NCBI RefSeq assembly: GCF_009389715.1
Contig: NC_052393.1
Coordinates: 6,510,001-6,574,000 of the forward strand
DNA from: Phoenix dactylifera
Lineage: Eukaryota > Streptophyta > Magnoliopsida > Arecales > Arecaceae
Reading direction: 5' to 3'
DNA: 64,000 bases
The position numbers were made by a program, and so were the translations under genes. This document shows positions 1 to 64,000 of the stretch, piece after piece; within the stretch, counting starts at the first letter, position 1; every line of letters begins with the position of its first letter. Below the pieces are notes generated by a model, which saw only the letters and a list, made by a program, of their open reading frames with translations, was not told the origin of the DNA and made no database searches.

Positions 1-369
1 GCACATGAGGCGTACGTTGTTTAGAGTTTAAACAATTTTAACGTGATTCACGTGCCTTTTGCTTGCATGTATCTCGCGGACGGCAGACATTTGATATATA
101 TGAGCCTATGGCTGATGAGACCAAGCTACTTCTCGCCGGACACCAAATAGGGCATGTTAACCAATTTAAATTTTTTATTATGATTAATTTTGATTTTCTA
201 TCAATCCGACCGAAGAAGATGGAGAAATCTTGAAAGTAAGGCTTTAATTCTCCTTTTCTTTCATTGATCCTGTACATAACCTCTTTTTATAATGTGAGGC
301 CTGCCCCAAAACAATTTGAGTCGGATTCCTCTTTTTAATCCTAGTAGCATTTTTTTTTCTTAAATAGAT

Positions 370-960
370 ATCTATGGTAGAAAAGATAAAATCTCGAGTG
401 GCCAAAGTGTTCCATATTCAGTCCGGTGATCCTTTTGAATACTTGTAGTAGCCAAACTGGTCTACATCAGTCCAGTGATCTTGCTGGATGAGAGCTCCGC
501 TTGTTTAGAAGATTTAGCTCTTGCTAAAATGGAATTGAAGATGAGGAAGCGCTTACATCCCTATCTCGTAGCTGAACCACTTGGTTTTGCTCGAAGATAG
601 AGTTGTTGGTGTGCTCGCGTTGAAGGCATCGCCAATCGAGATACAATCTCTGTGAGTTGGGCTATCTTCTTCTCTAGTTGTGTGCGACGTTTCATCATCT
701 CATCATCCATCAAGATAGAACTAGCAACAATACTCGTCTTTATCCTTCAATGTACTTCAAGCATGGATAGCTATTTTTCTGACTGCTTGCGCTGCTCGCA
801 TATCAGGACCATGCACTCAGACTCCCATAGATGTAGAGGACCGGGGCTCGGATACCAACTTGATCCAATCCTCCTGGATTCCGTAGTGGCGAAATTGGTC
901 TACATCAAGTCCGGTGATCCTTCTGAATCATCCATTCAACCAAGATGATTTATTATTGGA
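370..960 (-). mobile_element. LTR-retrotransposon remnant (primer-binding site and gag start)
   Basis: Read on the minus strand, 845-857 gives TGGTATCCGAGC, one base off the common plant primer-binding site for initiator-Met tRNA (TGGTATCAGAGC). About 135 bases further along, from 710 downward, a short frame opens with a charged peptide (MKRRTQLEKKIAQL and so on). This resembles the start of a retrotransposon gag protein. A module containing 'ggtctacatcaagtccggtgatcc' occurs in related form near 395-441, 449-482 and 886-924, as expected for leftover LTR sequence. No reverse transcriptase or integrase is visible. Both LTR edges are unclear, so the limits given are approximate. The reading as a gag start is inference from position after the primer-binding site. 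Confidence 0.5.
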
Positions 961-3900
961 ATTCTACAAAGGAATCATAAAGTTCTCTTGTTTTTTATGG
1001 TGTTTACTCATTGCATAGCGCTAGCAAGCCCATGCCGAGGATTTCGAAGGTTGGAGCCTATTGAGGTTCTGAAAACGGTTGTGTGGGTTTGATGATCATA
1101 TATAAGTTGTGGATACATGTTACATACAACATGTATGGTATACCTCTTCCATTCCGAAGATTAGACGTAGGCAACAATTGTCGCTGTATTGAACAATCGA
1201 ATCATCCGAACCAACATCAAAAACTCAGTTTAGGTGAGAATCACTTTCTAGTTTCAGCTAATCTCTTAGATGAATTGGATGTGGGCCAAATTTGTGGTTT
1301 CAGTAAAAATTTATGACACTCTAATCAGGATGGTAGAGGATTGGCACTCTCATTGGAGATGAATAACAATCATATGTCATGACTGTAACATTTTTGAATA
1401 ACCAAGTAATGCAAGATCCAAACTCCATGTGGATTGAGGCTTGCCTGAGCAGCCATGCACTTTTGTTGGGCAATTAAAGGTTTTGGATTTGATTCCTGAG
1501 AATTTGGACCTGGATATAATTATAGTGATGGTAACTTGGGAAGAAAAGATTTATACTCTCTTGACATGTAAGTTTCTAAAAGGTAACTTCGGAAGAATGG
1601 TTTTTGTCTTGCGTCGAAGTTTCTGAATTTTGGCAGCTGAAACCCAAGTTTTGGACCGATTGCTTCGAGCTTTCATTGCCTCGCAAGAGACTAGTTTTAA
1701 ATATAGGACTACCTTCTCTGCGTATGTTTTTTTTCAATATAATTTTGAATTGCATCCGACGACGGGCGTTCAACCCTACGTCTTTTTTTATCATTTTTTT
1801 CTTTCATTAACTTACATCATTATTTGTTGTCCCACAAGTTAGTTAATTGTTTACGCTGACTTCTCCCCGGGGTCTTTATTTTGCTCATACGTACGTGGAA
1901 AGGAAAGGTATTTCCACCACCTTTAGAGCAACTTTTCTTTCCCTAGCGAAGCAGAATTTTGAAGTTCTAAAAGAACCTTTCACATGCTCTTAAATATCGG
2001 ATAGCAGTTTATATCTGAGCTTGATGTGTTTGTTTTCTGCAGCATCGACTAGAATATGTGTTTAGTTTATTTTCTTACCTCAACTTTTCTAAAATCACCT
2101 TTCCCTCCATTTGGCAAAGAACATAATTGAGTAAATTGAGTAATTATATATCCACATAATTAGCGAACTAGTTATATCCTTCGATACAAAAAACCAGCCA
2201 ACTTGCATGTGTTCACATGATTTTTCCTTGTATGTGTTAGACCAATGTTTATATCCCTTCTTAATTGCCAATTTTTCCTAGGGAGGACTTCATCTCTATT
2301 ACTTAATTGCTCGGTAAGAACAAAGACTTAATTTTCATCGAAGTGGAATGTGTAGCTCAATGGACGTTGACATTTGTATTGTGCAATTGGTGGGCGCGTG
2401 TAAAAGTGACCATCTGCCAAACAAAAATTTCAAAGTCCACAATGCTTCACAACCTTTTCTAGTGAATATATTGCAGACTTAAACTGCACCCTAGAGTTTG
2501 GATTACCTCCAGAGTTTCTTCGTATGAACCATGCTATGATAACCCAGAAAAATCACTCCGGTGTCTTGCACCGGTCGATTTGCTTTATTAAATGATACGC
2601 TTCGTAATGTAAAAATTCAAAAAGAGTAATAAGAATATGCCACACCAATTGAGTGGTTTTTGAGTGATATATTTTTGAGATACTTACCATTTTCTGCTGT
2701 ATAAGAACTAGAGACCAAACCGGCTTCACACTTCTAGTTCTATAGAAAATTATATCATACACCACAAGCACCACATGGTGATGCACCATATCAATCACAG
2801 GCATGTGTTCCTACGGGCTAATCACCGAGATTAGTGCTTGATGAATGAAACATGTAGGAATGAGCGCCATGGTGCATGTTGTATGGGATATAATTTCTCT
2901 CAGTTATGCAAAGCACGGGCTTGGATCCTCTCCACTACATAGGAAACCCTCTTAGTCCTCACGGATCCCACCTACAACATATGTTTTACGTTGTTCAACC
3001 ACCTGCACTAATTTGTGAGACCCAGTAGCATGCACGATAGCCAAGTGTGAAGGGGTGGACTCTCTAGATCGAGCGTCAACCACACTGGATTAATTAATAC
3101 GAGCTCCTGTAATCTCATTGTGCCATTAATTCCAGCAATGTCATGAATGAAAGGGATGAGAAACTAATTCGATGTTTCCCGGTTTATTTGGTATGATAAA
3201 AAGTCCTTCTAGGATCTCAGGTCTCAAGCGGAATGAATACGGTCTTAATTATGGGTAGATGCCGGCCTAAGACAGCGTGACACACACGTCCGCCCACAGT
3301 CTTAAACAGTAGGTTATACTCTTTTAAACTCCTTGGTCTACGTGTTGTCCCATGGGCCACAGCTAACTACAAGAAAAAGAAAAACAAAGAAGAACAAAAT
3401 AGAGGAGGAAGCGGTCTTCGTCAACTTTACGCATGGTATCAGACTTCCGTGTCTTTATTTCGTCACAGTTACAATCTTATTCAACAAACGTATCCTCCTC
3501 TGTATGGTCATCACTCCAAGGATGGCCATGACTTGTGTGTGGTCTGCTAGAATTTGTGACCATCGCCTTCATGATGTAGCTGCAGAGCCCCGGGCTGGCC
3601 CATAAATGGAAAATAAGGAGACTGGCGAGAGAGAGATTCTGAATGGCTCAATCGCTTCAGTGATAAATAAAGACTTTTGTTGCATATCTCTTGCTTAATA
3701 TCCTTTTCCAATGGAAGGTAGTGACTGTGACGTAATGTACAGGTAGGAGAGAATAAGGGAGATCGGATCTTGTCAACTGTCCCTTTTTTTTTGCTACTTT
3801 TTTGCGTGGAGTGATTCTCGTCAAATACATGCGCGAGCATTTCCACGTACCATAGTTTGATGGGAACCGGATTCTCAACCTGCACCGAATTCGTTTGCCA

Positions 3901-4147
3901 TATGGTCTAATGTTGCATTTCCATGCGTTGAACTCCTAGCATGGAGACTTGCAAGTGATATGCACGCGGCACATTGAAAAGCTGGAACTTCTTAGGTTCG
4001 GCATAGTTCGGTGTTAGAAGGCAGAGTTCGGGGTTTAGTTTCAATATTTACATATATGTTGTTCATTGGAGGTCAATTAAAAAGTTTGATAAACTTTCAC
4101 ATTGACCGGTTTACCTATGCTCTCATGCTCCTCTCAAAAAAGTGATG
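961..4147. other. Intergenic, no gene recognised
   Basis: The open frames here are short, overlap on both strands and lack recognisable domains. Base composition is AT-rich with no clear splice-linked coding blocks. I could not assign any feature. Confidence 0.5.
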
Positions 4148-4481
4148 TTGCTAAGTTATTCTTTTTTTTTTTTGCTAAAGCGGGTATTTCATACATTACA
4201 AGTATGGATCGATACACCCAATGAAATCAGCAAATAATAAGTCACAAAGTACTTAGGGCAACTCTCCCTCTTCCGCCCTCAGGATATGTTCTGAGTAGTT
4301 AGCCACATATGCTGCCACCCAGTCCGTCGCTCTGTTGGCCTCTTGGTACACATGTTTAACCTGAAAAGCCACTCCATCTCTAACCATCGCCCAAATATCT
4401 TGAAGCAACGAGTGTACGCCTCCACCACCGCACAAGCCCTCTTGAACCCAGCTGATCACAATGGCCCTTGCTAAGTTACTC
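4148..4481 (-). mobile_element. 5'-truncated LINE insertion with target-site duplication
   Basis: A minus-strand insertion occupies 4162-4467 between two copies of a 14-bp sequence, TTGCTAAGTTATTC at 4148-4161 and TTGCTAAGTTACTC at 4468-4481, with one mismatch. Next to the left copy is a T run (4162-4174), which is the poly(A) tail of a minus-strand element. The minus-strand frame 4459-4253 encodes the C-terminal part of a plant LINE RNase H domain, with the pattern LLQDIWAMVRDG, HVYQEAN and DWVAAYVA, then a stop. Only the last ~300 bases are present, typical of aborted reverse transcription. It closely matches the RNase H frame at 23.4-23.6 kb, so both belong to one LINE family. Confidence 0.85.
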
Positions 4482-5790
4482 TCTCATGATAGTATTTATC
4501 CATAAAATGGCCAAAAACATTTATCCACTTGGAAGGTGGATAACTTGGTTTTCTATTGGCCTGTAAAATGGTTATATTTTTTGTTCCTGTAAATATTCGT
4601 TTTAAGTTGATACACTAAGAGGCGATACATTATGAATGTACAAATTATATTTAGAAGCATGAAAGGTATTATGGGAAAGATAGATAGATCTTAGCAACTT
4701 ATCAGAAAGAGCATGGATAACATATTTCGGAACCACTTTCGTGCCTGCCCCCAAGCTCGGCGCCCCAAATAAAAAAAAAAAAGGGCCTTGGCGTATATCT
4801 CATACATCCATAATATTAACTGCACCATCTTTTACTCTTGGACCTCAATGTCTCCCATGCATTTACATTTCGACAGTGGCTGGAATAACGCGCGTTGCCC
4901 CCTATTTGTACGAAAAGAAACACTCGCTTTATACTGAGGAGGTAACTAATATATATTATACTGTAGAAGCAAGAGAATGCTGGATTTCCTAGCTGGCAAG
5001 AATAAAAGCTTTAAATTGTTAGTTACAAATGCTATCTAAGAAATAAAAACTTGCTTTCGCCCACATCGGGATGCATGCCATTTTCATTGGCATATCCAAG
5101 CTGAATAAGTACGTATCTTGTAGCATCAATAATGGAATCCACGACTGATCAGAGTCCTTTTCTTTCTTGGTCGGCTAGTGGACTTACCTTATTCTTGGGA
5201 TATATGGAATCTTAACAAGCCGCACATTTCATGTATACTAAATATTATTTTTTTGAAGACCAATTTTCCTTGATCCATATATGATCATATTTTGCTTACG
5301 TACGTAGAAATTTTCTTTCCATGATATACATGTATATATACGTAAAAATATAAATATACATAAGGATGAAGTTTACCCCTCTCGAGAGGAGATGATATCT
5401 GTCCATCTGATCAAGTTAAAAGTCAATACAGGCTATACAAATTAATGTTTTACACCATTGATCAGTGTACCACTAAAAATGACATGTTTTAGTAATTTCT
5501 ATCTCACGTGTCAAATGGGTGCAAAAATAAAGGATTAAAATGATATAAGGCCATATATTGCTATAATTTAAGTATTATATTTTATTGATTTTCATCAAGT
5601 ATATATTTTAATATGTCTAGAGCATGATTTACAAAATTAAATTTTCAATCTAAATGCTCCATTATATTTTAGTATACTAGCATAATAGAAACCATCCATT
5701 TTTATATCCTAATGAATATATGACATTTAGTTTTGAGGCATTTTTAGTGGTACAAAATATATCAATGATGTAAATCTTTGATTTAAATGC
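4482..5790. other. Intergenic, AT-rich
   Basis: No coding frame with recognisable domains is visible. There is an oligo-A run near 4769-4780 and otherwise AT-rich sequence leading into the (TA)n tracts. Confidence 0.5.
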
Positions 5791-5794
<4 letters not shown>

Positions 5795-5877
<83 letters not shown>

Positions 5878-5957
5878 GTGTATATATGTATGCATGTTAT
5901 ATATATATATATATATATATATAAATGTGTATATATGTATGCATGTATGTGTGCTTG

Positions 5958-5993
<36 letters not shown>
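5795..5993. repeat. Compound (TA)n microsatellite
   Basis: An uninterrupted alternating TA tract runs over about 80 bases (5795-5874). Two shorter TA tracts follow (around 5899-5923 and 5961-5993), separated by imperfect repeats of ATGTGTATATATGTATGCATG. The open frames over this stretch, rich in Y-I dipeptides, are artefacts of the repeat. Confidence 0.95.
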
Positions 5994-5999
<6 letters not shown>

Positions 6000-6024
6000 T
6001 ATCTAGGTGTGTGTGCTTGTGTGT

Positions 6025-6320
6025 GTAAAACCCTATACCAAAAATATTGTGACTTATGAACATGAACAACATCATATTAGGCTCCACAGCTTCTATGACC
6101 ATGCGAGATATATATCTACAAACTTATGATTTAATCAACATCTTGTTTTATGTATGTATGTGTGTGTGTGTGTATGCAAATATCTATGTGCGATGTATGT
6201 ATAAAACCCTCTACCAAAAATATTGTGACTTTTGAACGTCAACAACATGCTATTGGCATCCAAAGCTTCTATGTCCATGTGAGATATCTTCATAACTAAC
6301 GATTTAATGAATTTCTCATC
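6025..6320. repeat. Diverged tandem duplication (~173-bp period)
   Basis: A block starting TGTAAAACCCTATACC at 6025 recurs as TATAAAACCCTCTACC at about 6199. The shared text continues through CAAAAATATTGTGACTT, AACAACAT, AGCTTCTATG and GATTTAAT. The copies are clearly related but diverged. Each is preceded by a GT-rich microsatellite, so replication slippage or unequal crossing-over between the simple repeats is a likely cause (inference). Confidence 0.75.
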
Positions 6321-7700
6321 ATTATGGTGTCCACCTATGGACCATGGCAAATTAATCCATCCTTACCACCGCTTGGAAAAGCCATCTATTAAGAATTGCA
6401 TGATCGTCCGTCATCCTACCAACAATATGGTTTCTGAAATCTGGATCTGATTGGAATTACTGGTGAAATTTCTTCAAGGCTTGTCCTCTATGGAACCTCT
6501 GCTTCAGGGCTTTCAATGGGCCCGGGTGGTCAGAGAAAGCCCATGATGTTAAACCATTACGAATGTTGGTTGACGTCAAAAGCCCGTGCTGGGCCACTCG
6601 TATGGCGGCCGCTCGACCAACCTAAGTCCAAAGCCACGTATAATCGCTGGGCTGGGGCTTGAACCAGAGCCTAGAACTTATCTAGAAAATATTCGGATCT
6701 TGCATGGATTTCGATTTAAATCGAACTCGCTCATAGCCCCATTTATTAGATTATTATTGCATGTAGCGATGTACAAGTCCCTTGATAAGTCAAATCAAAG
6801 CAATAACCTAGTTTCTAGAATGGGCAAAGCCTTGACAGAGCAGCACTTGTATGGAATGGGATGAAATTTTTATTCTCCACCAATAATACTAATTTTTAAA
6901 GTTAAAGCCATACTTAGGCACCATTTAGAAAAGGGCTGGGGGGAGCCCATTTATCTAATCAAGCTCTCATGATTACACTTATCCGGATAAAATTTCTACT
7001 TAGGAACCTATATACTAGTTGAAGCCTTGTATAACTTGATTTAAACCCTCCCTTATCCCCTCACACACAACACAAAGAAAAAAAAAAAAAAAACACTATG
7101 CATTGGAGCCCGGTAAAATTAAGGACCAGGCATCAAGTTCCCCTTACGACAAAAGGAGACAAGGATTGCCGCCAACCCCACGGATGGTTTGACCTGTTAA
7201 CAGTGGCCACGTCCGGACTTAAACAGTGTACATAAATTCTCGGCATAGACTTCCCCGTTCTAATGGGTTAAGCCGTGAAGGGAACGGATCTGGCCTGGCT
7301 CCCAGCGTGGCTTATCTGCGAGTGCCTGATTCTCCTGCTATCTCTATCCTACGTGGCAAAGACCCATTGGGCCCAGGGAATTCCTGTGGGCGGAAGCCTC
7401 ATCCTAAGGTCGAAGATTATGGGGACCTAAAGGCAAACCGATTTATCTTAATTGATAGAACAATGGGCCAATTCCAATTAGTTAATAGGGATTTTTCCAC
7501 CCTCAACCAAGCCACGCCCACATAAACGGCTCATGGTGTGCCCAGTGTTCTCAGAGTGGGTCCCATCACCCGGGTCGCAGGATAAAGCGCGGGAGAAACG
7601 AACGGAGGTGGAAGCTGGTCGATGTGGAGCCGCCTCTCCTGCGTCCAAGCTCGCGTTAAACAGCAAAGCCGCAAAGGCCCTTCGGTGATGGTGGTGGCGC
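6321..7700. other. Intergenic upstream of the CPBP-family gene
   Basis: The stretch holds an A run at about 7077-7093 and short frames with no recognised domain. GC content rises toward 7500-7700. I see no gene, though distal promoter elements of the gene starting at 7766 could lie here. Confidence 0.5.
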
Positions 7701-7711
7701 TGGCGATGCTT

Positions 7712-7728
7712 TCATTATATATAATATA
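7712..7728 (+). promoter_or_regulatory. TATA-like box of the CPBP-family gene
   Basis: The AT-only sequence TTATATATAATATAAAA lies about 40-55 bases before the ATG at 7766. It is followed by a pyrimidine-rich stretch with CTCTCTCTC just before the start codon. The position suits a TATA element with a very short 5' leader. The transcription start itself cannot be seen. Confidence 0.55.
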
Positions 7729-7765
7729 AAAAATCTCCACTCCCTAGTGCGCGTTCTCTCTCTCC

Positions 7766-10700
7766 ATGGAGCTTCGTTGCGGTTCTCCTCGAGGTCTCTC
7801 CCTCGTCTCCTCCTCTTCCGCCGCATCCTCGTCGTCTCCTTCCCCTTCTTCTTGTTCGTGTTCTTCTTCTCCGAGCGGCGGCCTACGCTTCTGGCCGCGG
7901 AAGGGGATCGGTCGGACGAGGATTAAGGCTTCGGCGGAGGGGAGCGACGGGGAGCACCGCCGGAGGGGGTTCGCTTCCGGTGGCCCCACGATGGAGGTCT
8001 CCGCCTCGGGCTCGCATTCCTCCTCCTCCAGAACGACGACGACGGTCATCGATCGGAGCTTCGGCGGCGGGGATACCGAGTTCCCGGTTTGGGACAAGCT
8101 CGGAGCCGTCGTTAGACTCAGCTTCGGAATTGGTGAGTCTTGTATCATCCTTCTTCTTACTAACTCTGGAAACCCTCAACCTCGCGATTTTGTTTCTGAA
8201 AATATGTTAAACTAATTTCTGGAGTTTTTAAGTTTAATTGTTTCTGTCAGTACAAAAAATATTATGCTTGTAATGAGGGAGTAATTTCTTCTAGTTCGAA
8301 TGAAATGGCATTTTAATTCAAAAAAGGGGGGAAAGTTCTGATTTTTTTCCACAAAAAAAAATATATCAGGGATATATGCGGCTATGGCGCTGGCGGGGAA
8401 GTTTATATGTTCGATTACAGGAGTAGACTGTACGGGAGGTTTCCATCCGTCGCTAAATGCTATTGTGGAGGGATTGGGATATGCAGCTCCTCCAATCATG
8501 GCTCTGCTCTTCATCTTAGACGTATGCTCCCATTTTGAGAATACCCTCTCATCATATGTTACTCTGTTTTATTTGTTCTTATTTAGAATTGGTAATTCAA
8601 GTTTCAAATCAGAATTGGCATTCCAACTATGTTACCTGCCATGCATGAGTTAGCTTTAAATACTAATGCTTGCCGAATGAAAATTCGTAAAACTGTAGCT
8701 GTGCAGTTGGGCCCGGACTTGGATGGTGATATACACTAATTCTCTTTATAGAGTTTTCCACACAAAGTTATGCTACCTAATTTAGAAAGTCTTCCAATAT
8801 GCATCTGGACTTCGATGGCTTAGTTTGAAATTCTATTCTCATATGTTTGAGAATCTGTTACTGTTTTAAGACAGTAGCTTAATTGTCTCTAACAATGTTA
8901 CTTGCAGCACTCGAATAGTCTTAAACAGGAATGCAATAGTTTAATTGTGTCTCTAAGAGTGTTACTTATAACACTTGAATAAGTCTTAAATGGGAATGCA
9001 GTAGTTTAACTGTGTCTCTAAGCATGTTACTTATAGAATTACAATAGTATTAAATAGGCATCCTTGCGGAACGTGAATTAATAAACCTGTAGCCATAATA
9101 ACTGTCAAGGCTTTCTTTTATATCTTGATTAATCTTTCGTATTGATTAGCATGGTCAAAGGAGACTGGGCCCAAGGTTGAATTAAGGCTTTCTACTTAGT
9201 TCCGCCTCTGTTCTGTAATCGCTTCTCCTTTGGACAGCAACCTTCTACAGTTTTAAGATGGGACAATCAACAGTTCAAACTAATAATAAAGCTGAGTAGA
9301 TAGGATATTTCTATAAAAAAAGAACCCCATGGGTTCATATTCTTAAAATAGCAATAATTATCTACATGTCCTCAGTAATGCATATTCATTGCTTGCCTTC
9401 TTAAGGCCTAATCAGGAATCTATGTTTTATTTGGTTGAAAATTAAGATGCTAAAATACAAAAGACAAAAAAATTCATAATTATGATGTTAACTGACAAGC
9501 TTTACACAGGATGAGGTTGTCAAGCATTCACCTCAGGCTCGTGCCATTAGAGATGTGGAGGATGAGGAGCTCCGGAGCTTCTTCTATGGCATGTCACTGT
9601 GGCAGGTATTTACTAACATTTATTTTGTCCATGTATATTCTTCTGATATCGTATCCTGTGATGACTAACATCATCTGGTACTTTTGGGCTTTTTGCAGTT
9701 CATACTCATTGTTACTGCAAGCTCAGTGGGTGAGGAGCTTTTCTATCGTGTTGCTGTTCAGGTAAGGCCTCATGAGAAATAATGTGCTCTATTTAAAACT
9801 ACATTCTTCTTTCTATCAACAAAATACTAAATTCATTTTGTTTTTTCACTATCTCATCCCATGAAAAAATATCATAATTATCATTACTATATTGATATTT
9901 CTGAGTGAGTGAAACTATTTAGTCATGAAACATGTAGTTTGCAAATGATCATACATGCCTCTGGAGGATATCATTCCTTCTTGCACCATAAACTTGTGTG
10001 GTTTCACTACAGACCATTTTAAGAAGATATATAGCAGGACCACACTACAGATGACATCTCCAAATGTTGAAAAGGAATAAACATGCGTAATATATCTGTC
10101 CTTATTTGGAATATACACAATTTGACCATCCTCTGCACAAAGTAATGTTTTGATATTATTGTGAAACAAGTTAATACATTTCGTTTGTTAATAAAATACA
10201 GTCATTTTGTTTGTTAATAAATGAACTAGAGCGGATTTTTTATAGCATGATTCAAAATTGTGTCTGGTGAATGGTGTTGGACTTCTGGAAATCCAAATTA
10301 TAATAGGATAGTTGTTTTGTGGTGAATAGTCTAAAAATGAAACCAAAAAAACAATTCAAACAGTTTTAACAAAACTCCATCTGGTCCCTGCACTGGTTTC
10401 AATTGCTTTTTAATTGAAATGTTTCAGTTTCAGGTAAAATAAGTTAAATACAAATTTAATGAGAATAGTATTTCTAAAAAAGAAAAACTAATCAGAAGAA
10501 AAAAACCTGAAATCGAAACTTTAGCACATGGGGAAAATGCTTTTATCGAGATAAATTCAAGAGATATAAATCTTAAAATGTAGCTGTTCCACTGTAGTCA
10601 TGGAATCCATATTTGTTTGCATAGGCCTGGCATTATGGCAAGATTGATCTTATACTTGGTAGTCATGGAAATGTAATGGTGTCAAGCCAATTGATTGTAA

Positions 10701-13661
10701 CTTCTTTTCAAAATACTTGTCCCTTTCTTATCAGTTGATATTACATTGTTGAAAATGCGTTAGTCATAGCTAAATTATACTGTTTTCTAAGTAATTATTT
10801 ATGAACCAATCTGGTATTATTCTACATTTCGTATGATTTGATTTACATGCACAAGCTAATTTTAAACAACCTAAAATACACCACTTATGACTCATTAACG
10901 AATCCTCGAACTTGAACTCTTCCTAGAAATTTATAGATTTAAACAAGATGTAGAAACCAGTGAAACACTAATCAGCAGGATCGCTAGCTTGCCAGCCTTA
11001 ATAAGGCAAAATAGAATAAGAGAGAGCTAATAGTCCCTTAAAGTACTGGAAAAGTTGGAAGAGAATGACAGTGGATAAAGTATAACAAATTCATTGCATG
11101 AGTTACATGTGAAATGCTGAATCTTAGATGGCACACAAGGAAGCCTAAGTGGGGGATTTATAGTATAATCTGAACAGGGTTTGCTGTCAATGGGCAAAAC
11201 TTTATGTAAGTTCCATACGGCATCAATTGATGATGTGGGTTACAGGAAGAGGAGCCTAGGTCGATTCATCCTTTCCCTTTCTTTCTTTGTTTCGATAAAT
11301 GAAGCCAAGACCCCCATTACAATCTTAAATTGCTGATGCCTGGGCATCAGCCACGGCAAGCTGGAACAGAGCATTAGGGAAGGAACTCGTCCACGCCCAG
11401 TACGCATATTGTTCATGGCTCCATAGCTCACAGCCCAATTGGCTGCTTTGTTCCCTTCATGATAGACATGGACATGGAGATGTGGAGGTGTGCTACCATA
11501 GTAGCATATGGGGGACAAATGGCTGCAGGAAATGGTGGACGCATCTTACCACTACTCCTGTAATTGTTGATTGAGCTGCTCCATCTAATGGGAAATGGAG
11601 TTCTTATCAACAAAAAGGATAGGAAAGACATTACTGAAGAGAGCATAATTGTGATCAGTGAATCTGCTAAAGATGAAGAATGATGCAAGGACTAAAGATG
11701 TTTCAAACCAGGAGAGGAGTAAATACTGACAGCATAGGCATTATTAGATAGGATACAAGCAATAAGCTATGATGAATTATGCTAAATCCAAATTCATCCC
11801 CATCTTTATTCTCAAAATAATTATAAGGTTTCTATATATAATAACAATGAGATGTCCTAACATGAGACAAACTAATCTAATTCAGTAGGCAGATTTTTAG
11901 CTCATTCGCAGCATGTGTAATGACCAAACCAGGAAGCCTCAAGTCATGGTTATTAAAATTAACTTTTTAATGAGTGTGTCTGTGCCTTAAGTAAATAAAT
12001 ATATACTGAGTCACAGAAAGGAAGCAGACATGGATGGAAGATGAGACTTTTTGGAGACAATGTCCATGCTGCTTAATGCTGTTTTACAAGAATTCAACCA
12101 TTTCCTAGTCCAAGCTAAAACACCCATAGTGTAAAGTCAGACACATATTATCTCTTTAATCGATCACCCCATCAAGTGAGTTCAACTCATGATAAATCTT
12201 ATTCCCATCTGGCTGCAAAATATCCAATCCTAAAGGCCACCCTTTTCCTTTTGTCTCTTCAGTTTTCATCTTCTTATAATCTTTTTTTTCTTATCTAATT
12301 CATGCCATGCTACAGGGGGCATTGGCTGATACGTTCTTAAAGAGCACTGAACTCATGAAAGATGCACGTGGAATTGCATCTCTGGTAAGCACCTAGTTTT
12401 GTTGGCAATATCTGTATAGTGTTACATATCGTTATTTCAGATGCCACTTCTAAACTAGATGCTTTGTAAAATTCTAATGTCCCAAATCATTGTAGACTGG
12501 CATGCTGCCTCTCTTTGTCCCATTCGCTCAAGCATTTGCAGCTGTTGTCACAGCCGCCCTCACGGGATCACTCTACTATGTTGCGACTGCTCCAAAAGGT
12601 ATGTTTGCCTTCACTTTTTCCTTTTTATGCAACCACAGCTACTGTCTCATCCCCTATATTTTAAATCATATATTTTGTATATTGCTGCAGACCCTACATA
12701 TGTCATTGCACCAGTATTACAGTCTCGTTCTGGCCGTGAAGACCTTAAGAAGCTTTTTGCAGGTCAGTGAACTAGATGCCCAGTTGTGGTACGTAGAAAT
12801 ATGCATCATAAATCACCTATGTTTGGACTAGTTGGAATAAATTGAAAAAAAACTGATGGAAAAATATATCCCATGAGCAATAGGTGGTTGTGTTTGCAGT
12901 GCAATTCGTGTATCAATTCTTAATGTATTTGGTATGTAATTAGCCAAAATATAAGCTAAAATTGTCAGGTGGGGAGCAAGTTAGTTTTTTGCCGTCTACG
13001 GTGGCCTCTAAACAAAGATTTGCTGGCTATGGATCCGTACAGCATTCTTGGATTTCACTAAAAAGAAACTCTACATTCGAACAGACGTCCATTTTCATTT
13101 ATAAAAAACTAGATTATTTCTTATATACTTTTTCCAGTGGGCAGCTTAGTTGGCAACAGCTGCACCTTACGCATGGCTTCACCTTAGCCTGCTTAACTCT
13201 GTTACTTCAGTACTATTTAGTGCAATTCCGCATGAACTCAAAACAGACGAAACTAAATCTCTGTGGCCTACATAATTTTTGCTATGCAGCTTGGTACGAA
13301 AAGAGACAAATGAAGAAGATATATTCTCCCCTTTTGGAAGGATTACTGGCTCTCTACCTTGGTTTTGAATGGATTCAGGTATGCTAGCATCTCATCAAAG
13401 TCTCATTTTTTTTTTTCTTATCAAAAAATTGGAAGTGTCTCATTTTCAGCAACCACTGCAACAATATGAAAAAAAAATAAATTTATACTTATCTTGGGAT
13501 ATTTGTAGACGGATAATATCCTTGCTCCTATGATCACACATGGGATATACTCGGCTGTGGTGCTGGGGCATGGACTTTGTAAAATTCATGACAACAAGCG
13601 TAGGCTGCGCCAAAGAATCCAGCAAGTGAGGGTGGAAGCCAAGAATTTAAATAAATCATGA
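7766..13661 (+). CDS. Plastid-type CPBP/CAAX-protease-like membrane protein, nine exons
   Basis: Exons, by GT-AG borders and preserved phase: 7766-8132, 8370-8521, 9510-9605, 9699-9761, 12316-12384, 12496-12598, 12691-12762, 13290-13378, 13509-13661. They join to 387 codons with no internal stop. The N-terminal ~70 residues are rich in Ser, Arg and Gly and poor in acidic residues, like a chloroplast transit peptide. Hydrophobic helices follow. Exon 4 carries EELFYR (E217, E218, R222), the EExxxR motif of the CPBP (type II CAAX/Rce1) family, and exon 9 carries a conserved-looking His (H348 in ITHG). The middle His motif of the family is not obvious; the segment PFAQAFAAVVTA has none, so proteolytic activity is uncertain. 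The length and long conserved stretches resemble the Arabidopsis SCO4-type chloroplast proteins, a call from memory of the family. Intron 4 (2.55 kb) contains a LINE relic. Confidence 0.92.
11240..11690 (-). mobile_element. LINE 3'-end relic inside intron 4 of the CPBP gene
   Basis: On the minus strand the peptide HVYHEGNKAANWAVSYGA, then GVLASFIETKK, matches the C-terminal RNase H signature seen in the LINE copies at 4.2 and 23.5 kb, but is more diverged. No clean poly(A) or target-site duplication is visible, so the limits are approximate. It sits antisense to the host gene in an intron and does not disturb the exon phases. Confidence 0.6.
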
Positions 13662-15918
13662 AGCTGGCTGATGATAATCATTAACGTTTGCAAGAAAGAA
13701 GGGATGCTTTGGCTTGAACCAGGACAGAGTCCGGGGCTAGAAGTTTATGGCGGAACTGCTGCGCATTCTGTAACAAGGAGTCGATACCAATGAAAGCAGT
13801 TGTATACCGTAAAAATGAAAACACGTAGGCAATGTCTTTTGCGCATAGGTACTGTATCAAATATAAAAGGGATGCTCAGAGTCTCAAATTACGAAGGTGG
13901 CGAAGGCCATTTTCTTTCCTTCCCTCTCAGTTACTGATGCTAAATTCTCCATTTAGGAGTGCTTCCTAGTTGGCAACTTCATCTGCTTCCCACTAGTTTC
14001 TACCTTATTTATGTCACATTGTCTGCTAACCATCTCTGCATGATCGCTTCAATCCTCAGGATTGGTTATCGAGAGATTCTTGCTTGGTCTCAAAGGCTGA
14101 GTCCATCGGGGGAATCACCCTTCTTGCCCTTCCCACTGTTGAAGTAGCACAAGGATAGGGTCACCATGGAGGCCTTCGAGGCTCAAATCCATAGGAAACT
14201 GGTGCAAAATCCTTGTTTCTATGTGCCTCTCATCGAAGGGATGGCACGGTGCATCGGAAAAGAGACTGGTGGAGTATTCCTGGTAACCCCTGCTTGCAGC
14301 AACGCCACTACCAACAACTTATGTATTGGCCTCGCCCACAATCTTCGCTCTCCCAGGATCTCCTTCACGAAAGCGGCCGCCATTGGAATTGGATTGGACT
14401 GGGGTGTGGGGAGATAGATGAAAAGAGGAGAGAAGGAGCAGGGGAACGAGCGAGGGCTTAGCGGAAAGGGAGAATGGAACAAGAGGAAAGACAGGAATCC
14501 TGGAGCAAGCTTTGGTTCCCCAGAAATGGAAGGCAACGAATAAACACGTGGCTTCAGCGTGCAGCTGATGCTAAAGTTTTCGGATTTGTTTCCACTGGTG
14601 TAGTCCAGGTTCAAAACGCGCAAGCGTCGATTAAATATGGAGATCAGATGCTCTCCATTTGGACGCACAAGGTTGAAGCGCTTTCTGATCCGCTGGTACT
14701 GAGGTGGCGCTGGGATGACGTACTCACACGTGGATGAGGAACCCAGTAGGGAAAACCTACGGATCGGAAAGGGTACGCGAAAACTTGCGGCCTGCATCGA
14801 ACATTCTCTGGTAGATGGGGGCAGTGGGGGCTGCTACGCGAGTGAGGTTTTCTCTTCCCTCATCCTATCTTTCACCAAAAAAAAAAAAAAGCTTTCGAGT
14901 TTTGGGAAGAAGGTTGTCGGACAATTTTTGGCAAATCTCATTTTAAATCTTATACCAATAAACTATTTAAAAGCATATTTATTTCTTAATTTTCAATTTC
15001 AATGCATGGTAACCCTAATCTAATGACTTCATTAGAGAAACTCTATTTAGATTTCACTTAGAAGACATGCAAACATGTAAATGTAATGAACGGATTCTAA
15101 TATTCTGGGCTTTGAGAATATTGAAAAGAGGTGCAAGGCATTTCGTATTAGTAGATAATAAAGAATTCAATTTAGCGAGAAAGAAAGAATCTAAAAATTT
15201 TAGAATATCTAGTCTCTAAAAGCCTTTACGGGAGGAGGAATAAGAAATACCATAAAGACAAAGATAAGATTTGTGCGTAGGAAAAAAGTTAATTATGAAT
15301 TATTTATTTTTAGTTATTTTCAAATTAAAATTTTAATCAAATTATTTTATATTCAATACTTTTATAAGTCACTGTGCATGCATTATTGTTAGTATTATGT
15401 GAAGGTCTACACATAGAATTATGTCAATCAAAATTTTGAGCCAGTAATTAATCAAAATCAAGCCAGATTGAAGCTATAGTTGGCTTGCGTGCATGCACTT
15501 TTTCCTGAATGTGGTTGTCAGTGCTTTCATCTATTTTCCTTGTAATGACGTGATTTCTGGGGCTTTAAGTTCTTACATGTTTATTTCTTTTAAGAGATTG
15601 GTTTTTAATTGCGACTATTCACTGGTGTAGATACCCTGCTTAATTTATGGCGACTTTGTTGGCTTCATTTGGCTAGCTTGAAAATCGGACCTCCAAAATC
15701 TCCTCGCAATTTGGCCTATATATCATTTTTTTAAAAAAAATGACATATGCCAGCTTTCATTCTTTTTATTTAAAAAATGAAACAAAATAAAAATCTATTA
15801 GTAGGCATTATAATTTAGAGTAATAGTCTGGATGACATAATGCAGCAATATCTAATAATACTTCAGTACTTTTCTGGACAAATTTTAAAGCCACACAAGG
15901 AGTAGAAACTAGTAACCT

Positions 15919-16000
<82 letters not shown>

Positions 16001-16060
16001 GATGGCATAGTGCGACTTTGAGCAGAGAAATGCAGCAAATGCAGGGCTTATAAGCTCGAA
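13662..16060. other. Intergenic between the CPBP and C2H2 genes
   Basis: The first few hundred bases should hold the CPBP 3' untranslated region. Around 14160-14800 frames stay open on both strands, up to 192 codons on the minus strand (14797-14219), in moderately GC-rich sequence. I recognise no domain and see no splice-supported gene. The rest is AT-rich. Confidence 0.45.
15922..15998. repeat. (AT)n microsatellite, ~77 bp
   Basis: A pure alternating AT tract of about 38 units. Overlapping minus-strand frames encoding Y-I repeats are repeat artefacts. Confidence 0.95.
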
Positions 16061-16596
16061 CGACATGAAAACTGACAGATCGTAATTGTATCCTTCAAGG
16101 ATTCATCTACCTTCGCACCCATCCACTGTTGGAACATCCACTAATCGCTTTGAGAGCTGTGCAGGCGGATGAATGACGGAGTTCGAAGTGCTTCGAGCTC
16201 TGTGTGGTGGGTGATCCAACGGCAGATGGAAGCGAAGGAAGGTGAATCTCTCTTTCGCGCAAAGGATACAACTACGATCAGAAAATGTGCGTACGAATAA
16301 ATGTCACATAAAAAACGACATATCATCCTCCTCCATTTTCTTTATATCCATGGCTTCTACGTCCAGAACAACAGCTACGTCTTCATTCAATTCCTTACTC
16401 ATGCGACTGCACCTCCATATATGACATCGTTAGATGATAGAAACTAATATTTGGCTCAATCATTTCACAGGAACAGATTAATATCTTACACCACTCGATG
16501 ACTCCACTTTGGAGGAATTACATGAGCATATATAAATCAACACATGCATAAATCACAAATATTACAGCATGCCTTTCCATTCAACCTCCAAATTAA

Positions 16597-17181
16597 TCAC
16601 CACCCAAGTCGAAGCTCTAAATCCAGCTCCTCATCAACGGCATCTCCATCTTTTCCACCATCTTTGTTAACACCGCCGTCAAGCGTTGGTGGACAAGGCG
16701 AGATCAGTCCAGTCCCGGGATATGGAGTAATAAATAGGAGAGTGGAGGGTGAATCGCTAGTCGGTGCAAAGACTGTGCCAGTGTCCCGGATAGGGTAGAG
16801 AAGGCAGCAGCGGCCGCTGGCGACGAATTCTGGTACTGGTGGCGGGAAGGTAATGGGAGGAGATGGAGTTGTAGGAGGGGATGGGTCGGATCCTTGAGGG
16901 GACTGCCGGAGCCTAGCTCGATCGCGTCGGTGAACGTTCATGTGACCACCCAAGGCTTGGGCCGACCGGAACTCACGACGGCAGAACGCGCATGTATACG
17001 AGCGCGGCGGCCATGTCGTGCCCGTGGGACCGCTTGTTTCCCCCGCAAATGCCCGGACCTCCCAAGAATCATCAGCTTCGCCAAGTCGGAGACCTGGCCA
17101 GTTCCTAGGATTAAACTGTTGCTGCTGCTGGGCTAGCTTTTGGAGCTGGTTCAGGGACAGAAGGCTAAGTTCAGCTGCCAT
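16597..17181 (-). CDS. SUPERMAN-type single C2H2 zinc-finger transcriptional repressor
   Basis: An intronless frame of 194 residues. One plant-type zinc finger lies at residues 62-84: [19 protein letters not shown], with C64, C67, H80 and H84 as zinc ligands. The hallmark QALGGH (75-80) contacts DNA in this family. A Pro/Ser-rich linker follows (98-118). The extreme C-terminus, DLELRLGW, contains an EAR repression motif (LxLxL type), which recruits TOPLESS corepressors in known members. One finger plus a C-terminal EAR motif is the layout of SUPERMAN, RABBIT EARS and ZFP10/11 relatives, which control floral boundaries and cell proliferation. Which member this is cannot be told from the sequence alone. 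The N-terminus ([16 protein letters not shown]) begins at the first ATG, about 70 bases below a TATA box. The length suits the family, and I see no lesion. Confidence 0.93.
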
Positions 17182-17248
17182 GGTACTAGTAAAACTATAC
17201 TTTCGGATTAGGAAGAGAGTATGGGATTAGTTTGGTAGGGGTTGGTGG

Positions 17249-17258
17249 TTTATATACC
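17249..17258 (-). promoter_or_regulatory. TATA box of the C2H2 gene
   Basis: On the minus strand the sequence reads GGTATATAAACC about 70 bases upstream of the ATG at 17181, a canonical plant TATA box at a plausible distance. Confidence 0.75.
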
Positions 17259-17283
17259 AAGGGAGGGTGGTTTTGGTGCAATA

Positions 17284-17308
17284 GGGGGGAGGGAGGGAGG
17301 GAGGGAGG

Positions 17309-17359
<51 letters not shown>
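17284..17359. repeat. GGGA/GA tract in the C2H2 gene promoter
   Basis: About eight GGGA units run straight into about 22 GA units, a pure purine tract on the plus strand. It lies 30-110 bases upstream of the TATA box of the minus-strand C2H2 gene. GA/CT repeats at this position are known binding sites for plant BASIC PENTACYSTEINE (GAGA-binding) proteins. A regulatory role here is inference. Confidence 0.85.
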
Positions 17360-17360
<1 letters not shown>

Positions 17361-17597
17361 ATGGAGTGTATCACCAGTGTTGGGAGCTAGTTAGCTGTTG
17401 GACTTTAGTAAAGGGAAAGAGAGCTGTTGATTCATCAAAAACAATATAGGATTACAAGCTAGCACACGGAGGTGGAATATCTCCCCCCAGAAGAGTACAA
17501 GTCCATGCATTGCCTTGAACGCCCGCTCTCTTTTTAATTTGTTTACTACTCCATCCTCTCGATCACAGGGTAGCAAGCAGGAAACCCGCCAGAGATG

Positions 17598-18025
17598 GGA
17601 GATGTGAGGACCCGTGCAGACATATGTTTAGTTCCACATCGATTAGTCGTTGGATAAATCTTGGATACTTATACAGGGTTAAGGAACCCAAATAATACCT
17701 TATGGCTAGCCATTTTAGATGAGGTCCTGAGTTGTTATAAATGGTATCAGAGCGGACCCGACCCATAACCTACGTGAACTGGGAAACATTGCTACACGGA
17801 TTTATTGAGGCTGATCGTGGTGTTTGTGATTAGATTTGAACCCTTAGCCTGATGAGGACGCCAGAGCTTGAAACAGAGGAGTATGTGAGGACCCGTGCAG
17901 GCGTGTGTTTAGTCCCATATCGATTATTCGCTGAGTATATCTTGAGTACTTATACAGGATCAACGAACCCAAATAATATCTTCTGGCTAGCTATTTTGGA
18001 TGAGGTCCTGAGTTGTTATTGGAGA
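17598..18025 (+). mobile_element. TRIM retrotransposon, family A copy 1, with 5-bp target-site duplication
   Basis: Two direct LTRs of 137 bp (17603-17739 and 17884-18020) start TGTGAGGACCCGTGCAG and end GAGTTGTTA plus two bases. They enclose about 144 bp of internal sequence. Right after the first LTR is TGGTATCAGAGC (17742-17753), a perfect plant primer-binding site for initiator-Met tRNA. The element is flanked by GGAGA at 17598-17602 and 18021-18025, a perfect 5-bp duplication. No protein is encoded, as in TRIMs (terminal-repeat retrotransposons in miniature), which move with enzymes from other elements. Copies 2 and 3 lie at 28.5 and 42.4 kb. Confidence 0.92.
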
Positions 18026-21000
18026 AGAGGCTTATAGAGAGAATATACTTGGTTCTCTTGACTCTATACCGGTTCATGGTGCGTGCTGAATGCCATCCCA
18101 AAGCATGGCAGCTGTTCGATGGACAATGGCCGGGTGGGACCAGAATTGTAGATCCATGTCAGTGTGAAATGGCATTTTATGGTGCAACGAATAGTCAGTA
18201 AAGCAACTTATCCTTCTTATCCTTTTGGATTATATATTTCCATTTATTCTTCATGGACAATGCGTTCTGGGAAGACAACAAACATATGGGAAGAATTAGG
18301 AAGCCAACAATATTGGAATGCCTGATAATAAATTAACAGTGCAACATACAAGGGCTGGAGACTAGGATGGAAACAAGCATTCATGGGAACAGCCAAGATT
18401 CCAGATCTTCTTCGGGAGCTTAAAAGGTCGGTCAACAATGGAAACCTAAATATATTAAGAAAGCAGCATTGAGTTAGATTGCCAAGGAGGATTTCAGCAA
18501 TATTCTGAGACAATATACGATCCAAGTGTAGTGGCCGAAATATAACAAGGTTGTGCTTGGTATCAAAAGTTTTTCCAGCATGTTGGTTTGAGAGTGAACG
18601 TACTGCTTGGTTAATGTGAAAAGTACCACAGAAAAAGGTGAACATCTCATTGTATATCACGACAATTTCAATGCCATAAGAGAGTCGATCTCCATCTTCG
18701 TGGACATAGACTGTCATGAGCAAGACCCCCGCCATTATCTAATTCTTGGTCATTTCCATTGAATTCCACCCTTAAGCTTTCTTCCCTGTTCACATACGTC
18801 CCCATTGAAGTCTTCCTAATCCATTATAAAATGTTAAAACTAGAACTCGGTCATGGCTACTACATGATAGACTTGTACTATCCATAATTGTAATACCCAT
18901 CTTTTACTATTGTCATTTTATGGCTTTTGGCAATTGTTCTTGGGCTAGCCAACAATGCTTCGAAAAGTTGCTTCACCATAGCTTGCTTCGCCTTCCCTGT
19001 ACCAAAACTAACCTAATCTCTCTTTCTTGGGACCTCCTTAACTTTGGTTCCATAGTCAGAAGCTCTTGCCTCCAACAAACAAGAAAAGTAATTTGCCTTG
19101 GTGGAACAACTCCTATCCTAGTTCCGAGTCTATAATCATCCATACGAATATAAAAAAATCCTACTGTTATTAGAAGTGTGTTTAATTTGGTCAGCTTATA
19201 ATTATATTCAAGGGGTGGGGGACCCAATCGATCCTTTCATTAACTTAGACTAGTTAAATGACTAGATTAGTTTTTTTTGTCCCGTGATTGGTGAACCTAC
19301 TAGGATGTGCTAATTTATGTTGGTTGATTCGTCGATCATGTCGGAAGGATATTCTTGGCCCTTAGTATAGATGACTCTTGTTCTCATGACAAGTACTAAT
19401 TGTGCTATAAGACAATGAAACGAGACAAAGGTACTGCAAGAAACGCTTATCAAACACGGCAACGTTCGGAAGGTTTGATTATGTTAGTCTTAATTTTAGG
19501 GATTTTCTTACATGCCCACCAAACTACATTGGTGTTTGGGTGCTATATTATATTATTTACTACTTGTTGCAATGCAACTTTTCTGATGCAACCCAAAGTG
19601 CATATTGATGACACAAATTAGAGCGCATTATGAATTCTACAGCAGCTTGATGTTGAATTCTAATGACCTTTTGTCATTGCATGTCCAATTCAGTGAGTTC
19701 ATATGGACATGACTTTAAAATAAATAGAACACCTGTCTTGAAAGATTAGTTGATGGATACCATCATGATCATTCTATATTTCTCCAATAATTCATCTATA
19801 TAACTTGCATACATAATGTTCATCAAAAAGAATGACATATTTTAATTTTTAGCAATAAAGACCTTGAAAAAAGCAAGGGAACCGCTCCAATAATTCTATA
19901 TTTTATCATCGCTCTAATAGACCTGCTCCATGTCCATGGATCCAAAATGCAGGCCTTGAATCCATCAAGGCTGGCTATGGGTCTCTTATTGCTGAGTCCA
20001 AATCAACCAATTGGACCTTCAACAAGAATTTGATCACAGTCAGGCCTATGCTTAAACATAGACCCTACGTCTAGCCCAGCCTGGAAATGGATGAGGTGTC
20101 CAGTCTATATCTAAACCTGCAGCCCCACATCCAAATCAGACAGGATCCAGGTCAAGCTAGATTTAGTTGTTATGTGAGCTAACTCGATCAATTTATAGAT
20201 TCTGTAACAGAGTAATAATGATATTTTAATCCTAGATGTTAAAACTTTTGGCTTCTTATGGGTCTTGTGCATGCAGCTATTGGTCTCCACTGTCTTGGGT
20301 CTTGGTTGTTAGAACTGTTACTTGACAAGAACTAGCATGTTCATAAGGCTCAAGAGCAGCTCTTTTTGTGACATACTTATCCCCCATACTTTCTCATCCT
20401 CTCAGCAACATCATATAAAAAAACATGCACTCTGGGGCATAAACCATTTCTAAACAAGTATGAGGCCAGCAGCTCCAAGACTAGCTTGGCTACTTAAAAC
20501 ACTACTTGGAAGTGATATAGAACCCTTACGAGCTTTGTTACCAACAAAGAGCATGGACCTGGGTCGCACCAATGTGGCCCATGCAGCTAGGCCGAATCTC
20601 TTTGTAGGCTGCAAAGTACTGAAATCTACTTGAACTGGCACAGCCCAAAGCCCACATGGGCGGCACCAAGAATCTTTGAGATGAGATCTAAATGCCGCAG
20701 CAATAAAACCATCAATAAATTATAAAAACTCCACTAAAATTATGAATAAATTACACTTACATCCAATAGTTAAAAAAAAACCTATGCTTACTCCCATGAA
20801 GTTTATTATTATCTAACATTTTTAACTCATAATTGAACAGAACATCAGTCAAAACCGTTAGACCCAAATATAATATCAGAAAAAATTTCAAAAATATCCA
20901 AAATAACCTTAAATGACATAACAATCATTTTAAGATACAAAAAAAAAAATATGTGCATCCTCTTCCCCACCTAAAGGCAATTTCGATTTTCCACATGAGG

Positions 21001-22640
21001 TAAACGGTTTTACCAATACGGTTAATTTAACCAGGTGTAAGAGTAAGTTTTAAAAACTATTAGATGCAAATATAATAAACATAAATTTTAACGGGTTGTT
21101 GTAATTTACTCTAAAAACATAGTGCTGCTAATCCCAGCTAACTATGCATGTGCTGGTTCTAGTTGTCACATGGGCCAGGCAAAGATGAGTCCGCATCCAT
21201 TGGGCCCATGTGACCCGCTTGACGTTGGCACGCGGGCCACGGCCTGCACGCTGCATGAGCCGAGGGCCTGCACAGGCGCTCGTGCGAATGAACGGCGCCG
21301 GCGCACGCGTCAACGACATGGGGCACATGGCCCGGTGCACGACACTAGGCATGGAGGATGGTTAGAATTCACAATTGCCATGCACTGTCCCGTTCAACCA
21401 CATTAGAAAGTTTGCACAAATGAAATTTTACCTCCCATCCATCACAAATTCCCCCTCTCCTCATCCATGCTAATCTTCCTTTACTCCTTAACTTCCATGG
21501 GTTGATTGCTAACGAATGTTAAATGGCGAAATGTTATCTACAAAGTAAGGCAAATCCAAACTTCTAAGTTGAATGGGGCACCGAGATTCAATAAAATAAG
21601 GCTATTTAAATGCTTGAAGGTTGCCCCATGAACTGAATGCAATTATTGCATTCTCGATCTAATGCATCCTCAATACGTCCTGCCACCATCTTGCATGGCC
21701 CTCGTCGGAGAGTTGCAGCAGTAATTTATAACTCGAACCCATCAAACATCCGGATATGCAAGTTTGCAGGGCAGTAGGAGTGCTTTTTATGATGCCATTA
21801 GATTTGAATTTTCTAAGACCAGCTAGATTATGAATGGGTCGAGTTTTAGTTTGTACCTAACAAGTCACCCCAGATTGCATAAGCCTTTAAAATCTAGTCA
21901 GAGTTCCCTAAGATAGTGATAGTAGCACATTGAGTCATAGGCTCATCAAGATTTCAACTTGGATGATCTTAGCAGCTACATGGTTCATTGTTCAGATGGG
22001 AAATGCTAAAGCTAAGTGTGGAATATACAACATAGTCCCCCCCCCCCCCCCCCGTTTTTTAGGTTTTTAATTTCACTTTAATTTGTCTACCTCTCTCACA
22101 CTTTTTTTTTTTTTTGATGCTCAACTCTATATTCTCTCTTCTTGACCTTATTTTATTCCTTTTCTATATATGATTGATGAGTGAAACACTAATTGATTTA
22201 GCAGGTTGGATAAGGGCTTATATAAAATAAATAGATTACACATGTATTTATCATTTCAAACTTAATTACAAATAAGCCAGTTTTTGTGCTCCAACTAGAG
22301 TTCACTCCAAACTGAACTTGACCAGACGGTTGCCACCTCTAGAGAATTAAAGTCCTTACAAGTGCACATTCTCTCCCTATATATGGAAAGAGATAAGTAT
22401 CATCACCTTTATTATCATAAGAAAAATTGTTGGCCTTCAACTCCTTTTGTACCAAACATTCGCCGTGCGACTCCCACAGCCTGCATCTTAGACGGAGTCC
22501 GGTGGTAAGTACTAAGGCCCAGGAATATCTCCACATAAAATTTTGGATGTCCAAACAAATTCTACCTGAATCAATGCAACTACTGGTGCAAAACATTCTT
22601 AGGCGAAAATATGAGCCTGGGCCAGACTATGCCTGAATCT
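18026..22640. other. Intergenic, no gene recognised
   Basis: The longest frame is a 163-codon minus-strand ORF at 18735-18244 with no domain I recognise and no coding-like base bias. A moderately GC-rich patch lies at 21170-21410. There is a 16-17 base C run at about 22038-22053 and a T run near 22101-22114. I see no splice-linked exons. Confidence 0.45.
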
Positions 22641-23688
22641 AGCGATTAGGACTCCACCTGAGAGTTGCGTTGTTCTTCTAGAAGGTGGTCTGGGACCGTT
22701 TTCCCACGAGAGCTGTTCTTGGGGGATGAGGACTAAGGATCCCATTGGAGTGTGGGGTTTGTAGTATGGACAAGACGGTGGACAATGCCTTGTTTTAGTG
22801 CATATGGGCTAGGGTGACTAAGTGTCTGGCAGGAGTCCTGCAGGAGGTGTGAAACCGTAGGGACCAGTTCTTACAGGCCATGCATCGGGGCTCGGAGTCC
22901 CCGGTACTTCATCAGGAGGCAGTTCGAGCAATTTGTACATCCTACCAGATCTAATTGGCCAGAAATGCTCGAACCTTTGGCGAACGGCGTATGTCGTCGA
23001 GACTTGTGGTGGAGAGTACCCGCGTGCAGGCGGCAAAGCTGTATCACACCATTCCTGTTGGAGGGATCTTAACAACTCAGGACATCTGAGGTTCCCACTT
23101 TGCTTCGGTAGCATCCCGTATGGTGTTTTTCACTTGGGAGCCCTCACCCCCGAGTTTCCTCAAGGTCAACTTTGATGGGTCAGTCTTGAATGGTGGCACG
23201 AGGGGCAGTGTGGGTTTTGTTATTCGAGACTTGTCTGCGAGGGTTATGGCTGCTGGGGGCAGTCAGCTATTTGACACTTCGGTTCTGAGTGCGGAGCTGA
23301 GGGCTGCTTGGGCGGGTCTTCGCCATCCCGGTGCGTGTTACAGGCCAGGTCCATCATCTTGGAGGGTGACTCAGCACCATTATCAGTTGAATCTGGGGGG
23401 TCCAAGGGGTAACGGCTGTGACCACCCATTGCTCCAGGACATTTGGGCTATGGTGAGGGATGGAGGGGCCTTCCAGGCGAAGCATGTATACCGCGAAGCC
23501 AATGGGGCTGCGGATTGGGTGGCTGCTTATGTAACTTGTCACTTCGGCAGTACTTTGTGGGCTGGAGATGGGGAGTTGCTCCTGACACTCTGAGATATTC
23601 TATTTTTTAATTTTATTGGGTGTATTCGTACTTGTCAAGTATGATTCATCCGTCCTAGCAACAAAAAAAAAAAAAAAAAAAAAAAAAA
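22640..23688 (+). mobile_element. LINE 3' end (zf-RVT relic, RNase H domain, poly(A) tail)
   Basis: From about 22680 the plus strand reads, with interrupting stops, like the zinc-binding region after plant LINE reverse transcriptases (WDRFPTRAVL-type start). The open frame 23120-23593 is a type I RNase H domain: VNFDGSVLNGGTRGSVGFVIRD with the first catalytic Asp, a later SAELRAAWAGL with the catalytic Glu, and a C-terminal HVYREANGAADWVA. The region between is scrambled by small indels, so the enzyme is probably inactive. A run of about 27 A residues (to 23688) ends the element. No reverse transcriptase is present, so it is 5'-truncated. The left edge is approximate because no target-site duplication was found. 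Confidence 0.85.
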
Positions 23689-25604
23689 CTAGGGGTGCCA
23701 ATTAGCTGAGTCGGGCCGGAATTATTTTGGATGTCCAAAGAAACCCTACGTGAATCGATGCAAGTATGCAACAGGCCCCACACGCTTGTTCCATCACGTG
23801 GGAGCGAGGGCCGGCCCCGGCAACACATAATGGAGCCGGTCTCCCCCTAGGAGTTTGTGCATTGTGAGTCGCACGTGCGCAAGAAATCGAATATTTCGAC
23901 TGCCGAGGGACATCAGGGGCGCACGCGGAGGCATGCAACCCATAATATCATGACGCTGGTCCTCAAACTCGTAGCCGTCCATTTACTGCTAAAATAGAGC
24001 TGCAAACAGATCGGGTTGGGACCATTTATAATGTAGTTCTGATCCATCCAAGCCAAGATGCAGTGCCCAAACTTAATCCATACCACGTTAATTAGTTGTG
24101 GCGAAAAGATGTTCATGATTTCTTTTCCCCCATAAGTAATATTTCAATGCAGAGTAGTTGCAGGCTTGCAGGCATACCATTTGATGGGGGAAAGGTATAA
24201 TAAATGCCATGCAGATCGGGAACATTCACTTTTGCAGCTCCTGGTCCTCGGCAAATGCTTCATCTAAGCTTTTAGGTCTGTGTATAAAAAACTGGTCATG
24301 TAACCACCACAGCTACCAGCATTACTATCTTTTCCCGAGTAGCAAGATAGTTCTAACCACTCGAGGTCAATTGTAGCTATCATATGTTGATCAGAAAAGG
24401 TCTGTACATCTAAAGTCTTCATTATTGGACCTCTTTGGAGAGAGAGGGAGAGAGAGAGAGAGAGGCTAGCTATACAGCTTGTTAAACAAGGTGATAAAGC
24501 GAGGAAGCAATCACTATCAATCACAAGGGTGGGCTCGTAACCGATCCCAGCTTATTCTTTAGGTTGATTAAAGTTTCTACTCAATTGAATCCAAGTTGTC
24601 ATAGGTGTCGTGCATGATTATCATTGTAGGGTCCCATGCATGTCATGATAAATAATCTCTTCTTGTGGAACAATAAGTGTAAGCTCACTTTAATTGCGTA
24701 ATATATGGGTTTCCATCATGGCCGATGCAAACATGATCTAAAATATCATTAAAGACTTGGTTTGTCAGCTAAATTCTATAAATTTGATGTTGAAGTATGG
24801 CAACACGGTTAGGTGGAGCTGCCGCGCCCAGGGCAAGGTGGTTTATGTAGTCTTGCCGAGGAGAGTACCCTCAAGATTTTGTGTTTAGCTAATTAAGTTT
24901 GCTTTTATATGTATTCGAACAGCCGCATCCTACCTAATCTTTTTAGTGATCAACCTCTCAAAAGAAACATAGGCAACAACGTCCTCTCTTTCAAGGTTAG
25001 TCCAAAGCCCTCAGAAAGAGATATGTTACAGTACTTGACTCTTTACATGGCCTAGAATGTCATAGTCGTTGTTGTTTCTATGCGTACATGAATGTATCTA
25101 TATTGGATTAGTACCCTAACTCTATACCATGGAGGAACAGACCTAATAAAAATCACTCTTAGGAGTTTTCTTTCCTCCCAAATAATTACTACTCGATTTA
25201 AACTATGCACCAGAATAATATTACGGACCACTTTCTAATTTATATTCAGTCTAGCTAACGATAGTAAAGTTACAAAGTTAATGTTTAATCCTATTTGGCC
25301 AAGAACATACATAGATTTGAGATTCCTTCGGTGGTTAGTATTTTTTAACTGAAAATCATTAGAAACAACACAAGGGGAATCGTATTGACTGTTGAATACA
25401 ACATCTTATTGATATTATTTTTTTTTTTCCGATCCTGATCTGCTCCTTTTATCCATATCTGGTTTCATCCGAACAGATCAGTAACCCCCAAAATGGTCGT
25501 TTTGGTAGGATCCTTAATATATTCTAAATGTATATATGATCAGAAGTTTTATATGATTACCTTCTGTTTTGTTAAGCATCAACTGCATTTAAATTAGAGG
25601 AAGA

Positions 25605-25606
<2 letters not shown>

Positions 25607-25654
<48 letters not shown>
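25607..25654. repeat. (TA)n microsatellite
   Basis: A pure alternating TA tract of about 48 bases. Overlapping Y-I frames are artefacts. Confidence 0.95.
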
Positions 25655-25658
<4 letters not shown>

Positions 25659-27299
25659 AAATGCATATCAAAGGTCAGACAACAAACAACAAAAAAGAGT
25701 TGTAAATAGTCATCTTTCATTTTCCTAATACATTTTATCCAGATGGCATAATTGATTTCTTTACAGATGCTTAAATATTCTGCTATTTGACCTAACATGC
25801 GGTTTCAAAACATAAGCTTCTATGTTAATGAATATAAAAAATGTTTGTATAGCAGTCACCTAGTTCTAATATATTAAACTCTTTCAGATAAAGAGCTAAA
25901 GCTAACAAAAGTAACATATGTACAGGTTAGCGAGCCATTATCTGTAGGTTGTTTTCTCTGAAACCCTTAAGAAAGTTCTCATCATTGAATGATTGAATGG
26001 AAGAATCTTCCCCAGGTTTAGGCATTCAATTGTCGAATACACTGCATGATAAACAAAGAAAAGACATTAATTATAAAAGAAAGCAGCTCTTATTTAAATT
26101 CTCAATCAACACTACTGTCAAGCGCCTATTTAACAATCTTGTTTGGATAACTCAAGTGCTTTCCTAATTTTTTAACTGCAAGGAATCTAAGAATAATTAT
26201 GTCCATTGGCTCATAGGAGTACATCGAAAAAGTTGAATAAATTAAATAAGATAGGTGCTACCATTTTTGATGGACCTGTATTAATCCTCTGATTTCCAAG
26301 TGGATGTGATTTTTTAACTCTTAATTCGATGCCTACCATGTTTGGTCTTGTTATGTGGATGTTCGTTCGGCCTTTGGAATGAAAAGGTGAAGAGGAAGAA
26401 GGGAGAAAAAGTAATTAGCCAATCGAAATGAGTGTAGAAATTAACATGGTGGAGAAGAACTCGAGTTAGGAAGTGGAGGACAATCTAATGGCACTATTCA
26501 AATTTAATCGGCAGATTAATAGTGGTTAACACATCATGCCATTGACTGATTGGGACATTGATCATAGAGATACCTGGCAACATATTTTAATCACATTCTT
26601 AAAGCAAAAGGAGACAAATGGGTGCAAGTCACCCTCCATGGCACTTCTCCTGAGAGCCCAAGATGTGATGCATATTAATTTGAAACCGGTCAAAAGCAGT
26701 GAAAATAATGATGTACGCTTAAGATCTCGAGCCACCATAGCTCATCTATCTCCAAGGAATCATACGAGATCTTTAATTCGTACTTCCCTCAAGAAGTTAA
26801 CAGTATCATCGACATCTAAGAACAAACAAAGCAATACATCGATCCTTTGTTGCACTAGCACGTTAAATACCCCCTCAGGTAAAAACTAAGTCAGACGTAT
26901 ATTAGCTGTTGTTGATTACAGGGAGATAAGCTTTGGCAATATAAATCCCTCATCGAGACAAGCATATTACTCCACTCCTTATGATTAATATCCTCATTAT
27001 ATAGCTAACCTTGACACAGTTGTCTAATCTAAGATTTTTTTCTTTACAAAAAGCAAAAAAAAAAAAAAAAAAAGAACTCCATTCAATGAGTGCCAACTAT
27101 GTACGTACTATGCTCTCGTCTCCTTAATCTATATCAATTAATCCTTTCATATGTCTTTGTTAGCAGTTGTACGAGGCAACTAATTTACTTTTACATAAAC
27201 CCAGCTCTCCATCATTTCTTCTTTTTATCTTTTACCCCTGCACGTCTTATGCTTTTCGAGAAGAGATTAATTATATAGCCCAACCTGGTGTTTATACAC

Positions 27300-28060
27300 T
27301 GGAACTTGGCCGAGTTCATCGGAGTGGAGGACAAGAAGCCTGGGGGCGGTACTTCTACCGCGAAGAAGCGTATCGTACGACCCCATGCCAGGGCCTGCCA
27401 CGTGCTGAGGGGTACGTAAGCTGGTGACGTGGGCGATGTTGATTGGATGATGGCAAGGCAGACAGATTGGATTCGGGGGACTGCAGCGACCCCCGGTGTG
27501 TCAGAGGGCGAGCGGGCCGAGCCCTAAAACCCCGGGGGTCTCAGTCTCTTCGCTTCTCTCTCTCTTTCTTTTTTGTAGGCTTAGGGTTAGGGTTTGGACG
27601 GGCGGGCAGAACGGGCGGGGTCCGCGAGCGGGAAGGGGTGGTGTCTCCGGCTGCCCGGGGAATGCGGGCAGGGTGCGGAGGGATTCCCGAGGAAAGCGAC
27701 AGCCGGCCCATGGCCGACAGCCACGCGGTGGCTCTGGGGGGGGGGGGGTTATTGTTTGACCTGGGAGACCACACGTGATCCGCGGGTCGCCTCGCCGGCT
27801 AACCCGGGAGGAGTGGCGCCGGCGGCTCGGCTCGAGTCGAGCTGGGATTAGGCCTCTTGCCGTGATCCGTCTTCTTTGGCGTTTACTTTGTGGGAGCTGG
27901 CGATGGCGGCAGAGCTCCCAAGGCGAGATTTGGTGGAAGCTGATCTTGATTTGCGATTTTACATGCGGTCAAAATTTCTCTGGACGGCCCACCGCGTTTG
28001 AAGTTTCAATCGTGTTTTCGTGAACGTTTTCGCTGCAATGCGTGGAGAGGGAGGAAAGGA
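27300..28060. other. GC-rich, CpG-rich island of unknown role
   Basis: Base composition shifts sharply to GC-rich with many CpG pairs, and open frames appear in several registers on both strands. At 27579-27594 there is a doubled telo-box (TTAGGGTTAGGGTTT) right after a pyrimidine tract ending TTTTTGTAG, which could be a 3' splice site. A short frame with an ATG at about 27903 (MAAELPRRDLVEADLDL...) runs about 32 codons. This could be the promoter and first exon of an unrecognised gene, or a decayed gene 5' end. I cannot name a product. Confidence 0.35.
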
Positions 28061-28534
28061 GGTTTGAAAGATACATATGATGGCTTAGGCGGCAGTTTAA
28101 CGAGTCCAAGGATGCAATTTCATTGAATCAGTTCGGAGCCGTGTTCTAAATCCCCTACTGCAGTGTATTTATAGTTAATGAATATTGTTTAATTGTAATC
28201 AGCATTGTATAAAGCTAATAACAATCACTACTTAGCAAGCCCATTTCCTAAATAAAATAAATTTTAAGTTCAAATTATAATCGAGCAATGTTCAAGAATA
28301 TTTTCCATTTGGATCTGTTAGTTTTTATTGAGCGCTAATTCGCAATCGGAGTAAAAATCAAAATAGATTGGAATGAGAATCGTAATGATCATATTTCCGA
28401 CCATATTTGGTTTGTGTCTGGAATCGAAATTAGATTTGAATACGAGAAAAGAGTTAGGATTGGATTTGGAGGATTGGAGCATTTCCGTTCCTTCCTGAAA
28501 TTGGAATGAGATGGAACTCCCCTCCAATTAAATA

Positions 28535-28983
28535 ACTGGTGTAACAACCTACGATCTCATCTAAAAAGGCTAACTAAAAGGTATTATTTGGATTTCTTTG
28601 CTCTATATAAGAACTCAATATCTACCCAATGCATAGCCGATATGGGACTAAACATATATACTCGTACGGATCCTCACATACTCCTCTCATTTAAGCGCTA
28701 GCATCCTCACTAAGCTAAGGATTTAAAACTATTCAAATCTAATCACAAGTACCATGATCGGTTCATGATCAGCCCGAATGAGCCTGTGCTATAGTCTCCT
28801 AGTCCACATAGGCCATTAGCCTATTTTGCTCTGATACCATTTGTAACAACTTAAGATTTTATCCAAAAAAACTAGTCGAAAGGTATTATTTGGGCTCTTT
28901 GGCTCTGTATAAGTATACAAGATCTACTTAATGTATAGCCGATATGGGACTAAACGTACGCTTGTACAGATCATCACAACTGA
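28535..28983 (-). mobile_element. TRIM retrotransposon, family A copy 2
   Basis: On the minus strand this matches copy 1 at 17.6 kb in structure and sequence. The LTRs lie at 28540-28678 (139 bp) and 28842-28978 (137 bp), in plus orientation starting TGTAACAAC and ending in TCACA. The primer-binding site, read on the minus strand as TGGTATCAGAGC, is at 28828-28839, next to its 5' LTR. Flanks are ACTGG (28535-28539) and ACTGA (28979-28983), a 5-bp duplication with one mismatch. It encodes no protein. Confidence 0.9.
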
Positions 28984-29625
28984 AATAGGAGTCACTTATT
29001 TCCAATTCAAAGTCCAACTCTCTCCAACTAAATATGCCCTAAATTTGTTAGGGTATAAAAATTTAGGGAGGACTTTGGAGAAATTTCTGCATGAGAAAGA
29101 AACATTGGTTGGACGCCCTTTCCATATAGGCATAGAAAATGATCTCAACATTTTTTACCAAAGTTTGCATGTGCGATCTATACGAGATCGCAATATAGAC
29201 TAGAATCAAAAACTTGACACATATTGAACCATTAAATTGGTTTGGTACAAACTTGTTTGCATATCAATCATCGCCATATGTGAATGGCAGATTGAATGTA
29301 TATTGCTTGGTCGTAAAAGTCCATGCATAGTGGCTCAGTCATCTTGGCGTGTAACGTTCAATTAAGGCTATATCTAATTGTCAAAAGTAGCGTAATGAGC
29401 ACTAACATGCTTTGCTTCTAGTTTGATATGACATGTAAAGAGAAAGTTTGTTGTTGGTTATGAGCTTCCTCTTAATTATAGTTATTCTACATGTATCATG
29501 AAGCAGTTGAGCCTATCCTTTTTTTTTTAAAGGAGAAAACTAGGCCGGCCGATGTCATTGATAAATGAACCGAACCTAAGTTGTAGGTTAAATTATAATG
29601 CTAAAACTTCACCAATTTAACCCTA
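28984..29625. other. Intergenic
   Basis: No gene is recognised. Near 29520-29580 a T run followed by TAAATGA-type text may be a small minus-strand LINE tail, but no coding homology remains. Confidence 0.4.
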
Positions 29626-30235
29626 GGGGCTGCAAGGAGGGCAAAAAGTACTTTTGGGAGATATGATGGTATTTGGTTAAAAAAATAAGAAATACTTTTT
29701 GATTCCTAAAAAGCTAAAAAATATTTATTAAGAAGAAGCTCCATTTTGGAGCTTTTTCTCAAAATCTCTACTTGGCAGATGTTGGAACGTTGTTTCTGGC
29801 TAAAAAAAAAAAAATCTTAGTGACTAAAATGCTAATGAACAATACACTATTACATTACATTATATTATATTATATTATAAAATATAGAAATTATAAATTA
29901 ACGACACACTAAATATTATAATATAATTCTATTATATTATAGATATATTGTATCATAAAAAAATATGTTATAACACAATACTACTATACTATGTAATAAT
30001 ATATGATAATACATTATTACATATTAAAATATTATAAGGTAATAATAGATACATTGTATTATATTGCATTATATTATGATAGCATTATATTACATTATAT
30101 TATTATTTCTTATATTATATTACACTAATATATTATATTATAATAATATTATACTATAATAATATTTTAATATATAATAGTATATTAGTATATTATATTA
30201 TATGACATACATTATATTATACTATGCTATGCATA
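29626..30235. repeat. AT-rich block, possibly a diverged relative of the GGCCC-ended transposon
   Basis: The first 160 bases contain AAAAAGTACTTTTGGGAG and the self-complementary AGCTCCATTTTGGAGCT, both shared in altered form with the terminal region of the element at 44.8-46.6 kb. About 400 bases of almost pure TATTA/ATTAT sequence follow, like the AT-rich core of that element. No terminal inverted repeat or target duplication is clear. Confidence 0.4.
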
Positions 30236-32240
30236 GCAAACCGAATCTCTCTCTCTTGCATTAACTAGCAACGGGTGATTTTATTCTTGTTTTCAACCTC
30301 CAAAATTAATTGAATTTGAAGTTGATAAAGCAATCTCTTTACGCTTTATGCATACTTTGTGGCTGTCTCTAGGAGTTTAACATCATAATAGGCAAAGTGC
30401 CACTGCAAACACCGTGAGCCACAATATCCAATTGGCACATGTATTTCATTTGTAGATTAATTTATTATCTAATTACTGGAATGTAAAAGCTTAAGCTGTA
30501 AGGAAATAAGTTAACAATGTATAACAAATTTAATGTCCCTTCCTCTCATATTATCCGGGTTACATGTGTGGAAGGATAAGCAAGACAACAAACAAGTTAG
30601 GTTGACAATCAGATCAATTAAATAGATAATCGCATGGAGAGGAATTAAACCAATAACTTCAAGCAACATTAATTCTAATATCATGCTAACTAGCCACTCG
30701 AACTCAAAAGCATAAATTGCTAGTAAATGGGTCAACAATGACCCACCAAAACAAGTAGGTGTCCTTTGGCTGCACAAATATGTCTCTACCTCTCCTAGTT
30801 CTACATATTTTAAAAATCTCTTTGGTTCTTTACATTTTCTTTTCAATAAGCAAAAGGTTCGAAGCTCACGTCCTCTCAAAACAATGTCTAGAAATTCAGC
30901 AGTCTAGACTATTTCCAATGTAAGGAGCAGGCAATACTAGCCATTTTTAGTTACCTTCATATTTAAAACCCGATAAGCCTGCTGCCATGGCCTTAAAATC
31001 AATCAAAGTGATGATAAAAACTTATCTTACCTGCAACTATGCAATAAAAGTATCTCCAAACCTCCCACCATCCACATCTTAGATGTCTTATGCTCAGATT
31101 CTTTTACTATTCAACTTCGATATCTCAAAGTAACTATGAATTCCTTCTGAAAAGCCTCATAAACTCTTTTTAGTGTTAGAAGTAATTCCTTGTTTTATCT
31201 TTAATTCGTTGGGAAAAGTAGTTTTCAATTATTTTACTATTCAACATTCTCACCTTAAAGTAAATCTGTGTTCCTTATGAAAAACTTCAAATTCATTTGT
31301 GTATTAGTAGTTTATTGTTTTACTTTTCTTGGGAAATTTAATCTCTTTTATCAAGTTAGTCCGCTAAGGCGACTCTCACAACTAGTGAGTTATTTTAATT
31401 TCAATTTTAAATTTTAAATTTATCTTTGTTTTTTCCTTCTAGCTCACTCGAGCATGGTTCAAGCACCAAACTTTATATAAGTTCTGTGTAAATGTCATTT
31501 TATCTCAGTGCTAACTTTTGGGTGGACATATGTGCATGTGCTTTGTTCTTATATCAATCACAATTACTCATCGGTGGCTCGTTTATATGTGAGAAGCAGG
31601 CGTATTTATGCACATGAAGGCACATATTTATAAAACATAGATTTTGATATTTTTATTGATTCTTGTTCGGCAAGGGAAGATTGGTTAAAAATAAATTAAG
31701 AATATCAACTCAAAAATAGACAATTATTTTTTTTAAAAGAAAGTTAGTTGAATATAATAAAACCTAAAGGGTATACTAAATTTTGTACCCATGAATAATG
31801 AGTTCTTCCTATATGACAATGTGAGTGGGTTGTCTATTAGTTAACCCAATAAATTTCGCATGATATATAGATCGTGCTTTCGTTAACAAAATCACTCATC
31901 TTCGTTTCCTTAGATCTTAGTCACGCCTCATTATGAAATTATCAGCAATTTGATTGTTGCCGACTTGCACTAAACATTAAATGCGACAACCGCTATCTTC
32001 TAAACCCACGTAAGAAGCAACAATTAGTTGACCCAAATTAATAGGCAACGTTATCTTTTGGACAGTCGTTTAAAAAATTCTACCCATGAACCGACTAATG
32101 GAAAACCTCGAAGTCATTTGGATTTGGTCTTCTACGATATTATCTCTTGAGATACGAACTACAAATCAACAGTCTTCATGGGATTTTTTATGCTAGCGTT
32201 TGCGGTATACATCTCAATCTGATAAAAACTGGCAAAGTGA
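30236..32240. other. Intergenic upstream of AHL
   Basis: A 122-codon minus-strand frame (30879-30511) has no domain I recognise. Two diverged tandem copies of about 110 bp lie at roughly 31107-31215 and 31232-31335, both beginning TTTTACTATTCAAC and ending near TTGGGAAA. The rest is AT-rich with no gene seen. Confidence 0.45.
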
Positions 32241-32440
32241 ACCCTAGCCGGAGCCGACAAGCTGAGCTCCTCCTTTCAGACTAAGGGGAGAGAAAGAAAG
32301 AGAAAGAGAGGAGTGGGTCCCATCCGCCGCAGTACCCTCCATCTGCTTGCTCCCACTCTCAATCTAACCCTACGTCAACCGCCTTAAACCCTAGTTAAGA
32401 CACCTCTAACCCTAGTTTAGGAGATGTAATAAACCCTAGA
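32241..32440 (+). promoter_or_regulatory. Telo-box cluster upstream of AHL
   Basis: AACCCTA-type motifs occur five times: near 32241, 32365, 32386, 32407 and 32431, the best being AAACCCTA at 32386-32393 and 32431-32438. Telo-boxes are known promoter or leader elements of plant genes active in dividing cells and can guide Polycomb recruitment. The cluster lies 450-650 bases before the AHL start codon. Function here is inferred. Confidence 0.6.
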
Positions 32441-32558
32441 AGATGTCACCATCAACATTATACGCATATCATGACCCCCTTTCTCTTCCATCCCACGCAC
32501 ACGCACACGCACACGCACGCGCCTCTGCTCCCTCTCCTCCCCTTCCTCTCTCTCTCCC

Positions 32559-32570
32559 TCTATATATTAT
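32559..32570 (+). promoter_or_regulatory. Candidate TATA box of AHL
   Basis: CTATATATTATTTTAT follows a CT-rich tract, about 320 bases upstream of the ATG at 32887. A long pyrimidine-rich leader would follow. It is the only canonical TATA in this stretch, but the distance is long, so confidence is modest. Confidence 0.45.
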
Positions 32571-32886
32571 TTTATCCATTTCATCAACTCCTGGGGAACC
32601 TCGCACCTCGCTCTTTCTCTCTGTCCCTCCATCCTCCCTTTCTCCGCACTCGATCCTTGTTCTTTTTCTACTCCCTTCCACTGGGGCTCATCCTGTTCTC
32701 TCTCTTCCTCTCCCCTAGTTGTTTTCTTTTTTTTTCCCTTCTCACCTCGTTCTTTTTAAATCTTAAAAAACATAAAAAAAAGCTCTATTTTAAATATGAT
32801 TTCCCACACTTTTCCCTTTTTTTTATAATTAAAAACAGCTCTCCTATTATTTTTTTCTCATATTATTGTTTTTCTTGGATGAGGCC

Positions 32887-33786
32887 ATGGCTGGCCTGGA
32901 TCTAGGCACCGCCTCCAGATTCATCCACCAGCTCCACCGCCACCCCGACCTCCACCTCCAGCAGCGCCACGACCCCGACTCTGATGACGACCACAACAAC
33001 AACGACGGCGACCGCAACGGCCAATTCGCCGGCGCCGCGGACCGCGACGGGTCGTCGTCGGCTCCGCAGGGCCTCGAGCTCGTCGCTGCGTGCTCCGGGC
33101 CGGGAGACGTGGTTGGTCGGCGCCCCCGGGGCCGCCCCCCAGGTTCCAAGAACAAGCCCAAGCCACCTGTGATCATCACCAGGGAGAGCGCTAATGCCCT
33201 CAGGGCCCACATCCTCGAGGTCGGCGGCGGCTGCGACGTCTTCGACTGCGTCGCCACGTACGCCCGCCGTCGCCAGCGGGGCATCTGCGTCCTCAGCGGC
33301 AGCGGTACCGTCACCAACGTCAGCCTCCGCCAGCCCTCCGCCCCCGGCGCCGTCGTCACCCTCCACGGCCGCTTCGAGATTCTCTCCCTCTCCGGCTCGT
33401 TCCTCCCACCCCCCGCTCCGCCGGGGGCCACCAGCCTCACCATCTTCCTCGCCGGAGGCCAGGGGCAGGTGGTCGGCGGGAACGTCGTCGGTGCCCTCTT
33501 CGCTGCGGGCCCGGTGATCGTCATCGCCGCCTCGTTCACCAACATCGCGTACGAGCGGCTCCCGCTCGAGGAGGAGGAGCCGCCACCGCAGATGCAACCA
33601 CCTGCGTCCCAGGGGTCAGGCGGTGACGGCGGGAGCGGCGACGGCGGCGGCGGAGGGGGGAACCCGTTCCCTGACCCGTCCTCCGGGCTGCCCTTCTTCA
33701 ATTTGCCGTTCAACATGGCCAATTGCCAGTTGCCGGTGGACGGGCACGGGTGGGCCGGAGGTGCGACCGGCCGGACCCCTTACTGA
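32887..33786 (+). CDS. AHL: AT-hook motif nuclear-localized (AHL) protein, clade A type
   Basis: An intronless frame of 299 residues. I chose the ATG at 32887 (GCCATGG context, [12 protein letters not shown] as in family members) over an in-frame ATG 21 bases upstream. Residues 17-60 are His/Asp/Asn-rich. One AT-hook lies at 78-92 ([15 protein letters not shown]), the type I hook that binds the minor groove of AT-rich DNA. A PPC/DUF296 domain follows at about 95-225, with GRFEIL at 161-166, the core through which AHL proteins trimerise and bind partner transcription factors. An acidic then Gly-rich tail ends in [19 protein letters not shown]. Absence of introns, one type I hook and this tail fit clade A AHLs, which restrain hypocotyl growth, flowering and other development in studied plants. 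GC content is very high, as in many monocot single-exon genes. No lesion is visible. Confidence 0.95.
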
Positions 33787-36700
33787 TGGTGGTGTAACTG
33801 TGAATCAAGAAATGATCTATTGGAGATTTGAGGACAAGGGAGATGACACCAGACATCGGATGGACCATTGGCTGCTGCAAAGGTTAGCATGCAAATTTGA
33901 CGATATCCATGTACAATTAGCTTTTTGTTTGTTCTGATATTTTGGTCTCTTGGGCTTTCTGTTTCTACTGCTTCTATGTTTCATTTTTCTCGGTTTGCTG
34001 TTGCTGCTGTTATAGAAACTCTCTCTTCATAAGCAATGGGTTTGAGGCCGCAGGCCTTGACACTTGTTTATTACTATCATCATCACCCTTATATGTCCAT
34101 CATTTCTCCTCCTCTCCTTCCATTATCATCACCATCCAAATATATCCACCACTAGAATTCCCACTTCAACTTTCGTGTCTACATATTATTTTTGTGGTAA
34201 ACTTCATGTCTACTTATCTATTTGGAGTTTGATGTGGGTTTCTCCGGGATTGTTTGGAGGGTGAAGTGCTACGCATGGGCTTCTATTACTAAAAAGAATA
34301 GAGCAATACAATATAAGGAATGGAGAAACGAAGCAACAGGGATGTGGGAGGTTGAATTTTAGTAACATTGTAGAGATGTTTCAGTAAGACCAAAAGAATA
34401 AAAACAAGTAGGACATGATGGGCTAGGGTTTCTTCTCTGGGAATTGAAACGGAGGTCTTAATTTAATCTCGCGTGTGCATGCCTTCGATAGAAAGAGCTC
34501 TTACTTTCTCGGAACAAGCTCCTGGGGAATCTTCACCCTCTCGCTCTCTATCTTTGCATCTGAAATATAAAATGTTGGTCTCCATGAAATCTTGGAGCAA
34601 GCACATTCAAAGATTCCTTTGGGTTGTGCATTGAAGGCAACAATGTCAAGAAAAAGTAAATGCTGGCTCCTATATTTATGCGATGTTTTCATTGTTTAGC
34701 TTATTTCGGTCATCTTCACTAGTAGACTAGCAGGAGTTTATATAGAAATGGGTTCATCATGTCACGTCATTTGCAACACCAAATGGTAAGTGATAATCAG
34801 CAAATTTGGTAGTAACAGTCACTAACTGAGCATGTCGAATCGCATGATTTGCACTTGGTTACATTGGTTGTTTTCTTCCTTCTGGTGCTGCCTCTTCTAC
34901 AATTAACGTGGTTTTTATGATTGCTTTGAGCTAAATCTTCATATCGTTTGCTTTAGATTTAGTGCATATACTAGGGTTTCATGAAGAAGGTCTTTGAATG
35001 CTTAAAATCATCACTTTCTGAACATTTCCATCTTCTTTTCTCTTTTTCTTTCCTTTTATCATCAAAATCACATAATGCTAAGGTTTTGAATAGTTGCACA
35101 TTCATGGAAGCAGCAGAGCTGTTTATGTTTACAAGTACTACCTTGGGGGAACAAAACAATCCATGCTTTGTAAGAGTCCTCTAAGCTTATTCTTCACCGG
35201 CCACAAAATGCATATTCTCCACAATTGTTTCCAATTAGTTGAACTGCATCAAAAGTAATTCGTCATCGAACTCTGTCAGCTAATTGGTATAGAATTTAGA
35301 AAATATTTATTAAGAGTTTGAGATTTTCCAAGTTGCAAACTATGTCTCTTCATAATCACTTTTAAGCTTTGATTCAGGTTGATCCCAAAGCTATTTGATG
35401 AAATCCATAAAGCGAAATCAAATGAAGTTTGAATAAATGCGAATGTCAAAAAAGTCCTGATATGTCAATAAACACCTTACCGTATTGTGGCATCTTTAAA
35501 TTTCAATATGGATAACTTGAGCCAGATGAGCAAATGTCTGATTGTACAGCAATAATAACAAAAAAATAACCATTACCAAGCTGTTAATATGGATCCATTT
35601 GGGCTTGTACTTGATTTCTTATGCTTTGAAACTTGTCATTTGTAGTCTAGAAAGTTTTTTCTTCACAATATTTCAGGTATTTTAGCTCATGCTATTCGTG
35701 ATATGGTTTGTGAACATTTGAACTATCGTTGTTGGTTCAGTCTGGTTGTGCCTTTTTCACATTCAGTAGTCTGTGTTGGATCAATCTGAATTTCTATTCT
35801 ACTTGACTGTTTATTTATAGCATAAGGGAAGTTGTTCATATCTATTAAGATTTGGTCTTATCACAATCTCATACTGAATACTTCCTCACTGGAGGGACTG
35901 TAAATATTGCTGGTAGAACATGATAATCTTCACAGAATGCTGACTTAGCTATTTTTGAAGAAGGGGTAATTAACATCAATTGATTACTGGCATGATCGAT
36001 TATTACACCTCTATCACTGATTCCATTGGTCTTAAATTATTTTTGATTCTCTAGGAAAAATAACTTGTCGAAGTCCTGAAGTCGTCCCCACACACTCATG
36101 AACACAATCTATGCTTGTCTCCGCGTTGTAAGACCGATAGATACAGATATGAATATAGATACATAGACATAAATACAAGTCATAGAAGCAACTAAGAGCA
36201 GTTTTTCTCTTCAAATGACCACATAGAAAATATTATCATTGTTTGGCGTCATATAAAATTAAAACCCAAGCAAGTTGTTTAAGAGTTTTAATTAATTAAA
36301 TAAATGATTGCCACCACATTTATGCATCGATATGATAATAATCACATAAACTAATTACTTTCCAGATGAATAGCAGTTGATGAATTGTGAAGCAAAATGT
36401 ATATTCATTGTGAGGACTCCTGAGTTGGGAAGATATCTGATGCTTTGCATCAGTTGTTTAAAAATAATCGCATGATGGAATAAGTTTGATTCCCTTCAAA
36501 CACTTTCGATAAGTAGATGAATACGGAAACGAAAATAACTTGGGACAATTAAATGCTTGCCATTTGAACATTCTCAACAAAACATTAATGGGAGATCAGT
36601 TATCTTAAGAAATATATCCTCCATCTCTCATAGAAAGGAATTTATCTTCCACCAGGTTTTTCGCTACATCCACTTCATCTTGTTAGTTGCTCAATAGACA

Positions 36701-38574
36701 AATGGATCTTTATACTTTGAAGCGGTACAGCTTTTAACTCATTCCACTGGCTACACATGTTTCTCCAAAAATAAAACTTACAAATATCTGGATATAAAGA
36801 GACGAGATTTAGTAGAATCAGTTCGCATGGAAATGATCTAGACCAAAGTTTGAAGCAAATCTAGTTAGTTCTATGTCACTGTAAATTTAAATTAACTTTG
36901 TTATGATTAAATTCAAAAATTTCAGTGAAAAACACCATTGAAGATGCATGTGTTTGCTGCATAAATTCGTAGTTTGCCAGATCCAACGGTATTTCCTAAA
37001 CTAGCTATTTTGATCTCCTTGAGTTAAAGGCAATATAACCTATGTGGGATAAGGTCTTTTGAGTACTAACCATGCACTCCCTATGAAAAGGAAGCAATAT
37101 TATGATAATGCCATAATCTATATTTATCATGTCTCTTGCCTTCTGTTGTGATCTCCTACTATGGGGATTGGGGAGTGACTAATTAAGCATATGACTTCAG
37201 CTATGTGTCCTGTGGGCTTTGGACTCCATTTTCTTTATCCACTGTCGTTTCATGGTATAAATATTTCGAAGTACATAAGGAGGCATTAAGCTGGACAAAA
37301 TGGACACCATGAAGCTTTACTGCCTAGCTAGTGTACTGGGGAAATATTGGCTCGTAAGCGATGCAATTTAGTTTATTCAATTCAGTATTGATTAACTACG
37401 TTTCATGGTTGAACAGTATTCCGCTCAATAAAGTTTTATTTGCTGAAGGGTTCATCCTAAACAAGCTTGACAATCCTATATGAATTCTGATTCTGATGAA
37501 GTGAGAAAAGATTATCCACTTATGACAATTTTTATTGATTATTCTACTTTTTTTCTCTTTGGATATTTCCAGTCTGTTGCAGCAGTGGCTCTCCCATAGG
37601 GGTTTCAATATGTGGAGATCCAATTTTTGGACAGGACATGGTCTTGTTTTAATTTCTTTCTATCTTTTGAAAAATTTAGAGATTCAAAGGAGGGGTATAA
37701 TATCCATGCCGAAAGCAACTTCCTAAAATTGAATGCAGTCGATAGTGGAATCAAAATTTGTGAAGCAATACTATGTTTCTTTCGTTCATCAAGCATCTCA
37801 CCTTTTGGGGAGATACAATTTATTCTACATGTCTTGATGGTGCTGCCTAACAAAAAACAAACGTTTAAAGAACCTCATCACATATGGTCGGTTATATAGA
37901 AAAGTAGCTTCAGGCTTCTTCTCATTAGTAGTTCCATGATTTTTGCCTTGCCTTCACTTTTCCTAACTTAACAAATCCTGGCGTCCTCATCAAACTGCTG
38001 TTCGCGTGGCCAAAGCATCTCATATAATTCCAGTGATTGTGCAATGGTCATCAGGAGAAAATGCATGCCATAACAAATGTACTCATAAAGCTTAAAGTTG
38101 TTTATGCTGTGGGAATCCTCCATCAAATGAGTTAGTTGCTTCCCAAACTATGGTCATAGTTGTAGTCCTCTATTCGGTTTGATTTTTGATATAATTGCTT
38201 AATTCAACCTATAGTCATAGTCGTAGTCCTCTATTTAATTGGTTTGATTTCTGATATAATTGCTTAATTCTTTACATACACTAAATATTCTCCTTAGTTT
38301 TTTTCTTTAATAATGTGACATGTTCTGCTTAAACTTAATATCAATCTACTTTTCTGATAGCGATATTTATTTTTCTGTAGAAGGGACATCGCAACATTTC
38401 TCAAACATGTGCATATCCACATTTTTATAGATGCTGACCGCTAGACTATCTGTTTGTCCAAATAAGTATGAGAATATCGTAGCGAAATAGCAATAATCCT
38501 TTCCAATTTACCTCACATCTAGATCACATAACAAGCATTTGGGTTTTCAGCACTAAACCACTCAAGTTTATGTG
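33787..38574. other. AHL 3' flank and intergenic, no gene recognised
   Basis: The first few hundred bases probably include the AHL 3' untranslated region. The rest is AT-rich with only short overlapping frames. No domains, RNA genes or bounded repeats were recognised. Confidence 0.5.
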
Positions 38575-39923
38575 TGCAGTGGCAGGGCCGGCTTGGGCCT
38601 TAGGTGACTGAGGCGGTCGCCTAAGGCCCCCGTCCCATGGAAGGCCCCCACCCCACGGTCCCCACTCCCCACCGCATAGTTTTTTTTTTATTTAATCCAG
38701 AGCCAGAAGATAGCCTTCAGCCTTTCGGAAAGACCCTTTCCCATCCGATAGCTGGAGTCATAGGCTTGTAGCTGGGCATTGAGCAGTGGGCGACGGCTAC
38801 CAGTACCGGGCTGCTACGCCGCTACAGTGCATCCGGCATCCCCTTCGGCCCTTCGGCTACGACAGTGACAAATGATAGGCAACGGGCATTTCCTCCCTCC
38901 TTCTCTCCCCCCCTTCTCAGTTCTCTGCCGTGCTTTCTTTTTTATTGCTGAACCAGTGAACCTTCTCCCAAATCCCAATCTTCCGTTCTCCGGTTCTCGG
39001 CAGACTCGCAGCACCGCTCCTCGTCGTCCTCGGCTCCTCCGAGGCTCTGAGCCTCCGACCCTTCGGTCTCCGGCCTCCTCGGCTAATCGGCTCTGCTCTA
39101 AAGTCCACCGTCCTCGGTGGCTCGGTCCTCCTCCTCCGGCTCCAACTCCAAGAAGGCAGAACCCGGCGAGTGGCGAGCCGCCGGCCGGATCTCCTCTCCA
39201 GCTCTTGGACCGCCGGCCGGATCTCCTCTCCTGGCCGACGTCGCCGTCCTCGGCTCCTGTCCTCCAACCTCCGGGCCTCCGGCCGACGGAAGACCCAGCG
39301 AGTGGCGAGTCGCCGGCCGGATCTCCTCTGAGAGGAGTCCTCTCCAGCTCTCCTCGCCGTCCTCGCCATCCTCGCCATCCTCGGCTCCTCCGAGCTCCGC
39401 CGCTCCGGCCTCCTCCGCTCCTCGGCACTCAGCAGCTCGGCTCGCTCGGTCGCTCCAAGGACCAAAGTCCACCATCCTCCGTTGGACACTTGGACCGTGA
39501 GCATCCCACCGAATCACTGATCCCAAATTCCCAATTCCCAGGCAGTGGTGACCGGTGAGATATGAGAATCTAATCCACCGTATCTCCTCTGTTAGCTTCT
39601 AGGCTAGTTTACTAATTAATCTTTTGGTCCAATTAATTTTTATTTAATCAAGTTAGAGACATTATAATTGATTTTTTTTTGGGTTCAAATGTAGGTTGGT
39701 TGTGACTTATGACTTCGGCGGTTCAGCCTCTTCTCGCCGTCGAGTTCGGCACTATTCGGCCTCTTCTCGACATAATTAAGTTCGGCACTACTTGTCGGGA
39801 TCCGAGTTTGTTTTTCTTGACACAATCAAGTTTTTTATATTTTAATTTATTTGTGATGTTTTTTTAATTGCTTAGTTTGATAATATTATTTATATATTAA
39901 AATGTCTAATAGAAAATATGACT

Positions 39924-41036
39924 GTGGGTGTGAGGCCCAATAGTCCCACATCGGAAAGATTCGTTCCAGAGCCTGGGCATATGAGGCGGGTGTCTCCTAA
40001 TCCTGCAGACACGTTTTGGGTGGAAAACAAAATCGGGGAGGGGTGAAGGACGCTTGCGTGAAGCCCCAGAACCGGACAATATCTGGCAGGGGAGCCCCGT
40101 GTTCCCCCCTCATGTGGCCCCCACGTGGGCACTGGGTGCCTCACGTGCTCCGCGCAGAGGCGGGGGCGTGACATTTGGTATCAGAGCCGAGGACGGCTCT
40201 TGTCCGATGGTGTGAAGGGTGTGAGGCCCAATAGTCCCACATCGGAAAGATTCGTTCCAGAGCCTGGGCATATGAGGCGGGTGTCTCCTAATCCTGCAGA
40301 CGCGTTTTGGGTGGAAAACAAAACCGGGGAGGGGTGAAGGACGCTTGCGTGAAGCCCCAGAACCGGACAATATCTGGCAGGGGAGCCCCGTGTTCCCCCC
40401 TCATGTGGCCTCCACGTGGGCACTGGGTGCCTCACGTGCTCCGCGCAGAGGCGGGGGCGTGACAGAGGCACGTGAGGCACCCAGTGCCCATGTGGGGGCC
40501 ACATGAGGGGGGAACACGGGGCTCCCCTGCCAGATATTGTCCGATTCTGGGGCTTCACGCAAGCGTCCTTCACCCCTTCCCGGTTTTGTTTTCCACCCAA
40601 AACGCGTCTTGGGGTGAAGGACGCTTGCGTGAAGCCCCAGAACCGGACAATATCTGGCAGGGGAGCCCCGCGGTTCCCCCTCATGTGGCCCCCACATGGG
40701 CACTAGGTGCCTCACGTGCCTCGCGCAGGCGGGGGCGTGACATTTGGTATCAGAGCCGAGGACGGCTCTTGTCCGATGGTGGGAAGGGTGTGAGGCCCAA
40801 TAGTCCCACATCGGAAAGATTCGTTCCAGAGCCTGGGCATATGAGGCGGGTGTCTCCTAATCCTGCAGACGCGTTTTGGGTGGAAAACAAAACCGGGGAG
40901 GGGTGAAGGACGCTTGCGTGAAGCCCCAGAACCGGACAATATCTGGCAGGGGAGCCCCGCGGTTCCCCCTCATGTGGCCCCCACGTGGGCACTAGGTGCC
41001 TCACGTGCCTCGCGCAGGCGGGGGCGTGACAGTGGG
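39924..41036 (+). mobile_element. Compound TRIM (four LTR copies) with 5-bp target-site duplication, nested in the hAT element
   Basis: LTR1 39929-40173 (245 bp), internal 40174-40219 (46 bp), LTR2 40220-40464 (245 bp), then an inverted LTR piece (about 40467-40609), a 5'-truncated direct LTR3 (40611-40742), internal 40743-40788 (46 bp), LTR4 40789-41031 (243 bp). LTRs start TGTGAGGCCCAATAGTCCC and end GGGGGCGTGACA. Each internal segment begins TTTGGTATCAGAGCC, the initiator-Met tRNA primer-binding site. The whole array is flanked by GTGGG at 39924-39928 and 41032-41036. LTR1 and LTR2 share variants (GTGCTCCGCGCAGAGG) that differ from LTR3 and LTR4 (GTGCCTCGCGCAGG), so two subtypes are joined. 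No protein is encoded. Confidence 0.9.
40467..40742. repeat. Long inverted repeat inside the compound TRIM
   Basis: An inverted LTR fragment (about 40467-40609) abuts a direct fragment of the same LTR (40611-40742) almost without spacer. Arms of roughly 130 bases with few mismatches could form a hairpin in DNA or RNA. Confidence 0.85.
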
Positions 41037-41341
41037 TATGAAAAACTCAAAAAAAAAAAATCGATAAAGGCCTCTTCTAATGAGTTCGCTTAGGCCCCCA
41101 AATGTATTTTTAAACATTTTTATACTTATTAAAAAAATTTATTATTTAAATAATAATAATAAAAAGGCCTCTTCCAATGAGTTCGCCTTAGGCCTCCAAA
41201 TGTATTGGGCCGCCCCTGTGCAGTGGATGAAGGGACAACTATATCCTTACTCTTCACTTCCTCTTTCTGCTTAACCATTTCTACTCTTTCTTTCCATCCT
41301 TCAATTCAACTTTCTTTTTTTTCCTCTTCCTTTTCGACCTT

Positions 41342-42094
41342 CTAATCGATCTCTTGAGGTACAACTACTCCATGCTTGCGTGTCTTCTTGCGAATGTATT
41401 CAATCAACTTCTTTTCCTCTAGGTGCCAACCCCAGTGCAAGTCTGCGCATCTCAATTCATTTTAACAGTGTGAACACCTGTTTTATCAACCACAAGAACT
41501 AGAAATCATTTAGCAGATCATTATAAGATGGTGATTTTAAAAAAAATCCACACCTTTGAGTTTTAGCAATTTCATCTGAAGGTCGTATTCACAGTTCTTA
41601 CAGTGAATGTGAACGTTTATGACTGTCCTTTTCACGGCCTCCTGGGATGAGTGTAAACATTGGCTCATCCTCCTCCTTGGCTTGGGTGATATCAGCATAA
41701 GTTTCTTCCTGGTCTTCTTTTCTATTCGTTTGTGAATATTCCCAGGGTTGAACACGCCCTTCACCGAAATCTTTCCTGTCGACTTCGATATCCGCCTTAC
41801 GAACTCCTGTTAAATAAAATTACAAGGTTAGCGTGCCCGTTACACCTTTAAGAACTATTATTTACAGTATTGCATCCAAACGACTCAAATTAAGCTGATC
41901 ATTGAGATAGCCATGACAAAGGAAGGTACAGATGTTAAGTTCAGTCATCTAAACTCACCATGGGTTCTTATGATTGTCTTCGCAACTGCGTGATATCATT
42001 CCTTGCAATGGAGGTGGAGTTTATAAACGGCAGTGATTATGTCCTCGCTCTTCTCCTTCTCCACAACCACTTCTTTCTTCTCACTTGCAACCAT
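41342..42094 (-). pseudogene. HIPP-type heavy-metal-associated (HMA) protein pseudogene
   Basis: Three exon-like blocks keep GT-AG borders: 42094-41959, 41806-41554 and 41477-41342. Block 1 opens MVASEKKEVVVEKEK and leads into an HMA domain, VYKLHLHCKE, with the second metal-binding Cys codon of CxxC changed to TGA (41998-41996), then YHAVAKTIIRTHG. Block 2 continues the domain (VRKADIEVDRK, then by a frame change ISVKGVFNPGNIHKRIEKKTRKKLMLISPKP) and starts a second HMA domain, TVINVHIHCKNCEYDLQMKLLKLKG, with an intact CxxC. Block 3 has an in-frame stop and a frame change before KLIEYIRKKTRKHGVVV. Paired HMA domains with this intron layout are typical of HIPP metallochaperone-like proteins. 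Stops and frame changes in every block mark it as dead. Confidence 0.8.
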
Positions 42095-42400
42095 TTGAAC
42101 CAAAACCAAAACAAAGGGTGAAGAGAACTCAAAGGGAAGGGAGAGCCACTACAATTGATTCATAAACAAGAAAAGGGCATGCATGGATGCCAACCTCTGT
42201 GGAAGAATGTTTTGCTCTTTCCATTGGACCACAATTCTCTATTGGAGGACTTGAAATCGACCATTTCTTCGGCAATTTCACAGGTACAACTTGATACGGT
42301 GTTACAATGTGCGAGTCCACTACAAGATTTTACGAGAGCATTGATGGTCATCATTGTGCTGGGACGATGCATCGATGAGGTCGTTGAATCATTTCATAAC

Positions 42401-42837
42401 TGTGGAGATTCGTGCGAATATATTTTTTAATCCCACATCAATTATGCACTAGGTAGATCTTAAATATTTAGATAGGACCAAAAATTTCGATTAATATCTT
42501 TAGATAGCCTTTTTGGATAAAATCTTAGTTGTGATAAATGTTATCAGAACGGATCCGACCCATGACCTATATGGAATAGGAGATACTATAGCATCGGTTT
42601 ATGAGGGTTGATCATGAGCCGATCGTGATACTTGTTATTAGTTTTGAATAGATTTAGATCATTGGCCTAGTGAGGGTGCTGGGATTTAAATGGGAAAAGC
42701 ATATGAGGATTCATGCGGGTGTATATTTAATGCACATTGGTTATGTATTGGGTAGATCTTAGGTACTTGCACAAGGCCAAGAAATTCAAATAATATTTTT
42801 TAGTTAGTCTTTTTGAACGAGGCCCTAAACTGTGACA
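42401..42837 (+). mobile_element. TRIM retrotransposon, family A copy 3 (aged)
   Basis: LTR-like ends at about 42401-42536 (TGTGGAGATTCGTGCG start) and 42702-42837 (ending CTGTGACA) surround an internal part similar to copy 1. The primer-binding site has decayed to TGTTATCAGAAC near 42540. Flanking 5-mers ATAAC and GTAGC do not match, so the target duplication is lost or the edges are slightly off. This copy is more diverged than the two others. Confidence 0.8.
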
Positions 42838-43034
42838 GTAGCAAACCTTAGAATTTTTATTTTTTTAACTCTTTCCAAGTACATTGAACAATTTTTTTTT
42901 CTGGTAAGCAAAATGATCAAAACTTTTAGATGGAATTGACAACTTGCACTTTATAATGTATATAAGTTGGGGGTTATCCCAGTGTTCATGTGGCTAATTA
43001 GGGTGCAAGTGGCTCTCCCTTCCTTTATCCTTTT

Positions 43035-43037
<3 letters not shown>

Positions 43038-43090
<53 letters not shown>
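43038..43090. repeat. (TA)n microsatellite
   Basis: A pure alternating TA tract of about 53 bases. Confidence 0.95.
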
Positions 43091-43095
<5 letters not shown>

Positions 43096-43876
43096 CTCGT
43101 AGTATTTTTTGGCAGAGAAAATTCTTACTTAATGCCTAATTAGAAAATGAATGATGCAATATTTTCCAAAAATGAATTATTTGCACTTTCCAATTTATGC
43201 ACTGGCAAGGTGATTGAGAGCAGTATGAAACTTCAGACTTTGCTCCAGGACTAATTGATGACTACCAAGCTAATTTGTTCTCATCGTTTGTCATGCTCCG
43301 AACCCAAAATTCAGATCTGGCACGCAATACGGCCACACACTTCCTAGAGCAGAGCCTTAAAGAATATGCAAGGCCTAAAAATATATTACAATCTCAATGT
43401 CCGTAATCAACAATAATCACAATTCATACCAAATGATAAAGTTGGTCTAATTACAAAATTTGATAATCCAACTAGTATCAGTGATGCTCTATCTAATCAT
43501 TCCCTCAGCCTATGATCTCAACTATATCTATATACTATGCAACCTGAAACACTGAAAAGAGAAAGAAGAAGGGGTTGTGAGCTTTACAATCCAGTAAGAA
43601 TCTCCACACATTCACACCAACACAATAATACCATAAGTTTGAAAACCATAAGAAATTGTTGCACACAACATGAAATCACAAACCAACTTTCAATAATGCT
43701 TGAATAATTAGTATAAATATATACATCAAAGATCAATAGAAATCCATCCTCCCAAGAATGATATAGCATACAATATCTCATCACTTTTTAATAGTATTTT
43801 CAATGCTTTTCATTCCATTTCTTTTTAACTTGACCCAGATAAATTATTTTTTTAACTTTGGGCTAATTTTCGGTCA

Positions 43877-44128
43877 CATTTTCAGCCCGTGACGGGGCAA
43901 CCAACAGTATCGCATTTTCAGCCTGTGATAGGATAACAAATAGTATCACATTTTCAGTCTATGATGAGGCAACCAGTAGTATCACATTTCTAGCCTGTGA
44001 TGGGGCAAACAACAGTTTCATATTTCTAGCCTATGACGGGGCAAACAATAGTTTCACATTTCTAACCAATAATGGGGCAAATAGTTGTTTTATATTTTTA
44101 ACCTATGACGGGGCAACCAATGATAATG
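43877..44128. repeat. 36-bp minisatellite, seven units
   Basis: Seven consecutive 36-base units follow the pattern CATTTTCAGCCTGTGATGGGG, then CAACCAACAGTATCA, with point changes and no length changes. A related isolated unit (CGTTTTTCACCCGTGATAGGGCAATCAA) occurs at about 44225. The unit equals 12 codons, but stops occur in several units, so present coding is unlikely. Confidence 0.9.
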
Positions 44129-44824
44129 AGACGAATCCGAAGTCTTTGTTTATTTAATCAAGTTCACATCCACACATCAATTTCTTTTTAAACATTTTTT
44201 TTTGGCGTTAAACTAACCACAGTCACGTTTTTCACCCGTGATAGGGCAATCAATATAACATGGTTAGTCCAAAGCACGACATCCATTAGTCCAATTATGT
44301 AAATATAAATTATGCTCATATATGCATCCATCATACTATCAATTACAATCATACATGATTAAAATATGATTTGATACAAAAACCATCATAAAGCTACTAT
44401 TACTTTTTATATATCTGAATCATTAGCATATCATACATATATAAGTACAAAAACATCTATACCATGTAGACCGGTGTACAAGGATTCTTACCTCTTTGCT
44501 GGCAATCCAGACAGATTGATCACTTACCCACACCGTAATCTACGAACCGAGGTGCGCAAAATCCTACTCAATGTCCTCTTATCCAAAAGATTGTTCTCCT
44601 ACATAATCAAGTTAACATTAAATATTACCTAAGGTATCCGACAATCTAGAATCCTCTACTGATCCACTAAAGGGGTCCACCATCACGTAGTAATCTGGGA
44701 CTATGCAACAACTCTCTCAACTAACGATTTTTGTAGACGGATAGGGTGGACTAGGTAGCAGCGTCCGATGATGTAGGTCGGTCCGCTCTGGCAATCAAAC
44801 CAATCAACTCATAAAACAAGAATC

Positions 44825-46611
44825 AGGCCCTATTTTAAGGAGCTGTTAGTAGTAGAGGTGTTGGAAGTAGAGCTGTTTGAAGTAGAGCTTTTAAAAAAAG
44901 CTGTTTGCTGTTTGGTAACTATATTTCTAAAGTGTTGTGGTACTTTAACATATGTTTGGTAAACAAACTGAGAAAATACTTTTGTATGATAAAATTACTA
45001 TAAAGGACATTGCATAGTATTGTACAACAGAGAATAATAAAACATAATATATATTAATACATAATATACGATATAGTATAATATTACTGTAATGTAAAAT
45101 AATATTATTATAATATAGTAAACATTGTATAACATAGCATAATAATAATATAATTATTAGAGTAAATTAATTTTTCATAATATAACATAATATTAAATTA
45201 TTTAACATAACATATTAATGTATTATGATATAATATATTATAGTATTATATTTATAGCATAATACAATAATAAAAATATAAAATATTATAATTATTAGTA
45301 TCAATTAATTTCTCATAATATAATACAATATTAAATTATTTAACATAACATATTAAGGTATTATGATATAATGTAATATAATATTATATTTATAGTATAA
45401 TATAATAATAAATATATAAAATATTATAATTATTAGTATAAATTAATTTTTCATCCTTCTAATGACCATTTATCTCTTTACTTAACTATTTGCAATGGTG
45501 ACAAATTCACTATCATAAAGATCAGATTATTTGCCACTTACTCATTATTTTTTTATTTATCTATTTATACGTTCATTCGTATATATATTTATTTATGCAT
45601 TTATTTATTTATTTATTATTTTATTCATTGAAATATATCTATTTATTATCTTATTTATTTATTCATTCATTCATTCATTTATATACATATTTATTTATAC
45701 ATTTGTTTATTTATTTATTTATTTGTTCTTTTCTATTTTTCTATTTTTTTCTCTTTTTTTTCTTTCTTTTTCTTCTTTTTTTTCCTTTTCTTTTTCTTTT
45801 CTTTTTTCTTCTCTTCTTCTCCTTCCTTCCTCTCCCCCCTTCTTCTTTCTTCCCCTCCTGTGCGGCTTCCAGCGCCACCGGTAGCCGTGGGAGGGGGCAT
45901 GGCGGAAGGGAGCCGAGGTGGCTCGCCCGCCACCACCGTAGGCGGACATCGCCGCCCCACAGCTCCACTGCCATGGAGGCTTCGCTGCGGCTGGGACGCC
46001 GCGGCTGGGCTCGGCGGAAGGGAGCTGAAGCGGCTCGCCCCACAGCTCCCCGGTCCCGCGGTTGGGACGCCACGGTCCTGCGGCTGCGGAAGCCCGACCA
46101 CCCCACGGCCCAGCCCGGCGGCTCCACGGTTCGGCGCGACCTACGAAGGGGCCGCCGGCCACGAGTGGTGGCCGGCATGGTGACCCATGGCCGACATGGT
46201 GGTTGCCACCGTGGGTAACCACGAGCATCCTCCCAAAACAAAGAAAAAAAAACAAAGGAACATGGGGCAGCAGCATTGAGAAGAAGAAGGAGATAGAGAG
46301 GGAGAGAGAGAGAGAGAGGGGGGGGGAAGGGTGAGAGAGGAAGAGGCGGTGGGATGGAGGGTTTTGGGAGAAAAAATAGTTTTTTAAATAGAGATATTTT
46401 GGTCAAAAAAATAGCTTTCCGACAAAACTGAAAACAGTATTTTCGGAAAGCTCCAAAATGGAGCATCTCCAAAAAAGTTGTTTTCAGCTTTCTGAAAAAG
46501 TTAAAACAGCTTTCCGAAATTTTTACTAGACATCCTTTTTCATTCAAAAGTACTTTTGGAGGGCCAGAAAGTGCTTTTTGGCCCTCCAAAAGCTCCCTCA
46601 AACCGGGCCTC
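44825..46611. mobile_element. GGCCC-ended DNA transposon (family B, full copy)
   Basis: The left terminus AGGCCCTATTTTAAGGAGCT (44825) and right terminus AGCTCCCTCAAACCGGGCCT (ending 46610) are inverted repeats: the reverse complement of the right end is AGGCCCGGTTTGAGGGAGCT. The interior runs in order: a tandem GTAGAGCTGTT-rich segment, an AT-rich block (about 45000-45450), ATTT repeats, a T/C-rich tract (about 45740-45855) and a GC-rich block (45860-46215). No transposase is recognised. No convincing target duplication is seen, so the superfamily stays open (PIF/Harbinger-like or hAT-like ends). A second copy starts at 60911. Confidence 0.75.
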
Positions 46612-47658
46612 TGTCCACGGTACAGATAACACAGTTGAGATTCATAATGATAGAGTCCAATGGTACTCGATGATGGTTGGGGTAAGACTAGCGTGACGGT
46701 TGGTCGCAGCAACATTGGTCTAGAATCCTCTATTGGGGTCAACCTGGGTCTACAATGAGAACACTAGGACCCTCCTACTGGGTGCAGAGTATTCCAATTA
46801 GAACCTTCTTATGTAGATCACTCTTTCTTTACGGAATCAAACTTAATTATCAAAAAATAGAATAAAATAGTGGACTAGTAACCTAGACTACCTACCGGCG
46901 TCCACCAGGGATCCATCACCACATCCTCCGAGTCCCTTCTACCATCTACTCGAGTCAACTAGAGAGAGAAACACCAAAAGAAAGAAACAAAAAGAAGAAG
47001 AAAGAGAGAGAAATTAGAGAGAGAATTAGAGAAAGGAGGGAGAAAGAAAGAAGAGGAAAGAAGAGAGAGAAACTCTTTGTCTCCACTCTTCACGATTGGT
47101 TGTCTCCTCTCTTCCCCCTCGCAGGTCCAAGGGGCGGCGGCCATTATGGCCCAATGCCCACTCAACAGCGGCCGGCAGCGACGGAAAAGAAGAGGATGAA
47201 GACCGAAACAGGGCATCCCTGTTTCAACGATTTTCTAGTGATGCACCAACTCCAATCACGGCGAACAAGGCTGGAAATAGTAGAGAAGAAAGAGAATGAA
47301 AAGGAGGAGCCTTACCTCGGTCCGGCAAGGCGCTTCGGTGGCTCTCCGACAACAAATCAAGGAAGAAGGATCCTGACTTAGAACTCGAAAAACAAAGAAA
47401 ATCAGGCAAGGATTGTTTGGAATCTATGAGCAAGGGCTTGAAGGAAGTGGGGTAGACGGAGTCCTCGGGCTTTCACTGGAGTCCGGTGAGCCTTAGGACT
47501 CCTCTTCCATGACAGACTCAGCGAGGAAGACGACTGCTATCAGGAGTCCTCCTTCCCGTCGCACGTGCTAGCGCACATTGGGCGGCCCAAGTGGCCGGTC
47601 CAGCATGTTCCCAAGCCGAACCAAGCCGGCCCAACCCAATCAATTACGGGCTCTGACA

Positions 47659-49030
47659 TTGTTCCTCTCCAATTTTTATTGCACTCTTTATTTACAGATT
47701 TCCCTCTTTCCCAGGCATACTACTTTGATTAATAAAAGTGGGGGAAGAATTTCACTTCCTCCATCGTTCCTCAAAAAAAAAAAAAATCATGAAAAGAAAC
47801 ACAGAAATCCAAAATGCGAACTGAAAGAGTAACTGAAAAAGGATTGAAGTCTTGGATAGTGAGTGTCCAAATATTTAGATCTGGCTACAGTGGCTATTCC
47901 TTCCTTCCTCTCTTAAGAAAGAAAAGGATGAAGAATTTGCGTACTCTGTTGCGGGTCCCTTCCATCATGTTTTGTACTTAGCGTCTTTTTTCTTTTTCTT
48001 TTTGTTCTGATGCTCTTTGCTTTTACGGGAGGCCGTTGGTGTCGGTGTTGGTGACGATGCTCATTACATGGAAGTAACATCAGAGGCCTTGACTTGCCGG
48101 CTAAGAGGCAACCTGTTAGGGGCCTTATTATGGAATCTAATTGTCCTTGTTACGGAATCTAATTGTGATATCATTCAGAGCTCTTCAAGAAACGAATATG
48201 GAGTTCTGTAAATGGTGCGTAATTTGTGGGGACCATCATGTAGATTACTTCGAAGAGCTTTCTTGGAGTGACTGAAGTGAGAATATATCGCGATGCGGTG
48301 TCCATGGGTAAGAAGGTGGATTTCCGTATTGCTCCTAGTGTGGAGGATTGCAAGGGGAAGAAGCAGTCTTCCAAGGATTCTCCAGACTTCGCTGACATTA
48401 TTAGAGATTACATCTAATTAAGCTTGATCTTAAGAGAAGAAAATTCACGGGGAGTAATCCCTGGGAGAAACCCTCTCTAGTAAGTTAAGCTTGATAGATT
48501 CTTGATTTATGCAGAATGGGAAGAGAATTTCCCACTGTCCTTAATTTCATAAAGCTTTTGTGAATGCATGTTCTGACCATGTCCCGATTGGGGCGCGAAC
48601 TGATTGCTTTGTAAATACATGCAGATTTACTGGGGCTGCAGCTTTGAAATAATATCCTTCTTTCATCATTTTTGGTGTTAAGAAGCATGCTTGAATCTTG
48701 CAGCTCAATTGTTGGTAAAAGAAAAAAAAAAGTGTGGTTAAGGCATGGTCAGCAATGAACTTAAGCTTTGCATTTAGGACCTGCAGGCACCACATTTGGC
48801 CAGCTCCCTAAGGTCATATCTTTCAGCAGAAAGATGACTAATTTGTAGATCTGGTAGATCTCAGCTTACGACAACAGACTAAGAGTAAGGTGGACCGGTC
48901 TACCAGTATTTTTTGTTCGGAAGCTGGGAGGAGCTAGCTACTGTCATTTTACCATTTCACCCGATCAGATTTGTACTACAAGAAAATAAAATAGGTTTTC
49001 GCCGGTAGAGAAAATCGCAGCTGAGTTGGG
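47659..49030. other. Intergenic upstream of the ankyrin gene
   Basis: A possible exon remnant lies at about 48242-48417 (plus). After CATCATGTAG it reads ITSKSFLGVTEVRIYRDAV and so on for about 58 codons to a stop. It looks more protein-like than its surroundings, but I cannot name a family and see no partner exons. Nothing else was recognised. Confidence 0.35.
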
Positions 49031-50770
49031 AAGAAAGAACTAATTCCTTTAATTGTTAAATTGAATACCTAGGTCTCTTAGAAACAAACCAACTAGCTAA
49101 TTTAAACCACTCCCATAAGTTAAGAACGGCTTGGCTTCCTGGGGCATGGGAGCACTTGTTGCTGAAGAGACTTTTACGAAAGTAACGGCTGGCCCTCACA
49201 GAATCCGACAGCATGCATTAATCCTCCAACTGCAAGCAAATTAGCAGAAGGAAGTAAGGCATCCAATCCAAATCACCTTTTGTCATGTCCATATAATGCT
49301 CTATTTCATGCAATCCAGAAGCAAGAGCTTTTGCCACCCTCCCTTTGAAACCTAGCCTCCACCATCATGGGCAGTCGAGCTGGAGGCATGCCACCTGCTT
49401 TCCCTGCAGGGGGCGGTCCAGGCGGGCCTGTTTCCTCTGAAGGGGATGCAGGGGACACCCTTTCCAAACTTCTGAAGAAGGATATCCTCCCAACGTACGA
49501 CGTTGTGAACGATGCTATACGGCATGACAACTTGCGGGAGCTCCTGAAGCATGTTGAGGGACCTGTGAACCTATCGGAGGACCCGTTGCTCAGCGTGGTG
49601 ATCGCCTGCGGGAAGAGCAAGCTCGCGATCAAGCTGTTGGCGAACATGCCACCGGAGAAACTAATGGACAAGAATTTTAATGACGACACAGCCCTCCATG
49701 TGGCGGCGGAGATGGGAGATGAGAGCGTGGTGGAGGCATTGGTCAAAAAGAACCGCGACCTGCTCGGGGCCTCCAACAAGCAGCTGGAGATCCCGCTGCA
49801 CAAGGCCGCGCTGTTCGGACGGAGGCGAATATTCTGGGACCTGGTGAGGCACGGCAGCAACGCGCGTGCAAACAGGGAGGACGGCGCCACCATGTTGCAT
49901 TGTGCCGTCGTCGGCAAGGCACCCGGTACCATGCACCTTTCTCTATGTTAATATAATCTATGTTTTCTAAGAAGCACAATACTTTTTATTAGAGATTCGG
50001 CACCACTCATTGCTTGTTCCTGTACATGTTTTGTAGAGCTGGCATTGGAGATAGCAAAAGAGTATCGAGACCTGATGACTCGTCGGAATTCAAAGGCTGT
50101 CACGCCTTTACAGCTAATGGTGACCATTCCGGAGGCATTTCCAAGCCAATCTCACCTTGGGCCTATTGAATCCCTCATCTATGACTGTTAGCACTCTACT
50201 CTCTCTTTTTCCTATTTGTAGTGGTTTGGAGAGAAAATAGAAGTCTCTGATTTTAATGGGATATTGAAAATTAATTGTGCTATCATATTCTCCTTTGCCA
50301 TCGATTACCTAAAAAAGAACCTCGATGTGAACATTCAATATCAACAATATCTAATTTCAGAACCTATTATCACTTTCTTTCTTTTTGAGAAAACAAACCC
50401 TATCATCCTTGGCTTATCTCTTTGAGCAAGCATAGCACAACTGCTCCAAATGTTCCAATTGTTCCACAAATCCTCTACGTCCCCTCTCCTCCAATATTTC
50501 CTGGTACTTGGGTGCTGTACTGTAAGCCTTAGGAAGACTGAGCGCCATAAGATATGATAAATTAAGAAATGGTATTAGGTAAAAAATTTATAAGAAATGG
50601 CACTAGGTAAAGAATTTATACAAATAAAATTGATTCATTTACCTATAGATTTACTTGTTTTGTTTTGTACATCATGTCATAAGCCATTACTTATTGTTGA
50701 TCCTAACTATGGTGGGATTCATGAAACATGTCATAGTTTATAGTATATACTTTAGTCTGATTTTCTTCTA
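49031..50770. repeat. Segmental duplication, copy 1 (ankyrin gene 5' part)
   Basis: From CTAATTCCTTTAATTG at about 49031 this is near-identical to sequence starting at 61938 (CTAATTTCTTTAATTG). The match covers promoter, exons 1-2 and much of the following intron, and is still running at the window end in copy 2. Confidence 0.93.
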
Positions 50771-53700
50771 TTCTACATTTCAGGGATTCCTTTGGAAGAG
50801 AGACATAAAAAGCCTGTAGAGGAGTCATCAGTGCGTGAAACCTCCGATCCACGATACAAGGTAAAGATACAGTACTAGCTCTTGTATCAACCTTCATGTA
50901 AGAGGCCATGGGGGACTATAAAAATGGACAACTATATTTCTTAGAAGAAGTGCATTTATGGTTTTATGTGAAAATTAATAAGTCTTAGATAGTTACCTTA
51001 ATTATAAGGGACTCTGGCCTTGTAAGGGACGGGAAGGTGAGATATTATGTTATAAATTGATAACTAGGATGAGCTCAAGTGGCAACCTTGAGTGGATAAT
51101 CTGGATATGTGGATGCTGTGACCCCTGTCCAATTTCCTTTAAAATAAGATCTTCCATTTTCCCAGAACATGGAGAGCAGGGATTTTCGTTCATCATTAGC
51201 AGTTTCCCAACAATGCGTTAATGGACCCATCGTTGTCATGCTTGGAATGGAATTTTGTTGTTCCAAGTGCCTGGTTTAAATAGGAGATCTTAAATAAACA
51301 CAAGCTACTAAATAATCATTTAACGTTTTGTCATATAAACCTAAGAAAATTTGGACATATATGACCTAATCAATCTGTCTTCCCTCTTTTCGAGCCTGAT
51401 ATTGGATACCTGTCGAATTATATTCTTGCAGTTGTGAATATTGGACGAATGCAATTGGGATGATAAAAAAAAAAACTAATAATACAAAAGATTGAGTACT
51501 AGAACTTTCACTATATATGTGTGTGTATGTCTATGTATGTATGTATATATGTGTGTATATATGTATGTATCTATGTATATGTGTGCCCACCTACAAATCA
51601 GCTAGATATGGGCGGGAAGAATGCAAATGATCTATAGGAGAAAAATTGTTGGACTTCTTAATGCAACTTCTAGAAGGCATGTAGGGGAAAATAAAAAGGA
51701 AAAATATTGCAGAAGAAGCCATTCATGTCAACCGCTTTTAGATTTTCTTACGAAGGGAATGCCGTGGGCCACCCGTTAGTGCACTTGGAAAGACATGTAG
51801 ATAAAATAATTAAGAAATTGTGCTCCATCATAAATCAAAACAATCAACCTTTTCGGTCATCATGCCCTCATTTCCTCGGCCATCCCCATACTGGCATCAC
51901 ACACAAACATGTGTACTTGTGTCTATGAACAACATCTATATATGAAATTTTTCACTATGAAAAATACAGTATCATTGTTTTCATTTCAAGCATCAGCAAA
52001 AGAAATATTTCCTAAATATTATGAGACATTCACTGGGGATTTTTACTTCTCTCACTCCAATTTACTCACATTTTTTCTTTTTAATCCAATATATGATTAT
52101 CTTTATATTCATATTTGTTTATTATCTTTTAAACGATAAAACATGAGGCATGTTGGAGCTATACAGGATAATGAATGCCTACAGCTTGTGAGGACATCTC
52201 GGAGAAAACTTCCACCTAATTATGCCTCTTTTTTTGACATGTTGGAATTGGCTTGCATTCCAGGTATTGGCTCTTTTTATAAGTTTTGTGGTTAGAGGTA
52301 AATCTATAATATGCTGTATTCGGTTGATTTTAATGAACCATATATGTTTTTGCAGTTAGATGGGCTCGGATACTTGTTTTCAACATTTTAAAGCAATGTG
52401 AGTTTTAGTATACAAGTCATACTCTTTTCTGGTAAACCTTGCTTCATTATGAGCTTGTTTTATATACTTGATCATAACTTGAATATAGATTAACTTCACA
52501 CATAAATGGTAAATTCTGAATTTTAATCTCAATTTTTTTTGTATAAACTCACTGTGTTAGCACACTATGTTTATTAAAAAAATACACTTATCTATTTTTT
52601 TAGGTTATTTCATTATTTACGCAAAAAAAATAAATTATTAATTTTGACTTCTGTTGTTATTGGATAGTGTCCACCAGAATTCAAGACCTTGAACTTCAGA
52701 AGAAAAATCATAAACAAGCTATGGAACTTATTGCTTATTTGGCTAAAGATCTTGATTACTGGGATTTTATTGACAAGGGAAGAAAACCATCAACAGCCCC
52801 GAGCGAATACTTACCAACTCCACCTGACATGATCAGCAAACCTCCAACTATTTCGTCGGGCCGAAACGAAACTTCAAAAAGTAATGAAAATCAAAGAAAA
52901 CAAGGAAACGAAAAACTTCCTGAAGTTGGCACTAATAAGAAACTTCGATGGAATGAATCACCTTTAATTCTTGGTGCAGCACTTGGCCTTCATGAGTTTG
53001 TAAAGCAAATTTTAACAGTATGTCCAGCATCTGCATCATTGCATGACACAGAGGGGAGGAATGTCCTTCAAGTGGCAATTTTGCATGGTCAGGAAAAGAT
53101 TGTTGAGATTATAGAGTCAATGGCCACAGGGAAGAATCCAGTCTTACCGTCTTGGTTGTTGTCTGAAATTGAAAAAACAACACAAAACACCATCTTGCAT
53201 TACGCTGCTGTCAAAACTGTCCAAGAAAATTTTCCTGCCACACAAATGCAATACGAGCTCCAATGGTTTGAGGTAAGATTGCTAAAAGTTTTTATTCATT
53301 TTTTCTACTACCATTAAGCTTCGTAAATGAAAAAGTAGCATACAATTCAATTGATTAACTATTATGGTACCAGAGGCATTAGCAAAATCTCAAATATGTT
53401 CTCAGTAATTACAAAAAGATTTAAAATAGTCGTGCATTTATCCACATCTACGAATATCTCATGCATGACTATTTTTGGTTATTTAAACTGTTGACCATAT
53501 AGTTGCTATAAATTGACTATTATACTTTATAATATGTTCTTCAAGCTTGATTGGAGTATTCAAATCATTTCTTACGTTATTGCTCAATGTTTCCAAATGG
53601 GCTTTGTTTCTATTTAATTTAATCTTTCTTCTATTTGAATTTTTTCGAAAAGTTTAATAAAGGAATGTTTTGTAAAATAGATTCAATCATGCACATGTGT

Positions 53701-55192
53701 GTGTTTGTGCATGCCGTAGTCCATAATTTTGAAGTGTATTGCGAGGAAATGTCTCCAACCTATTAATAACTGGCCCTGCTTAAGTTTCTTTTTGAAAAGT
53801 AAACATTGATGGCCAATATTCAATCAATATATATATAATTTTTTGATTCAGCAATTTGACTTTCTTATTTATTTTATGTTACTACCAAAATTAATAGCTT
53901 GAGATAAGAGAAGCAATTAACCTACCAATTTTAATTCATCGTTTTTCATTCAATATCATTAGGGTGTTTCTTGAATTAGAAGCCTCCACAAATCACCACG
54001 TTGATGTTGAATAACAATATTTGAGAAAATAATTGTATTAAAAAATCTTTCATAAGATGTAGGTCAACCATGCAAGTTGAGTAGGATTGATCATTGGCCG
54101 GATTTGGGCACAGAAAATGTCAATCCCAGCCTGAAGCCCAACTAAAAATGAATATAGTTTTGGCCCGAGACTCGGCCCATGATCAACCCTAACGCGGAGT
54201 TATTTGTGCTGAGTGTTGTTTTTTGGGCTAGCTAGTTTTCACCATCATTTTCATGCTTTCTTCTCCTTTTTTTTTTTTCCTTCTCTTTTCTTTTTAATTA
54301 TTTTCATCATGTTCCTCCCTTTTGTATTCATTTCATTTGTAGTAAAACATACGGTGGTCTCTCCTTCCATTTTGCTAAAAAAAAATATAGGACAAGCTGC
54401 ACACAAAGTTTCAAATTATAGATTAGTTCGTTGAAATAATCTTACATCTGTTTAAAAAATATATTTATGTGTGCATGTACACAATGTATACAAAGTTGCT
54501 TGTATATCTACTTTGATTACTTTCATATTGGGTGCAGAGGCATTTGCACAATGTACATAAAGTTGCTTGTATATTTACTTTGATTACTTTCATACGGGGT
54601 GCAGAGGGTGAAAAGGTTGGTCCGTAAAGATTTAGATTATAGCCGAAACCAAGATGAGCTAACAGCTCAAGAACTTTTCAACGAGGAACACAAGATTATG
54701 GTTCAGAATGGTAAAGAACAACTGATGGAGATGGGGAAAACATACTCAAGCCTTGTAGCGGCTGTGGTCTTTGCTTCTAGTTTCTCCATACCAGGCGATA
54801 AGGATGCTAATAATAACCCAGTTTTCCTGCATAAGACTGCTTTCAAAGTTTTCTCACATGCATATGTGATTGGATTGTCCTGTGCCGCTACAGCTTTGGT
54901 ATTATTTTTGTCTCTCTTAACCTCACCTTACAGAGTTCAAGAATTCCGCCGCTCGATACCTACGAAGTACTTTTTTGCTAATGTGTCTTTCTCTCTCGCA
55001 TTGGTGGCTCTATTAGTGGCGTTCACATGTAACATCTACCTAAATATATATGGCGGAAGAAAGGCACAGACAAAGGATCTTGTACCGCTTGTGTGTGAGC
55101 TTACCATCTTTCCGGTAGTGTGTTTGTTTGTGTTACTTTATCGGGGCGCTTCCTTTGGATTTGGCTCCTTCACGCGACGTGTTTGGCGTTAG
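49367..55192 (+). CDS. Ankyrin-repeat protein with PGG membrane domain (ACD6/ITN1-like)
   Basis: Exons consistent in phase: 49367-49925, 50037-50186, 50784-50860, 52167-52263, 52356-52397, 52668-53272, 54605-55192, giving 705 codons. The 5' edge of exon 4 is the least certain; another in-phase acceptor lies 15 bases on. Ankyrin repeats: DDTALHVAAEMGDESVVEALV (107-127), EIPLHKAALFGRRRIFWDLV (141-160), DGATMLHCAVVGKA (172-185), and later SPLILGAALGLHEFVKQI, GRNVLQVAILHGQEKIVEII and NTILHYAA. Residues 511-705 form the PGG domain (MGKTYSSLVAAVVFASSFSIPGD) with four predicted membrane helices near 557-573, 594-616, 634-657 and 671-689. Studied members act at membranes in immunity, salicylate or salt responses. 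An upstream in-frame ATG is cut off by a stop, which supports the start used. The last intron has a duplicated 3' splice site. Confidence 0.9.
54481..54607 (+). repeat. Tandem duplication of the last intron's 3' splice site
   Basis: Two 60-bp copies, 54481-54540 and 54548-54607, share ACAATGTA..., AAAGTTGCTTGTATAT, TTTGATTACTTTCATA and end GGTGCAGAGG. Both contain the acceptor CAG followed by AGG. Only the second keeps the reading frame of the final exon. Confidence 0.92.
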
Positions 55193-56309
55193 ATCATAAA
55201 ACCCCCTACATGCATCCTTCAACAAGTTCGGTTATGCACTTTTGAGAGCCAGAGCTCTTCATTTTCTTATTTAATTTGTTGATCTTTTCGAACATGTACT
55301 CGTATACTGATGCATGAAGTTTGTAATCATTACAGCTCTAAATTTGAAATGGTCTATAATTATCTGAATGAAAGTGACTGGACTTTGCTGCATTTTTTCC
55401 AAAAAGAAATGATCCATAAGTATGGTGACTGCAAATACTTTCTCTTATATAAAACAACTATAGAAAAGTTATGAATGGCATTATGTTCAAAAAATAACAA
55501 CTTTCTTCGCATGGAATAATTTCCTTAGATATCAAGACTGTTCTCTATGGGCGTACGGAGTTTCAATTAGTTGGGTTTGAAATATATATTTGATTACAAA
55601 ATATTTATGTTAGAGAGTAAGCATTGGTGCAGCAGCGAAGTTTCTCTATGATGATTTTGAGGTTATGGATTTGAAATGCAGAAACAATATCTTACTGTAC
55701 CATCGCAATGACAACAGCCTCTTGAGCTTTTTTTTTTTTTTTTTTTGTGCAAAATACTCATGCAGCCTCTAGAAACAATATATTCATTTTAGTATATGTA
55801 ATTACATTTCTCCTCCCCTTTAGGTCCCTAGCATGCATTTGAGAGAAAGAAACTAAGCACCCAGCAACTATACATGTAAATGAAGAATCATGCAATTTAT
55901 GCATAACAAAATAAAATAAAAAAACACTACATTAACTATTTCCTCCTTGTGCTTTTCTCTTCCTCTATAGCAAGACTCTAATCCTTGATAACAACGTGAA
56001 ACAATCTGGTGTAAGAAACTTAATATAAACTCGGCAAAACAATTTCATCTCTTGAATATATGCCATAAGCATTTTTTTTCAATAGAAGTTATACACGACA
56101 AGGCTAAATAGGCTGAAGTATAACAAAAAGCCTCCAATATATGTACGACTTGTGCAACTTTGTTGTCAAACAGGTATGTAAAGCACATGCCATCCACCTC
56201 TCTTTTGTCATTTGAGATCAAACCCATCGGTCCTATCTCTCATATCTAAGATTCACAAAGTCAAAGTTCTATGGAATGAGAATTGTCATAAATTATTACC
56301 ATAAGAGAC
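55193..56309. other. 3' flank of the ankyrin gene, intergenic
   Basis: Expected 3' untranslated region, then AT-rich sequence with a T run at about 55729-55746. No gene was recognised. Confidence 0.5.
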
Positions 56310-57678
56310 AAGCACTACAGGAAAAGCGCTTTTTTTTCCGACGCTAGGAGAAAGAGTCGGAAAATTTTGGTTCAGCGCCAAATTTTGCCGACGCTTCTAA
56401 AAAGCATCGGTAGAGCTTTAGAATCGATGACGCTTTTGAAGCGTCGTAGGTCCCTCCTCCCTCCGGCGCCGATATCAATCCACCGCCTCCTCCGTCTCTT
56501 GGATCTGAGACACGAATCCAAGCCACTCTCCTCTCCTCCTCCCTCCGGCGCCAACATCAATCCACCACCTCCCCCGTCTCTTGGATCTGAACCGCGAATC
56601 TAAGCCAGAGTGTCTCGCCACCAACCTCGCTTCTGAAGAAGAAGAAGAAGGGAGAGAAGGAAAGTGTTCCATGGCGGGTTTGGAAGCCCAGAAGGACTCC
56701 CCAAAGAACACCCAAATCCTCAGCAAGACCTCCGTCCTCCGAACACTCTCTCTCCTCCATTCCATCTCCAATCCTCCCTCCTCCGAAGCCTAGGTGAGCA
56801 TATCTTTCCAGTCAGCCCCCATATAGGTATTTTGGGAGTACAAACTTCTCTTTCTCTCTCTCTAGAAGTTTTATTTTCTTTATTTTTGTTGTAGGCGTGA
56901 CAGGAGCAAGCGGATATGCATGGACGAGGAGAGCGGGAGGAGGGACAACTGCTCCCTCGCCGCTGCGGGGGCCGGAGCACCGGCATCGCGCCACCGGGGG
57001 TAGGCGGTGGCCGGGAAGGGGCTGGCCATGGCCTGGGGCTTCACGTACCGAGGCAAGCGGGGACTTGTTTATTTATTTTTCTTTCTATTTTCAAATCCTA
57101 TTTTCCTCATGCTGGTGTTCAGATCTCCTCCCCTCTCCTTGTTTATTTATTTTTCTTTCTATTTTGGGAAACTTGACTCCAGGTGAAGAGGAGGAGGAGA
57201 AGGAGGAGGGAAGATGGTGTTCAGATCTCCTCCCCTCTACGAGTTCTCCAACACCAAGTTCGGCATCACCTCCCCCTTTTTTTCTTTCTTTCTGATTTTC
57301 CATTTCTGCACTCTTCTTTTGATTTTGAAATCCCGGCGCAGCGACCATGATCTGGATCTAAGCCTAGGGAATTCGAGTCCCGGCCTACATGCAGTCCCCA
57401 GGTCCACTTAGTGAAGAAAATAATTTTTTAAAAAAATTGAAGGCTAACGCCGGCTTTGATGCTTTTAGCGATGCTTTTAAGTGTCGCTACAAAATGTCGC
57501 TAAAAAACCAACCTTTTATAACACTTTTCAAAAGCGTCGGGAAAAACCTTTTTCACTCAAGTATCGCCGACGCTTCGGCGATGCTTTGCGTAGCGTCGGG
57601 CGGATCTTTACTGACGCTTATAAGCGTCGGTGAAGGATGTAAAAAATACCGAAAAAGATTACTTTTCCTGTAGTGAAG
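56310..57678. mobile_element. Small non-autonomous CACTA element with 3-bp target-site duplication
   Basis: Ends are CACTACAGGAAAAG at 56313 and CTTTTCCTGTAGTG ending 57675, perfect inverted CACTA termini. Flanks are AAG at 56310-56312 and 57676-57678, the 3-bp duplication typical of CACTA/EnSpm. Many short GACGCTT/GCGTCGG motifs in both orientations fill the first and last 150-200 bases, as transposase-binding subterminal repeats do in this superfamily. The 1.36-kb element has no transposase. The middle is GC-richer and has an intron-like layout (GTGAGC near 56792, TTGTTGTAG near 56895), perhaps captured host sequence. Confidence 0.93.
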
Positions 57679-60100
57679 GGTGGAGACAAAGATGATACAT
57701 TAGGCTATTCAGTATTAACCCCTTTACATAATTACATCACATATCATCTTTTTCATAGGATGGTTGTGACCCGTCTTCCTAACTCTTATGCATATTCAAT
57801 TAAACTCTTTCTCGGATACTACAATCCAGACACTTAACAATTAAGAAGAATCATCAAAAACTGAATAACAACTTTATTTTTCTTTATTTACACAAAAATT
57901 ACATAGCTATTGAATGGATAGCGCCGACGTACCATCTGGCATGCTCACCATGGGCATGTTGCATCCCTCATGTTCTCTTTTAGAACTAAAGAAACTAATA
58001 GTACCGAGCTAGCACTTAAATATACGAAATAGTCATCAAATCATATGCCATCAGATGGCAAATATTGAATAAATCATAGACCAAAGATTTTCAGCCATGA
58101 ACATTAGTTTCTTTTTCGTAAAGAGGAAATAACTTAGTTGTCTACTTTATTTTGTGCAGAATGATGCACCATAGACAGAATCAATAGGGTGTTGTGACAA
58201 ATGAAAGATTTGTATCCGTGTGCCGTGGCAACAACACAATTAGTGAAGCTATGGTGGTGTTACAGAAATGAAAGGGCTGGGCGTGGACGCGTTGCCGGTC
58301 GTCATCCTTCAATGGCATCGGGCCTTTGCGGTGGAATTATGTCCCGGGTCTTATGGGACGAGCCTTCGTTACGTGCATGTTTGGTACCGTAAAATACTGT
58401 ACATGTTGATCGGTGACCATCGCATTATTAATGTAGGAATGGGGAGGCTTTCGTACAATCTCTCAACCGTGTGTTCGAGAAACCAACGTTGAGGTAAATG
58501 TGAGGTTCAGAGAGCCTGTAAGATGAGCAGTGTGGCAGCTATCCGAGCATGCGCAACTTTTTGTAGTGTAAAATATGAACCATAGAGGATCTGTAGCCGT
58601 CAAAATTAGATGCATAAGTCATGACAAGTCAGCACTTAAGCCTAAGCTTTTGGGCTATCTAATAGAGAAAATTAACATGTTATGAATATTGCACATTAAT
58701 TATTTCCATTGCATATAGCAAAAGGATAGGATCAGGATTCAGCAAACTGCACATGTGATGGACTTAGCACTGTAGCAAGATGTACGTATGAGCACATCAA
58801 TTGTTAGTGTACATTCTCTAAGTTTGACGCCACTAAAATTTGAATCCGGGATCTTTTCCAAGAAAAAAAGTCCTTACGAGAGGTGTAGAATATATTTCCT
58901 CGGATTCAACAGAGAAATTAGCTATTGATTGCTCGAATTTTAACATAATGTTAGGATCCTCGTGCATAATATTTTAATGAATATTTGATGGATGGCTGTT
59001 GATCATCAAATAGTAAATATTATTTTCTCTTTCACAGCCTACTAAATCCTCCTCAAGTTAACGAGGTGAACCGGGTTTGATAGCAAGACATCAAACCGGT
59101 TTAATAACACAGACCCACGTTATATGGGCTTGAAAACCGGTTTAACACCGGTTCCGGGGAGATTATTAGGTAAGCTTATCCAAACACTAATGGGACTCGA
59201 GTGCATTCAATAACTGGAAGCCTTGATCCAGACCCTAAAATAGTTTAGGCCCATGGACGAGCCTTGGGCTCCAAAAGCGAAATGCCCAAAATAGTTGGGC
59301 TTTGACTTGGTTTTCAGAGAGAACAAACTCTCCCTGGTCCCAACTCCCAACGAACCCACCCCCCGCCAAAATCGCTACTTCTCCCATCCCCCTCTCTCGC
59401 CTCGAGGGAGGCATGACCAAACCTGAGAAAAATATTAACATCTAATAATAACTATGTTATATATATAAAGTTATTTTGGACTCCGGAAAAGCTGGCAAAG
59501 TTATAATAAAATAATATATTATAATAAAACATGCCTAAATTCATTGATATAAATCTAAAACAATACCAAATTAAATTATAAATCTATGCGAAGCTCGGGC
59601 TCTCCGTCTCGATAATTTTCTTTTTCCCTTCTCTATCTATGCGAAGTTCATAGAATATTTACTTCCGTTTCCCATTGTTTTCCCCAATTCCACGTCTGGG
59701 TGCAATGTGGTGCGGCGACGGTTTAGTGATGAAGAAAAGATGGAAGAATTAGGGCTTTCTCTTTTCTTTGGCTTGGAGGTCAAGTTAACCCTAACACTCT
59801 GTATTGGTTTATGGAGTCAGGTCAATCTGCCCATGATAGGTTGACTCGATCCATTTTATTTGAAGAGAAACAACCCTTCAATGATACCTATTGGATATCT
59901 TATAACTACCGAGGTAGTTAATTTCTGCCTCTATATATGCGGATAGTTGCAAAATAAAAAAATAATAAGAGAAAAAGGAGAACAACGTATAAAGAAAAAA
60001 ATATTGATCTTCCTCTATATTCTTTCTGACAAAAGGGGCTTTTGAGCTACGATCAACAAGCGTTTTTCAATTTTATAATTACGCGGCTAGTGATGTAATC
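57679..60100. other. Intergenic
   Basis: No gene was recognised. The region contains several AACCGGTTTAA-type palindromic motifs near 59070-59155 and AT-rich stretches. A TATA-like TATATATG near 59931-59938 could serve the broken AHL gene that follows. Confidence 0.45.
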
Positions 60101-60109
60101 CGATCTATA

Positions 60110-60912
60110 ACAAGTAAGTATGTATTTGATCCGTTTTGATTATGATAACTTTTTGGTACGCTCTGAAAACTCTAGTGCTTCGTCACGTTCGCGGCTCAGT
60201 CTATGGATCAATTTTGAGGTAGTGTCCTGTTCTCAGTTTCCCCTTTCGCCGTTTATTATCATTCCTTTTTTTTTGTGGATTTTATGGATAGGAGGCTTTC
60301 TTTTTTTCTTTAAGAAAATTGATAGCAGAATTTGGGTTGATGCAATGCATCATATATGCGGGTGGGTAAATGGAGAAGATTTAGCGGAGATGTAATGCTG
60401 ATATGCTCTTTCAGTTAATTTCCTTTTCTGCATGGAATTTGCGTTTTATTTTTCTGGAAATTTTGTGTAGAGTTTCTTCTTTTCACTGAAGGCGTCTGTT
60501 CGGAGCTGCAGGTGTGATTTAAAGAGGGCTTTTCGTTCAGTCTATGGTATGGTATTATTCTGTACTGAGAAGACGTAAGATTTAGTGGTAGTGCCACGAA
60601 AAGAGGTAGCGCATTGGTATTTAGGGTTTTGAAGAATGGATGGTAGACTGAACTCGTCCCAGCCTCTGGGGATGATGGTGGAGACTGGAGAGCAATTCCT
60701 ATGGAGCTGCAGCACCAAATGGTCCCATGGTAGTTCCAAATTCAGAAGGAATGATGCATGGAATCGGTTATCCTTCAATACTATGACTTCTTTGGTAACG
60801 AAACCCATGGATTCACCTGTCTCTTTGTATCATGGCGATGGTATGTCGGGGACTAGACCAAGTGGTGTGCTTAACATGGGTGAGCCAATGAAGAAAAAAG
60901 AAGGAAGGCTAA
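60110..60912 (+). pseudogene. 5' fragment of a second AHL-type gene, broken at its AT-hook by a transposon
   Basis: The frame from 60636 encodes MDGRLNSSQPLGMM..., then a Ser/Asn/Met-rich stretch and NMGEPMKKKEGRLR at 60876-60917. In AHL proteins with type II hooks a similar N-terminal region leads to EPMKKKRGRPRKYGPDG. Here the hook has lost its RGRP core (now EGRL) and the homology stops at AAGGCCC, where the transposon begins. Upstream, GTAAGTATG at about 60115 and GGAGCTGCAG ending near 60512 look like a 5'-UTR intron. The identification rests on a short motif plus its context, so it is probable but not certain. No PPC domain remains in the window. Confidence 0.6.
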
Positions 60913-61937
60913 GGCCCTGTTTGGGGGAGCTGTTGGCAATAGAGTTGTTGGAAGTAGAGCTGTTCGAAGTAGAGCTGTTGGAAGTAGAGCTTTTATAAAA
61001 AGCTGTTTGCTGTTTGGTAACTACATTTCTAAAGTGCTGTGGCGCTTTAACATTTGTTTGGTAAACAAACTGAGAAAGTACTTTTGTATGACAAAATGAC
61101 CATAAAGGACATTAGTAGTATTATACAATAGTGCATAATAAAATATAATATATATTAATACATAAATATATGATATAGTCTAATATTAATGTAATATAAT
61201 ATTATATTATTATAACATAGTACTATAACATTGTATACTATAGGATAATAATTTGATATAATATTAAATTATTTAACATAACATAATATTATATTTTATT
61301 TTATTTATAGTATAATGCAATAATAAATGTATAAAATATTATAATTATTAGTATAAATTAATTTTTCACTCTTTTGATGACCATTTATTTCTCTAACAAA
61401 TTTTCTAGCTAGATGAAAAAATTAGTTAAATAATTACTAATATTTTTATTTATTTATTTATTTATTTATTCTTTCATTTATATACATATTTATTTATTTA
61501 TTTATTTTCTTTTTTTCCTTTTTTTTCTTTCCTTTTTCTTCTTTTTCTTTCCCTTTCTTTTTTCTTCTCTTCTTCTCCTTCGTTCCTCCTTTTCCTTCTT
61601 CTCCTTTCTTCTCCCGCGAGGCCGGTGGCGCCGGAAGAGGGCCGGGTCGCGGCGGCCGCGGGAGGAGGCCCGGGAGGGGAGTGGGACGGTGGGCCCCGGC
61701 GACCGCGGGGGGAGGGGGGCTCGGGAGGAGGCCGGGACGGCGGGCTGTGGCGACCGCGGGGGAGGGGGGCTCGGGAGGGGGCCGGGACGGCGGGTCGCGG
61801 GGGGAGGGGGGCTCGGGAGGAGGCCGGGACGGCCGGCTGTGGCGACCGCGAGGGGAGGGGGGCTCGGGAGGGGGCCGGGACGGCGGGCCACGGGGGGAGG
61901 GGGGCCTCGGGAGGGGGCCGGGACGGCGGGCTGCGGC
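60911..61937. mobile_element. GGCCC-ended DNA transposon (family B, copy 2, 3'-truncated)
   Basis: It starts AGGCCCTGTTTGGGGGAGCTG and matches the element at 44825 through the GTAGAGCTGTT repeats, GTTTGCTGTTTGGTAACTA, the AT-rich block, the ATTT repeats and the T/C tract. It then enters a GC-rich block. It ends abruptly at 61937 inside that block, where the duplicated ankyrin segment begins. The right terminal repeat is missing. Confidence 0.8.
61690..61937. repeat. G-rich tandem repeat, ~five units of about 40-51 bp
   Basis: Units follow the pattern GCGGGGGGAGGGGGGCTCGG, then GAGG(A/G)GGCCGGGACGGCGGG, with or without CTGTGGCGACC. The plus strand carries many runs of three or more G, so G-quadruplex formation is likely. 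The equivalent GC-rich block in the copy at 45.9-46.2 kb lacks this expansion. Confidence 0.85.
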
Positions 61938-64000
61938 GCCTAATTTCTTTAATTGTTAAATTGAATACCTAGGTCTCTTAGAAACAAACCAACTAGCTAA
62001 TTTAAACCACTCCCATAAGTTAAGAACGGCTTGGCTTCGTGTGGCATAGCAGCACTTTGGTTGCTGAAGAGACTTTTACGAAAGTAACGGCTGGCCCTCA
62101 CAGAATCCGACAGCATGCATTAATCCTCCAACTGCAAGCAAATTAGCAGAAGGAAGTAAGGCATCCAATCCAAATCACCTTTTGTCGTGTCTATATAATG
62201 CTCTATTTCATGCAATCCAGAAGCAAGAGCTTTTGCCACCCTCCCTTTGAAATCTCCACCATCGTGGGCAGTCCAGGTGAAGGCATGTCAGCAACTTTTC
62301 CTGTTGGAGGCACCACCATGGGCAGTCCAGGTGGAGGCATGCCTGCTTCCTCTGCAGGGGATGCAGGGGACACCCCCGCCATACTTCTTGACAAGGATTT
62401 CCTCAAAAAGTTCCGCGTTATGGACGATGCTATACGGCATGACAACTTGCGGGAGCTCCTGAAGCATGTTGAGGGACCTGTGAACCTATCGGGGGACCCG
62501 TTGCTCAGCGTGGTGATCGCCTGCGGGGAAGAGCAAGCTCGCGATCAAGCTGTTGGCGAACATGCCACCGGAGAAACTAATGGACAAGAATTTTAATGAC
62601 GACACAGCCCTCCATGTGGCGGTGGAGGAGGGAGATGAGAGGGTGGTGGAGGCATTGGTCAAAAAGAATACCACCCAGCTCAACCTGCTCGGGCTAAGAA
62701 CAAGCAGAAGGAGATCCCGCTGCACAAGGCCGCGCTGTTCGGACAGAGCCGAATCTTCTGGAACCTGGTGAGGCACGGGCACTGCAGCGACGTGTTTGCA
62801 TTGAAGGAGAACGGCGACAAACATCTTGCATTGTGCCATCGTGAGCAAGGCACCCGGTTCGTACCAATACCATGCATTTTTTTTTTTTTTTTTGAGCAAA
62901 GTACCATCTCTCTGATAAAGTACTACGGGCAACTTTATCTTTAAGTTTTTTTTTTTGGTACATCTTTATCTTTAAGTTCATACTTGTTTTTTTCTATCAA
63001 GTTTTCGGCATGGATTTTAGAGCGAAAAGAAAATTCTTCACTTTACTTTCAGTGTAAAGCTGTTGAACCTCCATCAGTCATATAATCTATGCTTCTTTTT
63101 TTTTTTGATGGTAATATAATCCATGCTTTTTAAGAAGCACAATACTTTTTATTAGAGATTCGGCACCACTCATTGCTTGTTCCTGTACATGTTTTGTAGA
63201 GCTGGCATTGGAGATAGCAACAAAGTATCAAAACTGATGTCTCGTCGGAATACAAAGGCTGTCACACCTTTACAGCTAATGGTGACCATTCCGGAGGCAT
63301 TTCCAAGCCAATCTGAGCTTGGGCCTCTTGAATCCCTCATCTATGAATGTTAGCACTCTACTCTCTCTTTTTCCTATTTGTAGTGGTTTAGAGAGAAAAT
63401 AGAAGTCTCTGATTTTAATGTGATATTGAAAATTAATTGCGCTATCATATTCTCCTTTCCGATCGATTACCTAAAAAAGAACCTTGATGCGAACATTCAT
63501 TGCAGAGTTCCGAACAAAACCATCGTATATTAGTTCATAAATAACCTTTCCAATTTTTAACACACAATATCAACAATATCTAATTTCAGAACCTATTATC
63601 ACTTGCTTTTTTTTTGAGAAAACAAACCCTATCATCATTGGCTTATCTCTTTGAGCAAGCTAGCACAACTGCTCCAAATGTTCCAATTGTTCCACAAATC
63701 CTCTACGCCCCCTCTCCTCCAGTATTCCCTGGTACTTGGGTGCTGTACTGTAAGCCTCAGGAAGACTGAGCACCATCACCCAAAAACCATAAGATATGAT
63801 AAATTAAGAAATGGTATAGGTAAAGAATTTCTAAGAAATGGCACTAGGTAAAAAATTATACAAATAAAATCGATTTATTTACCTATAGATTTACTTGTTT
63901 TGTTTTGTACAATCATGTCATAAGCCATTACTTACTGTCGATCCTAACTATGGTGGGATTTATGAAACATGTCATAGCTTAGCATATACCTTAGTCCCAT
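61938..64000 (+). pseudogene. Segmental duplicate of the ankyrin/PGG gene, decayed; runs off the window
   Basis: It matches 49031-50770 closely through promoter (here a better TATATAA near 62190), exon 1, intron 1, exon 2 and intron 2. The original start codon is GTG at 62264-62266, but a local duplication supplies another ATG at 62318. An extra G in the run 62525-62528 shifts the frame after SVVIACG, ending at 62596. More small indels follow near 62690 and 62820. Exon 2 has lost one base, giving an in-frame TGA at 63235-63237. Intron 1 is longer by about 200 bases (62876-63120, with T runs). The splice sites AG at about 63199 and GT at about 63349 survive. It cannot encode the full protein unless the indels are assembly errors. 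Confidence 0.88.

Follow-up and report, generated by a model that had tools for sequence, protein, structure and literature searches.

A four-LTR TRIM array with an inverted LTR fragment inside one target-site duplication in date palm, and the junction bases of its relatives

INTRODUCTION

Tandem and inverted TRIM arrays with one target-site duplication (TSD) have already been published. The TA-TRIMs of Gao et al. (2016), found in 35 of 43 plant genomes, fall into 129 subfamilies; TSDs are given for maize arrays, including two inverted TRIMs flanked by CTTCA (Fig. 2 legend). The species table of that paper gives nine TRIM families for date palm (PMC4717578). The sections of the paper compared here describe multi-LTR arrays like the one treated below and give no junction analysis or mechanism. 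Complex elements of the Triticeae likewise carry extra LTRs within one TSD pair and were read as one composite integration, with outer LTRs that are highly alike (Sabot and Schulman 2007, PMC1950507). Among rice tandem LTR-retrotransposons, which form TSD-flanked arrays, one was argued to be a single insertion, and in the parts consulted the choice between complex insertion and recombination was left open (Morales-Diaz et al. 2025, PMC11899658). The Cassandra TRIMs likewise form long alternating LTR-INT arrays (INT, internal segment), for which both recombination and template switching have been proposed (Kalendar et al. 2020, PMC7215508), and unequal crossing-over was suggested for Wukong arrays (PMC4528315). 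Small indels at the LTR-LTR junction are regarded as typical of free cDNA circles closed by end-joining, such as carrot Alex1 and Alex3 (PMC9324142).

The array described here lies at positions 39924-41036 of the window, i.e., the whole 64,000-nucleotide stretch of date palm DNA that was analyzed. Compared with the TA-TRIMs as described in the sections consulted, it combines truncated pieces, three LTR subtypes and a partial inverted LTR, and the joins found in its family resemble cDNA ends. Its outer LTRs differ and one of its parts is inverted, which sets it apart from the Triticeae complex elements. It is also unlike the rice arrays, which share internal LTRs, and unlike Cassandra, whose LTRs carry a 5S rRNA sequence (PMC7215508) that was not detected in this element. 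Whereas the Alex1 and Alex3 joins sit in free extrachromosomal circles (PMC9324142), similar joins are found here inside chromosomal arrays. The array is less unusual than the original prediction implied, since other TRIM arrays are in print and one of them is an inverted pair inside a single TSD (PMC4717578). The combination not seen in the literature compared is that of cDNA-end bases at joins within chromosomal arrays with TSD-flanked arrays that have U5 ends on both outer sides (U5/U5); neither such joins in inserted TRIM arrays nor U5/U5 insertions were recognized in the literature searched, which does not prove their absence. By itself, the array at 39924-41036 is of moderate interest; its family is of more, since there the question of how arrays form can be tested from sequence.

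RESULTS AND DISCUSSION

Structure of the array

The array consists of three complete LTRs (243 to 245 bp), a left-truncated LTR, an inverted LTR fragment and two INTs, placed between a GTGGG pair as follows.

39924..39928, unstranded: left TSD, GTGGG
39929..40173, plus strand: LTR1, complete, subtype A, 245 bp, TG...CA
40174..40219, plus strand: INT1, 46 bp, with TT spacer, primer site (PBS) and purine tract
40176-40187, within INT1: PBS TGGTATCAGAGC, iMet-type, assigned by eye
40214-40219, end of INT1: purine tract (PPT) GAAGGG, assigned by eye
40220..40464, plus strand: LTR2, complete, subtype A, terminating at CA
40465..40609, minus strand: inverted LTR fragment, LTR positions 223 to 79, third subtype, from sequence comparison
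40610..40610, unstranded: filler base T at the inversion junction, 1 nt
40611..40742, plus strand: LTR3, 5'-truncated, beginning at LTR position 112, subtype C
40743..40788, plus strand: INT2, 46 bp, one base different from INT1
40789..41031, plus strand: LTR4, complete, subtype C
41032..41036, unstranded: right TSD, GTGGG

The tRNA behind this PBS is presumably of the initiator-Met type. Sequence comparison bore out the layout of four LTRs and an inverted piece that the original prediction had given, together with its coordinates and junctions. The repeated element is a TRIM: the 46-bp INT is too short for a coding domain, and the mechanical open reading frames, of up to 167 amino acids, run across the repeats. 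The INT had been called very short even for TRIMs, and indeed the published sizes of FRetro129 (292 bp with 85-bp LTRs; PMC3281118) and CcaRetroS9 (233 bp with 52-bp LTRs; PMC4717578) imply longer INTs, as far as these sources were consulted. With more than two LTRs and more than one internal segment inside one TSD pair, the array has the structure by which TA-TRIMs are defined. Of the two features by which Sabot and Schulman recognized composite integration, the flanking TSD is present and the likeness of the outermost LTRs is absent. An Rfam search returned 11 matches, all below the gathering score and most of them over the palindromic part, and no 5S rRNA match to the LTR at E up to 1; identity with Cassandra was therefore rejected.

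The GTGGG pair is the single perfect one, as had been predicted: inspection by eye of the internal junctions revealed no 5-bp repeat around the inverted piece or the second half. A nested insertion was rejected on this ground. Recombination between two separately inserted elements, which had been offered as an alternative origin, is disfavored because matching outer TSDs would not be expected to remain.

LTR subtypes within the array

The prediction that LTR1/LTR2 and LTR3/LTR4 belong to different subtypes held. There are 3 differences in 245 positions between LTR1 and LTR2 and 1 in 132 between LTR3 and LTR4, whereas LTR1 and LTR4 show 8 in 243 and, in addition, a 2-base gap (the larger alignment gives 10). 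Among the complete LTRs the outermost pair is thus the least alike (10 differences, against 3 and 9 for the other pairs). The inverted fragment (LTR positions 79-223) shows 5 to 7 differences from each of the four other LTR pieces; fold-back copying was rejected as its source on account of these differences. Because each half has matching LTRs and the halves and the fragment differ from one another, at least three source molecules are indicated. The matched pair makes each half look like a reverse-transcription product of its own, and the fragment, judged by its sequence, looks like the product of a third reverse transcription separate from both.

These distances bear on the model of Sabot and Schulman (2007), in which template switching between RNAs, or transcription of a concatemer followed by reverse transcription, generates the array within one cycle. 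It was put forward for three-LTR complexes with TSDs (PMC1950507), and some relatives of the array lean toward it: in 6 of 25 arrays (L009, L019, L033, L036, L047 and L061), the two outermost complete LTRs differ less from each other than the remaining pairs do on average. The clearest of them with a perfect TSD is L033 (5 versus 7.6), while L047 continues into another LTR family and L061 lacks a TSD. In the remaining 19 arrays the outer pair is not closer, and at 39924-41036 the outermost LTRs are the most different, opposite to what the model predicts. We consider this origin highly improbable for the array. The original prediction had offered a template-switched or a concatemeric cDNA as source. 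If a single RNA of either sort were reverse transcribed in the ordinary way, the outermost LTRs should match; since LTR1 and LTR4 do not, joining of separate cDNAs fits better.

The LTR2/fragment (40464/40465) and fragment/LTR3 (40609/40611) junctions were searched for in the 773-Mb assembly of 2391 contigs with patterns of 23 and 27 bases, allowing up to 2 mismatches, and each occurs once. There is thus no sign that the compound multiplies itself, and its existence as a transposing unit was set aside. Locus L009 (C9) covers 1094 of the 1113 bases of the array at 89%; it was rejected as a second copy of the compound, as it has no inverted piece.

Target-site duplications of related arrays

A genome search for the TRIM family yielded 282 match segments and scored 40 of 1081 first-look candidates; these 40 loci are a sample that likely favors dense arrays near in sequence to 39924-41036. 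A second sample consisted of 15 loci picked by LTR-LTR or tail-to-tail junction patterns. In the first 40 loci, 41 groups measure 500 bp or more (two of them in L026), and identical 5-mers flank 26 of the 41, while in the control such 5-mers are shared by 4 of 1638 cross-locus pairs. The outer GTGGG pair of the array at 39924-41036 is beyond chance.

Arrays with at least three LTR pieces make up 21 of the 41 groups, a count that omits L018 (no TSD, third piece of 21 bp). A perfect outer TSD flanks 16 of the 21, so that other arrays with their own 5-bp duplications, as anticipated, are present. Among the others, the TSD of L038 matches in 4 of 5 bases, and L025, L026, L030 and L047, without a perfect TSD, adjoin the end of another LTR family. 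In L011 (2002-3680) the right end lies inside the INT, yet GGATA follows as on the left; this TSD is doubtful and may reflect chance or the use of a truncated end.

In the pattern-chosen loci, perfect TSDs were found in 2 of 17 groups (L059, where it lies within an AT repeat, and L062), and single insertion is therefore not established for these loci. Five of the 17 groups (two in L051, and L052, L053 and L054) continue into primer-site-like sequence, the ends of the insertion not being reached, and L060 is truncated by the locus edge.

The five inverted arrays of the first 40 loci (L001, L010, L012, L020 and L044) all have perfect TSDs; at a sixth inverted locus, L058, found through the tail-to-tail pattern, no TSD was seen at its boundaries. 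Inverted repeats are a known failure of long-read assembly, which gives an assembly artefact some initial plausibility for the array. It is nevertheless hardly credible, since misreading does not account for perfect TSDs at five of five inverted arrays, the flanks of which are by eye not inverted copies, as a misread palindrome would repeat its flank. Moreover, two of the LTR-LTR joins described below are present on two contigs each (L048/L055 and L057/L059).

Distances between LTRs within arrays are mixed across the family. In L022 (2001-3110), the adjacent differences among four LTRs are 14, 12 and 12, and the closest pair differs by 2; two LTR subtypes seem to alternate in its sequence, a pattern that the doubling of a mixed dimer would give.

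Bases at the LTR-LTR junctions

An exact pattern of LTR end, up to 12 bases and LTR start was searched for genome-wide and matched 38 sites, of which 22 were read in context; the reversed control pattern matched none. GG stands directly before the LTR start in all 38 joins, as exactly GG and not GGG in 32, and the fill begins with TT in 24. The commonest fills are TTTGG (8), TTGG (7), TTAGG (4) and GG (4). In the INT, TT is the spacer from the LTR end to the PBS and GG the final two bases ahead of the downstream LTR. Linear cDNA of the retroviral type would be expected to carry such short end extensions before trimming by integrase, and joins with TT and GG are therefore expected from blunt joining of unprocessed cDNA ends.

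Outer LTR starts served as a control. Where they lie beside chromosomal DNA with a perfect TSD, GG precedes them in 3 of 23 cases (Fisher p 2.8e-13). In the same listing, which left out three haplotig loci (L016, L055 and L057) and groups below 200 bp, GG precedes 11 of the 12 outer starts that lack a perfect TSD, or 7 of 8 when L042, L043, L050 and L056 are removed. At these four loci, and thus in at least 4 of the 38 joins, the left partner is another LTR family. Two likely haplotig pairs are contained in the 38 (C221/C1377, at L048/L055, 98.9% alike; C5/C2205, at L059/L057, 97.4% alike), so that the independent events are fewer, and one fill is common to C206 and C1594.

The TTTGG fill alone could be an internal deletion at GG microhomology. 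A mixture of TTGG, TGG, GG and TTAGG with a constant GG is harder to explain in this way. Locus L044 adds a join in the other direction: two left ends meet as CACA-CC-GG-TGTG, at the sole site matched by an exact head-to-head pattern of complete left ends, and this is what blunt-joined GG ends would give.

Arrays with U5 ends on both sides

Three of the inverted arrays, L012 (TSD AATCA), L020 (ATATT) and L044 (ATGAT), have U5 ends on both outer sides and perfect TSDs. Since an ordinary insertion leaves one U3 and one U5 end outside, these arrays were probably joined before integration, as their end sequences suggest. An exchange between inverted LTRs inside an array would be expected to leave the terminal bases next to the TSD unchanged.

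On both arms of L012, nine of ten complete LTRs differ by 0 or 1, the outermost left one by 7, and 7 of the 9 INTs carry the base variant present at the junction. One strand is predicted to form a hairpin with a paired 3' end at the INT/LTR boundary (-11.9 kcal/mol, z -2.66, equaled by 4 of 200 shuffles). In this folding model, L012 looks like the result of fold-back copying, and its unequal arms would need later change. As the exact junction pattern matched L012 alone in the assembly, a second fold-back junction of this type was not found, and recurrence of this type was rejected.

Uniform arrays with shared LTRs, of which the nearly identical LTRs of L012 are an example, would also suit unequal crossing-over between LTRs after insertion, which enlarges a single element and retains its outer TSD. 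By itself, such crossing-over cannot yield the inverted fragment, the truncated LTRs and the two subtypes found at 39924-41036; given the inverted and truncated parts it was set aside for this array, where we deem it extremely unlikely.

The divergent LTRs of L044 and L020 fit ligation. In L020, a right end followed by TT is joined to left-truncated LTRs that begin at position 79 (twice), 103 and 209; left truncation is common to these LTRs and to LTR3 of the array at 39924-41036. The exact pattern of right end, TT and position 79 matches only L020 in the assembly, and the two joins at this position may be one duplicated event. As a stand-in for the empty site of L020, a diverged downstream repeat unit aligns without gaps across the insertion point, and an upstream unit aligns with gaps.

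Position 79 lies 29 bases past the start of a TATA-like CATATGA. LTR pieces ending there occur in L020 (2001-2165 and 2746-2910) and in the array at 39924-41036 (40465-40609). To judge from these sequences, the position may mark the 5' end of the RNA, and the pieces may be strong-stop DNA.

Origin of the array at 39924-41036

For the family, U5/U5 arrays with perfect TSDs together with cDNA-end bases at the joins support integration of arrays that were already joined. For the array at 39924-41036, in which the two LTRs of either half match each other, integration in the joined state is the best reading, and the proposal of the original prediction that the whole array entered as one unit stands to that extent. 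Its own joins lack the TT/GG signature (LTR2 stops at CA, and elsewhere the pieces meet at truncated ends), and on the outside it has ordinary ends, not U5/U5.

We hold with reasonable confidence that the array was put together as a composite outside the chromosome and entered it in a single insertion. Several double-stranded cDNAs of the non-autonomous TRIM would have been made in trans by the enzymes of another element. End-joining of a complete molecule (LTR1-INT-LTR2), a reversed partial product and a left-truncated molecule (LTR3-INT-LTR4) would then have given the composite. Integrase would have used its two outermost LTR ends, so that the whole entered one site and one 5-bp duplication resulted. 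We infer that the joining was end-joining in the particle or the nucleus, that integrase inserted the product, and that the array shared this route with its relatives.

The ordinary outer ends and the joins without GG or TT would also be compatible with repair of an inserted element, a less likely course that nonetheless deserves weight. In that case a normal TRIM (LTR1-INT-LTR2) was inserted first, and when LTR2 or the DNA beside it broke later, the gap was filled with pieces of other TRIM copies or free cDNA, by template-switching repair or cDNA recombination, with the TSD kept. The LTR2/fragment and fragment/LTR3 junctions do resemble patchwork repair, and integrase-independent entry into resident elements is mentioned for yeast in the part of the rice study consulted (PMC11899658). 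For repair, however, the exchange would have had to end within the final few bases of the array, because the second subtype persists in LTR4 until about 16 bases before the right end. It also leaves the U5/U5 arrays with TSDs and the TT/GG joins of the family unexplained.

Joining outside the chromosome followed by a single insertion could have a wider bearing. We put forward, tentatively and with more doubt than conviction, that concatenation of cDNA before integration is a regular route of the family. Unprocessed linear cDNAs and partial products, sometimes together with other LTR families, would be blunt-joined in either direction. Some molecules would fold back and prime themselves, as the near-identical arms of L012 suggest. 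Integrase would accept any two outer LTR ends, U5/U5 included, giving palindromic insertions with ordinary 5-bp duplications. Array by array, junction bases and U5/U5 ends offer a simple sequence test of the route of formation. If the pattern holds in other TRIM families, arrays would preserve, like fossils, the ends of cDNA before integration, and it would become testable whether the integrase of a plant LTR element naturally integrates U5/U5 molecules.

Composites with other LTR families and other features of the window

In L025, L047 and L026, another LTR family adjoins the left side of TRIM arrays. The partner LTRs of L025 and L047 are 98.4% alike over 1462 bp, and the partner LTR ends in TTTGGGGCGTGACA (TTTGGGACGTGACA in L047), with an iMet-type primer site next to it. 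A 593-bp left-truncated piece of the partner LTR is joined in L026 to a TRIM right end plus T's. In the arrays joined to other LTR families, the sequence read stopped short of the far ends at which a TSD would lie. The sequences suggest inter-family composites, possibly with the partner that mobilizes the TRIM; other LTR families that adjoin some TRIM arrays have a like LTR end. A second long LTR family is joined to the TRIM as GTGACA-AC-GG-TGTG in L050 and as GTGACA-ACTTAAGGG-TGTG in L056, and it is joined via ACTTA into the TRIM INT in L051.

Elsewhere in the window, coding stretches at 52634-53314 and 54584-55189 encode ankyrin-repeat and PGG-domain sequence, and together they are perhaps one plant ankyrin gene. 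A GC-rich tandem repeat with units of 42 to 92 bp lies at 61660-61938.
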